The translations under genes were made by a program, and so were the position numbers. Shown here piece by piece: positions 1-64,000 of a stretch of DNA of 64,000 nucleotides. The stretch lies in the NCBI RefSeq assembly GCF_014803405.1, contig NZ_JACYFG010000051.1, forward strand, positions 124,001 to 188,000, written 5' to 3'. Positions within the stretch are counted from its first letter, which is position 1. Every line of letters begins with the position of its first letter. The notes beneath the pieces were generated by a model. It saw nothing but the letters and a program-made list of their open reading frames with translations. It ran no database searches and was not told where the DNA came from. The DNA is from Pelagicoccus enzymogenes (GTDB lineage Bacteria; Verrucomicrobiota; Verrucomicrobiia; Opitutales; Opitutaceae).

Positions 1-129
1 GAGCGTTGGCCAACTTGGGACCGCCGAAAGATCAGGTGAGTTTCTCCTTTGTAATACTCGCCGGCGCCACGTTGGTTACCGGAAAAAGAAGGGGGCTTCC
101 GCCGAAGTCGGAGACGGATTTCTCCCGGA

Positions 130-300
130 CTAAACCCTTGTTGGAGGTCGGTTCCTGCCTAGCGTGCCGGGTGGAACCGGTCCCTCCATAACAGCCAAGG
201 ATTGGAGGAGCTGCTTCCGAATCGTTTGAGCAACACGATCGATTTCAAACGCTCTCTTACTCTCTTCTGCCTTTGCTTGAAGATCGTGCAAATGCCCCAT
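130..300 (-). CDS. Candidate small protein, 56 residues, downstream of the LpxR-like gene
   Basis: An ATG at 300 lies 13 bases after the stop of the LpxR-like gene on the same strand, with a GAGGG stretch about 10 bases upstream. The first 40 residues look like an ordinary charged helix (starts MGHLHDLQAKAEESKRAFEI). The last 16 are Pro/Arg-rich and look less coding, so this may be a decayed or frameshifted gene, or chance. No family is recognised. I see nothing else coding in bases 1-129; the small forward ORF there has no start signal or recognisable content. Confidence 0.25.
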   Translation of the reverse strand: MGHLHDLQAKAEESKRAFEIDRVAQTIRKQLLQSLAVMEGPVPPGTLGRNRPPTRV

Positions 301-313
301 GGGAAAGGGGCCC

Positions 314-1366
314 TCAGAAGCTCCGCGTGAGGGTCAGGCCGCCGAACTCGTGGGGCCTCTCTTGGCCGGGGAATTCTTCGGAACGAACGGTATAGAGGTA
401 GTTGATGGACCAGCGGTTGGCGATGAAGCTGAGGCCTGCGTAGTAGTCGCCCACGCGTTGCTCGAGTTCGAGTCCATGGCTGTCGGCCCAGGTGTTGCCT
501 TCGATGAATAGGTTTCGTTCCACGTAGCGCCCTTCCGCGCCCAAGGTTAGGAATAGGCCTATCTGCCCAGCCTCAGAAGACAGTCGCGGGTCGTCTGGAT
601 TGGAAGGGAATGCGGATGTATTGGCCGGGCGGATACGCGGCGTGTTGGCGGAGAGGTGGCGGTTGTAGCCGAAACGCAGGCTGGCTCCGACGAGGGCGTG
701 GGTGTACACGTTGCCGAGACTGAGGCCGTAGGAGCTGTTGAGATCTGCTCCCCAACCGGTCGAATTGTCGGGGAATGCGAAAAGCCGCGTGTCCCTTTGC
801 CAGGAGAGGATGCCTCCCACCTCGTTTTTAAGCTGGTTGTCCCAGCCGTTCGCGATCTGGGAGCCGATCTTCTCGTGCACCCAATTTTGTATGTCCTCGG
901 CGTAGGAGTCGGGTCCGACCACGCCGGCGGTGAGCTCCAAGGTGTCGGTGTGGTTCTGCCGACTCTCGCGCAGGGCAAGGCTGAGGTAAGTCCAGCCCGC
1001 GTAAGGGCGATCGTCGGCTACGAGTTCGGTCGCTTCCTTGTTCTCGGGCGTGAAGATCTTTTGTCCGAGCGAGATGGTGGCTCCGAAGGAATCGGGGGCT
1101 TTCTGGGCTCCTTTCAGCTTGGCCACTTGCTTGGCCCATTGGGGAAGGCGGGGAATTTCGGAGTAGGCCTCGGCGTTGGCGTAGTCCCATGACAGTTGGG
1201 TGCCGTTGGTGTAATTCTGGTCGGTGCCGGAGAAGACGTCGTTTTCGATGGCGATTCCGAAGGTGATGGCGTCGTTGCTGTCAGCCAAGCCTTGCGGGGC
1301 GAAGGCTAGGAACGGAAGAAGAGTGAGGCCGCTGAGGGCTCCAAGGGCGCGAGGCTTGATGTTCAT
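314..1366 (-). CDS. LpxR-family outer-membrane lipid A 3'-O-deacylase (DUF2219)
   Basis: A 350-residue protein with a signal peptide ending near residue 29 (GLA-D). The mature N-terminus carries the family signature ENDVF followed by DQNYTNG (about residues 41-55). Alternating aromatic strands and a C-terminal Phe are typical of an outer-membrane beta-barrel. LpxR enzymes remove the 3'-acyloxyacyl group of lipid A in the outer leaflet using a Ca2+-dependent Asn/Asp/His site. The Asn-Asp pair is visible near residues 42-43. Substrate specificity is inferred from the family only. It is monocistronic or followed by the tiny ORF at 130-300. Confidence 0.8.
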   Translation of the reverse strand: MNIKPRALGALSGLTLLPFLAFAPQGLADSNDAITFGIAIENDVFSGTDQNYTNGTQLSWDYANAEAYSEIPRLPQWAKQVAKLKGAQKAPDSFGATISLGQKIFTPENKEATELVADDRPYAGWTYLSLALRESRQNHTDTLELTAGVVGPDSYAEDIQNWVHEKIGSQIANGWDNQLKNEVGGILSWQRDTRLFAFPDNSTGWGADLNSSYGLSLGNVYTHALVGASLRFGYNRHLSANTPRIRPANTSAFPSNPDDPRLSSEAGQIGLFLTLGAEGRYVERNLFIEGNTWADSHGLELEQRVGDYYAGLSFIANRWSINYLYTVRSEEFPGQERPHEFGGLTLTRSF

Positions 1367-1548
1367 GCAGGTCCTTATTCACAATTCGCGCCATCTGAGG
1401 GTCCGGAGGGGAGGAAGGCTGGCGTCTCTGCTTTCCGCAGCCGTTTGCATTACGGATATTGCAAAATGCAGTGGCTCTGCCGTTTGACAGTTCGTCGCTT
1501 GGAGGCACGTTAGAGGGGATCCGGCTGTTCAAATTAACCCCTACGAAA

Positions 1549-2520
1549 ATGGAGAGACGAGACTTTATCAAACGCGCGGCTTTGGCGAGTGGCGGATTTT
1601 GGGCGCTGGGTCGACTGTCGAGCGCCTGGGCGGCGGATGTCGCGTCCGATGGAATGGCCTATGGGACATTGGGGCGCACGGGGGCGAGAGTGTCTCGCTT
1701 TGGTTTCGGCACGGCTCCGATCGGTCGAGGCTGGGTGCCCGAAGCGGAGGCAATCCAAATGGTTCACAAAGCTCTCGATGAGGGTATCAATTATTTTGAT
1801 ACGGCTCCAATCTACCAAGACGGCGAGTCGGAACGGCGCTTGGGCAAGGCATTGAAAGGCAGACGCGACGAGGCCTTCGTGGTGACAAAGATTCAAGATC
1901 CCAGCTACCGGGGGACGATGCGTTTGCTGGAGGAGAGTCTCGGCCGTTTGCAGATGGATGCGGTGGACCTTGTGCACTTGCATAATTTTGGGGACGAGGG
2001 GCGTTTTCCCGACTTGGATTTTCTCTTCGGCGAAGACGGTGCCATGGGCGCTCTGCGGGAGGCGAAGCGAAAAGGGATGCTGCGTTTCGTGGGAGCCAGC
2101 GGGCACCTGCATCCGAGCCGGTTTCAGCGAGCCATCGATTCGGGGGAGGTGGATGCGTTGATGGTTGCGGTGAACTACATCAACCAGCACACCTACGACT
2201 TCGAGCACAAGGTGTGGAACCGGGCGGCTGAGGAGGACATCGGTCTGGTATCGATGAAGATGTTTGGCGGTGGTTCGCGCCGCTTCAAGATTCCCGAAGA
2301 GGACTATGAAATCGCCATGAGCTACACGCTGAGCTTACCGGATTTGTCGACCGCGGTCATTGGCTTGGGGGCGATGGAGCATTTGGACCGGGCCTTGCGG
2401 ACCTTCCGCAGCGTGAAGCCCTTGAGCGACGCGGAATTTATGGAAGTGGCTCGCCGCGGAAAAGAGCTGATCGAGAGCGATTCGCGCTGGCAGGCCGCGC
2501 ATGGTTACCCCTTGGCGTGA
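1549..2520 (+). CDS. Aldo/keto reductase with Tat-type signal
   Basis: A 323-residue aldo/keto reductase. I start it at ATG 1549 because the N-terminus then reads MERRDFIKRAALASGG, a twin-arginine signal (RRDFIK) with a hydrophobic stretch and cleavage near AWA-AD. An in-frame ATG at 1459 would put 30 unlikely residues ahead of it. The body has the AKR barrel features GTAPIG, YFDTAPIY (catalytic Asp/Tyr region), a Lys in VVTKIQD and VHLHN. Such exported reductases form a family of oxidoreductases in many bacteria; the substrate is unknown. The C-terminus overlaps nothing; a small gene follows. Confidence 0.82.
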   Translation: MERRDFIKRAALASGGFWALGRLSSAWAADVASDGMAYGTLGRTGARVSRFGFGTAPIGRGWVPEAEAIQMVHKALDEGINYFDTAPIYQDGESERRLGKALKGRRDEAFVVTKIQDPSYRGTMRLLEESLGRLQMDAVDLVHLHNFGDEGRFPDLDFLFGEDGAMGALREAKRKGMLRFVGASGHLHPSRFQRAIDSGEVDALMVAVNYINQHTYDFEHKVWNRAAEEDIGLVSMKMFGGGSRRFKIPEEDYEIAMSYTLSLPDLSTAVIGLGAMEHLDRALRTFRSVKPLSDAEFMEVARRGKELIESDSRWQAAHGYPLA

Positions 2521-2587
2521 GCGGCGTCCCGTTCCGGCGGGCAAAAATCGTTTACAGCGGGGCGGAGCTGGGGTGCTTTGGGCGGCT

Positions 2588-2869
2588 ATGGAAAAAGGAC
2601 GTTACGAACCGAATGACGATGGCTACATCAACGACCACGTGCGGGAGGCCGCCAAGTCGATTGGCAAGGCGATCCACGTGTATTGCGAAGGTCACTACGC
2701 CCACAGCAACGCTCGCGACATTCCCAAGTCGCATGCCTTGGTGGAGATAATGGAGCTTCTGAAGGAGTTGGACGAAGACACGGCGGAGAAGGCCAACCGC
2801 GTGCACGATCCCAAGCTCTTCAAGATCCACAAGCCCACCCAGAAGGCGAAGACGCGCTGGAACATTTAA
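2588..2869 (+). CDS. Small conserved-looking protein, 93 residues, unknown function
   Basis: The start is placed at ATG 2588 (MEKGRYEPNDDGYINDH). The longer frame from 2501 overlaps the upstream gene and codes unnatural residues. The protein is soluble, charged and largely helical, with two His-containing stretches and a Lys-rich tail ending TRWNI. I do not recognise a family. It sits 68 bases after the aldo/keto reductase on the same strand and could be cotranscribed. Confidence 0.6.
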   Translation: MEKGRYEPNDDGYINDHVREAAKSIGKAIHVYCEGHYAHSNARDIPKSHALVEIMELLKELDEDTAEKANRVHDPKLFKIHKPTQKAKTRWNI

Positions 2870-2943
2870 AAGGGAGTCGCTCCGGCGAGCCCATTGCTTC
2901 GCGTAGCGCCGAGATCTAGCCGGCGACCGTTGAGTACCGTTCT

Positions 2944-2986
2944 GTAGGGTCATGCCGACGCGGCGTGTCGCGAGCGACAGCCCTAC
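2944..2986. repeat. Dispersed palindromic repeat, family D (GTAGGG...CCCTAC)
   Basis: The arms GTAGGGTC and GCGAGCGACAGCCCTAC flank a GC-rich centre. A related copy with the same ends and the string GCGAGCGxCAGCCCTAC is at 32693-32766. Both lie in short gaps next to the 3' ends of genes, as REP-type elements do. A second GCCCTAC end at about 3045-3051 suggests a neighbouring half-copy. Confidence 0.6.
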
Positions 2987-3046
2987 CATTAGAGTCGTAT
3001 CCTGCAGCGCGGTCGCTGACTACGTCGTTTGCTTGGCAAACGCGCC

Positions 3047-4474
3047 CTACTTTTTCCAGAAGGTGGCCTTGCGTAGATTGGCGGCTTCGGGGTCGAAGCT
3101 GGGGTCCTTGCCGGCTTTTTGCTGGGCCTCGAAGTCTTTTAAGCAGCGGAAGACTTGGGGACTGAGCAGGAGGATGGCGATGATGTTGACCCAGGCCATG
3201 AGCCCGACGCCGACGTCGCCCATAGCCCAGGCGAGAGAGGCGGACTTGATGGATCCGTAGTAGATGAGGCCGAGGAAGAGAACGCGCACGATCTGGGTGG
3301 CGCGTTGGCGAGCGGGTCCAGACTTGAGCAGGTAAACGAGGTTGGACTCGGTGTAGTAGTAGTAAGCCAGCAAGGTGGTGAAGGCGAAGAAGAGCAGGGC
3401 GATGGCGATGAAGGCCGAGCCGAAGCCCGGGAGCAGGCTGTCGACGGCGTTTTGGGTGTAGATGGGGCCGGCCGGGAAGCCTTCGAGGTTCTCGATGATC
3501 GGTTTTCCGTCGGCGTCGAAGACGTTGAAGGAGTCGGTAATGAGGATCATGATCGCGGTCGCGGTGCAGACGAACCAGGTGTCCACGTAAACGGAGAAGG
3601 CTTGCACGAGGCCTTGCTTGGCGGGGTGGTCGACTTCGGCGGTGGCGGCAGCGATAGGGGCGGTACCTTGTCCGGCCTCGTTGGAGTAGATGCCGCGTTT
3701 GACGCCCCATTGGATAGCGGCGCCGAGCAGACCGCCGAGGGCGGGATCGAGCCCGAAAGCGTTGCGGAAAATGGTGCCGAAGACGGCGGGGATTTCGGAA
3801 GCGTTGGCGACGATGACGACGAGGGCGATGATGATGTAGCCGAGGGCCATGAAGGGGACGGCGACCTGGGCGACGTGGCCGATGCGGTGCACGCCGCCGA
3901 AGATGATGACGGCGAGGAGGCCGACGATGACGAGGCCGGTGATGTAAGGGGAGAGTCCAAAGGCGTTGTTTACGGCGGCTCCGATAGAGTTGGACTGGAC
4001 GCTGGGGAGGAGCAGGCCGGTGGCGAGTATGGTTGAGAGGGCGAAGACGACGGCGTACCATTTTACGCCGAGGCCCTGTTCGATGTAATAGGCAGGGCCG
4101 CCGCGGTATTCGCCGTCGATTTCCTTCTTGTACATTTGGGCGAGGGCGGCTTCCGCGAAGGCGGATCCGGCTCCGAGGAAGGCGATGACCCACATCCAGA
4201 AGACGGCGCCCGGGCCGCCCATGGCGATGGCGGTGGCGACGCCGACGATGTTGCCTGTACCCACCCGGCCGGAAACCGCTAGGGCGAAGGCTTGGAAGGA
4301 CGAGAGGCCTGCGGCTGATTCCTTGCCGGAGAACAGGTAGCGCAGCATGGCGGGAATCTGCCTGAGCTGCAGGAAGCGGGTCGCCACCGTAAAGTAGAGC
4401 CCCGCGATGAGGCAGAGGCCGACCAGCCAGTTGGACCAGATGACGTTGTTGAGGAAGTCTACGATTTTGGACAC
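3047..4474 (-). CDS. Sodium:alanine symporter (AGCS family)
   Basis: A 475-residue membrane protein with about 11 hydrophobic segments. The family signatures are SGRVGTGNIVGVATAIAMGGPG in two overlapping pieces near residue 80, and SNEAGQGTAPIAAA near 265. AGCS carriers import alanine or glycine with Na+ across the inner membrane. I use the GTG at 4474 (VSKIVDFLNN) because the ATG at 4579 lies inside the osmC-like gene and would add a non-membrane, Pro-rich leader. It lies 47 bases downstream of the OsmC gene on the same strand. Confidence 0.9.
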   Translation of the reverse strand: MSKIVDFLNNVIWSNWLVGLCLIAGLYFTVATRFLQLRQIPAMLRYLFSGKESAAGLSSFQAFALAVSGRVGTGNIVGVATAIAMGGPGAVFWMWVIAFLGAGSAFAEAALAQMYKKEIDGEYRGGPAYYIEQGLGVKWYAVVFALSTILATGLLLPSVQSNSIGAAVNNAFGLSPYITGLVIVGLLAVIIFGGVHRIGHVAQVAVPFMALGYIIIALVVIVANASEIPAVFGTIFRNAFGLDPALGGLLGAAIQWGVKRGIYSNEAGQGTAPIAAATAEVDHPAKQGLVQAFSVYVDTWFVCTATAIMILITDSFNVFDADGKPIIENLEGFPAGPIYTQNAVDSLLPGFGSAFIAIALLFFAFTTLLAYYYYTESNLVYLLKSGPARQRATQIVRVLFLGLIYYGSIKSASLAWAMGDVGVGLMAWVNIIAILLLSPQVFRCLKDFEAQQKAGKDPSFDPEAANLRKATFWKK

Positions 4475-4521
4475 GGTGGGAGGAAGGATGAAGGTTGAGG
4501 GAGGAAGGGAGAAGGTGTTGA

Positions 4522-4977
4522 TCAGGAGGGCGGGAGGTGGGTGACGATTTCGCAGGTGACTGAGTTGGCGAGGAAGCACTCTTGGTGGGCCTTGTGGTGG
4601 AGCCGCTCCAGCATTTTGTCGCTGGGAGCGGATCCCTCGGCGAATTCGATCTTGGGATAGAGGTCGACGCGGGTGATGACAGGCTTGCCCGATTCGTTCT
4701 TTTCTAGGTGGCCGACGGCTCGGTCGGTGTAGCTCTCCACGGTGATCTTGCTCATGGCCGCGATTGCGAGAAAGGTAAGCATGTGGCAGCTGGAGAGGGA
4801 TGCGACGAAGGCTTGCTCGGGGTCAACCTTGTCGGGGTCGCCCAGAAAGTCGCTGGCAGCGGATGCGGTGATGATGGCGCCGTTGCCGAAGTCCCAGCTG
4901 TGGTTGCGGGAGTAGCTTTTGTAGTCGAATGCGGCGTCCCCGCGATTCCAGGTAAGGGTGGCAATGTGTTCGGACAT
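4522..4977 (-). CDS. OsmC/Ohr-family peroxiredoxin-like protein
   Basis: A 151-residue protein with both redox cysteines of the family: SSCHMLTF near residue 63 and HQECFLANS near residue 133. These reduce organic or fatty acid hydroperoxides in the cytoplasm. The full-length OsmC fold is covered, with no membrane segment. The gene is upstream of the AGCS symporter on the same strand. No OhrR-type regulator is adjacent, so inducibility cannot be judged. Confidence 0.85.
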   Translation of the reverse strand: MSEHIATLTWNRGDAAFDYKSYSRNHSWDFGNGAIITASAASDFLGDPDKVDPEQAFVASLSSCHMLTFLAIAAMSKITVESYTDRAVGHLEKNESGKPVITRVDLYPKIEFAEGSAPSDKMLERLHHKAHQECFLANSVTCEIVTHLPPS

Positions 4978-5088
4978 GCAGGGACTGTGAAGGTCGCTCT
5001 GGAAAGTGTGAAGGTCGAAAAAATCTATCTTTTCGCTGCGGCTCTGCAGGTTTCAGGCCGAAGTATAGGGGAAGGCTAATTTGATTAA

Positions 5089-5574
5089 ATGAGTGAATCC
5101 CGACCCAAAAATTGCTCACATTGCAACGCTCCCACTTCGATACATTTGACCAAGGTCGTTGATGGGGAGGCGGTAAAGATGGGAGTCTGCTCCCAGTGCC
5201 CCAAAGCGAAAGCTTACCAAGAGGGAATGGCATGGGATCTCATCGATGAAGAAAACGGAGGGCAGCAACCGAAGTTGCCTAAGGACAACGAGCGCACGTG
5301 CCCCGGCTGCGGGCTTACGCCGTCGGACTTCAAGGAGCATGGCCGGCTCGGCTGCTCTCGCTGTTACGAGACTTTTGAAGCCAAGCTCGAGCCAGTGATC
5401 AACAAGCTGCATCGAGGGGGTTACCACCTAGGCAAGGTGCCGGGCGGGAAAAAGCGCGTGGTTTCGCCTGCCGAGATCGCGGACTTGAAGCGACGCCTCG
5501 ACGAACACGTGAGTCGCGAGGAGTATGAAATGGCTGCGGTGGTGCGGGACCAGATCAAGGAACTCGGGGCTTGA
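5089..5574 (+). CDS. McsA-like zinc-binding protein with UVR motif
   Basis: A 161-residue protein with four CxxC pairs (Cys9/12, Cys34/37, Cys71/74, Cys89/92) that form two zinc sites, then a C-terminal UVR (UvrB/UvrC) motif around residues 124-159 ending RDQIKELGA. This is the layout of McsA, the activator of the arginine kinase McsB in Clp proteolysis and metal stress. No mcsB or clpC lies beside it here, so a role with those partners is inference. Confidence 0.8.
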   Translation: MSESRPKNCSHCNAPTSIHLTKVVDGEAVKMGVCSQCPKAKAYQEGMAWDLIDEENGGQQPKLPKDNERTCPGCGLTPSDFKEHGRLGCSRCYETFEAKLEPVINKLHRGGYHLGKVPGGKKRVVSPAEIADLKRRLDEHVSREEYEMAAVVRDQIKELGA

Positions 5575-5693
5575 GGGAGACTCCTCCCAGCCGCGAGGGC
5601 CCGAAAACAGGGGGAAACGCGAAAATATCGGAATAGGCCCTCCACTTGAGGGGATTCTGGCCGATTGCTTAGGTTGAACCAAAACAGAATCCC

Positions 5694-6089
5694 ATGCCCG
5701 ACTCAAAGAAGATTATCCTACTGGAAGACGACAAGGCTTCGTCCCGTTTGCTCTCTATGTTTTTGGAGTCGAAAGGCTACGAGGTGCAAGAGAGCCGCGA
5801 AGGACGATTCGCGATCGAAATGGCGCTCAGGGACACGCCCGATCTGATGATCGTGGACGTGCTGCTGCCGGACATGCACGGTTCGGAAGCGGTCAAGAAA
5901 CTTACCGCTACGGATCGCATGCACGATCTCAAGGTGCTGTTTCTGACCTCGCTGCTCAGCAAGTCGACGGAAGCTGGCAAGGTGACTCGTTTGAAGGTCG
6001 GGGGCAAGGAGTACCCTGCGTTGTCGAAGCCGTTCAAGCCAGCGAGTTTGGAAAAGGTCGTTGCCGAGATGTTGGCGGGCGACAACTAG
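5694..6089 (+). CDS. Single-domain response regulator (CheY-like receiver)
   Basis: A 131-residue stand-alone receiver domain. It has the acidic pocket (LLEDD near residue 8), the phosphoacceptor Asp in MIVDVLLPD, Thr/Ser in LFLTS and Lys in LSKPFKP. There is no output domain, so it must act by protein contact like CheY or as a phosphorelay intermediate. No kinase is adjacent. A strong terminator follows. Confidence 0.85.
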   Translation: MPDSKKIILLEDDKASSRLLSMFLESKGYEVQESREGRFAIEMALRDTPDLMIVDVLLPDMHGSEAVKKLTATDRMHDLKVLFLTSLLSKSTEAGKVTRLKVGGKEYPALSKPFKPASLEKVVAEMLAGDN

Positions 6090-6121
6090 TTTCGCTTCCC
6101 CCGCGGAAGCATTGATTTTCG

Positions 6122-6159
6122 AAAACGCGGTCGTTTTAAGGGGAGCGGCCGCGTTTTTT
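6122..6159 (+). terminator. Intrinsic terminator after the receiver gene
   Basis: The stem AAACGCGGTCG pairs with CGGCCGCGTTT (one G-U) around an 11-base loop and runs into a T tract. The A-rich left flank means it may also stop the converging m5U methyltransferase transcript. Confidence 0.85.
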
Positions 6160-6179
6160 ATTGGATTCTCTCCTCTGGC

Positions 6180-7424
6180 TTAGGCCTTCTTCAGGACGAC
6201 CACGCACTCGAGGTGGCGGGTCTGGGGAAAGAGGTCGAAAGGCTGGATCTCCTCGATCTGGTAGCCTCCGCTCAGCAGGGTTTGCAAGTCACGCATTTGG
6301 GTGGCGGGATTGCAGGAGACGTAGACCACGGAGCGGGGACCGAAAGCGATGAGCTGATTGAGGAACGCTTCGCTGGAACCCTTGCGTGGCGGATCGATCA
6401 CGACAGCGGAGTCCTCTCCGGCGAACTGGATGTTTTCGAAGATGGAGGCGGCATCGCCCAGCACGAAGCTGGCGTTTTCGATTTGGTTGCTCTCGGCGTT
6501 GCGCCGGGCATACTCGATGGATTGCTCGGACACTTCGACGCCCACAACTTGCTCGAAGTCTTGGGCGGCCGTCAGGGTGAAGAGGCCGGAACCGCAGTAG
6601 GCATCGACGAGGTACTTCGCTCCCGCGGCGCGAGCCTTGTCTCGCACGTAGCCGGTGAAGGCTGGGAGGATGGAGGGGTTGTTTTGAAAGAACTCGCCGG
6701 CAATGAAGGAGAAGGTGATGTCGCCGACCTTTTCGCGGATCGTTTGCTTGGGGTCGGTGGAAACGCCATCGAGGTGCTCCCGGATGAGCAGGGTGCCGCC
6801 TTTCTTGAAAGGCTTCTCCAGGTGGCGAGCCTTGGTTTTGGCCCGAACGCGAGCGAGGGTTGCGTTCATCTCGTCGCTGATGAGCGGGCAGTGTTCAACC
6901 TCGACGTATTGGCTGCGAGTTCCGGCTTTGAGGAAGCCGATGGTCATGGGGCGGTCGCCGCGTGGCACGTTGAAGTGAGGCGTTAGCTTGGAGCGATAGC
7001 CGTACAGCTTGGGGGAGGCGATGGCGGGGAGCACGGGATGGTCCACGCGCGCCATGTGCCAGAGCAGTTCCTTGACTTGCTTGGTCTTCCACTCGAGCTG
7101 GGCTGAGTATTCGAAATGCTGATACTGGCAGCCTCCGCATTCGCTGAAGACGGGGCAGGGCGCTTCGATGCGGTGCGGGGATGGGGTCAGGACCTCGACG
7201 AGGTCGGCTTCCGAGAAATTTTTGTCGTTGCGGTAGACGCGGGCTCGAACGCGTTCCCCGGGCAGAGCGAAGCGAACCATGACGACCCAGTCGTTGATGC
7301 GCCCGAGGCCTTGTCCCATATTGGTGAGGGTGGTGATTTCTAGCTCGATTTCCTCGTGGTACTGGAAGGGTTCGGGCTTGAATTTGCGGGGCGGCCGCGG
7401 GGAAGGAGTGTCTTTTTCGCTCAT
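6180..7424 (-). CDS. rlmD: 23S rRNA (uracil-5-)-methyltransferase, RlmD/TrmA-type
   Basis: A 414-residue class I SAM-dependent RNA m5U methyltransferase. An N-terminal TRAM domain (about residues 15-70) precedes the Fe-S cluster cysteines CPVFSECGGC and EHCPL. Further on are the SAM motif DAYCGSGLFTL, VVIDPPRKGS and the catalytic Cys in YVSCNP, ending QTRHLECVVVL. All four cluster cysteines expected in RumA-type enzymes are visible. The family methylates U1939 or U747 of 23S rRNA; which one is not resolved. The start at 7424 (MSEKDTPSP) drops a Ser/Pro/Arg-rich extension from an ATG at 7517. Confidence 0.87.
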   Translation of the reverse strand: MSEKDTPSPRPPRKFKPEPFQYHEEIELEITTLTNMGQGLGRINDWVVMVRFALPGERVRARVYRNDKNFSEADLVEVLTPSPHRIEAPCPVFSECGGCQYQHFEYSAQLEWKTKQVKELLWHMARVDHPVLPAIASPKLYGYRSKLTPHFNVPRGDRPMTIGFLKAGTRSQYVEVEHCPLISDEMNATLARVRAKTKARHLEKPFKKGGTLLIREHLDGVSTDPKQTIREKVGDITFSFIAGEFFQNNPSILPAFTGYVRDKARAAGAKYLVDAYCGSGLFTLTAAQDFEQVVGVEVSEQSIEYARRNAESNQIENASFVLGDAASIFENIQFAGEDSAVVIDPPRKGSSEAFLNQLIAFGPRSVVYVSCNPATQMRDLQTLLSGGYQIEEIQPFDLFPQTRHLECVVVLKKA

Positions 7425-7548
7425 GGTTCGGGAAGTGGTGCAGGGGGCAGGAGAGGGAGATTGGCGAGGATTTCGAGATTTTAATTCGCGGGGCGGCCTG
7501 GAATCGGCGCTGGACATGCAGTGGGGAGTTGGTGTGTTGCTAGGAGAA

Positions 7549-7977
7549 ATGAGTATTGAAGCGAAAAGGGATGCGTTAGTGGAAGAGTTGGCTCCGTTCG
7601 AGGACCATTTCGAGCGATTTGCTTACATCGTCGACCGAGCCAAGTCGAATGCTCCGCTGCCGGAAGAGTACAAGATCGATGCCTTTCTGATCGAGGGATG
7701 CCTGTCTCGACTTTGGGTTTACCCGGAGTTCAAGGACGGCAAATGCTATTTTCATACGGATTCGGATGCGGCGATCACCAAAGGAACGTCGACGCTTTTG
7801 TGCGACCTCTACAGTGAGGAGTCGCCGGAGGCGATCATCGCTTTGGAGCCGGACTTCCTTGCGGAGGTCGGAATCACGCAGCATCTCTCTCCCAATCGCC
7901 GCAACGGGCTGACCAACGTGCGCAAGCGGATCAAGGCATATGCCGAGCTTTGCTTGAAAAACGCTGAAAACCAGTAA
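7549..7977 (+). CDS. sufE: SufE-family sulfur acceptor for cysteine desulfurase
   Basis: A 142-residue protein starting at ATG 7549 with TAGGAG seven bases upstream. The active-site Cys is in FLIEGCLSRLWVY near residue 52. The domain spans the full SufE fold, ending in helices (VRKRIKAYAELCL). SufE takes persulfide sulfur from SufS and passes it to the SufBCD scaffold for Fe-S assembly. No suf operon is next to it. The upstream ORF extension to 7279 is a shadow of the rlmD leader. Confidence 0.88.
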   Translation: MSIEAKRDALVEELAPFEDHFERFAYIVDRAKSNAPLPEEYKIDAFLIEGCLSRLWVYPEFKDGKCYFHTDSDAAITKGTSTLLCDLYSEESPEAIIALEPDFLAEVGITQHLSPNRRNGLTNVRKRIKAYAELCLKNAENQ

Positions 7978-8043
7978 GTTGCATATAGGCCAGCGAGAGT
8001 TTTGGGACGTCGGTTTCGTCCAGAGCCTGCGGCTGCGTTGATT

Positions 8044-8526
8044 ATGGAGCAGATTCAGAGAGACGAAAGTTTCATGCGGGCGGCGGTTTGCGAGGCGGTG
8101 CGGGGAGACCCGGTGAAGACGAGCCCGAATCCGCGAGTAGGAGCTGTGATCGTGGAAAATGGCGAGATCGTGGCGAAAGGGCACTTCGAGAAAGATGGCG
8201 GCCCTCACGCCGAGCGACAGGCTTTCGCGGCGCTGGGCCGTAAACCGGCGGAGGGTGCGGTGATTTACGTAACCTTGGAACCCTGTTCAACGAAGGGAAG
8301 GACGGGGGCCTGCACCGATGCGATTCTCGAGTCAGGCATCAAGCGTGTGGTGGTGGGGGCTTCGGACCCGACTCCCGAGCATCGGGGCAACGCGACTCGG
8401 GTCTTGCGGGACGCAGGGGTCGAAGTGTTGGCAGGTGTTCTGGAGGCGGAGTGCGCGGCGCTCAATCCTGGCTACCGAGGGCATTCGACTGACAAAAGCG
8501 CGAAGTCCGGCAAGGGTGACGCTTGA
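8044..8526 (+). CDS. ribD: RibD-type pyrimidine deaminase domain protein (no reductase domain)
   Basis: A 160-residue cytidine-deaminase-fold protein. It has the zinc and catalytic motif HAERQA and the second zinc ligand pair LEPCSTKGRTGAC, which is the RibD rather than the TadA or ComEB pattern. The Lys/Asn motif SPNPRVGAV is present. RibD deaminates diaminohydroxyphosphoribosylaminopyrimidine in riboflavin synthesis. The reductase half usually fused at the C-terminus is missing: the protein stops after NPGYRG, exactly where the domains normally join. A separate reductase must lie elsewhere if the pathway is complete. The yidD start follows after 3 bases. Confidence 0.82.
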   Translation: MEQIQRDESFMRAAVCEAVRGDPVKTSPNPRVGAVIVENGEIVAKGHFEKDGGPHAERQAFAALGRKPAEGAVIYVTLEPCSTKGRTGACTDAILESGIKRVVVGASDPTPEHRGNATRVLRDAGVEVLAGVLEAECAALNPGYRGHSTDKSAKSGKGDA

Positions 8527-8529
8527 GGG

Positions 8530-8862
8530 ATGAAGGGTGAGTTGGGGCAGGGCCGTGGCTTGGTTGGCCGTATTGTCGCTGATGTATTCATATTTTTGGT
8601 ACGAGTATACCAGTGGACGTTGTCACCCCTGAAGAATGCGATTTTCGGGGCTGGTGCTGCTTGCCGGTTTCGTCCGACGTGCTCGCACTACGCGATCGAG
8701 TGCCTGCGTACGCTGCCGTTGGTCAAGGCGTTGCGCCTGGCGACGTGGCGGATTTTGCGTTGCAACCCATGGGGCGGGCAAGGCTGGGATCCGGTGCCGA
8801 AGATGGTTTACCGCGAGGGGCCCGACGGGAAGCCGGTGAAGAGTTTGAGGGATATGTTGTAG
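8530..8862 (+). CDS. yidD: Membrane protein insertion efficiency factor YidD
   Basis: A 110-residue protein with the YidD signature: an amphipathic helix (FLVRVYQWTLSP), then CRFRPTCSHYAIECL and RILRCNPW with the conserved cysteines. The family is about 70-110 residues and assists YidC-dependent membrane insertion at the inner face of the cytoplasmic membrane. It starts 3 bases after the ribD stop, so the two are probably translated together. The usual rpmH-rnpA-yidC neighbours are absent. Confidence 0.9.
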   Translation: MKGELGQGRGLVGRIVADVFIFLVRVYQWTLSPLKNAIFGAGAACRFRPTCSHYAIECLRTLPLVKALRLATWRILRCNPWGGQGWDPVPKMVYREGPDGKPVKSLRDML

Positions 8863-8867
8863 GGGAT

Positions 8868-8888
8868 CGCGACCAAGCTCGCTCCTAC
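8868..8888. repeat. Dispersed repeat, family A half-copy
   Basis: A 21-base string beginning CGCGACCAAGC and ending TCGCTCCTAC, starting 6 bases after the yidD stop. It equals one arm of the full inverted repeat at 43301-43358 almost base for base. Confidence 0.65.
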
Positions 8889-8895
8889 GGGCGCG

Positions 8896-9432
8896 CTAGA
8901 ACTTGTTCTTCCACATCATGGATTCCATGGGGAGTGGAGTGCGCTGGTTGTATTTGGCGGAGGCCTTCTTGTTGTAGTAGTTCTCGATGTCGCCTTCGAC
9001 GTAGAAGTAGATTAGCTGGCCGATGGGCATGCCGGCGTAGACGCGTACGGGCTGGGCCACGGAAATCTCGAGGGTCCAATGATTGCAGAAGCCGACATCT
9101 CCCTTGCCGGCGGTGGCGTGGATGTCGATGCCGAGTCGGCCCACGCTCGACTTGCCTTCGAGGAAGGGGACGTGGGCATGGGTTTCGGTGTACTCGAAGG
9201 TGGAGCCGAGGTAGACGGTGCCGGGCTTTAGGACATAGCCCTCTTCTGGTATTTCGAAGTGGGAGATCTTGTTGTGGGAGCGGGCGTCGAGCACTTCGTC
9301 GGTATAGGTCGCGAGGTGCTTGCTGAGGTGCACGTCGTAGCTGTTGGTGCCGAGGGCCGCGCGGTCGAAGGGTTCGACGACGATCTCGCCTTTTTCCATG
9401 CCTTCCAGAATGGCTTTGTCTGAGAGTATCAT
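8896..9432 (-). CDS. dcd: dCTP deaminase
   Basis: A 178-residue trimeric dUTPase-fold enzyme. The motifs are LGTNSYDVHL near the N-terminus, EGKSSVGRLG, then HATAGKGDVGFCNHWTLE containing the catalytic Glu, and GMPIGQL. It deaminates dCTP to dUTP for thymidylate synthesis in the cytoplasm. Length and motifs match Dcd, and nothing suggests the bifunctional dCTP deaminase/dUTPase in particular. Transcribed alone, convergent with yidD. Confidence 0.93.
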   Translation of the reverse strand: MILSDKAILEGMEKGEIVVEPFDRAALGTNSYDVHLSKHLATYTDEVLDARSHNKISHFEIPEEGYVLKPGTVYLGSTFEYTETHAHVPFLEGKSSVGRLGIDIHATAGKGDVGFCNHWTLEISVAQPVRVYAGMPIGQLIYFYVEGDIENYYNKKASAKYNQRTPLPMESMMWKNKF

Positions 9433-9475
9433 AGTGGGGGTGATACCAGTCCGGATTTTTGCGGGTGTGGCAATC

Positions 9476-11041
9476 TTAAACAGGTAGTCCCATGGGACCG
9501 TTTTCAGAGGGCGTGGACTTGTGTTGGTCGCCGGGAAGGTTGCTGATGAACTGGAAGAGGTCCTTGCGGCGGTCTAGCATGGGAGTCACGCTGCCGGAGG
9601 CGCGGCTGCGGTAGAGGTCGTTGATGTCGAGGTCGGATACGAGCATCATCTCTACGTTGGAGTCAGCTTCGGCCTGGATGCCGTCGCGAGCGAACTCGTG
9701 GTCGCTAGGGCTGAAGACGGCGGCCTTACCGTAGTGGATGTCCATGGCGGGGACGCTGGGTAGGTTGCCGATGATGCCAGCGGTGACGACGTAGACTTGG
9801 TTTTCGATGGCTCGGGCCTGGCTGCAGTAGCGCACGCGGAGGAAACCTTGGCGGGTGTCGGTGCAGTAGGGGACGAAGATGATCTCGGCGCCTTGGTCGG
9901 CAAGGTAGCGGGCTGCTTCGGGGAATTCCGAGTCGTAACAGATGAGGATGCCGATGCGGGCTTTGGGAGTGCTAATGACGCGTAGGTCGTTTCCTCCGCT
10001 GATGCCCCAGTATTTTTTCTCCGAGGGAGTGATGTGAAGCTTGGGCTGAAGGGTGTGGGAGCCGTCTGGAGCGAAGATGGGGCAGACGTTTTGCAGGCTG
10101 CCGTCGACTTCCATCGGATGGCTGCCGGCGACGATGTAGAGTCCGTACTCTTTGGCGAGGCGACTCATGAGCTCCATGAAAGGCTTGGTCATCTCTGAAA
10201 GCTTTCGAATTCCTTCCACGGAAGGGAGCTTGCGAAGCTTCTTCTGGGAGAGCAGCTGCACGGAAAAGAATTCGGGAAAGACCACGAAGTCGGAGCGGTA
10301 GTCGGCAGCGGTTTCGACGAAGTATTCTACTTGGTCGGCGAAGTCCTCGAAGCTGGCAATGCCGCGGACCTGATATTGCACGCAGGATACACGTACTTTG
10401 CGGCCATCTTTTTCGACAGGTTGGTAGTCGGGGTTGATCCACTCGAGGAAGGTCGCGTAGTTTTTGCTGAGGGGATCTTGAATGTAGTTCTTGATAACGC
10501 CTCGGACGATGAACCCCTCCCGTAGTTGGAAGTTGAGTACAAGGTCGTCGATTCTGCCGTTTTCCACTTCGGCGACGTAGTTCTCGGGACTCATGGAGTC
10601 CGCGTGTTCGTGGTAGCCGTGAATACGGCCGCCAGCGACGATACGTCGAAGATTGAGGCGTTTGCAAAGGTCGCGCCGGGCTTGGTAGAGCAGGTGGCCG
10701 ACGCCGCGTCCGCGGGCGTCCGGATGCACGTAGACGTCGGCTCCGTAAAGGCTGTCGCCCTCTGGGTTGTGGTTGTGAAAGTAGCCGCCATCGGTGATGC
10801 CAGCGTAAGTGTGGTCGCGGTAGGCGTCGACGCCGAGGTCGACGATGAGGCTGGACACGGCGCCTAGGATCTTGTCGTCCTCGACCGCGACGAGCTGGCC
10901 TTGGGGAAAGAGCCGCAGATGGTTAGAGAGTTGAGAGATAGTCCAGACCACGTTCTCCTCTGCCATTGCGGGAAAACAGAGCTTGTTCAGCTCGACTAGG
11001 GTCGCGAGGTCTTCGGTGTTTGCTTCACGAACGGTTACCAT
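9476..11041 (-). CDS. GNAT acetyltransferase fused to carbon-nitrogen hydrolase
   Basis: A 521-residue fusion. Residues about 1-200 are a GNAT domain (acetyl-CoA loop in VHPDARGRGVGHLLY). Residues about 220-500 are a nitrilase-superfamily hydrolase with the catalytic triad visible: Glu in VVFPEFF, Lys in PKLHITP and Cys in ILICYDSEFPE. This two-domain form is a known family found in several phyla, with the amide substrate undetermined. The linkage suggests acylation and amide hydrolysis on related substrates (inference). It is 45 bases downstream of the ATPase gene on the same strand. Confidence 0.88.
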   Translation of the reverse strand: MVTVREANTEDLATLVELNKLCFPAMAEENVVWTISQLSNHLRLFPQGQLVAVEDDKILGAVSSLIVDLGVDAYRDHTYAGITDGGYFHNHNPEGDSLYGADVYVHPDARGRGVGHLLYQARRDLCKRLNLRRIVAGGRIHGYHEHADSMSPENYVAEVENGRIDDLVLNFQLREGFIVRGVIKNYIQDPLSKNYATFLEWINPDYQPVEKDGRKVRVSCVQYQVRGIASFEDFADQVEYFVETAADYRSDFVVFPEFFSVQLLSQKKLRKLPSVEGIRKLSEMTKPFMELMSRLAKEYGLYIVAGSHPMEVDGSLQNVCPIFAPDGSHTLQPKLHITPSEKKYWGISGGNDLRVISTPKARIGILICYDSEFPEAARYLADQGAEIIFVPYCTDTRQGFLRVRYCSQARAIENQVYVVTAGIIGNLPSVPAMDIHYGKAAVFSPSDHEFARDGIQAEADSNVEMMLVSDLDINDLYRSRASGSVTPMLDRRKDLFQFISNLPGDQHKSTPSENGPMGLPV

Positions 11042-11086
11042 GCGGCCAAAGTCTGCTCAGGAGCTTAGGCCTTTGCAAGAGATCTC

Positions 11087-12925
11087 TTATTGGAGGGTTG
11101 CTGGCACGTAGGGATGCTTCAATGCGTCCTGGGCGGAGTGAAGCTCGGCCTTTAGGGTGTCGACTTCGCCTTCTTTCGCTTGGATTTGGGCGGAGAGTGA
11201 CTTGTTTAGCTTGCGTAGCGAATCTGGCGAATGGGAGTCGCCCTCGCCGCGGTGCAGGATCTTCGAGAGCAGGCCTGGGCCTTTGTTTGGTGTGTCGGAT
11301 TCATTTGTCGCGCGATCCTGAATACGGATTTGGGCGATTGTCTCGGTTTGCTTGTGGGATAGTTCTTTAAGTTCTTGTTCCCGGTCTTCGATTTGAGATT
11401 CGATTTGGGAAATTTGACTTTCGATCTCCGTTTTTCGTTCTTCCCACAGTTTGCTGGCTTTTTTGAATACGATGCCAACGCCGGGATGTTCCATCGAGAG
11501 GGCGGTTTTCAGCAGGTCGTCACGGAGGTGGCTGGAAATGCAGTAGCGGTTTTGCTTTCGCTTGAAAATGGATTTCGAGTCGGTGACGAAGGGGAGTATT
11601 TTATTGGCTTGGTCCTTGAAGAGCGCGTTGCAAAGTTGCGTATCGATCCAGAGCAGGCCGGCGAGCAAGAGGAGCTTGGAGCGCTCGTTTCGGGAGGGAA
11701 CGTTCCGCGAGAGTCGCCCTGCTGGTCGCCAGGCTTTTGCGTAGGATTGGAATTTCGGAATGTCGGCAAAGCGAGAGATCGCTTCGCAGCGCAATCCCTC
11801 ATCAAAGTTGAGGGCTTTTCCGTTGGAGGAGCGAGCGATCAAATCCGTAGGCAGCTCTTTTGCCCAGTCGAAGATCGATGAAGCCTCCTGGCCGAACAGT
11901 GAGGAGATTTCGTCGGCTTGCACGATTTTGGGGAGGCTGAGCGCTGCGATCTTGAGTTGGTCGACCTTGTCGAGCGTTTCGAGGAAGGCTCTTGCGGGTT
12001 TGAGGTCGAGCGCTGCCACCTGCTTGGCGGATGCCTGCAAGTCAGCGGGGTATCCGAGGCTACCGTGAGCGAGGAAGCTGGCGCGCGCTGGGTCGGTCAC
12101 GAGGGCGCGAGCGGTTTTGAGGGTATCGCTTACGTTGAGAGGGGGCAGTTGGAAGTCTTCGGTGAGGTTAGACCAATCTCCCCAGTTTTCCAGTGGATAC
12201 GCGAAGCGAAGCGGATCTTGGGACTCGAGCAGGAATACGAGGCTGCGGCGGTAGGCTCCGTTGGTCGCCGCGGGAAAAACGTAGTCGCGCAGCCAGTCCA
12301 TGACGGTGACGGAAAGGCGGTCGTAGTGCTCGATGTAGATGATGGTGAGATCGGTCCCTAGGGATTTGAGGGGAAGGGCGTCGAGGAAGCCTTCGGCGTG
12401 GTTGTTGGCCTTGCTTTCACCTAATCCGACGTTGATCTCGAAATCGTCGCGCACGTTTTCCGTTCGGCCGACGGAAGAGGCAGCGGCTTGGTTGATGTAG
12501 GCTTTTTTCTGCTTAGCGATGCTGCTGCGAGTAATGAGGATGGAGTCGTCTGAAACGATGGGGTTTACCTTGCCGCGTTGCACGCTCTCGAGTTGCTCGG
12601 AGATTTTCTTCTCTTTGTCGGGATTGGAAGGATAGCGGATGGTTTTGGCGCAGGCTCGGATGAACTCCGGGATATCGTCCAGCGGTTCGTCGCGCGTGGG
12701 CTGTATCCAAAGAACCTTCTCTTTTCTCATGCGCTCGCTTTCGCGGAACTCGGAAATGAAGGAGGACTTGCCGACTCCTTTTTCGCCCCAAACGTTGAAG
12801 ACTCGATTGTCGCCCAACTCGACTCCGAGCAAAGGAAGGAGGCTGGCGAGCTCGTCCAATTCCGCGCTTCGCGGAATGAAGTGAGGCTTGGCGTCTTCGT
12901 GTGGAGTTGATGGTTCTGACGACAT
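11087..12925 (-). CDS. Orphan P-loop ATPase with C-terminal coiled coil
   Basis: A 612-residue soluble protein. It opens with an Orc/AAA_16-like segment (IPRSAELDELASLL), then Walker A GEKGVGKSS at residues 47-55 and a Walker B-like LTIIYIEHYDRL near residue 215. There follow helical regions with possible winged-helix character, and a strongly predicted coiled coil (about residues 490-545, rich in ESQISQIES-type heptads) ending in a second charged coil. This is a STAND/AAA-like layout for a signalling or scaffold ATPase. I recognise no specific family and no effector domain. The gene to its 5' side is the ATP-grasp enzyme on the same strand, 80 bases away. Confidence 0.7.
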   Translation of the reverse strand: MSSEPSTPHEDAKPHFIPRSAELDELASLLPLLGVELGDNRVFNVWGEKGVGKSSFISEFRESERMRKEKVLWIQPTRDEPLDDIPEFIRACAKTIRYPSNPDKEKKISEQLESVQRGKVNPIVSDDSILITRSSIAKQKKAYINQAAASSVGRTENVRDDFEINVGLGESKANNHAEGFLDALPLKSLGTDLTIIYIEHYDRLSVTVMDWLRDYVFPAATNGAYRRSLVFLLESQDPLRFAYPLENWGDWSNLTEDFQLPPLNVSDTLKTARALVTDPARASFLAHGSLGYPADLQASAKQVAALDLKPARAFLETLDKVDQLKIAALSLPKIVQADEISSLFGQEASSIFDWAKELPTDLIARSSNGKALNFDEGLRCEAISRFADIPKFQSYAKAWRPAGRLSRNVPSRNERSKLLLLAGLLWIDTQLCNALFKDQANKILPFVTDSKSIFKRKQNRYCISSHLRDDLLKTALSMEHPGVGIVFKKASKLWEERKTEIESQISQIESQIEDREQELKELSHKQTETIAQIRIQDRATNESDTPNKGPGLLSKILHRGEGDSHSPDSLRKLNKSLSAQIQAKEGEVDTLKAELHSAQDALKHPYVPATLQ

Positions 12926-12939
12926 TTTCTAGATTCGAA

Positions 12940-12966
12940 GTGTTAGTTTTAAGCTGCGGCTAACAC
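12940..12966. other. Perfect inverted repeat between two genes
   Basis: GTGTTAG and CTAACAC flank a 13-base loop, between the ATP-grasp stop and the ATPase start on the minus strand. There is no T tract, so it is not a standard terminator. It could be an operator or leader hairpin of the ATPase gene. Confidence 0.4.
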
Positions 12967-13005
12967 AAACGGCAAAGGAATAAATTTTAGCGGGAATGGG
13001 CGGGG

Positions 13006-14013
13006 CTAGAGACTGAATAGGGCATCACGGTAGCGCATCATGAGCAGGTTTTCTGTCCATTGATCGAAGGGAGCGATTTCTTCGCCGTCCAGGTATTCGC
13101 GGCAGAGCCACTCGATGTAGTGTCCCTTCGCGGCATCGCAGAGCGGGTAACCTCCTCCGATGCGTGGGTTTATTTCGATGACTTTGAGCGTGTCGCTAGC
13201 AGGATCGACGAAGCCTTGAATATTAATGATGCCTCTCGCCCCCGGGAGTTTATGGGCGATCTCTTGGCAGGTCTTGATCAAGCTGGCGTGGCGGCGAGTT
13301 TGGGCTTGCACGACCTCTCCCGCTTCCACGGCAAGGCGCTCGTGGGGGATACAGCAGCGGACTTCTCCGGATTTGGAGAGGTAGAGATTGACGGTGTGTT
13401 CAATGCCTGTGGCTTTTTCTTGCAGTATCCATTCGGGGGGTACGTGGTCTAAGCCTTCTGCGCTTTCGATCGTTTGGGCGCCTGATGAGGAGAAACCACG
13501 TTCCGGCTTTGCCACGATGGGAAAGGGGAATTGTTGGTCGTATTCGTTTTTTAGGCACGTGCGAGGGGTGGGGATGCCATGGTTTTTCAGAAAGCGATAT
13601 GTATCGAGTTTATGAATGCAGGTTTTCAGGGTACTCGCGTCGGAGATGGCGACTTGAGTGCCAATCTTTCGTAGTTGGGGCCTTGCTTGTTCCAAGACGG
13701 TAAGCTCGCTATGTCGACTTGGAATGATCAGTCCGATTTTCGCTCCCTCGCAAAATTGCAGGAGCGCTTCGATCCAGCCTGAGCTCGTGTGGCTGGGGAG
13801 TGTGGTAAAGTGATCGGCGATGGCCGATGTAGGAACTTGGGGGCTCGTATCCGAAATATGGAGTTCGATGCCGCGTTTTCTTGCCGCCTTTTTGGCGATT
13901 CTCGCGATTGCGACTTTACTGCCGCCGGAGAGGAGGAGCAGGTTTCTCTGCTTTGAGCGTGAGTCTAGCATCATTTCTTTGATGGCGTTTTGCAGCTTGA
14001 GGAGCAACTTCAT
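13006..14013 (-). CDS. ATP-grasp ligase of unknown substrate
   Basis: A 335-residue ATP-grasp protein. An N-terminal Rossmann-like domain (LLLLSGGSKVAIARIAKKA) precedes the grasp: FPIVAKPERGFSSSGA (ATP-binding Lys and glycine loop) and EWILQEKATGIEH. The metal-binding VIEINPRIGGGYPL follows, as in carbamoyl-phosphate synthase-like sugar or peptide ligases. The start is ATG 14013. It follows the flagellin genes on the same strand, after their terminator. It may serve flagellar glycan or nonulosonate decoration, but this rests on position only. Confidence 0.75.
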   Translation of the reverse strand: MKLLLKLQNAIKEMMLDSRSKQRNLLLLSGGSKVAIARIAKKAARKRGIELHISDTSPQVPTSAIADHFTTLPSHTSSGWIEALLQFCEGAKIGLIIPSRHSELTVLEQARPQLRKIGTQVAISDASTLKTCIHKLDTYRFLKNHGIPTPRTCLKNEYDQQFPFPIVAKPERGFSSSGAQTIESAEGLDHVPPEWILQEKATGIEHTVNLYLSKSGEVRCCIPHERLAVEAGEVVQAQTRRHASLIKTCQEIAHKLPGARGIINIQGFVDPASDTLKVIEINPRIGGGYPLCDAAKGHYIEWLCREYLDGEEIAPFDQWTENLLMMRYRDALFSL

Positions 14014-14145
14014 TTCGGCTGGCTTGGAACTCGAAAAAGCTTACTCGCCCAAAACATGGGAAATCACCTTATTTCAGGGCGGCAAGCGCCAGCTTTACCC
14101 CGCAAATACAGGAAAACCTATTTCCCAGCACATCGGTATTGAAAC

Positions 14146-14178
14146 AAAAAAAGGTGGCCCTCTTGCGAGAGCCACCTT
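14146..14178 (-). terminator. Terminator of the first flagellin gene
   Basis: Read on the minus strand, AAGGTGGC pairs with the GCCACCTT arm and runs into seven T. It starts 25 bases after the flagellin stop codon. Confidence 0.85.
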
Positions 14179-14202
14179 GAGAGTTTGTATCGGTTATCGA
14201 AG

Positions 14203-15030
14203 TTATCCGATGAGACGAAGAGCGGTCTGGCTCGAGGCGTTTGCCTGAGAGAGCATGGAAGAACCAGCTTGTACCAAGATGTTGGCACGGGCGAGCTGTG
14301 TTGATTCCGTTGCTACGTCGACGTCGATGATACGGCTGTTTGCAGCTTCGAGGTTCTGCTTGTTTGTTGCGAGCATGTCCGAAGCGAAGCTCAGTCGGCT
14401 GGACTGCGCACCGTTGGTTGCACGGAGGGTAGCCACGTTCTCGATGGAGGTCTTGATCTTATCGAGCGTGATACCGGAGGCGCCGAGTGAAGTCGTGCCA
14501 GAGCTCGTTGCGATAAGGTCGGTGTGGATACCGTCTGTGTCGTCGGAGAAGTCCGTTGCTGCGATGGCGACTGTTTGAGATCCGTCTTCGGAAGTCTTAA
14601 CAGTCATGCTGCTGCTGTTCATGAGAGAAACTCCGTTGAACGATTCGGCAGCGACAGCTCCGAGCTGCGCCTTGAGGGCTTCGAACTCAGTGTTGTAGTT
14701 CGCTTTGTCGGTAGTGTTCTTGGTCACGTCTTCGCTCAAGGTCTTGAGCTCGGACATGCGATCGAGGATCTTGCCGGCAGTTGCGAGGGCACCGTCCTGA
14801 GTTTGCAGGAAGGACTGAGCGTTCGCGATGTTGTTGCTAGTTGCTTCGGTCCGCTTGATAGCAGCCGACATCTTCATGGAAACCGCGAGTCCACCAGCGT
14901 CGTCTGATGGGTTTACGATTTTCGAACCGCTAGAGAGACGTGCCAAGCTGTTTTGCAGCATAGCGTTGCTCTTGTTGAGGTTGTTCTTCGCGGCGATAGC
15001 CGAGGTGTTTGTATTGATTACAACTGACAT
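14203..15030 (-). CDS. fliC: Flagellin (minimal, D0/D1 only)
   Basis: A 275-residue flagellin with the conserved N-terminus (MSVVINTNTSAIAAKNNL) and SDDAGGLAVSMKM, and the C-terminal helix ending SMLSQANASSQTALRLIG. The middle is only about 90 residues, so the surface D2/D3 domains are missing. The Ser/Thr-rich middle (SSSMTVKTSEDGSQTV, TSSGTTSLG) offers sites for the pseudaminic acid pathway encoded nearby. It has its own sigma-28 promoter at 15104-15130, a leader with two GGA hairpins and its own terminator. It is clearly paralogous to the flagellin at 15876-16691. Confidence 0.96.
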   Translation of the reverse strand: MSVVINTNTSAIAAKNNLNKSNAMLQNSLARLSSGSKIVNPSDDAGGLAVSMKMSAAIKRTEATSNNIANAQSFLQTQDGALATAGKILDRMSELKTLSEDVTKNTTDKANYNTEFEALKAQLGAVAAESFNGVSLMNSSSMTVKTSEDGSQTVAIAATDFSDDTDGIHTDLIATSSGTTSLGASGITLDKIKTSIENVATLRATNGAQSSRLSFASDMLATNKQNLEAANSRIIDVDVATESTQLARANILVQAGSSMLSQANASSQTALRLIG

Positions 15031-15036
15031 GTTTAT

Positions 15037-15074
15037 ATCATCCTTGATTTGTGCGGCAGCGTCCTTGCTGTCGC
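15037..15074 (-). promoter_or_regulatory. Flagellin leader with two GGA-loop hairpins (CsrA-type sites)
   Basis: On the minus strand the upstream hairpin is GCGACAGC-AAGGAC-GCTGCCGC (15053-15074). The downstream one is ATC-AAGGAT-GAT (15037-15048), which includes the Shine-Dalgarno AAGGA ten bases before ATG. CsrA binds GGA displayed in loops with consensus near ACARGGAUGU; TCAAGGATGA matches 8 of 10. The same arrangement occurs before the other two genes of this cluster. Confidence 0.6.
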
Positions 15075-15103
15075 GTGCCTGAAAGAAAGCGTCAGGCGTC
15101 CGC

Positions 15104-15130
15104 TTTTCTGCCTAGGTGGCTGAAAGTTTA
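15104..15130 (-). promoter_or_regulatory. Sigma-28 promoter of the first flagellin
   Basis: On the minus strand TAAACTTT, 11 bases, then GCAGAAAA. This is 7/8 and 6/8 matches to the TAAAGTTT-N11-GCCGATAA consensus, with exact spacing. The predicted start gives a leader of about 65 bases that contains both hairpins. Confidence 0.75.
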
Positions 15131-15182
15131 GGAAGCGGCTACTCTAGGAAGTAGGCTGTCCTGGAAAGGTGTTGCTCATGTT

Positions 15183-15521
15183 TCATGTTTGGGAGCGACG
15201 GGGATCGCCCGCGCTTTGATGGTTGGTTGGTGTTGGTGAAAATGGTTGGGAGCTTGGCCTCGAAGTCAGGGCCATGGCTGCTCTGGAAGTCGGATGCGCT
15301 CGCGAATGGCTTGGCGAGTGGCCGGGGGTCCGCTTCCTTGGGGGCTCCAGCGTTGCGGTGGAGTTGGCGTGCTGCCCGAGGGCGCTAGCGTTTCGTGGCG
15401 CGATGGGCGGGGCGCGGAAGCTAAGTCGCTGCGCGTCCGTCTCGCTTCGACAGTGGGAGCGGCCGGTAAGGCTGCTGGCTTCGAAGCGACTGGCTTTATC
15501 GTCCTTGATGTTGCTAGTCAT
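15183..15521 (-). CDS. Unrecognised 112-residue basic Ser/Pro/Arg-rich protein between the flagellins
   Basis: ATG 15521 is preceded by GGAGGTGGG (13 bases from GGAGG to ATG) and by a leader of the same design as the flagellin leaders, behind its own sigma-28-like promoter. The protein starts MTSNIKDDKASRFEASSLTG. It has no hydrophobic segment and is rich in Ser, Thr, Pro, Arg and Ala, hence probably disordered. I recognise no family; it does not resemble flagellin, FlaG or FlgM. The composition would also fit a chance open frame or a frameshifted remnant. The upstream signals are the main reason to believe it. A longer frame from 15641 would start before the promoter and is unlikely. Confidence 0.45.
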   Translation of the reverse strand: MTSNIKDDKASRFEASSLTGRSHCRSETDAQRLSFRAPPIAPRNASALGQHANSTATLEPPRKRTPGHSPSHSRAHPTSRAAMALTSRPSSQPFSPTPTNHQSAGDPRRSQT

Positions 15522-15531
15522 GGTTGTTTTC

Positions 15532-15574
15532 CCACCTCCGGGGTGGATTGTTCGGGTAAACACGTCCTTGTGTT
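15532..15574 (-). promoter_or_regulatory. Leader of the small gene with two GGA-loop hairpins
   Basis: On the minus strand AACAC-AAGGAC-GTGTT (15559-15574) is followed by CCACC-CCGGA-GGTGG (15532-15546), which overlaps the Shine-Dalgarno GGAGG. The first contains ACAAGGACGT, a 9/10 match to the CsrA SELEX consensus, and has the same six-base loop as the first hairpin of both flagellin leaders. Confidence 0.6.
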
Positions 15575-15582
15575 GGGTTCGA

Positions 15583-15609
15583 TTATCGTTGGAGGTAGCG
15601 TATCGTTTA
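15583..15609 (-). promoter_or_regulatory. Sigma-28-like promoter of the small gene
   Basis: On the minus strand TAAACGAT, 11 bases, AACGATAA: 5/8 and 6/8 matches to consensus with exact 11-base spacing. The start site would fall just before the first leader hairpin. Confidence 0.55.
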
Positions 15610-15830
15610 GCCTTTTGAGTTGAAATACTCAGTCTGGGCATAGTGCTATTCCGCCAAGCGAACTTGTTCGCAATCGTAGTTGTTCGACAGATACGAAGCT
15701 ATCGTGGCTTCGGACGACTTTTGTCCTGTTGGCTGAGCAAAGGGGGGCTGCGCGGACGGATGTTCGCGGTGCCTTGGCTTGCTTGCCGAGGTGTTGCGTG
15801 TGCTTTGGGCTTTTAGATTCCTCTACGGTT

Positions 15831-15860
15831 TAGGCGCCCCGCCCGTCGGCGGGGAACCTA
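15831..15860 (-). other. Strong hairpin after the second flagellin gene
   Basis: CCCCGCC and GGCGGGG pair around GACG, extended by TAGG/CCTA after a 2x2 bulge, starting 16 bases past the stop. No T tract follows, so it may stabilise the mRNA 3' end or act as a weak terminator. Confidence 0.5.
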
Positions 15861-15875
15861 TGTCGTAGTAGTAAC

Positions 15876-16691
15876 TTAACCTAAAAGTTTGAGCGCAACC
15901 TGGGTGGAGGAGTTAGCTTGCTGGAGCATGCTCGATCCGGCTTGGACCAGAACGTTGTACTTCGCTAGCTGGGTAGACTCCTCGGCGACGTCGACGTCGA
16001 TGATGCGGCTGTTCGCGGCCTCGAGGTTTGCCTTGTTGACCGTAAGCATGTCAGAGGCGAATGTGAGACGGTTTGACGATGCTCCGTTCTCGGCTCTGAG
16101 GGTTGCGACGCTTTCGATGGCGGACTTGATGCTATCGATGGTGATGTTTGCATGGCCGAGGCTGACTCCGCCGTCCAGGAGGTCGGTACCGAGAGTGCCT
16201 TCGAGGTCGTGCTGCTTCACGTTTACGGATCCGTCTCCGGACTCGGTCGTGGCTACCGCGAGGTTTGTGCCAGCGCCTGTGAACAGGCTGACTCCGTTGA
16301 AGGTCTCGTCTGCGAGAGCGGAGAGCTGCTTCTGGAGCTGCTGGAATTCCGTGTTGTAGTTCGCCTTGTCGGCGCTGTTCTTGGTGACGTCTTCGGACAG
16401 TACCTTGAGCTCGGACATACGGTCGAGCACCTTGGATACAGCTCCGAGCGCGCCGTCCTGAGTCTGCAAGAACGACTGGGCGTTTTGGATGTTGGTGTTA
16501 ACTGCTGCCGTACGCTTGATGGTAGCGGAGAGTTTCATGGATACAGCGAGTCCGCCGGCGTCGTCGGAGGGCTGCGTGATGGCAGAGCCGCTCGACAAAC
16601 GGTTTAGGGATCGCTGGAGCATCGCATTGCTGGATGCTAGATTGTTAGACGCAGCTATCGCTGAGCTATTGGTGTTTATTACTACTGACAT
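15876..16691 (-). CDS. fliC: Flagellin (minimal, D0/D1 only), second copy
   Basis: A 271-residue flagellin with N-terminus MSVVINTNSSAIAASNNL, SDDAGGLAVSMKLS and C-terminal SMLQQANSSTQVALKLLG. It parallels the 275-residue copy over its whole length, differing mostly in the short central part (TGAGTNLAVATTESGDGS). It is transcribed from its own sigma-28 promoter at 16787-16813 with an 88-base leader that carries two GGA hairpins. Two flagellins of nearly equal size suggest a filament of mixed or regionally distinct subunits (inference). Confidence 0.96.
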   Translation of the reverse strand: MSVVINTNSSAIAASNNLASSNAMLQRSLNRLSSGSAITQPSDDAGGLAVSMKLSATIKRTAAVNTNIQNAQSFLQTQDGALGAVSKVLDRMSELKVLSEDVTKNSADKANYNTEFQQLQKQLSALADETFNGVSLFTGAGTNLAVATTESGDGSVNVKQHDLEGTLGTDLLDGGVSLGHANITIDSIKSAIESVATLRAENGASSNRLTFASDMLTVNKANLEAANSRIIDVDVAEESTQLAKYNVLVQAGSSMLQQANSSTQVALKLLG

Positions 16692-16692
16692 T

Positions 16693-16735
16693 TTAACTTC
16701 CTTGTTAAGGTTACGACTTGCGACGTCCTTGTCGC
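16693..16735 (-). promoter_or_regulatory. Flagellin leader with two GGA-loop hairpins (CsrA-type sites)
   Basis: On the minus strand GCGAC-AAGGAC-GTCGC (16720-16735) and TTAAC-AAGGAA-GTTAA (16693-16708). The loops sit in ACAAGGACGT and ACAAGGAAGT, each 9/10 to the CsrA consensus ACARGGAUGU. The second loop is the Shine-Dalgarno itself, seven bases before ATG, so a bound repressor would block initiation. Confidence 0.7.
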
Positions 16736-16786
16736 GTTGCGGGGTTAAGGTGTCCGCTGCACCTGTAACTTGCGTTACGCCTCATA

Positions 16787-16813
16787 GTATCGGGAGCTCA
16801 CGCCGGCACTTTA
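16787..16813 (-). promoter_or_regulatory. Sigma-28 promoter of the second flagellin
   Basis: On the minus strand TAAAGTGC, 11 bases, CCCGATAC: 6/8 in each box with exact spacing. Confidence 0.75.
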
Positions 16814-16978
16814 GGAAAAACTCTATCTTTTTGGAGAAAGGCGCTCAGGCGCTTGCGGAATTTACTCAGCGGCTTGCTGAGCTACGGCGCGAGGTGGCTT
16901 CTTTGGCGTATGGTATGATGAATACCTCGCTTCGCTATTGCGCTGGCTGTCGGTCCGCTCTTAGGTCAGGCTTTCAAT

Positions 16979-17488
16979 GTGGCTACCACTTCTATGGACG
17001 AAGCTATCACCATTCACCAAATCTACCTTTCCAGCGGGCATGACTTTAAAGGGCGTTTCAACAAGGGCCGCCTCAACAATGGGGTCCAGCGAGTGGACTC
17101 GGTGGAGTGCGTGGAAGGGCGAGGCTTGGTTGGAGATCGCTACTTTGACTTCAAGGAAGACTACAAGGGGCAGGTGAGCCTGATGTCTGCGGAAGCGATC
17201 GAGGCGATGGAAAGCGACTTGAACTTGAAGGTGGCGGACCGCAGTGACTTTCGGAGAAACGTCATCGTCAGCGGAGCAGATCTAAACGCCCTCGTGGGGA
17301 TCGACTTTCGCATTGGCGAGGTGGAGCTCCGCGGAGTAGAGCAGTGCAGGCCTTGCTTTTGGATGGACGAGGCGATTGGCGAAGGGGCTTACGCGGCTTT
17401 GGAAGGCCGGGGAGGATTGCGTTGCCGGATTTTGAAAAGCGGCGTTTTGCGCAAGGGCGAAACGACAATCCAAACCCTAGCGCGTTAG
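16979..17488 (+). CDS. MOSC-domain protein
   Basis: A 169-residue single MOSC domain, the C-terminal domain of molybdenum cofactor sulfurases. Signatures are GLVGDRYF, SLMSAEAIEAM, DFRRNVIVSG, LNALVGIDFRIGEV and the conserved cysteines in GVEQCRPCFWM. MOSC proteins bind or transfer sulfur on molybdenum cofactor. ATG 16979 and ATG 16994 (MDEAITIHQ) are both possible starts. It is divergent from the flagellin gene and heads a tight group ending with a MobA-like gene. Confidence 0.82.
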   Translation: MATTSMDEAITIHQIYLSSGHDFKGRFNKGRLNNGVQRVDSVECVEGRGLVGDRYFDFKEDYKGQVSLMSAEAIEAMESDLNLKVADRSDFRRNVIVSGADLNALVGIDFRIGEVELRGVEQCRPCFWMDEAIGEGAYAALEGRGGLRCRILKSGVLRKGETTIQTLAR

Positions 17489-17490
17489 GA

Positions 17491-18099
17491 ATGGGTCAGG
17501 TTTCGCTCAACGGTGAGATTGTCGAATTTGACGGGCCTGCCCCGCAGACCTGCGGGGAAGCTTGCAAGCTGATCGACGGATTCTTGTCCGGACAGGGCTT
17601 GTCGATCGGGGAGATCAAGGTGGACGGGGCGGCCCTTTCGCTGGAAGAGGCCTTGGATCGGGGCGCTTATCAGACGCTTGCTTTCACATCCGTCAGCCCG
17701 CAGGTGCAGCTTTTGGCGATGTGCCGAACCTGGAAGGACGGGGCGGCCGAGCTGGTCGCGAAAATGGATGAGCTTTCGGTTGCGGTGCTGCGTTGCTCGT
17801 GGTCGGAGAGTCACCAGTCGGTTGTGGCTTTGCTCGACGCGGTTCGTCCAGTGGTCGAGGGGATCGGAGTCTTGCAGCGTTTTGGGGCGGAGTCGGAAGC
17901 GGCGTGGGGAGGCGAAGTGAATGTTTCTTTCGAGCGAGCCTTGGAGGGAATTGATCGCGTCGTGGGTTCCGTGGAAGCCCGGGACTGCGTCGCTCTCTCT
18001 GATGGGCTTGCCGGCGATCTGGCGGCGAGTTGGCGTCAGGTCATTCGTTGTTTAGACGAAGCGGTGATTCCGAGCCTCGAGAAGGAGTTTGCCACATGA
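17491..18099 (+). CDS. Unknown protein translationally coupled to Maf
   Basis: A 202-residue soluble protein starting at ATG 17491, two bases after the MOSC stop with TTAGGA just upstream. The N-terminal part (about residues 1-70) alternates short strands and helices and looks like a small alpha/beta domain. The rest is helical with many acidic residues (SFERALEGIDRVVGSVEA), ending SLEKEFAT. I recognise no family. Its stop overlaps the Maf start (ATGA), so the two are probably made in fixed ratio and may work together. Confidence 0.7.
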   Translation: MGQVSLNGEIVEFDGPAPQTCGEACKLIDGFLSGQGLSIGEIKVDGAALSLEEALDRGAYQTLAFTSVSPQVQLLAMCRTWKDGAAELVAKMDELSVAVLRCSWSESHQSVVALLDAVRPVVEGIGVLQRFGAESEAAWGGEVNVSFERALEGIDRVVGSVEARDCVALSDGLAGDLAASWRQVIRCLDEAVIPSLEKEFAT

Positions 18100-19883
18100 G
18101 CCAGGCCCTGAGTGCGTTTTGCGAGAGATTTCCCTTGCTCGCGAGTCGGGTGAAGGCGGTCCCTGCGAGCGAAGAGCCGGTTGCGGCTTGGAAGGAGTCG
18201 ACGGCCGATGTCGCCGCCGTGCTCGCGCGTTGGTTGAGCGGAAAGAGATTCCCTCATGATTCCGCCATTGCGGTGAGCGGGGTGGGGGACGGTTCGCATC
18301 TGGAGGCTTTGCTGGAACTCTTGCCGGCGGAGGCTTTGGTGTTTTGCGCGGAGGCGGACCCTGAACGATTCAAGTCGTTTTTGGGCATGCCCTCGGCGGA
18401 AGCGCTCTTGAAAGATCCGCGGATGGTGTTCGGCGTGGGCGCCTTGGACGATTCTTTCTTCAACGCTCTCGCGACCGAGAGGGTTGTCGACTTCACGAAC
18501 GCGGAACCCTTGATATTTGCTCCCTTGTTCAATCTGAACGAGTCGTACTACGAGCAGTTCTTCCTGCAGTTCGTGCGGCAGCTCGAAATGTGGCGCAAGC
18601 TCTTCGGGACGAACTTGACCAAGTCAGGGCTTTGGCAGGGGAATTCGTTCCGCAACTTCCACTCGCTGATGCGAGCCCCGGACCCGATCGAGTTTGGAGA
18701 CGCGTTCAAAGGGCTGCCCATGATCATGGCTGGAGCTGGGCCTTCCTTGGACGAGTCCTTGGACTTCTTGCGCTGGGCGCAGGATCGGGCGGTCATCGTG
18801 GCCGGCAACTCGTCCATTAGGGCCTTGGTCAATGCCGGGGTGAGGCCGCACTTTGTTCTGGCGGCAGATCCATACCCCACGACGGACAGCGGTTTCGAGG
18901 GGGTAGACCTGGGCGAAACCGTCTTGCTCTGTTCCTTCATGGTTTACCCAGCGGTGGTGCAGCGCTTTGGCGATCGCATCGCCGCGTGGGCCTACAATAA
19001 TAAGGTGGCGACCTATTTCCGGAGGGTCGCGGGGCGGGATCGTATCGCGCACGTGACGGAGCAGGGAACGATCTCCGCCTGCGCTTTCGATATCGCGATG
19101 ATTCTCGGCTGCTCCAGCCTGTTCTTCGTGGGGCAGGACTTGGCGGCTCGTTTGGACGGGGCGATGCATGCAGCTGATTCGTTCTACACTGACAAGGGCG
19201 CGGCGGATCGGATTGCCTTGGAAAAATGTCGCTGGATGCCGGGCAACACGATCGAGAAGGTGCCGGTAGAGGAAAAGCTTTTCGTATACCTGAAAACGTT
19301 CGAGCAGCTCAGCAGGATTTACGGCAAGGAGTTGCAGATTAAAAACCGCGAAACCCTGCGCATCTACAACTTGTCCCGTCTCGGAGCGCGCATCGAGCAC
19401 ATGCCTTACCGTGACTTCGAGGCGGCGAAAACTTTAATCGAGCCGCTTGGAGTTGGGGGCGTCGCTGCGGGATGGAAGGCCACTCAAGCGAAGCTCGCTG
19501 AAAGCCGAGCCGGTTGGGGTAGAGTCGGAAAGGCCTTGCGGGAATTTCGTGCCTACGTCGAAGAAATCTGTTCCCATTCCTTGAAGCATGCTCTGGCCTT
19601 GGAGCAAGGGGACTTGCCTTTGGAGGTGGCGGAAGCGGAAAAGGCCAAGGTCGACGCTTTCATTGCTTCCAAGCCTGACTTCGAGGAAATTCTTCGAGAC
19701 GGTCAGTTGAAGATGGAGCTGTACGTGCACGCTCGGGCGATTGCCAAGCAATCCCGGGTCGTCGACATGCAATCCGAGAAGTCGCGAGCGGAAAAGGTGA
19801 AAGAGTATTTCTGGGCGGTGGCGGAGGGAAGCTACCAGGTGCTTGCGGCGATCGATGCAGCAAGGCAGGCTCAGAAGGTATAG
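18096..19883 (+). CDS. Motility-associated factor glycosyltransferase (Maf, DUF115/MptE-like)
   Basis: A 595-residue cytoplasmic protein of the Maf family that transfers nonulosonic acids to flagellin. The core motif MIMAGAGPSLDESLDFL near residue 210 begins the DUF115 fold, followed by VIVAGNSSIRALVNAGVRPHFVLAADPY and TEQGTISACAFDIAMILGCSSLFFVGQDLA in pieces, then a helical C-terminal third. The start at ATG 18096 overlaps the previous stop and has AAGGAG upstream. With pseB/C/G/I in this window the donor is probably CMP-pseudaminic acid and the acceptor the two flagellins (inference). Confidence 0.88.
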   Translation: MSQALSAFCERFPLLASRVKAVPASEEPVAAWKESTADVAAVLARWLSGKRFPHDSAIAVSGVGDGSHLEALLELLPAEALVFCAEADPERFKSFLGMPSAEALLKDPRMVFGVGALDDSFFNALATERVVDFTNAEPLIFAPLFNLNESYYEQFFLQFVRQLEMWRKLFGTNLTKSGLWQGNSFRNFHSLMRAPDPIEFGDAFKGLPMIMAGAGPSLDESLDFLRWAQDRAVIVAGNSSIRALVNAGVRPHFVLAADPYPTTDSGFEGVDLGETVLLCSFMVYPAVVQRFGDRIAAWAYNNKVATYFRRVAGRDRIAHVTEQGTISACAFDIAMILGCSSLFFVGQDLAARLDGAMHAADSFYTDKGAADRIALEKCRWMPGNTIEKVPVEEKLFVYLKTFEQLSRIYGKELQIKNRETLRIYNLSRLGARIEHMPYRDFEAAKTLIEPLGVGGVAAGWKATQAKLAESRAGWGRVGKALREFRAYVEEICSHSLKHALALEQGDLPLEVAEAEKAKVDAFIASKPDFEEILRDGQLKMELYVHARAIAKQSRVVDMQSEKSRAEKVKEYFWAVAEGSYQVLAAIDAARQAQKV

Positions 19884-19897
19884 CCAGTGGCCCGTCC

Positions 19898-20527
19898 ATG
19901 AAGCGAGAGATTTTAGGAGTGGTGATGTGCGGGGGCGCCAGTGCCCGCATGGGTCGCGACAAGGCAAGCTTGGAAGTGAGGCCTGGGGAGGAGCAGCTGG
20001 AACGGCAGCTCCGATTGCTCGCTCTCTATTGCGGAAAGTTGGCCGCCAGCGTGGGGCCGTCCGACCGCAGCCAGCGGGTTCTGCCCACGGGCGTGGAAGC
20101 GATACTAGACGTCGAGGGCTTGGGCGGCCCGATGGCTGGAATCGTCGCGGCGCTTCGTTTTGCGAGGGGGATTCCTGTGTTGGCCTTGGCTTGCGACATG
20201 CCTTTCTTGGATGCGAGCCATCTGTTTCAGCTGGTCAATCGGCGAGATCCGGAGGCCTTGGCGACGGCGTTCGTCGCTTGCGACGGCATGCCAGATCCGA
20301 TGTGTGCCATTTACGAGCCGCGGTGCTTACCGGAATTGGAATCTTTGGGCGGAGCGGGCAAGTCGAGCTTGCGTCGTTTTCTGCAGGATCGGCGAGTCGA
20401 ACGGGTGGAGGTCGAAAATCCGCAGTTTCTGGCCAGCGTAAACGACCCTCGGGAGCTGGAGGAAGCGCGTCGTCGTCTGGGAGGCTTGGCGGATTCGCAG
20501 GAATTTTCGGCCAAAAAGGGAGATTAG
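19898..20527 (+). CDS. mobA: Molybdenum cofactor guanylyltransferase-like protein (MobA family)
   Basis: A 209-residue nucleotidyltransferase. The GTP loop is CGGASARMGRDK at residues 11-22, followed by GLGGPMAGIVAAL and the metal-binding ALACDMPFLDA, the MobA pattern. MobA joins GMP to molybdopterin. The MOSC gene three positions upstream on the same strand supports a molybdenum role. The intervening Maf gene leaves open a sugar nucleotidyltransferase role, for example a stand-in for the missing PseF, but the motifs fit MobA better than NeuA/PseF. It starts 14 bases after Maf. Confidence 0.75.
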   Translation: MKREILGVVMCGGASARMGRDKASLEVRPGEEQLERQLRLLALYCGKLAASVGPSDRSQRVLPTGVEAILDVEGLGGPMAGIVAALRFARGIPVLALACDMPFLDASHLFQLVNRRDPEALATAFVACDGMPDPMCAIYEPRCLPELESLGGAGKSSLRRFLQDRRVERVEVENPQFLASVNDPRELEEARRRLGGLADSQEFSAKKGD

Positions 20528-20635
20528 GCGGGAAAAATCCTGTAAAAATCGACCGCTTTGTGCCCTGCAAGTCGTTTTAGGATAGAGGATTGCCGCAAGA
20601 TTATGGAGAAAAGCTCCTAGGAATCGCTTTTTTTC

Positions 20636-20662
20636 TAAAGGTATTCCGCAAGCGACCGATAA
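20636..20662 (+). promoter_or_regulatory. Sigma-28 promoter of fliD
   Basis: TAAAGGTA, 11 bases, ACCGATAA: 6/8 and 7/8 matches with exact spacing, about 35 bases of leader before the fliD ATG. Confidence 0.78.
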
Positions 20663-20703
20663 CTTAAACAAGGCGTCGTCCAGACGTCGCCCTTCACTCG
20701 ACG

Positions 20704-22410
20704 ATGGAAAATTTCAATGTAGCAGGCTTGGCCAGTGGCTTTGACTGGAATTCGATGGTAGACCAGCTGATGGCTATCGAGCGGATTCCGCAACAGCGTC
20801 TGCGTGCAGAGAAAGGGGAGAACGACGACAAGGTCGACGCTCTCAAAACGCTCAAGACGAAGCTGGACAAGCTGAAGTCGAGCACTGTCGACCTGAAAAG
20901 TTCCAGCTTGTACAACAGCAAGTCTGCAGGCGCGTCGGACGAGACCTTGAATATTTCTGCGAAGGCAGGGACTAATGCCTCCAAAGGAAACTTCGAAATA
21001 ACGGTCAGCCAGCTCGCCACCGCGACCCGTCGTATCGGCACTGCGGACGTGGTGTCTCAGATGGGTGACGAGAATACCCTCATTTCGGCCCTTCGCACTT
21101 CGACCGAGATCACGGAGGGCACTTTTTCGGTCAATGGACAGGAAGTGACCATTGCCGAGACGGATTCGCTGCAGGATGTTTTCGACGCGATTTCGATCGC
21201 CACCGCAGGGGTGGTAACGGGGACCTACGATAGCGTTACCGACACTATTTCCCTGGAAAGCGCCTCCGGGCAGTTGGAGCTCGGAGGGGAGGAGGACTCC
21301 AGCAATTTTCTCAAGGCCATGAAGCTGCACCAGCTTGAGGTGGTGGATGGCGGAAGCGGCACAGCGACCGTCACCAGTCGCAGCGCATTGGGCGTCGTGG
21401 ATGTGGATGACACCGTTGCAAACAGTGGCATCGGCGGACCGATTACTGGTTCTGGCACCTTTCACATCAACGGGGTCGCCATCGCTTTCGATGCGGACAA
21501 CGAGAGCATTTCTGCCATCTTGGCGCGTGTAAATGAATCGGAAGCGGGGGTCACCATGTCTTTCGACTCGGCGGCTGACCAGTTCCGCATCATCAACAAC
21601 GAGACTGGCGCGTACGCCATGAACGTCTCCGATAGCGGAAATGGATTTCTCGCTGCCCTAGGGCTTACCGGTTCGGCCGATGTCGGCAAGGACCTAGAGT
21701 TTTCGATGGATGGCGGCGCGACGAAAAAGAGCCGTAGCAACACCATCACCACCGAGTCGCATGGCTTGACAGGGGTGACGATCACCGCTTCGGAAACCGG
21801 CACCCAGACGATCACGATCGACAGTGATACCGAAGAGCTGAAGAAGAAGGTCAATTCGTTCATCTCCGCCTTCAACGATGTGCAGGACTACATCCAGGAG
21901 AAGACGAAGATAACGGTGGACGGGGACGAAGTGGAAGCTGCGATCCTCGCCGGAAACCGGGAGCTGAGCTCCCTCGACTCCAAGCTGCGCACCTTTGCCT
22001 TTGGCCAGGTTGACGAGTTGACGAGCGGTACCTTGTTCCGCCTCGAGCACATGGGGATCGATTTCATCACCGGCACCTCGAAATTGGAAATCAAGGATTC
22101 GTCGAAGCTCGACGAGGCCTTGGTCAACGATCTCGACACGCTCGAGCAATTCTTTGTGGGAGCGGAAAACAATTTTTCAGGACGTCTCGACTCTTTTCTC
22201 GAGAACTTCCTCAAATCTGACGGGGTCATGGACACGATCCAGTCATCTTACACCGAACGTAACTCCGATATCGATGAGCAGATCAAGGAGATGGAGCGAC
22301 GTTTGGAATTCAAACGAGACACTCTAGAGAGTAGTTTCATTGCCATGGAAGCGGCACAGTCTAAAACACAGAACCAGGCATCGGCCCTTGCCGGACTCAG
22401 TCTCCCCTAG
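20704..22410 (+). CDS. fliD: Flagellar filament cap protein FliD (HAP2)
   Basis: A 568-residue FliD. The N-terminus MENFNVAGLASGFDWNSMVD and the following coiled region match FliD_N. The central part is Ser/Thr-rich with repeated FSVNGQEVTIA and FHINGVAIAF-type segments (the flagellin hook IN motif). The C-terminal FliD_C runs LKKKVNSFISAFNDVQDYIQ to ERRLEFKRDTLESSFIAMEAAQS in pieces. FliD is exported and caps the growing filament to fold flagellin. It heads fliD-lipoprotein-flgM-fliS. Confidence 0.96.
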   Translation: MENFNVAGLASGFDWNSMVDQLMAIERIPQQRLRAEKGENDDKVDALKTLKTKLDKLKSSTVDLKSSSLYNSKSAGASDETLNISAKAGTNASKGNFEITVSQLATATRRIGTADVVSQMGDENTLISALRTSTEITEGTFSVNGQEVTIAETDSLQDVFDAISIATAGVVTGTYDSVTDTISLESASGQLELGGEEDSSNFLKAMKLHQLEVVDGGSGTATVTSRSALGVVDVDDTVANSGIGGPITGSGTFHINGVAIAFDADNESISAILARVNESEAGVTMSFDSAADQFRIINNETGAYAMNVSDSGNGFLAALGLTGSADVGKDLEFSMDGGATKKSRSNTITTESHGLTGVTITASETGTQTITIDSDTEELKKKVNSFISAFNDVQDYIQEKTKITVDGDEVEAAILAGNRELSSLDSKLRTFAFGQVDELTSGTLFRLEHMGIDFITGTSKLEIKDSSKLDEALVNDLDTLEQFFVGAENNFSGRLDSFLENFLKSDGVMDTIQSSYTERNSDIDEQIKEMERRLEFKRDTLESSFIAMEAAQSKTQNQASALAGLSLP

Positions 22411-22456
22411 CGGTCCTTGGTTCGTATCTAGATTATGAAAGCACGCTCCCACAGGC

Positions 22457-23134
22457 ATGAATATCTCGGCTAAAGCAATCTACCAGCTTTTGGCAGCGCT
22501 TGGCTGTCTCCTGGCTCTCGCATTGAGCGGTTGCAAGACGGCCAACGCCCTCAACAGCAAGCTCGATACGACGGTCGGCAAGAAGCACAAGGTCACCAAC
22601 GTGCACGAGGTGAAATCCTTGCCCGCTCACCTGCGTCGGGTAGCCCTGCTTCCGCTTTACAAGGGGCGCTACGACCACATCGACATGACGGTGATCGAGC
22701 AGAACTTCGCTCAAGAGCTCAGCAAGTTGAACGTATTCGAGCTGATAACGGTTGAGCCTGAAAAAATGGAGGAACTCTTCGGAGTGGAACGCTACTCTTC
22801 GGTAGAGGTGCTTCCCACCAAACTGCTCTCCAAGCTGCACGAAATTTACGCCATCGACGGAGTCATGCTGGTCGACCTTACCTACTACAATGCTTACCAG
22901 CCGGTCGGCATGGGAGTGAGGGCGAAGTTGCTCGACGGCCATACCGGAGAACTCGTCTGGGCGGCGGACGAGACCTTCGACGGCGCCAGCCCGGCCGTCT
23001 CCAACGCGGCCCGCAAGTATTTCCAAACCCAATCAACCACAGAATACCCGCTGCATCGTACGCAAACCGTGCTGCACAGCACCGCTCGTTTTTCCAAATA
23101 CGTGGCCCACGCGCTGTTCGACACGATCCAGTGA
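22457..23134 (+). CDS. Predicted lipoprotein in the flagellar cluster
   Basis: A 225-residue protein with a lipobox (LALSGC, Cys26) after a hydrophobic signal, so it is anchored in a membrane facing the periplasm. The mature part begins with a charged region. It then has RVALLPLYKG, DMTVIEQNFAQELSKL and IDGVMLVDLTYYNAY, with LLDGHTGELVWAADETF near the end. This is the CsgG/FlgT/DUF799-like layout of lipoproteins with a nucleotide-binding-like fold. The position between fliD and flgM suggests a flagellar structural or outer-membrane role, for example basal-disc or P/L-ring support. The exact family is not established. Confidence 0.72.
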   Translation: MNISAKAIYQLLAALGCLLALALSGCKTANALNSKLDTTVGKKHKVTNVHEVKSLPAHLRRVALLPLYKGRYDHIDMTVIEQNFAQELSKLNVFELITVEPEKMEELFGVERYSSVEVLPTKLLSKLHEIYAIDGVMLVDLTYYNAYQPVGMGVRAKLLDGHTGELVWAADETFDGASPAVSNAARKYFQTQSTTEYPLHRTQTVLHSTARFSKYVAHALFDTIQ

Positions 23135-23162
23135 GTACTTAAACTTTTCTTTAAATAATTTT

Positions 23163-23189
23163 TAAAGTTCTTCGGGAGAGAGCCGTTTA
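23163..23189 (+). promoter_or_regulatory. Sigma-28 promoter of flgM-fliS
   Basis: TAAAGTTC, 11 bases, GCCGTTTA: 7/8 and 6/8 matches with exact spacing. It would make FlgM part of its own feedback loop, as in enteric bacteria. Confidence 0.78.
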
Positions 23190-23244
23190 TTAACTTAACA
23201 AAAGATTAACAAACGTCCGAAGACAGACAAAACGACTGATTATC

Positions 23245-23532
23245 ATGAACATAAATCCACAGAACAACGCCTCTAACATCTACGCTCAGAACCTCGGCAA
23301 GGCCGGCCAGAACCCTCAGGCCAAGGCTGCAGAAGAGTCGGGCAGCAAGGCGGCCGCCGCTGCGGGAGACAAGCTCGAGCTCAACGCTCTCGACTCGCTC
23401 CGTTCCCAGCCGGAAGTTCGTCCAGAGGTAGTCGCCAAGGGCAAGGAGCTGCTCAACGACCCGAATTTCCCTTCCAAGGAAATGATGCACGACATTGCTA
23501 AACTAATCGTGCCCTTTGCCGATGATGAATAG
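23245..23532 (+). CDS. flgM: Anti-sigma-28 factor FlgM
   Basis: A 95-residue protein. The N-terminal half is disordered (Ala/Gly/Asn/Gln-rich, suited to export). The C-terminal half is helical, VRPEVVAKGKELLNDPNFPS and MMHDIAKLIVPF, matching the FlgM sigma-binding helices. FlgM holds sigma-28 until the hook is finished and is then secreted. The gene is behind a sigma-28 promoter and followed by fliS. There is no clear Shine-Dalgarno before the ATG. Confidence 0.85.
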   Translation: MNINPQNNASNIYAQNLGKAGQNPQAKAAEESGSKAAAAAGDKLELNALDSLRSQPEVRPEVVAKGKELLNDPNFPSKEMMHDIAKLIVPFADDE

Positions 23533-23602
23533 GTAGCTAACTGGGTACCATACGTAGGATGGTTCCCACATCGAAGTTAATTCCCATTCATCGACCGACT
23601 AA

Positions 23603-24055
23603 ATGAAATCTAGCGCAGCGTCTTACAAGCGAGCGGCCATCATGTCCGCAAGTCCCGAACGTCTGATCCTTATGCTCTTCGACGGCGCCTTGTCCGCCAT
23701 GAATCGAGCCAAGGAGGGCTTCGCTCTGGAGAATGTCCGCGATCGCAACGAAACCATCAGCAACAACCTGATCAAGGCCCAGAACATCTTCGGCGAGCTG
23801 CAGCGTTCCCTTCGCATGGACAAGGGAGGGGATTTCGGGGACCGCATGTTCAACCTCTACGATTTCTACAATACCAAGCTCAACGAAGCGAACTTCAAGA
23901 AGACGCAAGAGCCGATCGATCTCGTGATCCGCCTCTTCACGGAAGTGCGAGACGCTTGGGCGGAGATGCTCTCGAAGCAGGCTTCCAAGCACCAGACCGC
24001 TGCGCCGGCGAACCTCTCCGCTGGAATCGGCGGAGGTTTGTCGCTTCGCGCCTAG
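23603..24055 (+). CDS. fliS: Flagellin export chaperone FliS
   Basis: A 150-residue all-helical protein with the FliS signatures SASPERLILMLFDGAL near residue 15 and the four-helix layout through VIRLFTEVRDAWAEML. A Gly/Ala-rich tail extends it beyond the usual 125-135 residues. FliS binds the C-terminus of flagellin in the cytoplasm and delivers it to the export gate. It sits 70 bases downstream of flgM and a terminator follows. Confidence 0.93.
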   Translation: MKSSAASYKRAAIMSASPERLILMLFDGALSAMNRAKEGFALENVRDRNETISNNLIKAQNIFGELQRSLRMDKGGDFGDRMFNLYDFYNTKLNEANFKKTQEPIDLVIRLFTEVRDAWAEMLSKQASKHQTAAPANLSAGIGGGLSLRA

Positions 24056-24080
24056 TATCCAAATTTCACATCTATTCGTA

Positions 24081-24120
24081 AGCAAAGCCCTGCTATATAT
24101 TTTAGCTGGGCTTTTTTGCT
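24081..24120 (+). terminator. Terminator of the fliD-flgM-fliS group
   Basis: AGCAAAGCCC pairs with GGGCTTTTTTGCT around an AT-rich loop, with the T run built into the right arm; 25 bases after the fliS stop. Confidence 0.82.
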
Positions 24121-24247
24121 GCTCGAGGAGAGCGAGAAAAAAGGCATTTTGTGGGGGTGGGGCATGCGAAGGCCTTTGCGGACGCCCGTTCTCTTTGCCT
24201 GATTTTCGCTTTGCTTGCAGGCCGGAGGGCTTACACATTTTTGCAGT

Positions 24248-24628
24248 ATGGCTGAACGACTATCCCGCCGCATGGTTTTGCTCGCTGCTTACGAGGACTT
24301 TACTCGTCGCGAAAGTGTGAGCCTGCGCGACGAGAATTTCGAACTCTTGGCCAAGTTGCAGGACAAGAAGGCTAAAGTGATCGCTCAACTGCGTGCCCTG
24401 CCTGAGCAGCCAGATGGGGCGGAGGCGGCTGACTTCAATGCTCGCGTCGCTAAACTCCTCGAACAAGAGGAGGCCAACTCCAAGCTGCTGCAGGATAAGA
24501 TGGCGGTGAATCGGCAGGAGCTGCGCAAGCTTTCCCAAAACGCGGTATCGGCCAACAAGCTGCGCCGCGCGTATGCAGCTCCCTCGGATAGGCCGCCCTT
24601 GCCGAAGAATCTCAAGGGGCGAGCTTAG
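24248..24628 (+). CDS. Small helical protein, FliT/FlgN-type flagellar chaperone candidate
   Basis: A 126-residue protein from ATG 24248. It is almost entirely helix and coiled coil (LAKLQDKKAKVIAQLRAL, LLEQEEANSKLLQDKMAV) with a short basic Pro-rich tail. Size, coiled-coil content and position directly after fliS fit a FliT- or FlgN-like export chaperone. These families have little sequence signature, so the call rests on context. It lies after the fliS terminator and just ahead of pseC. Confidence 0.55.
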   Translation: MAERLSRRMVLLAAYEDFTRRESVSLRDENFELLAKLQDKKAKVIAQLRALPEQPDGAEAADFNARVAKLLEQEEANSKLLQDKMAVNRQELRKLSQNAVSANKLRRAYAAPSDRPPLPKNLKGRA

Positions 24629-24651
24629 CCGAGTCATCAAATTTTCGATAC

Positions 24652-25788
24652 GTGAAACTCGATCCTTATCCTAGCGTAATCCCCTATGGCCGACAGTGGA
24701 TAGACGATGCCGATATTGCTGCGGTGGTTGCCACTCTCCGTTCGGATTTCGTGGCTCAAGGTCCGAAGGTCGACGCGTTTGAAGCTGCCCTCTGCGAACT
24801 GACCGGAGCGCGTCACGCTATCGCGGTTTCCAGCGGCACCGCCGCTTTGCATCTGAGTTGTCTAGGATTGGGGGTGGGTCCCAAGGACTGTGGGCTGGTG
24901 CCGGCCATCACCTTTGCTGCCACCGCTAATTGCTTGCGCTACGTCGGTGCGGAAGTGTCGTTTTGCGACGTTGACCCTCGCAGCGGATTGGTATCTCCAA
25001 CCAGCGTATCGCAGCATCTCGAATCTAAGCCTGCTGCCAAGGTCCTGATGCCCGTTTCCTATTCAGGTTCGGTTCCCGACCTCGCGTCGCTTTCGGAGCT
25101 CGCGACGAAAGCAGGGGCTTTTGTAGTAGAGGATGCAGCTCACAGCATTGGCGCCAGCTATGGCGATGGGAGTCGCAGCGCTTCCTGCGCGCATTCGGAT
25201 GCCGCTATTTTGAGCTTTCACCCTGTGAAGCATGTTTGCGCAGGAGAGGGTGGGGCGGTGCTTACGAACGACGAAACCTTGGCGCGGCGCGTGCGCCGGC
25301 TTCGTACCCATGGGATCGAAAGAGGAGAGCTGTGGGCTTACGATCAAGTTGAGTTGGGGTACCACTACCGCATGACGGACTTGCAGGCCGCTCTGGGATT
25401 GAGTCAGCTGTCTTGTTTGGGCGAATTCATTGCGCGTCGGCGGACTTTGGTCGAACGCTACCTGTCTGCATTTAAAGAAGCTCCTTTTCGATCACGTATC
25501 GAAGTGGCCACGACGGATCCTCAATCGTCTCATCATTTGTTCGTGATCCATTTTGCGGATGAGGCGGAGCGTCGAGCTGCCTACGCTTTTTTTCATCGGC
25601 ACAATGTGAGGGTGCAAGTTCACTACATGCCAGTGTATCAGCATTCGTATTACGAAAACGTTGCCGCCGAGTGCCCAGGAGCGGAGGCTTTTTATGCGAC
25701 CTGCTTGAGTTTGCCACTGTATCCGCTGCTTCGTGACGAAGAGCAGGCGTTTGTGATTCGGTGCTTGAAGGCGTTTCTTGAGTCATGA
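24652..25788 (+). CDS. pseC: UDP-4-amino-4,6-dideoxy-N-acetyl-L-altrosamine transaminase PseC
   Basis: A 378-residue DegT/DnrJ/EryC1-fold aminotransferase with a GTG start. Motifs are AIAVSSGTAALHLS (cofactor phosphate loop), VVEDAAHSIGASY and SFHPVKHVCAGEGGAV with the PLP lysine at residue 193, then HYRMTDLQAALGLSQL. PseC aminates the 4-keto sugar made by PseB, the second step of CMP-pseudaminic acid synthesis. Its last four bases overlap the pseG start (ATGA). Confidence 0.92.
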   Translation: MKLDPYPSVIPYGRQWIDDADIAAVVATLRSDFVAQGPKVDAFEAALCELTGARHAIAVSSGTAALHLSCLGLGVGPKDCGLVPAITFAATANCLRYVGAEVSFCDVDPRSGLVSPTSVSQHLESKPAAKVLMPVSYSGSVPDLASLSELATKAGAFVVEDAAHSIGASYGDGSRSASCAHSDAAILSFHPVKHVCAGEGGAVLTNDETLARRVRRLRTHGIERGELWAYDQVELGYHYRMTDLQAALGLSQLSCLGEFIARRRTLVERYLSAFKEAPFRSRIEVATTDPQSSHHLFVIHFADEAERRAAYAFFHRHNVRVQVHYMPVYQHSYYENVAAECPGAEAFYATCLSLPLYPLLRDEEQAFVIRCLKAFLES

Positions 25789-26765
25789 GCAAGCGTGTCG
25801 TTTTCAGGTGCAGCTTCGGAGAGCGTGACGGTTGGGGGCACGTGGTTCGATGCTCTGCGCTGGCGCAGGAGTTTCTGGATCGAAGTTGGGAGACGTTTCT
25901 TTGGAGCGAGGGGAACCTGCTCTCCCTTCCGGAAGAGATCGCTAAAGCGTTTACGGGAGTGCAGGAGCATGCCAAAGTCGAGTCTGACATCCTCGTAGTG
26001 GACGAGATGTACACGCCTCAAGAGCGCTTGGAGGCAGTCGTAGAAGAGTGGCGAGGCTTTAATCGAAGGGGAATCGTAGCTGGCGTGGACGATATGCAGC
26101 GCCGCAGCATGGCGGGTTTCGACTTGGTGCTGAATACGGAGATCGGATTGGCCGCAGGGGCATACCAGGTTGATGTTTCACTGTTAGGCGAGAGTTTTGC
26201 CTTGCTGCGGTCTGGCTTCAGGAAGCCGGCGGAGTTGACGGCCACGCACGAATTCGCAGGTCACGCTCCGGTGCTTGTCATGATCGGCGGAACGGATGCT
26301 TTTGGCTTTCTGCCGAGAGTCTTGGAGGCGTTGTCGGATATCGGTTCGACTTCGATCGCCCCAGTCGTCGTTTCCCCGCATGAGGTCGATTTGCAGGCGT
26401 TTGGAGCAGGGCGTGTCTTGCGACGGATCAGCTCGGCCGAGATGGCGGCTTGGATGCGTTTTTGCTCCTTGGGGATTATTGGTTGCGGATCAAGCTTGTA
26501 CGAAGCTGCGGCGATGGAATTGCCTTTCGTTGGGCTCAGCATCGTCGACAATCAAACGGCAACCGCTCGCAAAGTGCAGTCGCTCTGGGGGATGCCGGTC
26601 TTTCATTTTGAGGAAAGCGAGGCCGGGGATCTGCAGGCGCTGGCTGGCTCTGTCCAAGCTTTGCTTGTTCGGGACCGAGTTCCGTATTCAAAGGTGGATA
26701 CGAAGGGAGCGAGCCGCGTCGTCGACGCCCTAGAGGTCCTGCTCGCCAAGCGGAGTTCCCGCTGA
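25785..26765 (+). CDS. pseG: UDP-2,4-diacetamido-2,4,6-trideoxy-L-altropyranose hydrolase PseG
   Basis: A 326-residue GT-B-like hydrolase. The catalytic His19 is in GWGHVVRC, VDDMQRRSM follows, and the C-terminal nucleotide-binding half has VLVMIGGTD and IGCGSSLYEAAAMELPFVGLS in pieces. PseG removes UDP before condensation by PseI. It overlaps pseC by 4 bases. Its last 36 bases overlap, on the opposite strand, the 3' end of pseI. No PseH-type acetyltransferase domain is fused to it. Confidence 0.92.
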   Translation: MSKRVVFRCSFGERDGWGHVVRCSALAQEFLDRSWETFLWSEGNLLSLPEEIAKAFTGVQEHAKVESDILVVDEMYTPQERLEAVVEEWRGFNRRGIVAGVDDMQRRSMAGFDLVLNTEIGLAAGAYQVDVSLLGESFALLRSGFRKPAELTATHEFAGHAPVLVMIGGTDAFGFLPRVLEALSDIGSTSIAPVVVSPHEVDLQAFGAGRVLRRISSAEMAAWMRFCSLGIIGCGSSLYEAAAMELPFVGLSIVDNQTATARKVQSLWGMPVFHFEESEAGDLQALAGSVQALLVRDRVPYSKVDTKGASRVVDALEVLLAKRSSR

Positions 26766-27767
26766 AAGGGAGCGTTTGGCTTTTTGTCCAATGAGCTGCT
26801 CCCAAAACTTAGGGGCAAGTCCGGTGGAGGGTCGAACGATGCGGAGGTTCTCAACGCTGAAAACCTCTCCTGCCTGGATGTCGGCGCTGGCATAGATCGA
26901 GCGCCGGAAGTGGGTCTGCTTCTGGTCTTGGATGCTGCAACCGATCGTTGGGGATCCGAGGGCGGCGTGGGCGCGGCGTGTTTGGGTCACGAGCGAGGCG
27001 AGCTCCGGAGGCTCGAGGGAGAAGCCAGCGTCGATCCCGCCAGCGGCTCTGGAATCGGTGACGTGTTTCTCGATCAAGCGGGCTCCTAGGGCTACGGATG
27101 CGATGGCGATCTCGTTGGTAAGCGTGTGATCCGACAAGCCGGTCGAGCAATCGAACCGCTGGGCGATGCTTTGCATGGAGCGAAGATTGAAGCCCTCCGG
27201 TTCGCTGGGGTAGGCGGAGACGCATTTAAGGAGAACGACCTCGGCGGCTCCGTTGTTCCGCAAGGTGGATACGGCTTCTTCGATTTCCGTCTCAGTGGCC
27301 ATGCCGGTGCTGAGGACGACGGGTTTGCCGGTTTGGGCGGTACGTTTCAGCAGCGGAATATGGGTGAGCTCGAAGGATGAGATCTTGTAGAGTTCGGGTT
27401 GGATCGCGCTCTCCAGGAAATCGACGGCTGACTCGTCGAAGGGAGTACTGAAAATTTCGATACCGAGCTGGCGCGCGAAATCGGCTAGGGGAGCGTGCCA
27501 TTCGTAGGGCGTGCAGGCTTCTCCGTAGAGTTCGTAGAGGCGACGGCCATGCCAGAGTCCTCCCTGCACGGTGAACTCCTCGCTATCGCTGTCGAGCGTG
27601 ATGCTGTCGGGCGTGTAGGTCTGCAGCTTGACGGCATCGGCTCCCGCTTTTGCGGCGGCAGCGATTATTCGTTTTGCGGTTTCGATGTCTTGTCCGTGGT
27701 TGCCGGACAGTTCGGCGACGATGAGAGGCGGCGTCTCTGGATCGCGGATACGGTCGATCAGGGACAT
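26730..27767 (-). CDS. pseI: Pseudaminic acid synthase PseI
   Basis: A 345-residue NeuB-type TIM-barrel synthase with a C-terminal SAF antifreeze-like domain (from about residue 290, FRRSIYASADIQAGE). The barrel motifs are VAELSGNHGQD, ADAVKLQTYTPDS, STPFDESAVDFL, KISSFELTH, LSTGMATE and GLSDHT. It condenses the PseG product with phosphoenolpyruvate to give pseudaminic acid. It is cotranscribed with pseB (4-base gap) and converges on pseG with a 36-base overlap of coding ends. Confidence 0.93.
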   Translation of the reverse strand: MSLIDRIRDPETPPLIVAELSGNHGQDIETAKRIIAAAAKAGADAVKLQTYTPDSITLDSDSEEFTVQGGLWHGRRLYELYGEACTPYEWHAPLADFARQLGIEIFSTPFDESAVDFLESAIQPELYKISSFELTHIPLLKRTAQTGKPVVLSTGMATETEIEEAVSTLRNNGAAEVVLLKCVSAYPSEPEGFNLRSMQSIAQRFDCSTGLSDHTLTNEIAIASVALGARLIEKHVTDSRAAGGIDAGFSLEPPELASLVTQTRRAHAALGSPTIGCSIQDQKQTHFRRSIYASADIQAGEVFSVENLRIVRPSTGLAPKFWEQLIGQKAKRSLSAGTPLGEQDL

Positions 27768-27771
27768 AGGC

Positions 27772-28770
27772 CTAGTCCAATGTTTGCTCTTGGTATCGCC
27801 GCACCAGATCTTTGATTTGTTCGATACTTAGCTGATCGGGATTGGTCTCGCTGGAATAGCTGAAACCTGTCGGGCATTGCTTGCCTTGGTGAACTTTGTC
27901 GCCGGTGTAGTTCCAATAGGGTTGGGAAGGGTGTATGATGAAGCGGTCCTTTTGCTCGGTGGTTTGTCTGGCTTCGTCTTCGGGCACCATGGCTTCGTGC
28001 AATTTCTCGCCGGGACGCAGGCCGATGACGTTGATCTTGGCTTCTGGGGCCACTGCCTTTGCGAGGTCGCCGAGGGAGCAGCTTGGGATTTTTGGGATAA
28101 AGATTTCCCCGCCGACCATGTCGTTCAGTGATCGCAGGGCAAAGTTGACTCCTGCTCCCACGGTGATGACGAAGCGGGTCATTTCGGGCTTGGTGATGGT
28201 CAGGGTACCTTCTTCCTTTTGCTTGAGGAAGAGGGGAATCACGGAACCGCGACTACCGATGACATTTCCGTAGCGGACCACGGAGAAGCGAGTTCCGCCT
28301 TTGCCGGAGTAGTTGTTGGCGGAGATGAAGACCTTGTCGGAGCAAAGCTTGGTGGCCCCGTAGAGGTTGATGGGGTTTACGGCTTTGTCGGTGGAAAGGG
28401 CGATGACCTTCTTGACGCCGGTAGCGATGGCGGCGTCCACCACGTTCATCGCCCCATTGATGTTGGTCTTGATGAACTCGTGAGGGTTGTACTCCGCTGC
28501 GGGCACTTGCTTGAGGGCTGCGGCGTGGATGACGTAGTCGACGTCCGTCATGGCGCGGGCGAGTCGTTCCTTGTCGCGCACGTCGCCGATGAAGTAGCGG
28601 ATGTTCTTGCCGGAAAAGGCCGGATTGGTGGCCATGTCGTACTGCTTCAGCTCGTCCCGCGAGAGGATGATGATTTTGGCGGGAGTGCCGTACTTGAGCA
28701 GTTCGTGGCAGCAGCGTTTCCCGAAGGAGCCTGTGCCGCCAGTGATGAGGATTGTTTTGCCTTCGAGCAT
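27772..28770 (-). CDS. pseB: UDP-N-acetylglucosamine 4,6-dehydratase (inverting) PseB
   Basis: A 332-residue short-chain dehydrogenase/reductase. The NAD(P) loop is TGGTGSFGK at residues 10-18. The PseB-type catalytic segment is ALSTDKAVNPINLYGATK (Asp/Lys and Tyr-x3-Lys). It starts the pseudaminic acid pathway by dehydrating and C5-epimerising UDP-GlcNAc. It is the first gene of the minus-strand pseB-pseI pair and is divergent from the sigma-54 regulator across a 220-base gap. Confidence 0.93.
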   Translation of the reverse strand: MLEGKTILITGGTGSFGKRCCHELLKYGTPAKIIILSRDELKQYDMATNPAFSGKNIRYFIGDVRDKERLARAMTDVDYVIHAAALKQVPAAEYNPHEFIKTNINGAMNVVDAAIATGVKKVIALSTDKAVNPINLYGATKLCSDKVFISANNYSGKGGTRFSVVRYGNVIGSRGSVIPLFLKQKEEGTLTITKPEMTRFVITVGAGVNFALRSLNDMVGGEIFIPKIPSCSLGDLAKAVAPEAKINVIGLRPGEKLHEAMVPEDEARQTTEQKDRFIIHPSQPYWNYTGDKVHQGKQCPTGFSYSSETNPDQLSIEQIKDLVRRYQEQTLD

Positions 28771-28990
28771 GCTACGGGGATGGAAATCAGAGGAGGGGAC
28801 GATTCGATGAAATATTGGGCATTTCCCTTAAGGAGCGAGGAGGAGGGAGGCTCTTTGAATTTCGTTTTACAATTTATGCTTTCGTATTTGTTTCAATCCT
28901 CTTCTAAATAGCTACCTTAATAAGTCATCGGGGCTAGTGGCTGCTGAGTCGCCCCAAGCAATCCCAACCAACTTCGCTCGTACACACTAT

Positions 28991-30553
28991 ATGTCTTTGG
29001 AAAGAATACTCATCCTCGATGATGAGCTCGTGATTCGCAAAGCCTTAGAAGAACAGCTCCGCCGCAAGCGGTTTTCTGTTTGCAGTGTGGGGACCCTGGG
29101 GGAAGCGGACGAGCATTTGTCCAAGGATGAGTACGACTTGCTTTTCGTGGACGTGCACCTCCCGGACGGAAACGGCACGGAGCTTCTGGAGCGGGTCTCC
29201 AGCATGAGCAATCCTCCTTTGGTAGTTATCATCACGGGCTACGGAACGGTGGAATCTGCGGTCAAGTGTATGCAGGCGGGAGCCTTCGACTACATCATCA
29301 AGCCCTTCTCCTCCTCTCAGATCGATGTTCTCATCAAGAAGGCGAGGGACTATCGCCAGCTGGTGAAGGTGAACCAGTTTCTGGCCAGCGAGTCGACGGT
29401 TAGCGGCGAGTTGATCGGCAAGAGCGGTTTCATCAATCAGCTCAAGGACGTGATCCGCAAGGTGGCCCCCACCGAGGCGACCGTTTTGATCTGTGGCGAA
29501 AACGGAACCGGCAAGGAGCTGGTGGCCAACGAGCTATACCGTTGCAGCGCTCGCAAGAGCGCTCCCTTTATACGGGTCAATTGCGCGGCGATTTCCGAGT
29601 CATTGATCGAAAGCGAGTTCTTTGGTCACGAAAAAGGGGCCTACACGGGTGCGACCCAGCGTCGGGAAGGGCGTTTCGAGTTAGCAGATGGAGGGACGAT
29701 CTTGCTCGACGAGATCAGCGAGATTTCGCCCAAGGTCCAAGCCAAGCTGCTGCGCGTTTTGCAGGAGAGGGAATTCGAGAGAGTGGGCGGCAACAAGACC
29801 ATCAAGGTCGACGTGAGGGTTATCGCCACTACCAACCGAAACCTCGCCCAGAGCGTGGAGCGCGGGCAATTTCGCCAGGACCTTTACTACCGTTTGAACG
29901 TTTTCCCCATCCAGGTGCCGCCGTTGCGGGATCGGGAAGGGGACGTGGTCTTGCTCGCCAAGAATTTTTCGCAGAGCTTCGGTCGCAAGCACGGCAAGCA
30001 GATCAAGGGCTTTACGGACGATGCCATCGTCGCGCTCGAACGTCACCCTTGGCCGGGCAATGTGCGGGAGCTGCAAAACACGATTGAACGAGCGGTCATC
30101 CTAGCGGAGTCTGGTCAACCGATCGCCCGAGGGCACCTCGGTCTCTTTTCGATGCCGACTAATGTGGCGGCGCCGCAAGTCGCCCATGCCTATGGCCACG
30201 GCGAAATGTCGGGACCGGCTTATGGCGGGGGCTATCCTGCTGCGCCTCAAGCTCCGCAAGGTAACGGTGGCTACTACGACGCGGCTCCGCCGAGCTACTC
30301 TCAACCCGCGCCGCCCCCGCCCATGCCGCCCGCGGCTCCTGTGGCCTCGGAACCGGCTGCGGAAACGGCTCCGAAGTCGAACGCGGCCCCGCTGCCTTTG
30401 GACGAAATCGAGAAGCAGCACATTTTGTCCACGTTAGAGGGGACCGAGGGCAATCGCACGCAGGCTGCCAAGCTACTCGGCATCAGCATTCGCACTCTGC
30501 GTAACAAGATCTCGGCCTACCGGGAAGACGGCGAATTCATTCCCGGCGAGTAG
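28991..30553 (+). CDS. Sigma-54-dependent response regulator (NtrC/FlrC-type)
   Basis: A 520-residue regulator from ATG 28991 (MSLERILILDDE). The receiver (about 1-120) has Asp in LLFVDVHLPDG and Lys in IIKPFS. The AAA+ domain has Walker A GENGTGKE near residue 170, the sigma-54 loop GAYTGA near 216 and Walker B GGTILLDEIS. A Gly/Pro/Ala-rich linker (about 390-468) separates a Fis-type HTH (GNRTQAAKLLGISIRTLRNKI). The position beside pse and cheX genes suggests control of class II flagellar genes. The linker is much longer than in NtrC. Confidence 0.92.
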   Translation: MSLERILILDDELVIRKALEEQLRRKRFSVCSVGTLGEADEHLSKDEYDLLFVDVHLPDGNGTELLERVSSMSNPPLVVIITGYGTVESAVKCMQAGAFDYIIKPFSSSQIDVLIKKARDYRQLVKVNQFLASESTVSGELIGKSGFINQLKDVIRKVAPTEATVLICGENGTGKELVANELYRCSARKSAPFIRVNCAAISESLIESEFFGHEKGAYTGATQRREGRFELADGGTILLDEISEISPKVQAKLLRVLQEREFERVGGNKTIKVDVRVIATTNRNLAQSVERGQFRQDLYYRLNVFPIQVPPLRDREGDVVLLAKNFSQSFGRKHGKQIKGFTDDAIVALERHPWPGNVRELQNTIERAVILAESGQPIARGHLGLFSMPTNVAAPQVAHAYGHGEMSGPAYGGGYPAAPQAPQGNGGYYDAAPPSYSQPAPPPPMPPAAPVASEPAAETAPKSNAAPLPLDEIEKQHILSTLEGTEGNRTQAAKLLGISIRTLRNKISAYREDGEFIPGE

Positions 30554-30866
30554 TGCTTGCGGGGGCCGTGATCCAAAGAGTTTCCTTTCGAAGAGTTCGT
30601 GTCCTTCGCTACGGCGAGCGATCCAGCGGATCTTGCCAGAGATCCGACATTTGAGGCGGCGCCCTCGCGCCCTCGCCTCCGCGCAATGGCGGCGTTCTGT
30701 TCTGGAATCGGCTCCGCAAACGCCGGCGAGCTTGGCGGGCTGCTTCTCGCTTGGGAGTTCCCTCGTGAAGGGCATAGTTGGCAGTACCTGCGGGCAGCTG
30801 GCGTCCGTTCGGAAATCAGATGGGGGCAATTACGTGTTTTTGACGAAATGGGGCTCAAATTGTTCC
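30554..30866. other. Non-coding stretch between the sigma-54 regulator and cheX
   Basis: About 310 bases with no supported gene. It contains short imperfect palindromes (for example GGATCTTGCCAGAGATCC near 30630) but no T tract, and ends with the cheX promoter. The open frames here have no start signal or coding character. Confidence 0.5.
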
Positions 30867-30893
30867 TAAACCTTTCGAGGGTGAGAACGATAT
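30867..30893 (+). promoter_or_regulatory. Sigma-28-like promoter of cheX
   Basis: TAAACCTT, 11 bases, AACGATAT: 6/8 and 5/8 matches with exact spacing, about 25 bases of leader. A clear AGGAG site precedes the ATG. Confidence 0.6.
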
Positions 30894-30923
30894 ATAGTCA
30901 GGAGCAAACCAGACCCATTTCCC

Positions 30924-31457
30924 ATGCAGCAGACATTCCCCATTTCAGACGAGGAGCTAGAAGCTCTAGCCAAAAATTCGATCGACAGCGTCTTCAGCAC
31001 TATGCTCGATCGTTCCGCCGTTGTTAAAGAGGTCATCAAAGTTGACGAGACGAGCCATTCGGAAGGAATGCAGCTCCCGATGGACGCCAACACCCCGATG
31101 ATCGCAGGAACCGTTGGCTTCCTCGGCAACCTCACTGGCATCATCTACATTTTTATGGAGCTTCCTCTCGCGATGGAAGCAACTTGCAAGCTCCTCGACA
31201 TGGAGGAGAGCGATATCGGCGCGGAAGACCACGAGCTGGTGAACGACGCTATCGGCGAGCTAACCAACATGATCGTTGGCACCTTCAAGAACGACCTGAG
31301 CAACAAGGGTTACGAGTGCCGCATGACGATCCCCTCCATTCTACGTGGTTCGAACTTTTCGATCGAACCCGCGGAAGTTGCCCTCAGGCGCATCTTTAAG
31401 TTCGATTGCGACGGCCGATCCTTCGTCATCGACGTCCTCATGAAAGAAGAAAACTGA
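30924..31457 (+). CDS. cheX: CheX-family CheY-P phosphatase
   Basis: A 177-residue CheC/CheX/FliY-like protein. The catalytic E-x2-N helix is visible in AIGELTNMIVGTFKNDL near residue 110, preceded by TVGFLGNLTGIIYIFMEL and followed by IPSILRGSNFSIEP. Such proteins dephosphorylate CheY-P in chemotaxis. It is 9 bases upstream of a receiver protein, its likely substrate, and behind a sigma-28-like promoter. Confidence 0.85.
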   Translation: MQQTFPISDEELEALAKNSIDSVFSTMLDRSAVVKEVIKVDETSHSEGMQLPMDANTPMIAGTVGFLGNLTGIIYIFMELPLAMEATCKLLDMEESDIGAEDHELVNDAIGELTNMIVGTFKNDLSNKGYECRMTIPSILRGSNFSIEPAEVALRRIFKFDCDGRSFVIDVLMKEEN

Positions 31458-31466
31458 TCTCCCACA

Positions 31467-32588
31467 ATGCGACTAAAAATCCTAACTGTAGACGATTCCA
31501 AGACAGTCCGTATCATCGTCAAAAAGTCCTTCAAGGGCTTCGACTGTGAAATAACAGAAGCGCAGAATGGTGTCGAAGGCCTCGCTATGGCGGCGAAGGT
31601 TAACCCAGACATCATCCTCCTCGACATCACCATGCCGGTCATGGATGGCGTCGAAATGCTCACCAAGCTCAAGTCCGACCCGACCCTCAAGTCGATCCCA
31701 GTCATCATGCTCACTGCGGAAGCGGGGCGTGAAAACGTCATGAAGATCGCCAAGATCGGGGTGCGCGACTACATCGTAAAACCTTTCAAGGAGGACGTGC
31801 TCGTCGATAAGGTGAGCCGTGTGGTAGACCTCCGTCCAGCCGGCGAAGCCGCTCCTGTTCAGAAGAAGATCGACGACCCGATCGATATTCTTGTGGTGGA
31901 CGACAAGCCAGCGATCATCAGCCAGATCACCGAAGGCTTCAGTCATACGCCATGGAACGTCAAGGGCGTCTCTTCCACTGGCGAAGCGATCGACTTCTGC
32001 CAAAAGAAGCTTCCTGACTGTATCATCATCAGCCTTTCTTTGGCGGAAGACGCAGCGATCACTCTGTTCCGTATCATTCGTTCCAACGCCAAGACCAAGT
32101 ACGTTCCGCTATTTGGCCTGTCGGTAAAGACTGCGGTAGAGGAGCAGGCCCGAGCTCAGCAAGCGGGCTTCAGCACCATTATCCACAAGCCGATCGATTT
32201 CGAGGAGCTGGAAGCGAAGATAGGCAAGGCTGTCAATTTGGACGCTTCCGGAAAGTACTTCCAGATGGGCGAAGGCTATATGACCGTGAAGCTACCAAAG
32301 AGCTGCAACGCGGCGGTGGTCAACGAAATCAGCACTTACCTCAAGGTGAAGACCAGCGAAGCCGTGAACGCGGGAATCGCCAAGATCATCTTCGACGCCC
32401 AGAACGTCGCCTCTCTGAACATGGACGTGATCAAGCTCCTTCTCCACTCGATGAAGACTTGCCGCGACCTGAGCCTCCGTTATGCCCTCACCGGCAACGA
32501 CGTGGTGATCGAAGAGAGCAAGAAGTTCGAAGAGTCGAAGGACTGGAAGTTCTGCGACTCTCTCGAGACCGCCAAGGCTTCCATCTAG
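31467..32588 (+). CDS. Response regulator with two receivers and a STAS-like domain
   Basis: A 373-residue protein. Receiver 1 (about 1-125) is complete: VDDSKTVR, phosphoacceptor Asp in IILLDITMP, Thr in IMLTAE and Lys in VKPFKED. Receiver 2 (about 140-260) keeps VVDDKPAI and IHKPID, but the phosphoacceptor position reads CIIISLSLAED, so no Asp is available. The C-terminal 100 residues (GYMTVKLPKSCNAAVV to SLRYALTGNDVVIEES) look like a STAS domain. It is cotranscribed with cheX, so it is probably a CheY-type output or a scaffold in taxis. A perfect terminator follows. Confidence 0.78.
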   Translation: MRLKILTVDDSKTVRIIVKKSFKGFDCEITEAQNGVEGLAMAAKVNPDIILLDITMPVMDGVEMLTKLKSDPTLKSIPVIMLTAEAGRENVMKIAKIGVRDYIVKPFKEDVLVDKVSRVVDLRPAGEAAPVQKKIDDPIDILVVDDKPAIISQITEGFSHTPWNVKGVSSTGEAIDFCQKKLPDCIIISLSLAEDAAITLFRIIRSNAKTKYVPLFGLSVKTAVEEQARAQQAGFSTIIHKPIDFEELEAKIGKAVNLDASGKYFQMGEGYMTVKLPKSCNAAVVNEISTYLKVKTSEAVNAGIAKIIFDAQNVASLNMDVIKLLLHSMKTCRDLSLRYALTGNDVVIEESKKFEESKDWKFCDSLETAKASI

Positions 32589-32635
32589 CGCCCAGATCAG
32601 TTTTCAAAGCTAGGAGACTAGTTTTCTTTCACTCG

Positions 32636-32667
32636 AAACCCGCGACCGGAAGGTCGCGGGTTTCTTG
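32636..32667 (+). terminator. Terminator of the cheX group
   Basis: A perfect 12-bp stem (AAACCCGCGACC with GGTCGCGGGTTT) around GGAA, followed by TTTCTT. Confidence 0.9.
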
Positions 32668-32692
32668 TATTTGAAGAACGTAGCGCTGAATA

Positions 32693-32766
32693 GTAGGGTC
32701 GCCGCTTGCGGCGTACCACATTGCCAGATCTCGTACTTTGCGACGTGGCGCGAGCGCCAGCCCTAC
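32693..32766. repeat. Dispersed palindromic repeat, family D
   Basis: Begins GTAGGGTCGCC and ends GCGAGCGCCAGCCCTAC, with an internal GCCGCTTGCGGC palindrome. It ends three bases before the glnS stop codon. Shares its ends with 2944-2986. Confidence 0.6.
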
Positions 32767-32768
32767 GG

Positions 32769-34436
32769 CTACTTGCCTTGCTTCTTGCCCCAGCTGTCGC
32801 GCAGGCCGACGGAGCGGTTGAAGACGAGGTTCCCGTCTTTGCTGTCCGTATCCAAAACGTAGTAGCCTTTGCGTTCGAACTGGATCGGTTCCTCGGCTTG
32901 CGCGTTGGCGAGCTCAGGTTCGCCGAAGCAACGCAAGGTGGTTTCCGATTCCGGGTTCAGGTTGTCGAGGAAGGTTTGGCCTTCTTCGATGTCGTCGGGA
33001 TCCGCTTTGGTGAAAAGCTGTTCGTAGTGGCGCGCTTCGATTTCGACGTTGTCCGTGGCGCTGACCCAGTGGATAGTGCCCTTGACTTTACGTCCATCCG
33101 GCGTGGAGCCGCCCCGGGATTCGGGATCGAAAGTCGCCCTCAATTCCAAGATGTTGCCGTCCGCGTCCTTGATGACGTCGGTGCAAGTGATGTAGCAAGC
33201 GTAGCGCAACCGCACTTCGCGGCCCGGCCCGAGCCTGAAAAACTTCTTTGGCGGATCTTCCATGAAGTCGTCTCGCTCGATGTAGATTTCCCTTGTTAGA
33301 GGTACTTTGCGAACGCCGCGTCCTTCGTCGGCTGGGTGGTTCGGGCCCTCGTAGTATTCGGTTTCTTCTGGGAAGTTTTCGATGACGACCTTCAGGGGAT
33401 CGAGCACCGCCATGCGGCGGATCGCTTTGTCCTCGAGGTCTTGGCGAAGACAGTATTCGAGCAGCGCATACTCGTTGACGCGTTCGCGCTTGGCTACGCC
33501 TGCCCGCTCGCAAAATTCCTTGATGGCGTCTGGCGTGTAGCCGCGACGGCGCAGGCCCGCCACGGTGGGCATGCGAGGATCGTCCCAGCCGTGCACGTGG
33601 TTTTCGTTCACCAGCTGCAGCAGTTTTCGCTTGCTGGTTACGATGTATTCAACGTTCAAGCGCGCGAACTCGATTTGGCGAGGCGTGTGCGGTACGGGCA
33701 GGTTTTCGATGAACCAGTTGTAGAGCGGACGATGGTATTCGAACTCCAACGAACAAAGCGAATGGGTGATGCCTTCGATGGCGTCGCCTTGGCCGTGGGC
33801 AAAGTCGTAAGACGGGTAGATCTTCCACTTGTCGCCGGTGCGGTGGTGGTGGGCCTTGAGGATGCGGTAGAGGACGGGGTCGCGCATGTTCATGTTGGGA
33901 TGAGCCATGTCGATCTTTGCTCGCAACACCTTTTGTCCTTCGTCGAAATCGCCGTTCGCCATCTGCTTGAAGAGCTCCAGGTTCTCCTCTGCTGAGCGAT
34001 CGCGGAAGGGAGAATTCTTTCCGGGCTCGGTCAAGCTACCGCGGTACTCGCGCATTTGCTCGGGAGTCAGGTCGTCCACGTAGGCTTTGCCTTCCTCGAT
34101 GAGCAGGCAGGCCCAATCGAAGAGCTGCTGGAAATAGTCGGAAGTGAAGAAGAGGTTTTCTCCCCAGTCGGCGCCTAGCCACTTGAGGTCTTCCTTGATT
34201 GCCTCGACGTACTTAGTCTCCTCCTTGGCGGGGTTGGTATCGTCGAAACGCAGGTGGAAGCGACCCTTGTAGTCTTGGGCGATGCCGTAGGAAACTCCGA
34301 TCGCGAAGGCGTGCCCGATGTGCAGGAAGCCGTTAGGTTCGGGCGGGAAGCGAGTGACAACCTGGCTGTGCTTGCCGGCGGCAAGCTCCTCGTCGATGAT
34401 GTCGCGGATGAAGTTCGATGGCTTTTCGTCTGTCAT
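32769..34436 (-). CDS. glnS: Glutaminyl-tRNA synthetase
   Basis: A 555-residue class I synthetase. The HIGH motif is PNGFLHIGHA (residues 34-43), with RFDDTNPAKEE, and the KMSKS equivalent is VTSKRK near residue 268. The C-terminal part is the GlnRS anticodon beta-barrel (VLDPLKVVIENFPEE onwards). Length matches bacterial GlnRS. It lies 21 bases downstream of gltX on the same strand, which puts both Glx synthetases in one transcript. Confidence 0.96.
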   Translation of the reverse strand: MTDEKPSNFIRDIIDEELAAGKHSQVVTRFPPEPNGFLHIGHAFAIGVSYGIAQDYKGRFHLRFDDTNPAKEETKYVEAIKEDLKWLGADWGENLFFTSDYFQQLFDWACLLIEEGKAYVDDLTPEQMREYRGSLTEPGKNSPFRDRSAEENLELFKQMANGDFDEGQKVLRAKIDMAHPNMNMRDPVLYRILKAHHHRTGDKWKIYPSYDFAHGQGDAIEGITHSLCSLEFEYHRPLYNWFIENLPVPHTPRQIEFARLNVEYIVTSKRKLLQLVNENHVHGWDDPRMPTVAGLRRRGYTPDAIKEFCERAGVAKRERVNEYALLEYCLRQDLEDKAIRRMAVLDPLKVVIENFPEETEYYEGPNHPADEGRGVRKVPLTREIYIERDDFMEDPPKKFFRLGPGREVRLRYACYITCTDVIKDADGNILELRATFDPESRGGSTPDGRKVKGTIHWVSATDNVEIEARHYEQLFTKADPDDIEEGQTFLDNLNPESETTLRCFGEPELANAQAEEPIQFERKGYYVLDTDSKDGNLVFNRSVGLRDSWGKKQGK

Positions 34437-34457
34437 TGGAAAGTGGGTACGTGAGGT

Positions 34458-35834
34458 TTAGAGGTTCGCCGAGAGCTTCTTGAGGCGGGCGACCACTTTT
34501 TCGCGGCCGAGGGTTTCGAGCATGGGAAGCAGGTCGGGGCCGCCGCCGACTCCGCTGACCGCGAAGCGCAGGAGGGGGAAGTAGGCGAAGATCTTCAGCT
34601 CCTTTTCGTCCGCTAGCGCTTGGATGCCGCGCTCAAGCGTGATGGCGTCGAAGGAATCGAGGCCTTCCAAAACGGGTATGACTTCTTGGATACGCTCGGC
34701 CGCGTCTGCTTTTTTGAGCAGCTTCTTCTCGGTTTTAGGATCGACGGTGTAGTCGTCGGTGAAAAAGTAGGCGGCGAAGCTGGGAAGATCCTCGAAGCTA
34801 TTTATCTTCTGTTGGCAAAGCTGAAGCACGCTTTTGAGGTAGTCCGCGTCGGTGTCGGCATCGACTAATCCAGCCTTGCCGAGGGCGCTGACGGCGGGTG
34901 GCAGATAGCGATCGATAGGTAGGCGCTTCATGTGTTCGAAGTTGATGTGGGACATCTTCTTCTCGTCGAAGCGGGCGCCAGCTTTTTGCAGGTCCTTGAT
35001 GTCGAAGCGTTCGATCAGCTCGTCGATGGAGAGCACCTCCTGGTCGTCCTTGGGGGACCAGCCGAGCAGGGCGATGAAGTTGACCACTGCTTCGGGAAGG
35101 AAGTCACGTTGCTGGTACTCTTCGATGAGGGCCCCGCGGTCGCGCTTGGACATCTTGCCCTTACCCTGGGCGGGATCCTTTAAGATCATGGGCATGTGGG
35201 CGTAGACGGGTGGCTTCACGCCGAAGGCCTTGAAGAGCTCCACGTGCTTGGAGGTGTTCGGCAAGTGGTCTTCGCCGCGCAGCACGTGGGTGATGCCCAT
35301 GGCGATGTCGTCGACCACGTTGACAAAGTGGAAGGAAGGGTCGCCGTTGGAGCGCACGATAACGAAGTCGCGCTCTTCGCGGCGGGTGACGTTGCCGCGG
35401 ATGACGTCTTCGATGACCACCGGCTCGGTGCGAACCTTTTCGACTTCCGCCTTGTGGTAGTCGTCGTACTCGGTGTAGCGCTCGCCCTCTAGCTTAAAGA
35501 AGATGGCCCCGTCCTTCTCGTAGGCACGGTCGGCGTCGAGAAGCTTCTGCAGGTATTCTTTATAGAGATCGCCGCGCTGGCTTTGGAAGTAGGGGCCTGA
35601 TTCGCCGCCGACTTCCGGGCCCTCGTCCCAGTTGATACCCAACCACTTCAAGCCGTTTAGCAGCTCTTCGAGGGCTGCGTCGGTATTGCGTTCCTTGTCG
35701 GTGTCCTCGATGCGGAGCACCAGCTTGCCGCCGGTCTTGCGAGCGTACAGCCAGTTGAAGAGAGCCGTGCGGGCGGTGCCGATATGGGTGGACCCAGTAG
35801 GGCTGGGAGCGAATCTTACGCGTACCTGTGACAT
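34458..35834 (-). CDS. gltX: Glutamyl-tRNA synthetase
   Basis: A 458-residue class I synthetase with HIGH-type [13 protein letters not shown] and the KMSKS motif in [10 protein letters not shown]. The start at ATG 35834 ([12 protein letters not shown]) removes a 13-residue extension. It charges tRNA-Glu, with the helical C-terminal anticodon-binding domain present. Upstream gene of the gltX-glnS pair. Confidence 0.96.
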
Positions 35835-36169
35835 AAAGCGCGGTACAGTTAGCTGAAAGGAGTCGCGAATCAAGCTCGCGCTTGTGCCGGATGCCCCAAG
35901 GGCGTTTGCGATTTGTGCCCATGCCCTAGGAAATGGAGAGTGGGCTTGGTGGCGCGGAGGGCCTAGGCCTCTCGTTTTCAGCGCTCAAACAGCGGGTAGC
36001 ACTACTTAGCGACCCCTGAAGAAGAGGCTCTGATTGCCTTAGAAAATAAGACTTTTCGGTCAATCCGTGGCAATGCAGCCGTCCTGCACGCCGATAAAAG
36101 GGGCATACCTTATACCATTGTTCGCCGACTCAGCTGTTTGCGCGGACTGCATTCATCTACCTTATCCAT
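35835..36169. other. Divergent non-coding region between gltX and the Sel1-repeat gene
   Basis: About 335 bases without a supported gene. Near 35863-35882 a CGCGAATCAAGCTCGCGC string resembles repeat family A. A GCCGATAA string near 36092 matches the sigma-28 -10 box but has no -35 partner. A TATACC box near 36110 might serve the Sel1 gene. Confidence 0.4.
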
Positions 36170-37525
36170 ATGAAAAACGTCGTTAGCAAAGTTAGCACTT
36201 TTCTCGCAGTAGCGTCGGTCGCGACGCTGCAGTCGTCATTCGCCGATGTGAATGGCGAAATCACTGAAAACAACCTGGAGACCGGCGCCTTTACGGTGAC
36301 GGTCGATGCCAAGGCGGAAGTTGCGGTCGGCGAGCTGATCGTTGCCCTTAGTGAAGTGGAGGGCAAGAAGGTTGAAATTGGAACCGGTGAAGTCACGGCC
36401 GTAGCCGATGGATCTATCACCGCAATTTTCGATTCGGAGGACGTCGCGGTCGGCATGGCTGCTCTCGTCAAGCAGTTCGCTCCCGAGCACGAAGCCGACC
36501 ACATGTCAGCTATCCCTGACGACACTTACGCGGTCGTCAAAGCCGTACCGGATGAGGAGCTCGATGCTCCTGCCGCCGCCAAGGCCTGCCGCGACGCGAT
36601 CGCGGAATATCCAGAGGAGTCCCGCTTCTACGCTCAGCTCGGCCGTGCTCTCCAAGTAGATGGCAAGCCAGCCAGCGCGATTCTCCAGTACGAGAAGGCG
36701 ATAGAGCTTCGTCCCGACTATCCGGTCGCTTTGCACAATCTCGCCAAGCTCCGTTTTTACGGTCCGGAAGAGCTCCGCGACTTCGATGTTGCCCGCAAGC
36801 ACTTCAACAAGGCTGCGGAACTCGGTTTTGCCGCCTCCCTTCCCGTAATCGGCACCATGATGCGTGACGCGATGGGTGGCGAACGAGACTTCGCTGCCGC
36901 GGTCAATTGGTTTTCCGTTGCGGCCGAGCAAGGTAACTCTTTTTCCCAGAATGCTCTGGCCGAGTGTTTTGAAAATGGCTGGGGCATCGACCAGGACATC
37001 AGCAAGGCTCTCTTGTGGTATCGCAGCTCGGCAGAGCTCGGATACGTGCCTGCCTACCGTAACCTCGGTCGCGTTTTCCAAAAGGGAATCGGCGTGACTG
37101 CCAATGATCGCAAGGCTTTCGACTGGTACTCTCGCGCCGCTGAAAAGGACGACGTCGAGTCTCAGTTCCGAGTCGGCCAAGCTTTCCTCGCCGGCAAGGG
37201 CGTTGTGCACAGCGAAGAGTACGGCATCGAGTGGTTGACCAAGGCTGCGGACGCGGGGCACGCCCAAGCGATGAGCGCGATCGCCTCTTACTACTACGCT
37301 CGTGGCGATTCCAAGAACGGCGAATTCGACCTCGCTGCCGCTTGGTACAAGAAGGCTGCGTCCAAGGGCGACGCGGTCGCTCAGTTCAGCCTCGGTTCCA
37401 TGTTTGAGAACGGAGATGGCATCAAGCGCGACAAGGACTCAGCGATCAACTGGTACCGCCAAGCGGCCCGCCAGGGACACAGCGAATCACAGAAGCGCCT
37501 CGTCAAGCTCAAGGCTGACTGGTAA
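36170..37525 (+). CDS. Secreted Sel1/TPR repeat protein
   Basis: A 451-residue protein with a signal peptide (cleavage near SFA-D, residue 25). It continues with an N-terminal beta-rich region (about 27-105, alternating Val/Glu/Gly strands), a TPR unit (LGRALQVDGKPASAILQYEKAIEL) and at least six Sel1-like repeats. The repeats are recognised by AxxWYxxAAexGx-type strings such as ALLWYRSSAELGYV, AFDWYSRAAEKDD and AINWYRQAARQGH. Sel1 proteins are scaffolds for protein contacts. A periplasmic location follows from the signal. No partner is evident; it is monocistronic with its own terminator. Confidence 0.85.
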   Translation: MKNVVSKVSTFLAVASVATLQSSFADVNGEITENNLETGAFTVTVDAKAEVAVGELIVALSEVEGKKVEIGTGEVTAVADGSITAIFDSEDVAVGMAALVKQFAPEHEADHMSAIPDDTYAVVKAVPDEELDAPAAAKACRDAIAEYPEESRFYAQLGRALQVDGKPASAILQYEKAIELRPDYPVALHNLAKLRFYGPEELRDFDVARKHFNKAAELGFAASLPVIGTMMRDAMGGERDFAAAVNWFSVAAEQGNSFSQNALAECFENGWGIDQDISKALLWYRSSAELGYVPAYRNLGRVFQKGIGVTANDRKAFDWYSRAAEKDDVESQFRVGQAFLAGKGVVHSEEYGIEWLTKAADAGHAQAMSAIASYYYARGDSKNGEFDLAAAWYKKAASKGDAVAQFSLGSMFENGDGIKRDKDSAINWYRQAARQGHSESQKRLVKLKADW

Positions 37526-37591
37526 GCGAATAAAACTTTTGGCGAGCTGGTACCTCGCCTCATAGAGATACAGGATCTCTATCTAACATAG

Positions 37592-37624
37592 GGGAGTCGG
37601 TTTGTGGGAACCGGCTCCCTTTTA
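37592..37624 (+). terminator. Terminator of the Sel1-repeat gene
   Basis: GGGAGTCGGTT pairs with AACCGGCTCCC (one G-U) around TGTGGG and runs into TTTT. Confidence 0.85.
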
Positions 37625-37664
37625 GCGTTGTAAGTTGGGCGGTCGCTCGGGAGCGAAGTCTCGC

Positions 37665-38615
37665 TTAGAGCACGCTTTCCTCGGGATGCGGCTTGGATTT
37701 TAGGAAGCGCCAACGTACTCGCAGGCCCACGCCGAAATCGCTGCCGTATTCCTCCTCCTCGATTTCGGAAAGGGCGTATTCGAGATCGAGCGAGAGCTCA
37801 AAGTGCCCGACGAGTCGTCGAAAGTAAGGAGTGTCCTCGGGAGGAAACCAAGTGATGCTGGGAATGATCTTCAGGCCGTCGTCGCTTCCGCCGTCGAAAC
37901 GATCTGTCTTGTACTCCAAGCTCAAGCCGTAGCGAAACTCTCCCAAGGGTTGGTAGATGATGCCGGGCTGGAAGACGGCGAGGGAGTTGGGAGCTTCCAC
38001 CGGAAGTTTGTTGTCGCGGCGATCGCTGCCAACCCATTGGTATTGGACTGTTGAATACGCGAGCCAGCGAGCCTCCTCGTCCAGCCGGTAGGCGGCTGTG
38101 ATATAAGGCATGTATTGGTCGTAGCTGCTCCGGAGCAGGGGGGAGGGGATTTCTTCGAGTGGAATTCTTGCGTTGAAGCCTCCGGCGAGGAAAAGCCGCC
38201 CGTCAAGCATGTCGTCCAACCTTTGCTTCAGTCCGAATGTGAGGTAGCCGTCGCTGCTGACGGGATCACTGTCGAAGGGATTGGAAAAATAGGGGGTGAG
38301 GCCGATCTTGCCCTCGCGTTTGTTGGTGAAGCTGTACTCGAGCTCCATGGGGAGCCGGATGTAGCGCTCGTGGACCACGTCGCCGAGCTTAGGCTTTATG
38401 TCGATGCTGAAGTCGGAATCTTGCCCGGTAAACGGGAGCGGAGCTCGTGAGATGGAGTCGACGAAGCTGTGTCCGAATTTTTTCTCTTCTGGCCATGATT
38501 CGGCGCGGCCTTGCCAGCTGATTGAAGTGGCGATGCTGCAAGCGATTGCTCCAGTTAGGATGCGATACGAATCCAGATTGGGTTGGGGAAGGCGAAACGA
38601 AGAGGAAAGGCACAT
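37665..38615 (-). CDS. Putative outer-membrane beta-barrel protein
   Basis: About 316 residues from ATG 38615 (GTG 38624 is an alternative). A hydrophobic stretch near residues 18-35 is a probable signal. The rest is a series of short amphipathic strands with many Tyr/Trp/Arg (LPMELEYSFTNKREGKIGLTPYF, AYSTVQYQWVG, RYGLSLEYKTDRF). The last strand VGLRVRWRFLKS is near the C-terminus. I recognise no specific family. Convergent with the Sel1 gene, and downstream of the Fur-family gene on the same strand with a 131-base gap. Confidence 0.6.
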   Translation of the reverse strand: MCLSSSFRLPQPNLDSYRILTGAIACSIATSISWQGRAESWPEEKKFGHSFVDSISRAPLPFTGQDSDFSIDIKPKLGDVVHERYIRLPMELEYSFTNKREGKIGLTPYFSNPFDSDPVSSDGYLTFGLKQRLDDMLDGRLFLAGGFNARIPLEEIPSPLLRSSYDQYMPYITAAYRLDEEARWLAYSTVQYQWVGSDRRDNKLPVEAPNSLAVFQPGIIYQPLGEFRYGLSLEYKTDRFDGGSDDGLKIIPSITWFPPEDTPYFRRLVGHFELSLDLEYALSEIEEEEYGSDFGVGLRVRWRFLKSKPHPEESVL

Positions 38616-38746
38616 GACATGCACTTAGAGCGTTCCCCAACAACGATGTTCCTTGCTCTGCCTACGCGGGTACACGTTGGGGTGAACACGCCCTAAGGCA
38701 CGACCTCTCTTCGAGTGCATTTTGCAAGGGCAGGCAGACGCTCAGC

Positions 38747-39223
38747 CTACTGCTCGGGAACTTCGTTGCCCTTCTTGCAAACGCCGTTGGCTTTCAGCTC
38801 CTCGCAGGAAGCGGTCACTTGCAGGCGTTGGCTGATGGGGGTGAGTCCCAATTTTCCGGATACGCTATTGCCGTACCACTGCAGGAAGGGGGCGCTGATT
38901 TCGAAAATTTTCTGGCAGTCGTTGCAGATTACCTGGGCCTTGTGCGGATCCTCCTCCGTGTTGGGCATGTAATACATCGTGCTGGAGCCGATGTCGACCT
39001 CGCGCACGAGGTTGCCCTCGACGAGGATGGGGAGCGAGCGGTAGACGGTGGCGCGGGAAACGGTGCGGTCGATTTCGCGAGCTTTGTCCAGTAGCTCCTC
39101 GGCCGTGAAGTGTGAGGTCTCCTTGAAGACGGCTTCGAAGATTGCCATGCGCTGGCCAGTCATGCGCAAGTTGTGCTTTACCAAGTAGCTTTTGAACTTT
39201 TCTCTGCAGTCGTCGATCGTCAC
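38747..39223 (-). CDS. Fur-family metal or peroxide regulator
   Basis: A winged-helix Fur protein (HNLRMTGQRMAIFEAVF, SRATVYRSLPILVEGNLV) with a dimerisation domain. Two cysteine pairs bind structural zinc: Cys-x2-Cys in VICNDCQK, and a second pair in ASCEELKANGVCKKG. Fur, Zur and PerR cannot be separated from sequence alone here. I prefer the GTG at 39223. The open frame extends to TTG 39259, but that TTG is the first half of a TTGACA promoter-like box and the segment holds two ATTGAGA repeats that look like an operator. Divergent from priA. Confidence 0.82.
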   Translation of the reverse strand: MTIDDCREKFKSYLVKHNLRMTGQRMAIFEAVFKETSHFTAEELLDKAREIDRTVSRATVYRSLPILVEGNLVREVDIGSSTMYYMPNTEEDPHKAQVICNDCQKIFEISAPFLQWYGNSVSGKLGLTPISQRLQVTASCEELKANGVCKKGNEVPEQ

Positions 39224-39288
39224 GTGGCCGAATCTCAATACATTCTCAATAACTGTCAACCGCGAAGGAGCCGCAAAATCGAGCTGCT

Positions 39289-41538
39289 ATGAGTCTCGAC
39301 GCCACAGTGGTTTGCGTGTGGTTGATGTCCGGATTTGACCGGCCGCTGCATTACCGTTTGCCGGATTCCATGGTGGAAAACGCCGAACCGGGCTCGCTGG
39401 TGAACGTGCCTTTGGGGCGTCGCCAAACCATCGGGCTGATCGTGGAGAAGGACTGCCAGCCGGACTTGCCGCTGATGCAGCTCAAGCTGGTTTTGAACCT
39501 TGTCTATCCAGTGCCCGTGATGACGCCCGCCTTGCTCAAGCTGGGAGCGTGGCTTCGCCAGTACTACGGAGCCTCCATCCAAAACGTATTGGAAACCATG
39601 ATACCGGGCCCTGTACGGCAGGGGATGAGGGCTAAGGAGGAAAAGTACGTCTCCGCCGTGAAGGAAGCGGATGCGGAAACCTTGGCCGCTTTGGAGAAGA
39701 GGGCTCCCAAGCAGGCGGAGCTCTACCAGTTCTTGGCCCAACAGTTTCGCCCGCAAAAGAAGAGTTTGGTGCTGAGCCGGCTTGATGCCTCGCCGGCAGC
39801 TTACACGGGACTCTTGAAAAAAGGGCTTATCAAGGAGGAGGCTCGCAAGGTGGAGCGGGTGGCCTACGACGACGAGCTGGGCGACGTGGAGTACGCGAGC
39901 AAGCAGGAAATCGTGCTCAACGACGAGCAGGACGCTTGCTACCGCAGCATTGCCGAGAGCGTGCGTGCTGGAAAATTCACTACGCACTTGCTTTACGGGG
40001 TGACGGGATCGGGCAAGACGGAAGTCTACATCGCGGCCATGGAGGAAGCCCTCAAGGCCGGCAAGAGCGTGCTCTTTCTGGTGCCGGAAGTGGCGCTCAC
40101 CCCGCAGACGGTGGGGCGGCTGCGCTCGCGTTTCACTGAGCACAAGGACGCGCACGCGGTGGTGTGGCACAGCAGTTTGTCGGACGGGGAGCGTTTGGAC
40201 GCGTGGATGGCTTTGGCCACGGGAACGGCTCGCGTAGTGGTGGGGGCACGCTCGGCGGTGTTCGCTCCGCTGCCGAATCTCGGTCTGGTCATCGTGGACG
40301 AGGAGCACGAGCCGGCTTTCAAGCAGGACGAGACGCCGCGATACCACGGACGCGACGTAGCGGTCTACCGGTCTTTTTTGGAGAACGTGGTTTGCGTGCT
40401 CGGCAGCGCCACCCCTTCGCTGGAGAGCTACCGCAACGTAAAGCTCGGCAAGTACAAGGAGGACCGCTTGACCAAGCGCATCGACGACCGGCAGCTGCCC
40501 ATGATGCATGTAGTCGACATGCGCATCGAAATGATGCGTACCCGAAAACCGGTTACGATATCAAATCTGCTGGCAGAAAAACTGCGGGACCGCTGGGAAA
40601 AGGGGGAGCAGAGCATCCTCTTCATCAACCGTCGCGGCTACAACGCGAGCATGCTCTGCAACGAGTGCGGGCATGTGGAGGAGTGCAAGCACTGCAGCAT
40701 TCCCATGACCTTCCATCGTAGCGACAACACCTTGAAGTGTCACCTTTGCGGACACGAAGCGGAGCCGCCCTGGCGTTGTCCGGAGTGCAAGAGCGATTCG
40801 ATTCGCGGCAAGGGGAGCGGCACCCAGCGGATCGAGGACGTGGTGAAGAGCATCTTGCCGCGGGCCAGCGTGGTGCGGATCGACACCGATACCATGGGTA
40901 AGAAGCACCTCTTTCGCGAGATCCTGGGAGACTTTCGCAAGGGCAAGATCGACTTGCTGGTGGGGACCCAGATGATCGCCAAAGGCTTGGACTTTCCGAA
41001 CGTCACGCTGGTGGGGATGGTGGATGCGGACTTGTCTCTGCATGTGCCGGACTTCCGGGCCAACGAGCGGACCTTTCAGTTGCTGGTTCAAGTCTCGGGG
41101 CGGGCGGGTCGCGGCGACTTGGCGGGCGAGGTGGTGGTGCAGACCTTCACGCCGCACGCGGAGCCGATCCAGTTTGCCCGCCGCGGGGAGGTGGACGAGT
41201 TTTTGGAAGTGGAAATCCAGTCGCGGGAGCAGTTCCAGTATCCGCCGTTCCGGCATCTCGTACGGCAGGTTTTCCGTAGTCGTAACGGGGACAAGGCCAT
41301 GTTCTTCGCCGAGCAGTTCGCTCGTAAAGTGGAAGCTCGCATGGGCAACAAGATCGAGATGCGTGGGCCGACGCCTTGCTCCATCGAGAAGATGAAAGAT
41401 CACTACCGTTTCCACATCTGGTACTTCACGCAAAACGTGAGCGGCCTGATGCGGGTGCTCAAGGAAGTGGAGGCGGAGGTGCCCCTGCCCAAGGACGTGA
41501 TGCAGATCTTCGACGTGGATCCGATGTCGGTGAGCTAG
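39289..41538 (+). CDS. priA: Primosomal protein N' (PriA helicase)
   Basis: A 749-residue helicase. An N-terminal 3'-DNA-binding region (LHYRLPDSM) is followed by Walker A GVTGSGKTE near residue 238 and DEEH box VIVDEEHEPAFKQ near 337. Next are the two zinc sites (CNECGHVEECKHC, CHLCGH, CPECKSD) near 455-500, and helicase motifs V-VI (GTQMIAKGLDFPNVTLVG, VSGRAGRGD). PriA restarts stalled forks. Full length, followed by a palindromic repeat rather than a standard terminator. Confidence 0.96.
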   Translation: MSLDATVVCVWLMSGFDRPLHYRLPDSMVENAEPGSLVNVPLGRRQTIGLIVEKDCQPDLPLMQLKLVLNLVYPVPVMTPALLKLGAWLRQYYGASIQNVLETMIPGPVRQGMRAKEEKYVSAVKEADAETLAALEKRAPKQAELYQFLAQQFRPQKKSLVLSRLDASPAAYTGLLKKGLIKEEARKVERVAYDDELGDVEYASKQEIVLNDEQDACYRSIAESVRAGKFTTHLLYGVTGSGKTEVYIAAMEEALKAGKSVLFLVPEVALTPQTVGRLRSRFTEHKDAHAVVWHSSLSDGERLDAWMALATGTARVVVGARSAVFAPLPNLGLVIVDEEHEPAFKQDETPRYHGRDVAVYRSFLENVVCVLGSATPSLESYRNVKLGKYKEDRLTKRIDDRQLPMMHVVDMRIEMMRTRKPVTISNLLAEKLRDRWEKGEQSILFINRRGYNASMLCNECGHVEECKHCSIPMTFHRSDNTLKCHLCGHEAEPPWRCPECKSDSIRGKGSGTQRIEDVVKSILPRASVVRIDTDTMGKKHLFREILGDFRKGKIDLLVGTQMIAKGLDFPNVTLVGMVDADLSLHVPDFRANERTFQLLVQVSGRAGRGDLAGEVVVQTFTPHAEPIQFARRGEVDEFLEVEIQSREQFQYPPFRHLVRQVFRSRNGDKAMFFAEQFARKVEARMGNKIEMRGPTPCSIEKMKDHYRFHIWYFTQNVSGLMRVLKEVEAEVPLPKDVMQIFDVDPMSVS

Positions 41539-41544
41539 ATTTAG

Positions 41545-41617
41545 GTGGGAGCGTGCTTGTCACACGATTTCCATGCAGGAACTAACCGGTGCTTTCGCGT
41601 GACAAGCACGCTCCCAC
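41545..41617. repeat. Dispersed inverted repeat, family B
   Basis: GTGGGAGCGTGCTTGTCAC is mirrored by CGTGACAAGCACGCTCCCAC across a 30-base centre, starting 6 bases after the priA stop. Half-copies are at 53333-53354 and 22439-22452. Confidence 0.7.
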
Positions 41618-41684
41618 AAGATTCGTTTACAAAGTTTTCGCGCGAATTGAGTTAAGGAACTCAGCGGCGGGCCGTTTATATTAG

Positions 41685-41768
41685 GCAGACGAGCTTATGG
41701 CTCTTCTAAACGACTCTCTCCCACGTAGCCCCGAGACTTTGGTTGGTCTCGGGGCTTCTGTTTTTTCG
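41685..41768 (+). ncRNA. Candidate small RNA ending in an orphan terminator
   Basis: The region between priA and mpl has an intrinsic terminator with no gene in front of it. A GCCGTTTA box at 41671-41678, identical to the flgM -10, lies 10 bases after TAAGGAAC. That spacing is one base short for sigma-28, so the promoter is uncertain. If it is real, the transcript is about 80 bases. Confidence 0.35.
41727..41766 (+). terminator. Orphan intrinsic terminator
   Basis: A perfect 11-bp stem (AGCCCCGAGAC with GTCTCGGGGCT), an 8-base loop, then TCTG and six T. It is nearly 190 bases past the priA stop and beyond the palindromic repeat. Confidence 0.88.
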
Positions 41769-41822
41769 AACGTAACGCGGAGATTCAGCCCGCGACGTTG
41801 GAGATTGGATCTTGCAGTGTTG

Positions 41823-41846
41823 ACGCTGGCTAAAGCTCAGCGCTAC
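41823..41846. repeat. Dispersed repeat, family C
   Basis: ACGCTGGCTAAAGCTCAGCG followed by CTAC. The same core GCTGGCTAAAGCTCAGCGCT is at 57378-57409. It lies 50 bases before the mpl start. Confidence 0.6.
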
Positions 41847-41897
41847 GGGACGTTTTTAACGTCGCATTTCGGGCGGGCATCTTTTCACATCGCGGCC

Positions 41898-43304
41898 ATG
41901 CGGATCTATTTTTTGGGCATAGCGGGAACAGCGATGGGCAACGCGGCCCTGCTTTTGCGGGCCATGGGGCATGAGGTGCTGGGCTGCGACCAAGCGATCT
42001 ACCCGCCGATGAGCACCTTGCTGGAAGACGCGGGCATCGAGATCATGCAGGGCTACAGCGTTGAGCGTCTACAGGAGTTGGCTCCGGACTTGGTGGTGGT
42101 GGGCAATGCTTATTCTCGGGGCAACGAGGAGGTGGAATTTTTGCTGGAAAACCGCTCCATCGAATACACGTCTTTGCCGGAGGTGCTGCGTCGTTTCGTG
42201 CTGAGCAAGCGTAACAACATTGTGGTGACAGGCACGCATGGGAAGACCACAACCACTGCGATCACTTCCTTTTTGCTGGAGCAAGCGAGCCAGGATCCGG
42301 GCTACATGATCGGTGGGGCGCCTATCGATCCGGCTCGCGGTTGGCGGGTTGGCTACGAAGGCGGACCGTTCGTGATCGAGGGCGACGAGTATGACAGCGC
42401 TTTTTTCGACAAGCGCAGCAAGTTCATCCACTACCAGCCTCGGATCGTAATTCTCAACAACCTGGAATTCGATCACGCGGACATTTTTCGCGACTTGCAG
42501 GACGTGAAGCGGACCTTCTCGCATTTGCTGCGTCTGGTTCCGAAAAGTGGATACGTGCTGTTGAACGCGGACGACGAAAATGCACTTTCGCTTACCGGCT
42601 TGGACTTTACGACGGTATATCGGGTGGGAACCGCCCACGACGCTGATCTACGTATCGAGAATTACGAGACGACGGCTGAGGGCTCTCGCTTCGATTTGAT
42701 CTGGCAAGGACAGAAATGGGCTTCGGTGGAGTGGGGGATGACGGGGCTTTTTAATGCACGCAACGCGGCCATGGCGAGTCTGGCGGCGGCGTTGACGAGC
42801 GGCAGCGTTGTCGATTTCGATGCGGGCGCTTTGTCGCGTTTCCGCGGTGTTAAGCGTCGCCAGCAGCTGCGTGTGGAGCGTGACGATTTGACGGTGGTCG
42901 AGGATTTCGGGCACCATGCCACGGCCGTGCGAGATACGCTGTCGGCCTTGCGTAGCCGTTTTAAGGATACGCGAATTGTGGCCTGTTTCGAGCCGCGCAG
43001 CAATACTTCCCGTTTGGAGATGATGCGGGCGCCTACGATTGCGGCCCTCGAGTTGGCGGACATAGCGTATATCGGCGCGGTCAAGAGCCGCAACAGCGCT
43101 GGAGTGGAGCTGATGGATACGCGGTCCTTGGCGGCGGATTTGCAAGCGGCCGGTACGGAGGCGCGGGCCTTCGAGAGCAACGAGGAGTTGTTCGCAGCCT
43201 TGCAGCCGTTGAGCTCGCGGCAGGATCGGAAGACCTTGGTCATTTTCTTCACCAATGGATCGTTTGGCGGAGTGATCGAGCGCTTCGTGGCGGAGTGCGG
43301 GTAG
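41898..43304 (+). CDS. mpl: UDP-MurNAc:L-Ala-gamma-D-Glu-meso-Dap ligase Mpl
   Basis: A 468-residue Mur ligase from ATG 41898 (MRIYFLGIAGTAMGN). The longer frame from 41697 runs through a terminator and a repeat. ATP loop GTHGKTTTT near residue 112, VIEGDEYDSAFFDKRSKF, NNLEFDHADIF and DFGHHATAV are the Mpl rather than the MurC pattern. Mpl recycles murein tripeptide onto UDP-MurNAc in the cytoplasm. Its stop codon lies within a family A repeat. Confidence 0.93.
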   Translation: MRIYFLGIAGTAMGNAALLLRAMGHEVLGCDQAIYPPMSTLLEDAGIEIMQGYSVERLQELAPDLVVVGNAYSRGNEEVEFLLENRSIEYTSLPEVLRRFVLSKRNNIVVTGTHGKTTTTAITSFLLEQASQDPGYMIGGAPIDPARGWRVGYEGGPFVIEGDEYDSAFFDKRSKFIHYQPRIVILNNLEFDHADIFRDLQDVKRTFSHLLRLVPKSGYVLLNADDENALSLTGLDFTTVYRVGTAHDADLRIENYETTAEGSRFDLIWQGQKWASVEWGMTGLFNARNAAMASLAAALTSGSVVDFDAGALSRFRGVKRRQQLRVERDDLTVVEDFGHHATAVRDTLSALRSRFKDTRIVACFEPRSNTSRLEMMRAPTIAALELADIAYIGAVKSRNSAGVELMDTRSLAADLQAAGTEARAFESNEELFAALQPLSSRQDRKTLVIFFTNGSFGGVIERFVAECG

Positions 43305-43358
43305 GAGCGAGCTTGGTCGCGTTCTGGTCGTTGCATTCGCGAGCAAGCTCGCTCCTAC
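43301..43358. repeat. Dispersed inverted repeat, family A (full copy)
   Basis: GTAGGAGCGAGCTTGGTCGCG is mirrored by CGCGAGCAAGCTCGCTCCTAC, read in two pieces per arm, with two mismatches and a short centre. It begins one base before the mpl stop codon. One arm recurs at 8868-8888. Confidence 0.75.
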
Positions 43359-43439
43359 CTGTCATCAGTTTCGTTAATGATAAGCGGATCTAATTATCCT
43401 GCGCTTGCGGTATTCTGAGCGACACTTACGGTTCGCGGC

Positions 43440-45083
43440 ATGGCTTCTCCAGAATTCAAGTACCAGCCGATCATCGAGCTAGGCCCTGACGACACCGAGT
43501 ATCGTCACCTTACCAGCGAATTCGTTTCCGTGTCGGAGTTTGACGGCAAGGAAATCCTCAAGGTCGAGCCGGAGGCGCTCACTTACCTCGCCAAGACGGC
43601 GATTCGCGACGTTTCCTTCATGCTTCGTCCCGCCCACTTGAAGCAAGTGGCGGCCATCCTCGAGGATCCGGAGTCATCGGAGAACGACAAGCACGTGGCA
43701 CTCACGCTCCTGCGCAACGCGGAGGTGTCGGCCCAAGGCGTGCTTCCTTTTTGCCAAGACACGGGCACGGCTATCGTGATGGGCAAGAAGGGGCAGCAGG
43801 TTTGGACCGGCGGGAACGACGAGGAAGCGCTCTCCAAGGGGATTTACGAGACTTACGCCAAGGAAAACCTTCGCTACTCGCAGACGGCTCCGCTCTCCAT
43901 GTACGAGGAGAAGAACACGGGCACCAACTTGCCGGCCCAGATCGACCTCTACGCGACGGAAGGGGCCGAGTACAAGTTTCAGTTCCTCTGCAAGGGCGGA
44001 GGCTCCGCCAACAAGACTTACCTTTTCCAGGAGACCAAGGCGCTGCTCAATCCGGAGCGTTTGGAAGCGTTTTTGGTGGAAAAGATGATGAGCCTCGGCA
44101 CCGCGGCGTGCCCGCCTTACCACTTGTGTTTCGTGATCGGCGGCACCTCGGCGGAAGCCAACCTCAAGTACGTGAAGCTCGCTTCCACCAAGTACCTCGA
44201 CAAGATGCCGACCTCTGGCAACGCGCTGGGCCGCGGTTTCCGCGACATCGAGCTGGAAGAGAAGATTCTCGAGCGAGCCAAGGAGTGCGGCATCGGGGCC
44301 CAGTTTGGCGGCAAGTACTTCGCTCTCGACGTGCGCATCATCCGCTTGCCTCGCCACGGGGCGAGCTGTCCGGTGGGGATCGGCGTTTCCTGTTCGGCCG
44401 ACCGCAACATCAAGGCCAAGATCAACAAGGACGGCCTTTGGGTGGAGCAGCTCGAAGGCGATCCGGCCCGTTTCATTCCGGACGCCTTCAAGAACAAGGC
44501 GGAAGCGAAAGTCATCGAGCTCGACCTGAATCGTCCCATGAAGGAAATCTTGGCGGAGCTCACCCAGTACCCTGTGCAGACGCGGCTCTCGCTCAAGGGC
44601 ACCATCATCGTGGCGCGCGACATCGCCCATGCGAAACTCAAGGAGCGGCTCGATCGCGGGGAAGGCTTGCCGCAGTACGTGAAGGACCACCCGATTTATT
44701 ACGCAGGCCCGGCCAAGACGCCCAAGGGCTTGCCCTCCGGTAGCTTCGGTCCCACCACGGCGGGTCGCATGGACTCCTACGTGGAGCAGTTCCAGGCGGC
44801 GGGCGGCAGCATGATCATGTTGGCGAAGGGGAACCGCAGCCAGCAGGTGACCGACGCTTGCGCGAAGCATGGCGGTTTCTATCTCGGATCCATCGGCGGA
44901 CCGGCGGCCATCCTGGCCAAGGAAAGCATCAAGAAGGTGGAGCTGGTGGAGTACGAGGAGCTGGGCATGGAGGCGATTTGGAAGATCGAGGTGGAGAACT
45001 TCCCCGCTTTCATCCTGGTCGACGACAAGGGCAACGACTTCTTCAAGCTGATCCGCAAGCAGAACGTCAAGTGCGCCAAGTAG
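43440..45083 (+). CDS. Fumarate hydratase, class I (Fe-S)
   Basis: A 547-residue class I fumarase with the N-terminal alpha part and C-terminal beta part fused as in FumA/FumB. Cluster cysteines are in [20 protein letters not shown] and [12 protein letters not shown]; the catalytic C-terminal part has [11 protein letters not shown]. It hydrates fumarate to malate in the TCA cycle and is oxygen-sensitive through its [4Fe-4S] cluster. The next genes downstream include a putative dicarboxylate carrier. Confidence 0.95.
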
Positions 45084-45135
45084 GGGCTTCCGGTCTCTCG
45101 CTTACCGTCGATTCGAGGAGCGTGTCGACGGGACA

Positions 45136-45162
45136 ATCCGCTGCTTCGAGGGAGCAGCGGAT
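45136..45162. other. Strong hairpin after the fumarase gene
   Basis: ATCCGCTGCT and AGCAGCGGAT form a perfect 10-bp stem with a 7-base loop, extendable by GAC/GTC. There is no T run. A weak terminator or mRNA-end stabiliser is possible. Confidence 0.5.
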
Positions 45163-45347
45163 GTCGCGAGACTTCCAGCTCGGGCGGGTGACGACGGCGT
45201 AAATTCTAAGCTTATTTCAGCTTCTGCCCGTCTTTAGGGTTGATTATAGAGAATTAAAGAATAGGAACTCTTTAATTGAAAAGCGCCGCAGCTTAAGCGG
45301 TTCTTCTAAACGCGGCCCGCAAGCCGTTTACACGCATATACACTGGA

Positions 45348-46961
45348 ATGAATTTGAAGACTATCCTCGGTCTTGCCTTAGGAATCCTCGGCCTGGCGGC
45401 CGGCATATTTGTCCCCATCGAAGGCTTGGGGCTGCCGGCGCAGATCACTCTCGGCATTTTTATTTTTGCGGCGGTTTTCTGGATCATGGAGCCGATTCCG
45501 ATCTACGCGACTTCGATGCTGGTAATCTTGCTGCAGGTGATGCTGCTGAGCAGCCAAGGCTTCATTTTTTCGGTCCGCACCGCTCCGCTGGCGGAAACGA
45601 GAGTGGCTGAAAACGGAGCTCTCGTGGTTCCGGCGTCGGCGTTGGGCGAGGGGGGCGAAGTCTATCTCAACAAGTCCAACAAGTCGCTGGCGAAGGTGGT
45701 GCCGACATCGGTTGAAGCGGTGGGGGAAGGAAAGGTTGCCTTGAGGGGCAAGGGCTTGGACGGCGAGGCTCTCGTAATCGCGGATCCGCAGCACCGTTCG
45801 ATATCGGCGGGCGCGAACTCGTATTCAGATTTCTATGGTACCTTAGCCAGCCCGATCATCATGCTTTTCTTGGGAGGCTTCGCTTTGGCGGCGGCGGCGG
45901 TGAAATTCGGTCTGGACCGGAGTTTGACTCGGGTGCTGCTTTCGCCGTTCGGGAAGCGTCCCGCTATGGTTTGCCTCGGTTTGATGATTTGCACGGCAAC
46001 GCTTTCCGCTTTCATGAGCAATACGGCTACCACCGCCATGATGATGACGGTGGTGCTTCCGATCGTGGGCAGCATTGCTCCCGGAGATCCCTTCCGCAAG
46101 TGCGTGGCCTTGGCGATTCCGGTAGCCGCCAACATTGGCGGCATCGCCACTCCTATCGGTACGCCGCCTAACGCGATCGCCCTAGCGGCCTTGAAGGAAA
46201 GCGGCATCAACATCTCCTTTTCGACTTGGATGGTGATGGCGGTTCCGTTCACGATCGCCTTGCTGGTGTTCGCTTGGTGGATGCTGCTTGTTCTTTTCAA
46301 GCCGGAAGCGGAGCAGCTAGAGGTAAAGCTGAGCGGCAGTTTCGACAAGTCGGCCAAGGCGATCGCAGCCTACCTCATCTTCGCGGCCACGGTTTTGCTA
46401 TGGGTAACGGAAAAGCTGCATGGGATTTCCACGACCATGGTTGCCTTTCTCCCGATCGCGATCCTCCCGGCTCTGGGCGTATTGGACAAGAAGGACATTC
46501 GTGGCTTCTCCTGGGAGGTCCTTTGGCTGGTCGCAGGTGGTATTTCGCTGGGGCTTTCCCTCAAGTCCACCGGATTGGCGGTTTGGCTGATTGGCTTGGT
46601 TTCCTGGAGTTCGCTGGGGGCGCTAGGGGTGGTAATCGTCTTTGGCGTGGTTGGCTACTTGGTGGCGAATCTGATCTCCCACACCGTTTCCGCCACCATG
46701 ATCATGCCATTGGCGATCACAGTGGGAGCTGCCTTGGCAAGCGTTGGAGGTTTCAATCTCGCCGCGTCCATCGTTTCCATCACCGCGATCATCAGTATCG
46801 CGATGGTGCTGCCTATTTCGACTCCGCCCAACGCCATTGCGATGGCAACGGGTATCATCGAAACCAAGGACATGGCCAAGGTCGGCGTAGTCGTCGGCGT
46901 GGCCGGAGTGGCTCTCGCCATCGTTTTCGGGCTCGTTTACTGGCCCTTGATTGTTCGTTAA
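45348..46961 (+). CDS. SLC13/DASS-family anion carrier with a periplasmic insert
   Basis: A 537-residue carrier with about 11-12 membrane segments. Both SNT-type motifs of the divalent anion:Na+ symporter family are visible: SNTATTAM with TPIGTPPNA in the first half, and SHTVSATMIMP with STPPNAIAM in the second. Substrates are dicarboxylates or sulfate. Between the second and third membrane segments (about residues 74-157) a soluble insert reads VVPASALGEGGEVYL and later VALRGKGLDGEALVI, resembling the C-terminal beta module of RND adaptor proteins. It is followed 21 bases later by a response regulator and kinase. Confidence 0.88.
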   Translation: MNLKTILGLALGILGLAAGIFVPIEGLGLPAQITLGIFIFAAVFWIMEPIPIYATSMLVILLQVMLLSSQGFIFSVRTAPLAETRVAENGALVVPASALGEGGEVYLNKSNKSLAKVVPTSVEAVGEGKVALRGKGLDGEALVIADPQHRSISAGANSYSDFYGTLASPIIMLFLGGFALAAAAVKFGLDRSLTRVLLSPFGKRPAMVCLGLMICTATLSAFMSNTATTAMMMTVVLPIVGSIAPGDPFRKCVALAIPVAANIGGIATPIGTPPNAIALAALKESGINISFSTWMVMAVPFTIALLVFAWWMLLVLFKPEAEQLEVKLSGSFDKSAKAIAAYLIFAATVLLWVTEKLHGISTTMVAFLPIAILPALGVLDKKDIRGFSWEVLWLVAGGISLGLSLKSTGLAVWLIGLVSWSSLGALGVVIVFGVVGYLVANLISHTVSATMIMPLAITVGAALASVGGFNLAASIVSITAIISIAMVLPISTPPNAIAMATGIIETKDMAKVGVVVGVAGVALAIVFGLVYWPLIVR

Positions 46962-46982
46962 CCCTGAACTCTGGATACCAAA

Positions 46983-47480
46983 ATGAACCAGATCTACATA
47001 CTCTGTATCGATGACGAAGCCGATGTCCTGGAAGCGGTTGAGCGTGACCTCGCGACTTTAGAAAACGTGTTTCCGTTGGAGACAGCCTCTTCTGCGGACG
47101 AGGCTCGCGGTTTGCTGGAAAGAATAAAGCAGCAGGGCGACGAGGTGGGAATCGCTTTTTGCGACCATGTCATGCCCAAGGAAACGGGCGGCGAGTTTTT
47201 GAGCTGGATGGAGGCAACGCCTTACTGGAAAAAGACCCGCAAGGCGCTGTTGACAGGCCAAGCGGGACTGGAGGCGACCGTCTCGGCTATCAACAACGCG
47301 GGCTTGGATTTCTACGTATCCAAACCTTGGACGCGCGAAGGGTTGGTGCAGGCTGCCAAGCGATTGCTCACCGACTATGTGATCGAGAGAGACCTGAACC
47401 CTCTTCCGTACATGGCGACCTTGGACGCCGAGCGCCTCTCGGCTCACGCCTACAAAAAGGGCCTTCTCTCGGATACCTGA
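46983..47480 (+). CDS. Response regulator with short C-terminal extension
   Basis: A 165-residue receiver: acidic pair in CIDDEADVLEAV, Asp in IAFCDHVMP, Thr in ALLTGQ and Lys in VSKPW. A 35-residue tail after the domain has no known output fold. Cotranscribed with the histidine kinase 10 bases on. The resemblance is to receivers that feed kinases or cyclases rather than DNA-binding regulators. Confidence 0.87.
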   Translation: MNQIYILCIDDEADVLEAVERDLATLENVFPLETASSADEARGLLERIKQQGDEVGIAFCDHVMPKETGGEFLSWMEATPYWKKTRKALLTGQAGLEATVSAINNAGLDFYVSKPWTREGLVQAAKRLLTDYVIERDLNPLPYMATLDAERLSAHAYKKGLLSDT

Positions 47481-47490
47481 GGTTTTGAAT

Positions 47491-48930
47491 ATGGACGATT
47501 CGCTCAAAAGCGTCTTTTCCGAATCGACACTTTCGGCTTCCGGAATTCGCACTTTAGTCGAAGCCTTGCCTCAGCTTGACGCTTCGCGGCGGGACTATGC
47601 GGCAAACGAAACGATTCTGCAGGAAGGCGAGCTCAACGATTGCCTCGTCATTTTGATGGAAGGCAGGGCTCGGCTAATCAAGGACGACGAAAAGGGACGT
47701 CCCCTCGTGGTGGATACCTTCGGTCCTGGGGCCCTGTTGGGATTGACCAGTTTTTGGGGGAAAACGGAGGTTTTCGCTAGCGTGCAGGCCGATACGGATC
47801 TCGTTTGCGTTTCGATTGACCGCGTCTTGTTTGATTCCCTTACCTCGGAGAATCCGGACTTCGTGCGAGCGGTGCAGGGCTTGTTCGTGCGGAATCTGTC
47901 GGACCGTTATCGCAACATGGTGCGGGCTCAGGTGGCTCGGGAAAAGCTCTCGGCTCAGCTGGAGCAGGAGAGGAACCACCTGCGTGACGCCTTGAAGCGA
48001 TTGGAAGAGACGACGAACCGCATGGTGAACCAAGAGAAGCTGGCTACGATGGGGCAGCTTCTAGCGGGCATCGCCCACGAGATCAACAACCCGGTGGGCG
48101 CTCTTTTGCGGGGAATCGAGTCCGCGAAGGAAGCGCTGGAGCATGCCTTCGATGCGAACGGGAAGGATTCGCTGGAGTACACTTTGCTGAGCGAAGGGTG
48201 GAATTGCCCTTATTGGAGTCCGGAAGAGAAACGCGCACGCATGAGCTCGGCTCTGTCAGACTTCCCTCAACTCGGCCGCCCCTTGGCGCGGAGGGTCGCT
48301 CAGCTGACCGATGCCGCCTACAACCTGCTTCGCAAGCCCATCAAGAAAAACGCCAAGGAGCTAGACCGCTTGTTGTCGGTTTACGAACTCGGGGTCTGTT
48401 TTCGAGCGGTTCGCCTCTCGGGCGGCCGTATCGGAAAGATCATTACGAGTTTGAGAAATTATGGAAAGCAGGGCGGCTCCGAATCTGAAGAGTGCGATCT
48501 ATCGGAAGGGATTCGAGATACGCTAACAGTGCTGAACAACCGCTTGAAACGCTATGAACTGAAGCTGGACCTCGCTCAACTGCCGCCGCTTTCTTGCAAC
48601 CTTGGGGAGATCAACCAAGTTTGGACGAACCTGTTGGCGAATGCCATGGATGCCACGGAGGAAGGCGGCGAGATTTGCGTGTCTGCATCTGTGGAGGGCG
48701 ACGATATTCTCGTTTGTATCGAAGATTCAGGTACAGGTATCGACCCCTCGAAGCTAGAAAAGGTTTTCGAGGCAAACTTCACGACGAAAAACTCGAGCGG
48801 CAGCTTCGGCTTGGGGCTTGGCTTGTCCATTTCGCGGGACATAGTGGAAAAGCACGGTGGAACCTTGCGGGCGAGCAATCGCAGCGGAGGTGGGGCTCGT
48901 TTCGAGGCTCGTTTCCCGCTTGGTAGGTAA
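47491..48930 (+). CDS. Soluble histidine kinase with cNMP-binding sensor domain
   Basis: A 479-residue kinase from ATG 47491 with GAGG upstream. Residues about 30-150 are a CRP-like cyclic-nucleotide-binding domain (ETILQEGELNDCLVILMEG, FGPGALLGL). A coiled coil leads to HisKA with the phospho-acceptor in GIAHEINNPVG near residue 195. About 90 residues are inserted before the second HisKA helix (RLSGGRIGKIITSLRNYG). The ATPase domain has NLLANAMDA, EDSGTGI and GLGLGLSIS. No membrane segment. Pairs with the receiver upstream; together they may sense or control transport by the SLC13 carrier. Confidence 0.9.
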   Translation: MDDSLKSVFSESTLSASGIRTLVEALPQLDASRRDYAANETILQEGELNDCLVILMEGRARLIKDDEKGRPLVVDTFGPGALLGLTSFWGKTEVFASVQADTDLVCVSIDRVLFDSLTSENPDFVRAVQGLFVRNLSDRYRNMVRAQVAREKLSAQLEQERNHLRDALKRLEETTNRMVNQEKLATMGQLLAGIAHEINNPVGALLRGIESAKEALEHAFDANGKDSLEYTLLSEGWNCPYWSPEEKRARMSSALSDFPQLGRPLARRVAQLTDAAYNLLRKPIKKNAKELDRLLSVYELGVCFRAVRLSGGRIGKIITSLRNYGKQGGSESEECDLSEGIRDTLTVLNNRLKRYELKLDLAQLPPLSCNLGEINQVWTNLLANAMDATEEGGEICVSASVEGDDILVCIEDSGTGIDPSKLEKVFEANFTTKNSSGSFGLGLGLSISRDIVEKHGGTLRASNRSGGGARFEARFPLGR

Positions 48931-49073
48931 CGGTGGGTGGACTTTCGATAGGCTTATTCTTCGCGGTGGCGACTTGTAGCGCGATCTGTGCTTTTTGTCC
49001 TTTGATTCGCGAGCGGGTGGCGAGGGCCACCACTCTTTTGTGACGCTAATTTTTTGCGGAGAATGTCCGGAAA

Positions 49074-50690
49074 ATGAATACGCTAGAAATCATATTTGGG
49101 AACGCCTTGATCGTGCTCTTCTTTGTCGTAGGGCTAGGCTTGCTGCTAGGGAACCTGACGATCAAAGGCATCGGGCTCGGTAGCTCAGGCGTGCTTTTTG
49201 TCGCCTTGCTCGCGGGGCATTTGGGTCTGGAAATTCCAGCCGGAGTGGGAAGCTTCGGATTGGTGCTGTTCGTTTATTGCGTAGGCATAGGGGCGGGGCC
49301 GCGATTCTTTCCCGCCTTGGCAAGAGAAGGGGGAGGACTTGCCAAGCTAAGCTTGATCATCGTATCGGTGGGAGCTCTCACGGCCTGGGGCTTGGGGCGA
49401 TTCTTCGAGTTGCCCACCGATCTCACGGCAGGGCTCTTCGCGGGGGCCTTGACCAGCACGCCGGCCTTGGCCGCTGCATCTGAAGGTACGAAAGTGTCGG
49501 CTGAGGGGGTCGCAATCGGTTACGGCATCGCTTATCCATTTGGTGTGATCGGCGTCGTGTTGTTCGTGCAGTTGCTGCCGAAGCTGATCAAGTCCAAGGA
49601 GCCGGAAGAGGAGACCGAGGCGGACCGTGCCGAAAAGGAGGTTCAGCACTTGCTGGTGGAAGTCTCTAACTCGAACTTGGTGGGGCTGAAGATCGGGGAC
49701 GAAAACCTGTCCCGCTTCGGTTGTCAGGTTTCGCGGGTGATGAAGGAAGGTCGTCTGGTGCCCTTGAACAGCGAGGACGAGTTCTTCTTGGGGCAGAACT
49801 TGATGTTGGTTGGACGCTCTCGGGACATCAAGTTGGCTACGGATTTTATCGGCAAGAAGAGCGAAGCGAGCTACGTGATGGATACCGAGAGCGAGCGGGA
49901 TCGTTTGGTGGTTTTGTCGAAGGAAGTGGGAGGTAAGGCCTTGCAGGAAATCGGAGCCCTGCGGAACTTTGGAGTCGTGGTCACGCGAGTGGAGCGACTG
50001 GGGCAGACCTTCGTTCCGACGCCTGCCACGCGAATCGAAGTGAACGACGTTCTTACTTCGGTAGGGCAGACGGACGGATTGAAACGTTTTGGCGAGTTGA
50101 TCGGGCATCGCCCGCAGGCGTTCGACCAGACCGACATGATCTCTCTGGCGGTGGGGCTCAGCTTAGGGATATTTTGTGGAATGGTTCCGATCGCGTTGCC
50201 AGGGGGAGACCCGATGACCTTAGGGTTGGCGGGTGGTCCTTTGTTCGTGTCGCTGGTTCTTGGATACTTTGGCCGGATCGGTCGTGTGGTTGGCTATATC
50301 CCGAGGCCGACGCGTCTGCTGCTGCAGGAGTTGGGGTTGGTGCTTTTCTTGGCGAATGCGGGCATCGTGGGTGGCGCCAGCTTGGGGGAGACCGTTTCCA
50401 AATATGGGGCGACCGTTTTTGTGACGGGAGGCATGATTACGCTTTTGCCATTGTTGGTTGCCTACGTTTTCGCTCGCAAGGGCTTAGGCTTGACCCAACC
50501 CCAGACTTTGGGAGGGATTTGCGGGGGCATGACCAGCACGCCAGCCCTGGGAGCTTTGACCGCCTCGAGCAACTCCCAGCAGCCGATCGTTTCCTACGCC
50601 ACGGCCTATCCGGTGGCCTTGATCATGATGACGGTGCTGGCGAAGGTCTTGATACAAGTGATGGGCGCCGGCGGAGGGGCTGGAATGTAG
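49074..50690 (+). CDS. AspT/YidE-family exchanger with two RCK_C domains
   Basis: A 538-residue membrane protein. Two AspT-type membrane halves, each with the family motif (GALTSTPALAAA near residue 125, GGMTSTPALGAL near 475), flank two RCK_C/TrkA_C domains (about 205-365, VSNSNLVGLKIGDENL and NFGVVVTRVERLGQTF). Known members exchange aspartate with alanine or dicarboxylates. The length matches YidE/YbjL. Located 143 bases after the kinase; a C4-dicarboxylate theme with fumarase and SLC13 is inferred. Confidence 0.9.
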   Translation: MNTLEIIFGNALIVLFFVVGLGLLLGNLTIKGIGLGSSGVLFVALLAGHLGLEIPAGVGSFGLVLFVYCVGIGAGPRFFPALAREGGGLAKLSLIIVSVGALTAWGLGRFFELPTDLTAGLFAGALTSTPALAAASEGTKVSAEGVAIGYGIAYPFGVIGVVLFVQLLPKLIKSKEPEEETEADRAEKEVQHLLVEVSNSNLVGLKIGDENLSRFGCQVSRVMKEGRLVPLNSEDEFFLGQNLMLVGRSRDIKLATDFIGKKSEASYVMDTESERDRLVVLSKEVGGKALQEIGALRNFGVVVTRVERLGQTFVPTPATRIEVNDVLTSVGQTDGLKRFGELIGHRPQAFDQTDMISLAVGLSLGIFCGMVPIALPGGDPMTLGLAGGPLFVSLVLGYFGRIGRVVGYIPRPTRLLLQELGLVLFLANAGIVGGASLGETVSKYGATVFVTGGMITLLPLLVAYVFARKGLGLTQPQTLGGICGGMTSTPALGALTASSNSQQPIVSYATAYPVALIMMTVLAKVLIQVMGAGGGAGM

Positions 50691-50786
50691 TTTGGAACTT
50701 CTTGGGGGAATTGCGGCACAAGGCCGCTTCCCACGAGACGCAAATTCGCTTGCCAAACTCTGGTTGAAATCTTTCGAAGATTGGGC

Positions 50787-51317
50787 ATGCCGATCTACGA
50801 GTTTTATTGCCCAGAGAACAACACGACTTACTCCTTCCTCGCCAAGTCGCTCTCCTATGGCGACAAGACGCCGCGCTGCCCGGAGGACGCTAGCTTCACC
50901 ATGCAGAAGAAAGTGAGCAACTTCGCTTTCGTAGGGAATGCCAAGGATCCAGCCGATGCCGATGCGTTGGACGATATCGACGACGCCAAGATGGAAAAGG
51001 TCATGGCCGAGCTGGAGCGAGACATGGCGGGCATGGACGAGGAAAATCCCGACCCGAAGCAAATGGCTCACCTCATGCGTAAGATGACGGCGCTCACCGG
51101 CGAAAAGATGCCCGAGGAGATGAACGAGATGATCGGGCGTCTGGAAGCGGGGGAAGACCCGGAAGCTTTGGAAGAAGAGTTCGGCGACGCTCTCGATGGC
51201 ATGGACGACTTCGGTTCGGAAGACACGGCGGCCGGGAAGCTGCGCCAGTTGCGTCGCCGCTTGCTGGGCAGCAAGCGGGACCCGAACTTGTATGATATGT
51301 CTGAATACTGCGACTAG
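50787..51317 (+). CDS. FmdB-like small zinc-ribbon protein with acidic tail
   Basis: A 176-residue protein from ATG 50787 (MPIYEFYCPENNTTYSF), the FmdB-family opening. Only single Cys residues appear (FYCPEN, PRCPED) in place of the usual CxxC pairs, so a zinc ribbon is doubtful. The rest is Asp/Glu/Met-rich helix (KMEKVMAELERDMAGMDEEN) and a basic patch LRQLRRRLLGSKRD. No function is known. Its stop overlaps that of the converging barrel gene by four bases. Confidence 0.65.
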   Translation: MPIYEFYCPENNTTYSFLAKSLSYGDKTPRCPEDASFTMQKKVSNFAFVGNAKDPADADALDDIDDAKMEKVMAELERDMAGMDEENPDPKQMAHLMRKMTALTGEKMPEEMNEMIGRLEAGEDPEALEEEFGDALDGMDDFGSEDTAAGKLRQLRRRLLGSKRDPNLYDMSEYCD

Positions 51318-52225
51318 AAGCGCAGGCCAAGCTTGGCTTGGACGTTTGAGCTGTCGCCGTCGCTTTCTATTTGGCCGTTGGGGCCGATTGATGTGCGTTC
51401 GAAGGCTAGCTCGGTGTGGGAGTAGGCGATCGCAACGAAGGTCGAGTCAGTGAGGAAGTGTTGGGCGCTGAGTCTGACGTTCCGGGGTTTGCCGTCGTCA
51501 GGAAAATTTACTTCTGCAGACAACTCGGTCCTGGGAGAAAGGTAGTAGCTGCCCTGGAGCCCGAAGGTCAGGTTGTCTTCCTGGAAGTTGACCCTCTTTA
51601 GGGTGTTGTGCGCGACTGAGGCCTGGAGTCCGAACCATCTTTGGTTTCCGAGATCCCAAATGCGTTTGGTTGAGGCCTTGACGCTGTACTGATCGGCTTG
51701 GCTTGATTCGTCGAGAGTCAGCGCAGAGCCGATAGTCCATGCATCTTGGAGGTAATAGGAATAGCCGATCCCGTAGTTGTAGGACTTCAGGTCGAATCGC
51801 TCGATCTCCTGTCTCGGGGTTCCGTTGGGGTATCCGTAAGTGAGTCTTGGAAATGATATCTCGTCGGTTTGGTAGCCCAGTGCCAAGGAAAAGGTGTGTG
51901 GCGAGTCTGGATCTCTGTGTTTGTAGCCGAGTCCGTACATCTGGATTTCGGACTCGTATCCGTATGGGTACTCTTGATCCGAATAAAGGACACTCGCTGA
52001 AAGTTCGGAAACGCGTTCTGTAAACGGAATTTCGCTCCACGGGGTAGTGCTTCCATGGGTGATGGGAGCTAAGTAATAGCTTAGGCTGGCTCCAAATACC
52101 GGATCCGAAGACGAGTCTGCGTCGGCAAAGATAAAGTCTGCTTCCCAGTCGTAGGCATTCGCTATTTGGGCGAGGGAGAGTAGGGCGAGCGTTGCCGCGA
52201 GCGTAGATGGTAGCTTGGTTTGCAT
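51314..52225 (-). CDS. Outer-membrane beta-barrel protein, unknown family
   Basis: A 303-residue protein from ATG 52225 with a signal peptide (cleavage near ANA-Y, residue 23). About twelve amphipathic strands rich in Tyr and Ser alternate with turns (YGLGYKHRDPDSPHTFSLALGY, YNYGIGYSYYLQDAW), ending in a strand with terminal Phe (VQAKLGLRF), the BAM recognition pattern. No family is recognised. The frame to 52471 adds an unlikely 82-residue leader and is not used. Confidence 0.75.
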   Translation of the reverse strand: MQTKLPSTLAATLALLSLAQIANAYDWEADFIFADADSSSDPVFGASLSYYLAPITHGSTTPWSEIPFTERVSELSASVLYSDQEYPYGYESEIQMYGLGYKHRDPDSPHTFSLALGYQTDEISFPRLTYGYPNGTPRQEIERFDLKSYNYGIGYSYYLQDAWTIGSALTLDESSQADQYSVKASTKRIWDLGNQRWFGLQASVAHNTLKRVNFQEDNLTFGLQGSYYLSPRTELSAEVNFPDDGKPRNVRLSAQHFLTDSTFVAIAYSHTELAFERTSIGPNGQIESDGDSSNVQAKLGLRF

Positions 52226-52616
52226 GAAGGGTGACTGTTTGTATTCAGTAAGTGATTGCTTTGATGATCCTCGCGGCTTGATAGTCAAGTTGCGGAGTGT
52301 ACTTAGTTGCGTTTCGTGCTTGTCAAGCGAGCTGCTTTGCTGCCTTGCTGTTGCAGTAATGAAAAACGCAGCCGCCAGTTCACTCGAAACAGGAGCCCTT
52401 CTCGGAAAGGGGTCTTGGTGGCGTTGTTCGAAGGTTTGGCGATGGCGAAGCTGAGAGCTTAGCCCTATCATTTATGTCGCTGAACCTGTTTCCCGCTGAA
52501 TGGAAGCAGGTTTTTTTGTATCCAGAATTTGGGTTGTTTTGACCAATGACGCCCGCGGAGCGGCCGTCCCACCCTTGGAGAAACCGACCCACCTAATATT
52601 TCGAACCGTTTTTATC
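52226..52616. other. Non-coding region with a possible forward transcript
   Basis: About 390 bases without a supported gene. On the plus strand small hairpins (CCCTT-CTCGG-AAAGGG region near 52400, AAGC-TGAGA-GCTT near 52450) precede the terminator at 52483-52517. I cannot assign an RNA family; it does not look like SRP, RNase P or tmRNA. Confidence 0.35.
52483..52517 (+). terminator. Orphan intrinsic terminator upstream of the methyltransferase-like gene
   Basis: AACCTGTTTCC pairs with GGAAGCAGGTT (one G-U) and runs into seven T. No forward gene precedes it; the nearest coding on that side is on the other strand. Confidence 0.85.
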
Positions 52617-53315
52617 ATGTCTCAGAATCTCTTTGAACTTAAGTCTATCTACTTCTTCGGGCGTCCGTACGCCGAGCTCCTCAAGTGCTTTGGAATCGAG
52701 GAAAGCGCCCTCCTAGGAAAGTCCGTATTGGAGTGTCCATCAGGTCCTTCCTCTTTCGTGGTCGAGGCTAACGCGAGGGGAATCGATGCGGTCGGAGTGG
52801 ACCCGCTTTTTTATCGAAGTCCGCAAGCGATCCGTGATCTGGCGCTGGCGGATTTTCGCGTGATGTTCGATCGCGTTAGAGCGGCTTCGGGCAAGTTCGT
52901 GAAGCGAACGTACAACAGCGTGGAAGAGGCCGAGGAGGTACGCAGGAGAGGCTTGCTGCGCTTCTTGCAGGACTACTCCATTGGCAAAGCGCTCGGACGA
53001 TACCGGGAAGGGGCCTTGCCGTATTTGGAATTTGATGACAGGTCCTTCGAGGTCGTTTTGTGCGGGCACTTGCTATTCATCTACGCGGACTCGCTGGATC
53101 TGGACTTTCACCGAGCGGCGATTCGCGAGCTGTGTCGCGTGGCGAACCGTGAAGTACGAATTCATCCGATCGTGGACAACGGTAGCGAACGGTATCCGCA
53201 CTTGGACGCCTTGCTGGAGCAAGCGGATGAGCTAGGATTCGATTCGCGTATCCAAGATGTGGATCACGAGTTTTTTGCGGGCACGAACCGGACTCTGGTG
53301 CTGGAAAGGAGGTGA
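52617..53315 (+). CDS. SAM-dependent methyltransferase-like protein
   Basis: A 232-residue protein from ATG 52617 (MSQNLFELKSIYFFGRPY). A Rossmann-type start is seen in SVLECPSGPSSFVVEANARG and AVGVDPLFY, and a later FEVVLCGHLLFIYAD strand-helix, consistent with a degenerate class I methyltransferase whose glycine motif is altered (CPSGPSS). The middle is a helical insert (FVKRTYNSVEEAEEVRRR). The substrate is unknown; catalytic activity is uncertain. Confidence 0.6.
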   Translation: MSQNLFELKSIYFFGRPYAELLKCFGIEESALLGKSVLECPSGPSSFVVEANARGIDAVGVDPLFYRSPQAIRDLALADFRVMFDRVRAASGKFVKRTYNSVEEAEEVRRRGLLRFLQDYSIGKALGRYREGALPYLEFDDRSFEVVLCGHLLFIYADSLDLDFHRAAIRELCRVANREVRIHPIVDNGSERYPHLDALLEQADELGFDSRIQDVDHEFFAGTNRTLVLERR

Positions 53316-53332
53316 TTCTCCTGCAATGTTTT

Positions 53333-53354
53333 CGCGTGACAAGCACGCTCCTAC
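53333..53354. repeat. Dispersed repeat, family B half-copy
   Basis: CGCGTGACAAGCACGCTCC followed by TAC, matching the right arm at 41545-41617. It sits between two converging genes. Confidence 0.65.
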
Positions 53355-53362
53355 AGAAACGC

Positions 53363-54418
53363 CTACTCCTTCTTCTTTCCGCGGATGCGGCCGTTGGCGG
53401 AGAGGAGGACGGCGAAGGGCCGAGTCTGGGGAAAGTGTGAGCAGACGATCATGGTGATGACGGTGATGGGCACGCAGAGGAACATGCCGGTGACTCCCCA
53501 GAGGGCGCCCCAAAGGCTGAGTGAAAGCAGGATGACGAGCGGGCTGAGGTTGAGGGAGTTGCCCATGAGGCGTGGCTCGAGCACGTTGCCGACCAGGATT
53601 TGGGTGGCGGTTACGCCGCCGATAATGCCGATGACGGGAAGAGGCGTTTCGAAGGCCAGCAGCGATAGGAGCGAGGGGAAGAGGGTGGCGAGGATGGAGC
53701 CGACGGTGGGGATGAAGTTGAGGAAAAAGATGAGCACTCCCCAGAAGGCGGCGAAGTCGAGTCCGATGGAGGCCATGATGGCGTAGCTGACTAGGCCGGT
53801 GATGGAACTGGTGAGGGTTTTGATGCCGATGTACTTGCGAGTGTCCTGGTCGATTTCCGTGATGATGTCGAAAATGTCTTGGGAAGAGGCGCTGGCGTTG
53901 CCGCGGGTCATGGCTTTGATTTTAGGGCCGAAGCTGCGCTGCTCCAGAAAGAGGAAGATCACGTAGATGCTAATGATGCTGGCGTTTCCGGCGATTGAGG
54001 CGAGGGAGGACGCGAGACGGGAGATGAGCCTGCTGAAGTTGAACTGCCCGACGAATTCTCGCAGGCTGGGGGGCTCTTCGATGGGGAGCCAGCCGATGAC
54101 TTTGTCGATCATGGGTTGAAGGCGGGCCTGGTATTCGGGGGCGACGGTGATGACCTCGCTCACGTTCTGCGTGATGAAGTTGAAGAGGACGCCGAGGGCT
54201 CCGGCGATGACGATGGCGGAAGCGATGTAGCGGAAACCGGCAGGGAGGGTGCGTCCACGTATGTTGAGTTTCATGATCGCGGTGGAGAGCACGTTGATCA
54301 GGTACCAAATGAAGACGGCGAGGACGAAGGGGATGATCAGCTCCTTGCCGATCGTGAGGAGCCAGAAGGACAGGAGGGTGATGGCGAGGATGAGGAAGGT
54401 GCGGAGCAGGGGACTCAT
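53363..54418 (-). CDS. AI-2E/PerM family membrane transporter
   Basis: A 351-residue inner-membrane protein with about eight hydrophobic segments. The family pattern is a paired N-terminal helix (LILAITLLSFWLLTIGKELIIPFVLAVF in pieces), a soluble region (about 95-150) and the conserved TSSITGLVSYAIMASIGLDFAAFWGVLIFFLNFIPTVGSI in pieces. Members are linked to autoinducer-2 export or Na+/H+ exchange; the substrate here is unknown. Confidence 0.88.
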   Translation of the reverse strand: MSPLLRTFLILAITLLSFWLLTIGKELIIPFVLAVFIWYLINVLSTAIMKLNIRGRTLPAGFRYIASAIVIAGALGVLFNFITQNVSEVITVAPEYQARLQPMIDKVIGWLPIEEPPSLREFVGQFNFSRLISRLASSLASIAGNASIISIYVIFLFLEQRSFGPKIKAMTRGNASASSQDIFDIITEIDQDTRKYIGIKTLTSSITGLVSYAIMASIGLDFAAFWGVLIFFLNFIPTVGSILATLFPSLLSLLAFETPLPVIGIIGGVTATQILVGNVLEPRLMGNSLNLSPLVILLSLSLWGALWGVTGMFLCVPITVITMIVCSHFPQTRPFAVLLSANGRIRGKKKE

Positions 54419-54601
54419 GGTCGAAAGAGGTGAAGGATCGGGTGGCAGCTTGGGCCTTGGGCAGGTGGAGTTCCAGAACGAAGAGCCTATTGGAGCTTAC
54501 CCGCGCGTGACTCGACGAGTTACTGAGGACGGGAAATTTTCCTTCGAAAAATGGAAACAGAAAAAATGTTTCCGGGTCACATTCAGTTATAGCAGTTGTT
54601 C

Positions 54602-54640
54602 GTTCTACCCCACAGATCCAAGTGGATAGAACAAATTTTT
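54602..54640 (+). terminator. Forward terminator 1 upstream of hisC
   Basis: GTTCTA pairs with TAGAAC and CCAC with GTGG around AGATCCAA, then AAATTTTT. Confidence 0.65.
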
Positions 54641-54680
54641 CTGGTGTGGATTTGAGGAACCCCAGAAAACTAGAGGAGGG

Positions 54681-54713
54681 CCCGGGCGGATGGGGATTCG
54701 CCCGGGTTTTTCT
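54681..54713 (+). terminator. Forward terminator 2 upstream of hisC
   Basis: CCCGGGCG pairs perfectly with CGCCCGGG around GATGGGGATT-type loop bases, then TTTTTCT. Confidence 0.85.
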
Positions 54714-54826
54714 GTGTCAGGGGTGAACTGCGAAGGCGAAGGACATGCGTTCTTCGCTGATGTTTGGCTCCCGGTCAGTCGATTTCGCGGGTAATTTCGC
54801 TCGATCTCCAGCGGGAAATTGCCTGA

Positions 54827-55936
54827 ATGCGGGCCATGACGATCCGCTATTCCGATCTCGTTAAACCAGAATTGCACTCCCAGCCGATTTACCAGCCCGG
54901 CAAACCGATCGAGGAAGTTGCCCGCGAGCTGGGGCTCGATCCCCGCGGCATCGTCAAGCTTGCTTCCAACGAAAATCCGCTCGGCGCCTCCGAGGCGGCG
55001 ATCGAGGCGGGCAAGGCCGCCCTTGAGGAAGTGGAGATGTATCCAGACGGTGGATGCTTCGAACTGAAGCGGGCTCTGGCGGAGCACCGTGGCTTGGCTC
55101 CTGAGCAGTTCATCATCGGCAACGGCTCCAACGAGGTTCTGGAAATCATCGGTCACGCCTTGCTAGGTCCTGGAGACGAAGCGGTTATGGGGAAGGGCGC
55201 TTTCATTGTATACAAGTTGGTTACCTTGCTTTTCGGGGCGACTCCAGTGGAAGTTCCGATGCAAAATTTCACCCACGACCTCGAGGCCATGGCTGCAGCG
55301 GTTACGGATAAGACCAAGGTCGTCTTTTTGCCCAGTCCCGACAATCCGAGCGGAACGGCCAACACGGAGGCGGAGATCCGCGCCTTTGTGGAAAAACTTC
55401 CCGAGCACGTGCTTTTCGTCTTGGACGAAGCCTATGCGGAATACGTGGAAAATGCTCCGGATTTGCGCGACCTGATCGCGGCCGGGAAGAAAGTTTTCTG
55501 TACCCGCACCTTTTCCAAGATCTATGGCCTTGCTGGATTGCGAGTGGGCTACGGCTACGGTTCGCCGGAGCTGGTTTCCTTGCTCAATCGAGCTCGCGAG
55601 CCCTTCAACGTAAATTCGATCGCCCAAGCCGCAGCGATTGCAGCCCTTGGTGATCAGGAGTTTGTGGCGGATTGCCAAGCTGCCAACGAGGTCGGACGCT
55701 TGCAGTTGGAGACTGGTTTCATGTCGCTGGGCTGTGAATACATCCGCAGTTTCGCCAACTTCGTGACCGTGAAGGTGGGAGACGGGGTGCGTTGTTTCGA
55801 GGAGCTGCAGAAGGCGGGAGTGATCGTGCGTCCGCTCGCCCCTTACGGGATGCCCGAGTGGGTGCGGGTGACGATTGGCCTGCCCGAGCAGAACCAGGTG
55901 GCCCTGCAGGCCCTCACTTCGTTCTTGAAATCTTAG
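54827..55936 (+). CDS. hisC: Histidinol-phosphate aminotransferase
   Basis: A 369-residue fold-type I PLP enzyme. KLASNENPLGAS near residue 45, SPDNPSGT, VLDEAYAEY and the PLP lysine in TRTFSKIYGLAGLRVGY are the HisC signatures. It transaminates imidazole-acetol phosphate in histidine synthesis and may also serve aromatic amino acids. ATG 54827 and ATG 54836 are both possible starts; the difference is three residues. Not in a his operon. Confidence 0.93.
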   Translation: MRAMTIRYSDLVKPELHSQPIYQPGKPIEEVARELGLDPRGIVKLASNENPLGASEAAIEAGKAALEEVEMYPDGGCFELKRALAEHRGLAPEQFIIGNGSNEVLEIIGHALLGPGDEAVMGKGAFIVYKLVTLLFGATPVEVPMQNFTHDLEAMAAAVTDKTKVVFLPSPDNPSGTANTEAEIRAFVEKLPEHVLFVLDEAYAEYVENAPDLRDLIAAGKKVFCTRTFSKIYGLAGLRVGYGYGSPELVSLLNRAREPFNVNSIAQAAAIAALGDQEFVADCQAANEVGRLQLETGFMSLGCEYIRSFANFVTVKVGDGVRCFEELQKAGVIVRPLAPYGMPEWVRVTIGLPEQNQVALQALTSFLKS

Positions 55937-56027
55937 GGGCAGGGGCAGCATCTTAGAGTTCCTGCCGGGATGCGCTTGCCGCTCCCATTAGCGAAGTTTT
56001 CGCGGCAGCGTTTCTCTAGATACAGCA

Positions 56028-57359
56028 GTGTACACATATACAGCTTCGGAACTCACCACTTGCGGCGTCGGCGCCGCGATCCTCTTGGCCTTGAATGCCA
56101 TCTTTGTCGGGGCCGAATTCAGCCTCGTTAAACTTCGCTTCACCCGATTCGGCTCCGGTCGCATGAAGGAAGCTCGCGAATCGGAGCGCATTGCCGGTTT
56201 GCTGGAGGACATGAGTGCCAGCATCAAGATGCTGCGCCTCGGCATCTCGATGTTCTCGATCGGAGCGGCGTTCCTCATTTTGCCGCTGGCCTACACGCTG
56301 ACGACCCGCATGGGTTGGGCGGCCGGCTACGAGCTGCGCGTTTCCATCGGCATCAGCCTGCTTTTCGCGGTGGTGGCCCACTTTGTCCTGGGAGAGCTGG
56401 TGCCGCGAGCGGTGGCCTTGCAGCATCCGGTCAACATGATTCGCTGGGCCTTGCCGTTCGTGCTGGTCTTCCGGGTACTGAGCCGTCCGCTCTCGATCGT
56501 GATGAATTTCTTGTCCGGGATCGTCCTGAAGGTCTTTCGCTTGGACCCGAACTTGGACTTGGACCTCCTGGATGTGCAGGCCCAGATCCGTTCTTTGGTT
56601 GTGGAAGGGGACGAGTTGCCTGCCCTCTCGGAGAGCATCGTGAGCAACGCCCTGGAGCTGCGCAAGCGAGTGGCCCACGACATCATGATCCCGCGCAACC
56701 AGCTCCAGTACATCGACCTGGAGGACACGGCGGCGGAACAGTTTGAGACTGCCCGCAAGACCGGTCACACGCGCTTCCCGATCTGTACCGGCGATTTGGA
56801 CAACTGCGTGGGAATCGTGCACATCAAGGACGTTTTCCGCAGCGGTCAGGAAAGCATGAAGATCAATTGGGACAAGCTAAAGCGCCCGATGATCACTTTC
56901 TCCATGGACGAGCCTTTGGAGAGCGTGCTGCAACGCTTCCTCAAGACGCGCAAGCACTTCGCCTTGTTGAAAGACGAGTTTGGCGGCACGGTGGGGGCAG
57001 TCACTTTGGAGGACGTGCTCGAAGAGCTCGTCGGTGAGATTCAGGACGAGTTCGATAAGGAAGAGAAGCTGGTGATGGCAACGGAAGGCGGTACCTTCGA
57101 AGTGGACGGCCTCACTGCCTTGCACGATTTGGCGGACGAAATCGGTATCGAGCTTTCGGCTGACGAGGTGTCTACATTTGGTGGATACATCACCTACGAG
57201 CTGGGCCGCATGCCGAAGCAAGGGGAGGAGTTCCGCATCAAAGATCTGGAAATCAAGGTGCTTGCGGTCGACGAGCGACGTGTCTTGAAGGCTGAAGTCA
57301 AGGTGGCTTCCGCTATCGTAGAGATTCCGGTGGAACCGTCGGAGTCGCCCTCCTCCTAG
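56028..57359 (+). CDS. CNNM/CorC-HlyC family membrane protein (CBS pair)
   Basis: A 443-residue protein with a GTG start. An N-terminal CNNM domain of four membrane segments (about 10-185; AEFSLVKLRFTR, FVLGELVPRAVAL) is followed by two CBS domains (about 205-330; HDIMIPRNQLQYIDL, DEFGGTVGAVTLEDVLEELVGEI) and a CorC_HlyC domain (about 345-430). The family is implicated in Mg2+ or Co2+ export. Length and domain order are standard. Confidence 0.92.
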   Translation: MYTYTASELTTCGVGAAILLALNAIFVGAEFSLVKLRFTRFGSGRMKEARESERIAGLLEDMSASIKMLRLGISMFSIGAAFLILPLAYTLTTRMGWAAGYELRVSIGISLLFAVVAHFVLGELVPRAVALQHPVNMIRWALPFVLVFRVLSRPLSIVMNFLSGIVLKVFRLDPNLDLDLLDVQAQIRSLVVEGDELPALSESIVSNALELRKRVAHDIMIPRNQLQYIDLEDTAAEQFETARKTGHTRFPICTGDLDNCVGIVHIKDVFRSGQESMKINWDKLKRPMITFSMDEPLESVLQRFLKTRKHFALLKDEFGGTVGAVTLEDVLEELVGEIQDEFDKEEKLVMATEGGTFEVDGLTALHDLADEIGIELSADEVSTFGGYITYELGRMPKQGEEFRIKDLEIKVLAVDERRVLKAEVKVASAIVEIPVEPSESPSS

Positions 57360-57377
57360 GGATTTTAGCGTTTGAAA

Positions 57378-57409
57378 CGTAGCGCTGGCTAAAGCTCAGC
57401 GCTGCTACG
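57378..57409. repeat. Dispersed repeat, family C, overlapping a gene end
   Basis: CGTAGCGCTGGCTAAAGC continues into TCAGCGCTGCTACG. The ends pair with a small bulge. The stop codon and last residues of the minus-strand kinase-like gene lie inside this repeat. Confidence 0.65.
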
Positions 57410-57961
57410 AATGCGTTCCAGGTAGGCGTTTGCTTTTGCATGGCCTCGCAACTGCACGAATTCGATGTGGGCGTAGCTAGGATCCTTCATGATGCCCAGA
57501 TAACGTTTTCGTAGGGGGCGGTAGCTAGTCAGGGTCCAGAGCAAGACGGAGTCGCGGCTGAAAAAGCTTTTGCGGAAGCTCTCGCGATTCCCGGTTCCCG
57601 GCCAAATTTCCTCTTTTGTCCACGCTCGTTCGATCGCTCTTCTGAAGGCTTGAGCAAGGGTCGTGAGGAAAGGCGTATCCAGCCAGATCACGGATTGCAC
57701 GCGCTTCCATTTGACTGGAACGGTACGGGAGTAGTTGCCGTCGAGTACCCAGCTCTCGCCCAAGAGCTCTGTATTCAAATTTTGAAACAATTCTTCGTCG
57801 CTTGGCTCGGTCCAGTTCGGTCCCCAGTAGACGGAGTCGAGCTCCACGTACCTTGCCTCGATTCTCCGGGCGAGTTTGCGGGCAAAGGTGGACTTGCCGC
57901 TGCCGCTGCAGCCGATGACGTTGATGCGTTTTGGCGGGGAGTTGGATAAGCGAGGCTGCAA
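57389..57961 (-). CDS. P-loop kinase-like protein (FlaR/adenylate kinase-like)
   Basis: A 190-residue P-loop protein: Walker A GCSGSGKST at residues 17-25, ELDSVYWGPNWTEPS after it and WVLDGNYSRT with the second conserved Asp. This matches the group of small kinases annotated as DNA topology modulation FlaR-like or shikimate/adenylate kinase-like; the true substrate is unknown. The last residues (SSAEL) are encoded by a family C repeat, which probably replaced the original terminus. Confidence 0.75.
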   Translation of the reverse strand: MQPRLSNSPPKRINVIGCSGSGKSTFARKLARRIEARYVELDSVYWGPNWTEPSDEELFQNLNTELLGESWVLDGNYSRTVPVKWKRVQSVIWLDTPFLTTLAQAFRRAIERAWTKEEIWPGTGNRESFRKSFFSRDSVLLWTLTSYRPLRKRYLGIMKDPSYAHIEFVQLRGHAKANAYLERIRSSAEL

Positions 57962-57973
57962 GGGGCCAGGGGG

Positions 57974-58708
57974 CTAGAGCGAAAATTCTGCTTGGGTGGG
58001 GGATGCGGGGGTATCCGCGGAATGGGGACGGCTGTTGGAAAGAGCGTTTTGCAAGGGGCAGCTTTGGGCGTTACTATCGCGTCCGCGACGATAGCTTTCC
58101 AGCAGGGCTTTCGATTGGGCGGCAAGGCGGCGCCGCACCTCGCGCCGTTCGCCTTTGACGCGAGCGATATGCATGTGGTCGTAAGCGGTGGTCTGGTGGC
58201 GCATCCATGCGATGGTGGCTGCTTCGGCCCGCTTTTCGATGGGGATGCGCTTGGTGCGAGCGACGGTACCGCTGCCCACGGGAGTTGCGTGTTCGGCGAT
58301 ACGCGTTGCCATCTCCTCGGCGAGGGCCTGGTAGCGGGAGTGGAAGTTGAGGTAAGCGAGGATCTCTTGGCGGAAGTCGATCGCGTAGTTTGCCTCTTGC
58401 TTGGCCCGTCGTTCCCGGCCTGCCTGCAGTCGCTTTTTGTAGGATGGGTCTTGTCTCTCGATGAGGAGTTTCAGTCGATTGGTCTCGATGCTCTCCTTGG
58501 CGGCCCAGATGCCCAGCGAGATGACGCGGCGCCCTCGCTTTTCCTTTACGGTCCAAGTGGGGCCGGCTGCTTTGACGCGGCGGGTGAGGGCGGCATCGCC
58601 CGGTTCCAGCAGCTCCCAAGTATCAGGGAGCGTAAGGATGTGTCCATCGTGGGAAATGACCTTGCGTGGGTGGGGATGGGGGCGGACTTCTCGGTTTTGT
58701 TCAGGCAC
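57974..58708 (-). CDS. DUF2293-domain protein
   Basis: A 244-residue basic protein. The N-terminal part has the family-like LLEPGDAALTRRVKAAGPTW, GRRVISLGIWAAKESIE and a long basic helical middle. The C-terminal part has TAYDHMHIARVKGERREVRRRLA, followed by a Ser/Pro-rich tail. DUF2293 proteins have no established role; the basic nature suggests nucleic acid binding (inference). It is 12 bases upstream of the kinase-like gene on the same strand. Confidence 0.8.
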   Translation of the reverse strand: MPEQNREVRPHPHPRKVISHDGHILTLPDTWELLEPGDAALTRRVKAAGPTWTVKEKRGRRVISLGIWAAKESIETNRLKLLIERQDPSYKKRLQAGRERRAKQEANYAIDFRQEILAYLNFHSRYQALAEEMATRIAEHATPVGSGTVARTKRIPIEKRAEAATIAWMRHQTTAYDHMHIARVKGERREVRRRLAAQSKALLESYRRGRDSNAQSCPLQNALSNSRPHSADTPASPTQAEFSL

Positions 58709-58944
58709 GGGCGGATGGATTGGAACCGTGAATGAAAAAGCCGGCAGGCTACGTCAACCTTTGGAGGAGGTCGTAGCGCTCATGCAGTATATAGAACGAG
58801 CGCAATCTTTTCTCCTTGCCGACTTCTTTAACAGTTGAGTCCACGCTGCCTTTCCATTGCATGGGGTGCGGTCAGCCTAACTGGTCCTTGTTGGCTGCTA
58901 CCCTCGCAGCTGGTCGTACCAAATCCCCTTCTCAAATTGTTTCT

Positions 58945-60636
58945 ATGAGTACCCTGAGCACCCTCGACTGGGCGATTGTCGCCCTGTATTTCATCGTGAT
59001 CGCCGTCATTGTTTGGCGTGCCTCGCGCAAGCAGGAAACTTCTGCCGACTATTTCTTGGCGGGCCGCAACATCGGCTGGTTCGCGGTGGGCGCCTCCTTG
59101 TTCGCCTCGAACATCGGATCCGAGCACATCGTGGGCTTGGCTGGCAACGGAGCTACCAGCGGCATGGCGATGGCCCACTGGGAATTGCACGCTTGGCTAA
59201 TGGTGATGCTGGGCTGGGTGTTCGTCCCCTTCTACTACCGTTCCGGGGTCTTTACGATGCCGGAGTTTTTGGAAAAGCGCTTCAACGCGACGGCGCGTTG
59301 GATCCTCTCCATCGTTTCGCTGGTAGCTTACGTTTTCACGAAGGTTTCGGTCACGGTCTATGCGGGCGGCATGGTATTCGGGGTGATTTTGCCGGACACA
59401 TTTGGCAGCCCGGAAAACGCCTTTTGGGTGGGGGCTCTTACCACTGTGGCGCTGACGGGCCTGTACACCGTGATCGGCGGTTTCCGAGCGGTCGTCTACA
59501 CGGACGCCATGCAGGCTCTGACCTTGCTGATCGGTTCGGCGTTTATCACTTGGATCGGCTTGTCGAAGCTAGGTGGCTGGTCTGAACTGCAGGCAGTGGC
59601 GGCGACTAACGCGGAAAGCTTTTCGCTGTGGCGCCCGAACACGGATGCTGACTTTCCTTGGCTGGGCGTTTTGATCGCCTCGCCAATCATCGGCATTTGG
59701 TACTGGTGCACGGACCAATACATCGTGCAGCGCACCCTGGCGGCCAAGAACTTGCAACAGGCGCGTCGCGGAGCCATCTTCGGCGGTTTCCTCAAGGTTT
59801 GGCCGGTATTCATTTTTCTCCTACCTGGATTGATTGGCTACGCTCTCTTCCAGAAAGGGCTTATCGACTTGCCGATGAAGGAAGGGGCTGACGGTTCGCA
59901 AGTGGTCGACGGCGACGGCGTTTTCGCGACCATGGTAACGAGTTTGTTGCCTCCTGGTTTGCGAGGCTTGGTGGTAGGCGGCTTGTTGGCGGCTTTGATG
60001 AGTTCGCTCTCCTCGCTCTTCAATTCCTGCGCCTCGCTCTTCACCATCGACATCTACGAGAAGATTCGTCCCAACAGCTCGGAACGGAAGCTGGTCAACG
60101 TTGGCCGTATCGCCACCGGCATCGTTGTGGTGCTTGGCGTGCTTTGGATTCCCATCATGCCGATGATCTCTGGCGGCGGTCTGTACGTCTACCTGCAAAG
60201 CGTGCAAGGTTACCTGGCTCCTCCGATCACCGCCGTCTTCTTGCTCGGGCTTTTCTTCACCCGGATCAACGGCCGCGGAGCGGTTGCTGGTTTGAGCATC
60301 GGTTTCTTGCTGGGGATGTTGAAGCTCACCATCCAGGGCCTCGTAGGGGCGGGAATGCTGCAGGGTTCAGCTTTTTTGGTCGCGATTGGCGAATACAATT
60401 TCCTTTTCGCCACCGGCTGGCTGTTCGCTATCAGCGCCATTGTGGTCGTGGTGTTCTCCTTGACCAGCCCGGCTCCGAGCGCGGCGAGCTTGGAGAACTT
60501 GACTTACCACACCCTGAGCAAGGACAGCAAAAAGGAGACCAAGGACGGCAAGGGCGCGATCGACTACATCGGTTCCGCGGTGGTGCTTGGCTTGGTGGCG
60601 GTGATTTACCTCTACTTCAGCTTCTGGCTGAACTGA
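58945..60636 (+). CDS. Sodium/solute symporter (SSS family, SGLT-like)
   Basis: A 563-residue carrier from ATG 58945 (MSTLSTLDWAIVALYF) with about 14 membrane segments. Motifs ADYFLAGRNIGWFAVGASLFASNIGSEHIVGLAG in pieces, WEFH-like AHWELHAW and GGFRAVVYTDAMQ are the sugar-type SSS pattern. It probably imports a sugar with Na+, as expected in a marine polysaccharide degrader (inference). The upstream in-frame extension from 58816 is not used. It is divergent from the DUF2293 gene. Confidence 0.92.
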   Translation: MSTLSTLDWAIVALYFIVIAVIVWRASRKQETSADYFLAGRNIGWFAVGASLFASNIGSEHIVGLAGNGATSGMAMAHWELHAWLMVMLGWVFVPFYYRSGVFTMPEFLEKRFNATARWILSIVSLVAYVFTKVSVTVYAGGMVFGVILPDTFGSPENAFWVGALTTVALTGLYTVIGGFRAVVYTDAMQALTLLIGSAFITWIGLSKLGGWSELQAVAATNAESFSLWRPNTDADFPWLGVLIASPIIGIWYWCTDQYIVQRTLAAKNLQQARRGAIFGGFLKVWPVFIFLLPGLIGYALFQKGLIDLPMKEGADGSQVVDGDGVFATMVTSLLPPGLRGLVVGGLLAALMSSLSSLFNSCASLFTIDIYEKIRPNSSERKLVNVGRIATGIVVVLGVLWIPIMPMISGGGLYVYLQSVQGYLAPPITAVFLLGLFFTRINGRGAVAGLSIGFLLGMLKLTIQGLVGAGMLQGSAFLVAIGEYNFLFATGWLFAISAIVVVVFSLTSPAPSAASLENLTYHTLSKDSKKETKDGKGAIDYIGSAVVLGLVAVIYLYFSFWLN

Positions 60637-60734
60637 GGGGGTTGGGGCGGCGCTCGCGCTGCGACCAAGGTGCCTTTTGTGGATTCTTTGTTGTTGGTTC
60701 GATACCTCGGCTCGCTTTTATTGGGGGCTGAGCA

Positions 60735-61859
60735 ATGAACATCGGCTTGGAAGGTTTAGGTTGGAACGAGTGGTTCCAGAAGGAGTTTGACGCTGTCGAC
60801 GACGGCACGCTGACGCCTGCGCGGGTGATTCGCGAGAACCGCGGCGAGTATGTGGTCAGCACGGGCGACGCGACGGCGATCGCTCGTCTGCCGGGCGTGG
60901 AGCGTCTGGGCAAGATGGACTCGGCGGCGTATCCAACCGTTGGGGACTGGTTGGCTTTGGAGAAAGTCGAGAACGGGGAGGACTTTTTGGTGCGCAGCTT
61001 CCTCGCCCGCTACAGCTTGTTCGAGCGGAAGGTGGTAGGCGATGCCACGCGGCACCAGTCCATCGTCGCCAATTTCGATTCGCTCTTCCTGGTGACGGGC
61101 TTGGATTTGGACTTCAACACGGCCCGTATTCAGCGTTACCTGAGCTTGGCTTGGAACAGTCGCAGGGAGCTCGTGATCGTGCTGAACAAGGCGGACCTCA
61201 GGGATGATTTGCCGGAGATTCTAGAAGCGGTGCGTGAGGTGGCGGGCGAGGTTCCGGTGCACGCGGTCAGCGCTCATGACCGCTCGACCTTGGACTGCCT
61301 ATTTGAGTATCTGGGCAAGGGGAAGACCGTGGCCCTGCTCGGTTCCTCGGGCGTGGGAAAGTCTTCCTTGGTCAACGCCTTCTTGGGTGAGGACAAGTTG
61401 CTGACCCAGCAAAATCGGGCGGCTGACGGACGGGGGCGGCACACGACGACGTGGCGCGAGTTGCAGGCGATTCCCACCGGCGGGGTGCTCATCGACTTGC
61501 CTGGCATGCGGGAGTTGCAGTTGACGGGAGAGGGCGACGGAGTCGACAAGACCTTCGAAGACGTGGAAGCGCTCATGCTGGAGTGCAAGTTTCGCAACTG
61601 TCGCCACGAAGGGGAGCCCGGTTGCGCGATCGATGCGGCGATCAAGGACGGCCGCTTGGCCGCCAGCCGCTATGAGCAGTTCCTCAAGCTCAGCCAGGAG
61701 CACGCGATAGCCAAGGCCCGTCGGGAGGCGAGGGACAAGGCGATCGCTGCCCGACGTCGCCAAGTGAACGTCAAGGAAGGCGTTGCCAAAAAGGGCAAGA
61801 CGCGTCGCCAAAAGAACGCGAACCGTTCCCGGGACTTGATTGACGGAGCCAACGACTGA
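60735..61859 (+). CDS. rsgA: Ribosome small-subunit-dependent GTPase RsgA
   Basis: A 374-residue circularly permuted GTPase. An OB-fold (about 30-100) comes first. The GTPase motifs follow in the order G4 LNKADL (about residue 153), G1 LLGSSGVGKSS (about 203), G2 GRGRHTTT and G3 DLPGMRE, then the zinc knuckle CKFRNCRHEGEPGC near 285. It acts in 30S maturation. The tail is Lys/Arg-rich (KKGKTRRQKNAN). Standard length for the longer RsgA type. Confidence 0.95.
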   Translation: MNIGLEGLGWNEWFQKEFDAVDDGTLTPARVIRENRGEYVVSTGDATAIARLPGVERLGKMDSAAYPTVGDWLALEKVENGEDFLVRSFLARYSLFERKVVGDATRHQSIVANFDSLFLVTGLDLDFNTARIQRYLSLAWNSRRELVIVLNKADLRDDLPEILEAVREVAGEVPVHAVSAHDRSTLDCLFEYLGKGKTVALLGSSGVGKSSLVNAFLGEDKLLTQQNRAADGRGRHTTTWRELQAIPTGGVLIDLPGMRELQLTGEGDGVDKTFEDVEALMLECKFRNCRHEGEPGCAIDAAIKDGRLAASRYEQFLKLSQEHAIAKARREARDKAIAARRRQVNVKEGVAKKGKTRRQKNANRSRDLIDGAND

Positions 61860-61929
61860 AGGTTGCCTCTGCTCCTCCCTTACGTGGAGTTGTTCTTGAG
61901 TTTGTTGCGACCCTTGCCTTGCTAGCTAC

Positions 61930-63345
61930 ATGAGCGAATTGCTGCAGGGGCGCGAAATCTTGATCGTCGAGGATGAGCACATGGTGCGGAAGCACCTCGT
62001 AAAGTTCTTTGAGAACGCGGGGGCGAGCTGTACCGGAGTGGCGACTTTCGAGGAGGGAAAGAACGCGCTTGCGAATCTCGATTTCGACTACGCCTGGGTG
62101 GATGTGCACCTGCCGGATGGCTTGGGCTTGGATTTGCTGGAAGTGGCAAAGGCCAACGGCGACATACCGGTAGTCATCATGACGGCGGCGGGCGGCGTGG
62201 AGATGGCGGTCGATGCGATGCGCTTGGGGGCGGCGGATTACCTGACGAAGCCCTTCGATCCGCGGGAGGCGCCGCTGGTACTGGCTCGCGTGGAAGCGGG
62301 ACGCCGCAGTTCGCGTTTGCAAAGCCATGCTCGCAAGAGCAACAACGTGTCCTCGGACGACGCGGGCCTGTTTTTCGGCTCGGCCTTGGAGGGATTTCGC
62401 TCTCAGCTGGACAAGGTCTTGGCGGTGGAAGGGCGTTTGAAGTCGCAGCTGCCGCCGATCCTGATCGAGGGAGAAACCGGAACGGGCAAGACGACAGTGG
62501 CCCGCTGGCTGCACGCCAACGGAGCCCGAGCGAACAAGGAGCTGGTCGTGGTCAATTGCGCGGCCCTGCCGGAGCAGTTGGCGGAGGCGGAGCTCTTCGG
62601 ACACGAGAAGGGCGCCTTTACCGACGCCAAGCAGGCCCGCATCGGCTTGTTCGAGGCTGCAGACGGGGGGACCCTTTTTCTCGATGAGATCGCCAGCCTT
62701 TCGGAGTCGCTGCAGGCGAAGGTGCTCACCGCCATCGAGGAATCTCGGATTCGCAAGGTGGGCAGCACCAAGGACATATCGGTGAACGTGCGCTTGATCA
62801 CCGCCTCCAACCGTCCGCTCGAGCAGATGGTGAAAGAGGGATCTTTTCGCGAGGATCTCTATCATCGCCTGAACCTTTTGAAGTTCGAAATTCCGCCCTT
62901 GCGCGAGCGTGGGGGCGATGCGGTTAGGCTTGCCCAACACTTGCTTGCCCAGTTGTGCCTCAAGTATCGCATGAAGAACGCGGCATTCTCGCCGCGCTGC
63001 ATCAAGTGGATCGAGCGGTACGAATGGCCGGGCAACGTGCGGGAGCTGCAGCACGAGATAGAGCGCGCCATGATCCTCGGCGATGCGGAAGCCTTGGAAT
63101 TCGTGGGCATCGGAGAACGGCTAGGGGACCAGCCAAGCCAAGCGCAGGGTGAAGGGCCGGTCTGGCTCAAGCCCGGTTGGAGCATCCCGCAGGAAGGCTT
63201 TTCGGTGGAAACGGCAGTTATCGAGTTTATCGAGCTCGCCCTCGCCCAGACTGGTGGAAATCGCACCCAGGCGGCCAAGCTCCTCGGAGTGAACCGCGAC
63301 TACATTCGCTACCGTTTGACCCGCAAGGACAAGGGCGCGGAATAG
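61930..63345 (+). CDS. NtrC-type response regulator with altered sigma-54 loop
   Basis: A 471-residue regulator. The receiver (about 5-122) is complete: EDEH, Asp in AWVDVHLPDG, Thr in VIMTAA and Lys in LTKPFD. The AAA+ domain has Walker A GETGTGKT near 180, Walker B GGTLFLDEIA and the arginine-finger region. The loop near 227 reads GAFTDA instead of GAFTGA. A Fis HTH (GGNRTQAAKLLGVNRDYIRYRL) is at about 440-467. A sigma-54 promoter and paired repeats follow directly, so it probably controls the next gene. No cognate kinase is adjacent. Confidence 0.9.
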   Translation: MSELLQGREILIVEDEHMVRKHLVKFFENAGASCTGVATFEEGKNALANLDFDYAWVDVHLPDGLGLDLLEVAKANGDIPVVIMTAAGGVEMAVDAMRLGAADYLTKPFDPREAPLVLARVEAGRRSSRLQSHARKSNNVSSDDAGLFFGSALEGFRSQLDKVLAVEGRLKSQLPPILIEGETGTGKTTVARWLHANGARANKELVVVNCAALPEQLAEAELFGHEKGAFTDAKQARIGLFEAADGGTLFLDEIASLSESLQAKVLTAIEESRIRKVGSTKDISVNVRLITASNRPLEQMVKEGSFREDLYHRLNLLKFEIPPLRERGGDAVRLAQHLLAQLCLKYRMKNAAFSPRCIKWIERYEWPGNVRELQHEIERAMILGDAEALEFVGIGERLGDQPSQAQGEGPVWLKPGWSIPQEGFSVETAVIEFIELALAQTGGNRTQAAKLLGVNRDYIRYRLTRKDKGAE

Positions 63346-63390
63346 TGCACGGTCGCTCCTTGCGCAGGCGGCGAAACCGCGGAATAGTGC
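63336..63390. promoter_or_regulatory. Paired 13-bp direct repeats, possible enhancer of the sigma-54 promoter
   Basis: CGCGGAATAGTGC occurs at 63336-63348, overlapping the regulator's stop, and at 63378-63390. The copies start 42 bases apart (four helical turns), 100-150 bases upstream of the sigma-54 promoter. This is a suitable place for the upstream activator's binding sites. Confidence 0.5.
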
Positions 63391-63481
63391 GTGCCCTCAG
63401 GCAGCTATTGGCTGATTACAGAAAAAGCTTAATAATTGTAAGTCATTGAATAGTAATAGAATAAGTGCTTAATGCGAATGC

Positions 63482-63497
63482 TGGCGCGAGCCTTGCG
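63482..63497 (+). promoter_or_regulatory. Sigma-54 promoter
   Basis: TGGCGC, five bases, TTGCG: GG and GC are separated by exactly 10 bases as required, and 5 of 6 plus 4 of 5 bases match TGGCAC-N5-TTGCA. AT-rich DNA at 63421-63475 between the repeats and the promoter could bend (IHF-like). Confidence 0.72.
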
Positions 63498-63548
63498 ATA
63501 GGGATGTCGGTCGCCAAAACCGATAACAAATACAAGGAGACTATAGAA

Positions 63549-64000
63549 ATGAATAAGACTAAGAGAATTTTGATCTGCGCGACAGGACTTGTTTTGGGAG
63601 CATTGAGCTCCAGCACGGCGTACGGGCAAGAGGCCGAAGCCGGAGTCGAAGCCAACGTCGACGTGCAGACCTCGTTGAATCTCGAGTCCTCGCTGCTCAA
63701 CTCTAACTTGAACCTCAACGCTTCCGAGAAGCTGATCGCCCGGGCGTCTGTGAACCGTGACCGTCTTTCTGAGGAAATGCAGGCCAACTTGACCGCCTTG
63801 GAAGAGGCCCAAGCCGAAATCGTGGCCACTTGGGAGAGCGAGTACAAGCCGGCGGTCGACGCGACCCAGGAGCAGATCCTAGAGGCGAGGGCCGCCTTCG
63901 AGGCGGAGATGAAAACTCAAATCGACGCAGCCTTGGAGCTGAGAAAGAGCTTGGTTGCAGGGCTGCGAGAGGATTTGCGGGCTCAGGTGGGATCCCGCGA
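63549..64000 (+). CDS. Secreted coiled-coil protein, 3' end outside the window
   Basis: The first 150 residues of an open frame with no stop before the window edge. AAGGAG lies 9 bases before the ATG. It starts MNKTKRILICATGLVLGALS with a signal cleaved near AYG-QE. The mature part begins with a Val/Asn/Leu-rich segment (VQTSLNLESSLLNSNLNL). It then becomes a long helix or coiled coil (LSEEMQANLTALEEAQAEIV, AFEAEMKTQIDAALEL). I do not recognise a family. It is the only gene here behind a clear sigma-54 promoter. Confidence 0.75.
   Translation, partial: MNKTKRILICATGLVLGALSSSTAYGQEAEAGVEANVDVQTSLNLESSLLNSNLNLNASEKLIARASVNRDRLSEEMQANLTALEEAQAEIVATWESEYKPAVDATQEQILEARAAFEAEMKTQIDAALELRKSLVAGLREDLRAQVGSR

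Follow-up and report, generated by a model that had tools for sequence, protein, structure and literature searches.

A predicted pseudoknot and two CsrA-type sites in flagellin leaders of Pelagicoccus enzymogenes

In Bacillus subtilis, fliW, csrA and the flagellin gene are neighbours. The hag leader of this organism carries two CsrA sites, one of them over the Shine-Dalgarno sequence, and FliW binds the extended C-terminus of CsrA (available text of PMC7652899). The same text gives 10 to 63 nt as the range over which a CsrA dimer can bridge two sites, and describes Escherichia coli glgC, where an upstream high-affinity hairpin tethers the CsrA dimer, which then bridges to the Shine-Dalgarno sequence. 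In Campylobacter jejuni, the 45-nt leader of flaA folds into two ANGGA stem-loops, the second over the ribosome-binding site; the two GGAs lie 21 nt apart in CANGGANG hexaloops, the stems show compensatory changes, and FliW is the antagonist (available text of PMC4894983). Those authors suggest that the control of flagella may be older than the other roles of the CsrA-FliW system. A strong anti-correlation has been reported between FliW and BarA-UvrY, the system that drives the CsrB/C RNAs (PMC4682653).

Among the literature matches listed, we found no CsrA-FliW flagellin switch in Verrucomicrobiota and no earlier description of a pseudoknotted flagellin leader, a structured-RNA survey (10.1093/nar/gkx699) being outside the scope of that search. 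The main text of PMC2864571 contains none of the terms flagell-, Verrucomicrob-, Opitut- or CsrA.

Flagellin leaders in the window and in relatives

The window, i.e. the whole stretch of DNA analysed (64,000 nt; C50:124001-188000), lies within the 6.2-Mb genome of P. enzymogenes and carries two flagellin genes, A and B (Table 1). Flagellin A is 86-89% identical to its counterparts at loci of three named Pelagicoccus genomes, and flagellin B is 69% identical to flagellin A. Further flagellin matches in the same genome lie one each on C34, C5 (beside csrA) and C21, the last being a C-terminal half only. The earlier note had described three leaders in this region, each with an upstream hairpin closing an AAGGAC loop and a downstream GGA hairpin over the Shine-Dalgarno sequence. 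The upstream hairpins are present at A, at B and at a middle element between the two genes, with an A.C mismatch in the stem of B that had gone unmentioned. The downstream hairpin stands for A and B, and the middle one is unconserved (38% identity across six genomes). All three upstream loops read CAAGGACG, fitting CANGGANG; relatives mostly have C ahead of the GGA, which makes ACGGA loops commoner than AAGGA.

Table 1. Features of the flagellin A-B region, listed in the direction of transcription (window positions)
Feature	Position	Strand	Basis
Sigma28-like promoter of A, TAAAGTGC-N11-CCCGATAC	16787..16813	minus	12/16 consensus matches; ends 95 nt before ATG
Leader A 5' hairpin P0, GTAAC-GCAA-GTTAC	16765..16778	minus	sequence; in minimum-energy fold
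Leader A predicted pseudoknot: P1 AGGTG/CACCT (16748-16764); loop GCGG (16754-16757) pairs with CCGC (16739-16742), only 4 pairs	16739..16764	minus	sequence; family-wide covariation (leader A itself outside the 150 rows counted)
Leader A GGA hairpin P2, GCGAC-AAGGAC-GTCGC	16720..16735	minus	sequence; R1 match (16689-16773, 33.9 bits) and R2 match (41.8 bits)
Leader A GGA hairpin P3 over Shine-Dalgarno, TTAAC-AAGGAA-GTTAA	16693..16708	minus	sequence
Flagellin gene A, 271 aa	15876..16691, ATG at 16691	minus	ORF and translation
Middle element, sigma28-like promoter, TAAA-N-ACGATA	15584..15609	minus	pattern in 6/9 aligned intergenic regions
Middle element, GGA hairpin, AACAC-AAGGAC-GTGTT	15559..15574	minus	86% identical, six genomes
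Middle element, second conserved GGA site, ATCAAGGACGAT	15498..15509	minus	in stretch 15490-15521 (with ATG), 84% identical, six genomes
Middle element, 3' island, ACCAACACCAACCAACC and hairpin-like stretch	15194..15242	minus	68% identical, six genomes; frame differs between genomes
Leader B predicted pseudoknot: P1 AGCG/CGCT (15088-15104); loop GCCTGA (15092-15097) pairs with TCAGGC (15077-15082), six pairs	15077..15104	minus	sequence; covariation; R1 match 15030-15113, 49.6 bits
Leader B GGA hairpin P2, GCGACAGC-AAGGAC-GCTGCCGC, one A.C mismatch	15053..15074	minus	sequence; R2 match, 45.3 bits
Leader B GGA hairpin P3 over Shine-Dalgarno, ATCA-AGGA-TGAT	15037..15048	minus	sequence
Flagellin gene B, 275 aa	14203..15030, ATG at 15030	minus	ORF and translation

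The leaders were compared with those of relatives in a set of 181 distinct flagellin leaders (from 77 named loci, 29 unnamed loci and the genome's own loci), the controls being 268 regions upstream of other long ORFs and 20 rounds of shuffled leaders. A GGA hairpin with a stem of at least 4 was found in the last 80 nt of 178/181 leaders, compared with a shuffle mean of 39.3 and 69/268 control regions; with a stem of at least 5 the figures were 160/181, 11.6 and 32/268. The GGA loops, whose loss in relatives would have told against the earlier note, are kept in nearly all leaders of this set. A hairpin of stem 5 followed by one of stem 4 occurred in only 42/181 leaders, because P3 is short, and in 10/268 controls and 2 leaders of one shuffle round. 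Single GGA hairpins are not rare in the window itself: with a stem of at least 5, its minus strand holds 51 and its plus strand 168. Across genomes the signal greatly exceeds chance, but within one genome it does not obviously do so. Five stretches were also folded individually, none of them significantly more stable than its shuffles (z -0.33, -0.50, -0.05, -0.68 and -1.15); single-sequence folding thus gives no support, and the case rests on comparison.

The seed alignment, A1, consists of 73 of 92 leaders with less than about 72% mutual identity. About ten of the 19 leaders omitted by eye showed no evident pseudoknot or hairpin, and the rest had an unusual length or resembled leaders already included. 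A1 and the model (R1) and alignment (A2) that followed therefore lean towards the motif; the hairpin counts use all 181 leaders. R1 is a covariance model of helices P1, P2 and P3, to which the pseudoknot helix was not supplied, and A2 is the best 150 of its 184 matches (147 distinct), window leader A not among them. A smaller model of P2 and P3, R2, was built with three leaders of one relative, G053, included (L115, L116 and L117), so the R2 scores of the G053 leaders arise by construction.

A search of relatives by covariance model, as proposed earlier, gave 184 R1 matches in 100 loci. Of these, 181 end at a flagellin start (one, L116, was missed by the script pattern and assigned by eye), two are cut by the end of the locus, and one lies elsewhere (L031:710, E 0.57). 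Within eight Pelagicoccus genomes, R2 produced 18 matches with E < 1e-6, each of which coincides by coordinates with a flagellin start. Their scores go down to 33.6 bits, and the next match has 20.4 bits; two weak matches (about 20 bits or less) also fall at flagellin starts by coordinates (G001:C31:912532 and G007:C6:68622). Strong model matches are restricted to flagellin starts. The flagellin leader on C34, with hairpins GCGGC-AAGGAT-GTCGC and TCAA-CGGA-TTGA, is matched by R2 (33.6 bits) and gives no match to the full model R1.

Helix P2 is 98.9% paired in the A2 rows, with two-sided changes in 5/5 pairs, and P1 is 88.6% paired. P3 is looser, at 77.6%; one of its two pairs is broken in 62/147 rows, partly through register shift, and a P3 stem of at least 3 is absent in 24/170 leaders. 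GGA is the sole invariant stretch in the 73 seed rows, which were chosen by eye. The compensatory changes in the stems and the conserved GGA sites bear out, across relatives, the earlier observation that stems vary and loops are kept.

The helix formed between the P1 loop and the sequence downstream of P1 is 84.5% paired and shows 175 two-sided changes, compared with 43.9 in shuffles (0/500 as high), and the number drops to 27-38 when the helix is shifted by one column. Five or six of its six pairs are formed in 130/150 rows, through 88 distinct strand pairs. A further scan for H-type pseudoknots (score at least 26) picked out 61% of the 181 leaders and 9% of shuffles. The loops are regular, L1 being 1 nt in 141/150 rows and L3 6-7 nt in 109/150, and the gap from the pseudoknot to P2 is 4-5 nt in 148/150 rows. 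The leaders thus carry a predicted H-type pseudoknot just 5' of the GGA hairpins, a part absent from the earlier reading. An explanation of the inverted repeats at the DNA level was set aside, because the crossing helices covary pair by pair. Rfam 15 gave 0 matches at gathering score in the window; in six leader loci, with E up to 5, it gave four chance-level matches (eukaryote- or archaeal-type families), all below gathering scores.

Sigma28-like promoters, defined by at least 12/16 matches to the consensus, were found within 330 nt of 65/181 flagellin starts, compared with 2-8 in five shuffle rounds, mostly 94-106 nt upstream. The promoter match of B abuts the 5' strand of P1, which implies either that the match is not a real promoter or that P1 is incompletely transcribed.

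The element between the two genes

The earlier note took the middle element to be a third leader of the flagellin type. This part did not survive comparison: its ATG starts no conserved protein, and its supposed second hairpin, CCACC-CCGGA-GGTGG (15546-15532), although present in P. enzymogenes, falls in sequence of 38% identity, as in filler (34-36%). The full model R1 had no match at the element, and R2 recognized its second site only, weakly (10.2 bits, E 0.29). The A-B intergenic region was aligned with that of eight relatives, identities being those of six Pelagicoccus genomes. It consists of conserved islands amid unalignable filler that is 34-38% identical, and around the middle promoter a wider stretch (15584-15625) is 74% identical in the six genomes. 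The two GGA sites lie 62-65 nt apart in five genomes, the pattern having caught another upstream site in the sixth, and the remaining three relatives (L091, L092 and L094) have lost the island or keep it in degraded form.

We read these islands either as a sigma28-type RNA that is noncoding and bears two CsrA-like sites, or as an alternative, long leader of B. The element may be a putative CsrA-binding RNA, and as a hypothesis such an RNA could serve as a CsrA decoy. The many-GGA trait of CsrB/RsmZ is missing, as ANGGA occurs 23 times in the six genomes, compared with 9.1 expected, and about 11 times when the two conserved sites of each are left out.

The element could instead be a small protein gene or the relic of a third flagellin gene, as the six genomes share a start (MTS-x-I-K/T-D/E-D-like) and a frame that is open for 94-148 codons. 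We regard this as doubtful: beyond about 12 codons the frame is unalignable, the 3' island is read in differing frames, and the product has no Pfam match. The flagellins, moreover, match the element at a best tblastn E of 2.2, and identity is concentrated in the promoter and GGA sites (74-86%, compared with 34-38% for filler).

csrA, fliW and the proposed switch

A search of the genome for csrA and fliW, suggested in the earlier note, found both genes, adjacent to each other on C5. The csrA product (C5:380435-380590) matches PF02599 at 82.6 bits and a solved CsrA chain by phmmer (E 1e-14), and that of the adjoining fliW matches PF02623 at 119 bits and a solved FliW chain (E 2.4e-14). The gene order is flgL-fliW-csrA-flagellin, flgL being named by reading its sequence. 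The CsrA has 101 aa, compared with about 55-60 matched in short CsrAs, and its tail varies between relatives. The flagellin adjoining csrA lacks the leader element. At seven loci with csrA and a neighbouring flagellin (L001 and L149-L154), R2 gave no match with E up to 1; an eighth such locus, L126, has a weak match upstream (12.6 bits).

Flagellin matches occur in 34 of 57 genomes (own included). Matches to csrA and to fliW occur in 31 each, and these are the same 31 genomes; the two genes lie, by coordinates, no more than 0.5 kb apart, and all 31 are among the 34 with flagellin matches (csrA and flagellin, Fisher 4.9e-13, kinship ignored). In a sample of 145 genomes of the phylum, the R1 motif was present in 10 and csrA in 16, and 10/10 motif genomes had csrA (Fisher 9.7e-12, kinship ignored). 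Such co-occurrence fits a CsrA dedicated to the flagellum, and is also expected if both merely accompany flagella.

The 3/34 flagellin genomes without a csrA match are G053, G021 and G008. G053 (95% complete) has three flagellin leaders with GGA hairpins and no csrA or fliW match; it also has no flgL above the cut-off, so the assembly may lack the whole flgL-fliW-csrA block. In G021 (81% complete), one leader is of the motif type (R2 24.5 bits), there is no csrA or fliW match, and flgL is followed by a glycosyltransferase in place of fliW. The leaders that these two genomes keep count against a CsrA role. In G008 there are only two partial flagellin matches, and the single leader seen lacks a clear P2.

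Leaders A and B carry two GGA sites each, one of them over the Shine-Dalgarno sequence. The GGA-to-GGA distance is 27 nt in leader A and 21 nt in leader B, within the 10-63 nt bridging range, and 18-22 nt in 142/170 leaders (median 21; both sites placed by script in 170/181). It is probable, judging from sequence comparison, that the pseudoknot-plus-two-GGA leaders are CsrA-binding sites under CsrA-FliW repression. The covarying RNA helices, the two-site geometry, the linkage of csrA and fliW, and the occurrence of strong matches only at flagellin starts support this reading. The CsrA-FliW-type switch on flagellin put forward in the earlier note accordingly stays in place as a well-supported prediction for leaders A, B and C34, on the grounds of the adjacent csrA and fliW, the loop, position and spacing of the sites and their conservation, and is dropped for the middle element.

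From this evidence we infer CsrA binding, repression, a FliW step and a role for the pseudoknot, which may operate as follows. A motif-bearing flagellin mRNA would open with an H-type pseudoknot, followed usually 4-5 nt later by P2 and, about 21 nt on, by the second GGA in P3. A CsrA dimer would anchor at P2 and bridge to P3 over the Shine-Dalgarno sequence, thereby blocking the ribosome. FliW would bind CsrA once flagellin has been exported, freeing the mRNA, and unexported flagellin would sequester FliW and so bring repression back. The pseudoknot would most likely give a stiffer 5' end, present P2 and protect the mRNA.

The pseudoknot might alternatively be a sensor, either an aptamer like that of a riboswitch or a binding site for a different protein, which gates access of CsrA or the ribosome, giving a composite switch with two inputs. 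Such an elaborate fold, with regular loops kept through 88 distinct strand pairs, would suit a sensor, and no pseudoknot is mentioned for the CsrA leaders in the available text of PMC4894983 and PMC7652899. We nevertheless think it unlikely, as the fold has no Rfam match (none at gathering score in the window and chance-level ones only in the six leader loci), no conserved sequence resembling a ligand pocket was noticed beyond the pseudoknot pairing, and strong R1 matches are seen only at flagellin starts.

Less likely still is a two-state switch, in which P1 and the pseudoknot helix would be mutually exclusive hairpins. The minimum-energy fold of leader B does lack P1 and show the pseudoknot helix as an ordinary hairpin, albeit by a program that cannot draw pseudoknots. 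Both helices covary, however, and the uniform loop lengths are compatible with a classical H-type fold, in our judgement of the steric limits; P1 and the pseudoknot helix probably form simultaneously.

Binding of the GGA hairpins by a factor other than CsrA, or plain masking of the Shine-Dalgarno sequence by structure, is the least credible reading: it could draw on the leaders retained by G053 and G021, two incomplete genomes in which csrA and fliW went undetected, but GGA is invariant in the by-eye seed, loop context and spacing match the CsrA sites in the available text of PMC4894983, P2 lies upstream of the Shine-Dalgarno sequence and hence does not mask it, and every motif genome of the phylum sample has csrA.

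Relation to known systems

The CsrA-type sites belong to a known kind, which here occurs in a new place, and the predicted pseudoknot is a new part. If the preferred reading, CsrA-FliW repression of these leaders, is true, the CsrA-FliW flagellin switch reaches the Verrucomicrobiota, which fits the suggestion of an ancient role in the available text of PMC4894983. The predicted pseudoknot is a flagellin-linked structured RNA without an Rfam match and raises the question of what it contributes to a CsrA leader that has two sites already. CsrA binding by the middle RNA, if true, would give a FliW-type system an RNA antagonist in addition (compare PMC4682653). A bolder and rather improbable proposal would join these elements: a new structured-RNA class, the pseudoknot-capped CsrA leader, borne by the flagellin mRNAs of Opitutae and Spartobacteria, its pseudoknot acting as a second regulatory input, together with a Pelagicoccus-specific, sigma28-driven noncoding decoy between two flagellin genes that mimics CsrA sites, so that a FliW-type system would have an RNA antagonist as well.

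The middle element resembles the CsrB/RsmZ sponges as a possible noncoding RNA with CsrA-like GGA sites, and differs from them in having two conserved sites only, no clear ANGGA excess beyond these, and a sigma28-like promoter. The leaders share with E. coli glgC an upstream hairpin site as the proposed tether from which CsrA would bridge to the Shine-Dalgarno sequence, although gene and phylum are different and the available text on glgC describes no pseudoknot. As in the available description of B. subtilis hag, there are two sites in a flagellin leader, one of them over the Shine-Dalgarno sequence. The two organisms also have fliW, csrA and a flagellin gene as neighbours; unlike hag, the csrA-adjacent flagellin here lacks the element, flagellins at other loci carry it, and a predicted pseudoknot is added. 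The leader of C. jejuni flaA, as far as the available text goes, is similar in its two GGA stem-loops about 21 nt apart, one of them over the Shine-Dalgarno sequence, in its CANGGANG hexaloops, in its compensatory changes and in the antagonist, FliW, proposed here as well, but it measures 45 nt with no pseudoknot described, whereas the leaders here are about 75-95 nt long and carry a predicted pseudoknot at the 5' side.

Flagellin leaders beside csrA and elsewhere

None of the seven csrA-adjacent flagellin genes inspected (L001, 1286-1360; L149-L154) carries the GGA leader, the 5' part of the mRNA with hairpins P2 and P3 as candidate CsrA sites, whereas flagellins at other sites in the same genomes do. 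Judged from these sequences, flagellins would form two classes under different control, the csrA-adjacent genes without the leader and the others with it. The flagellin of ~430 aa on contig C34 of the Pelagicoccus enzymogenes genome has both P2 and P3, and a search with R1, the covariance model of helices P1, P2 and P3 that leaves out the pseudoknot pairing, gave no match there. On contig C21 only the C-terminal half of the flagellin matches, and a contig end lies nearby.

GGA hairpins are also found in flagellin leaders of the relatives' genomes G053 (L115, L116 and L117) and G021 (L122 and L185), in which searches for csrA and fliW found neither gene. In G021, a glycosyltransferase comes after flgL.

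Sequence elements around flagellin genes A and B

The sigma28-like match of gene B directly adjoins P1 at its 5' strand, and a start site set by this match would lie inside the RNA structure; the GCAGAAAA part of the match is conserved in most aligned relatives. Between the two genes, the C/A-rich string is kept in several Pelagicoccus genomes, in otherwise variable DNA, and is possibly a pairing region of the middle RNA, a candidate noncoding RNA. The hairpin following flagellin A is perfect (CCCCGCC-GACG-GGCGGGG, flanked by CTACG/CGTAG) and 96% identical across six Pelagicoccus genomes. No T-run follows it in the window sequence, so it may mark the 3' end of an mRNA or serve in mRNA processing.

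Features and the basis of their assignment
Feature	Position	Strand	Basis
Flagellins of C34 and C21	L006 1950-2300; L007
Sigma28-like match, gene B	window 15104-15130	-	TAAACTTT-N11-GCAGAAAA
C/A-rich string ACCAACACCAACCAACC	window 15221-15242	-	conservation in relatives
Inverted-repeat hairpin directly 3' of flagellin A stop	window 15823-15868	-	sequence and six-genome identity
617-aa protein gene, MptE-like domain (PF01973)	window 18030-19883	+	domain match

A neighbouring MptE-like gene

The MptE-like gene is oriented divergently relative to the flagellin genes, and proteins of this kind are known as flagellin glycosylation (Maf-type) factors.
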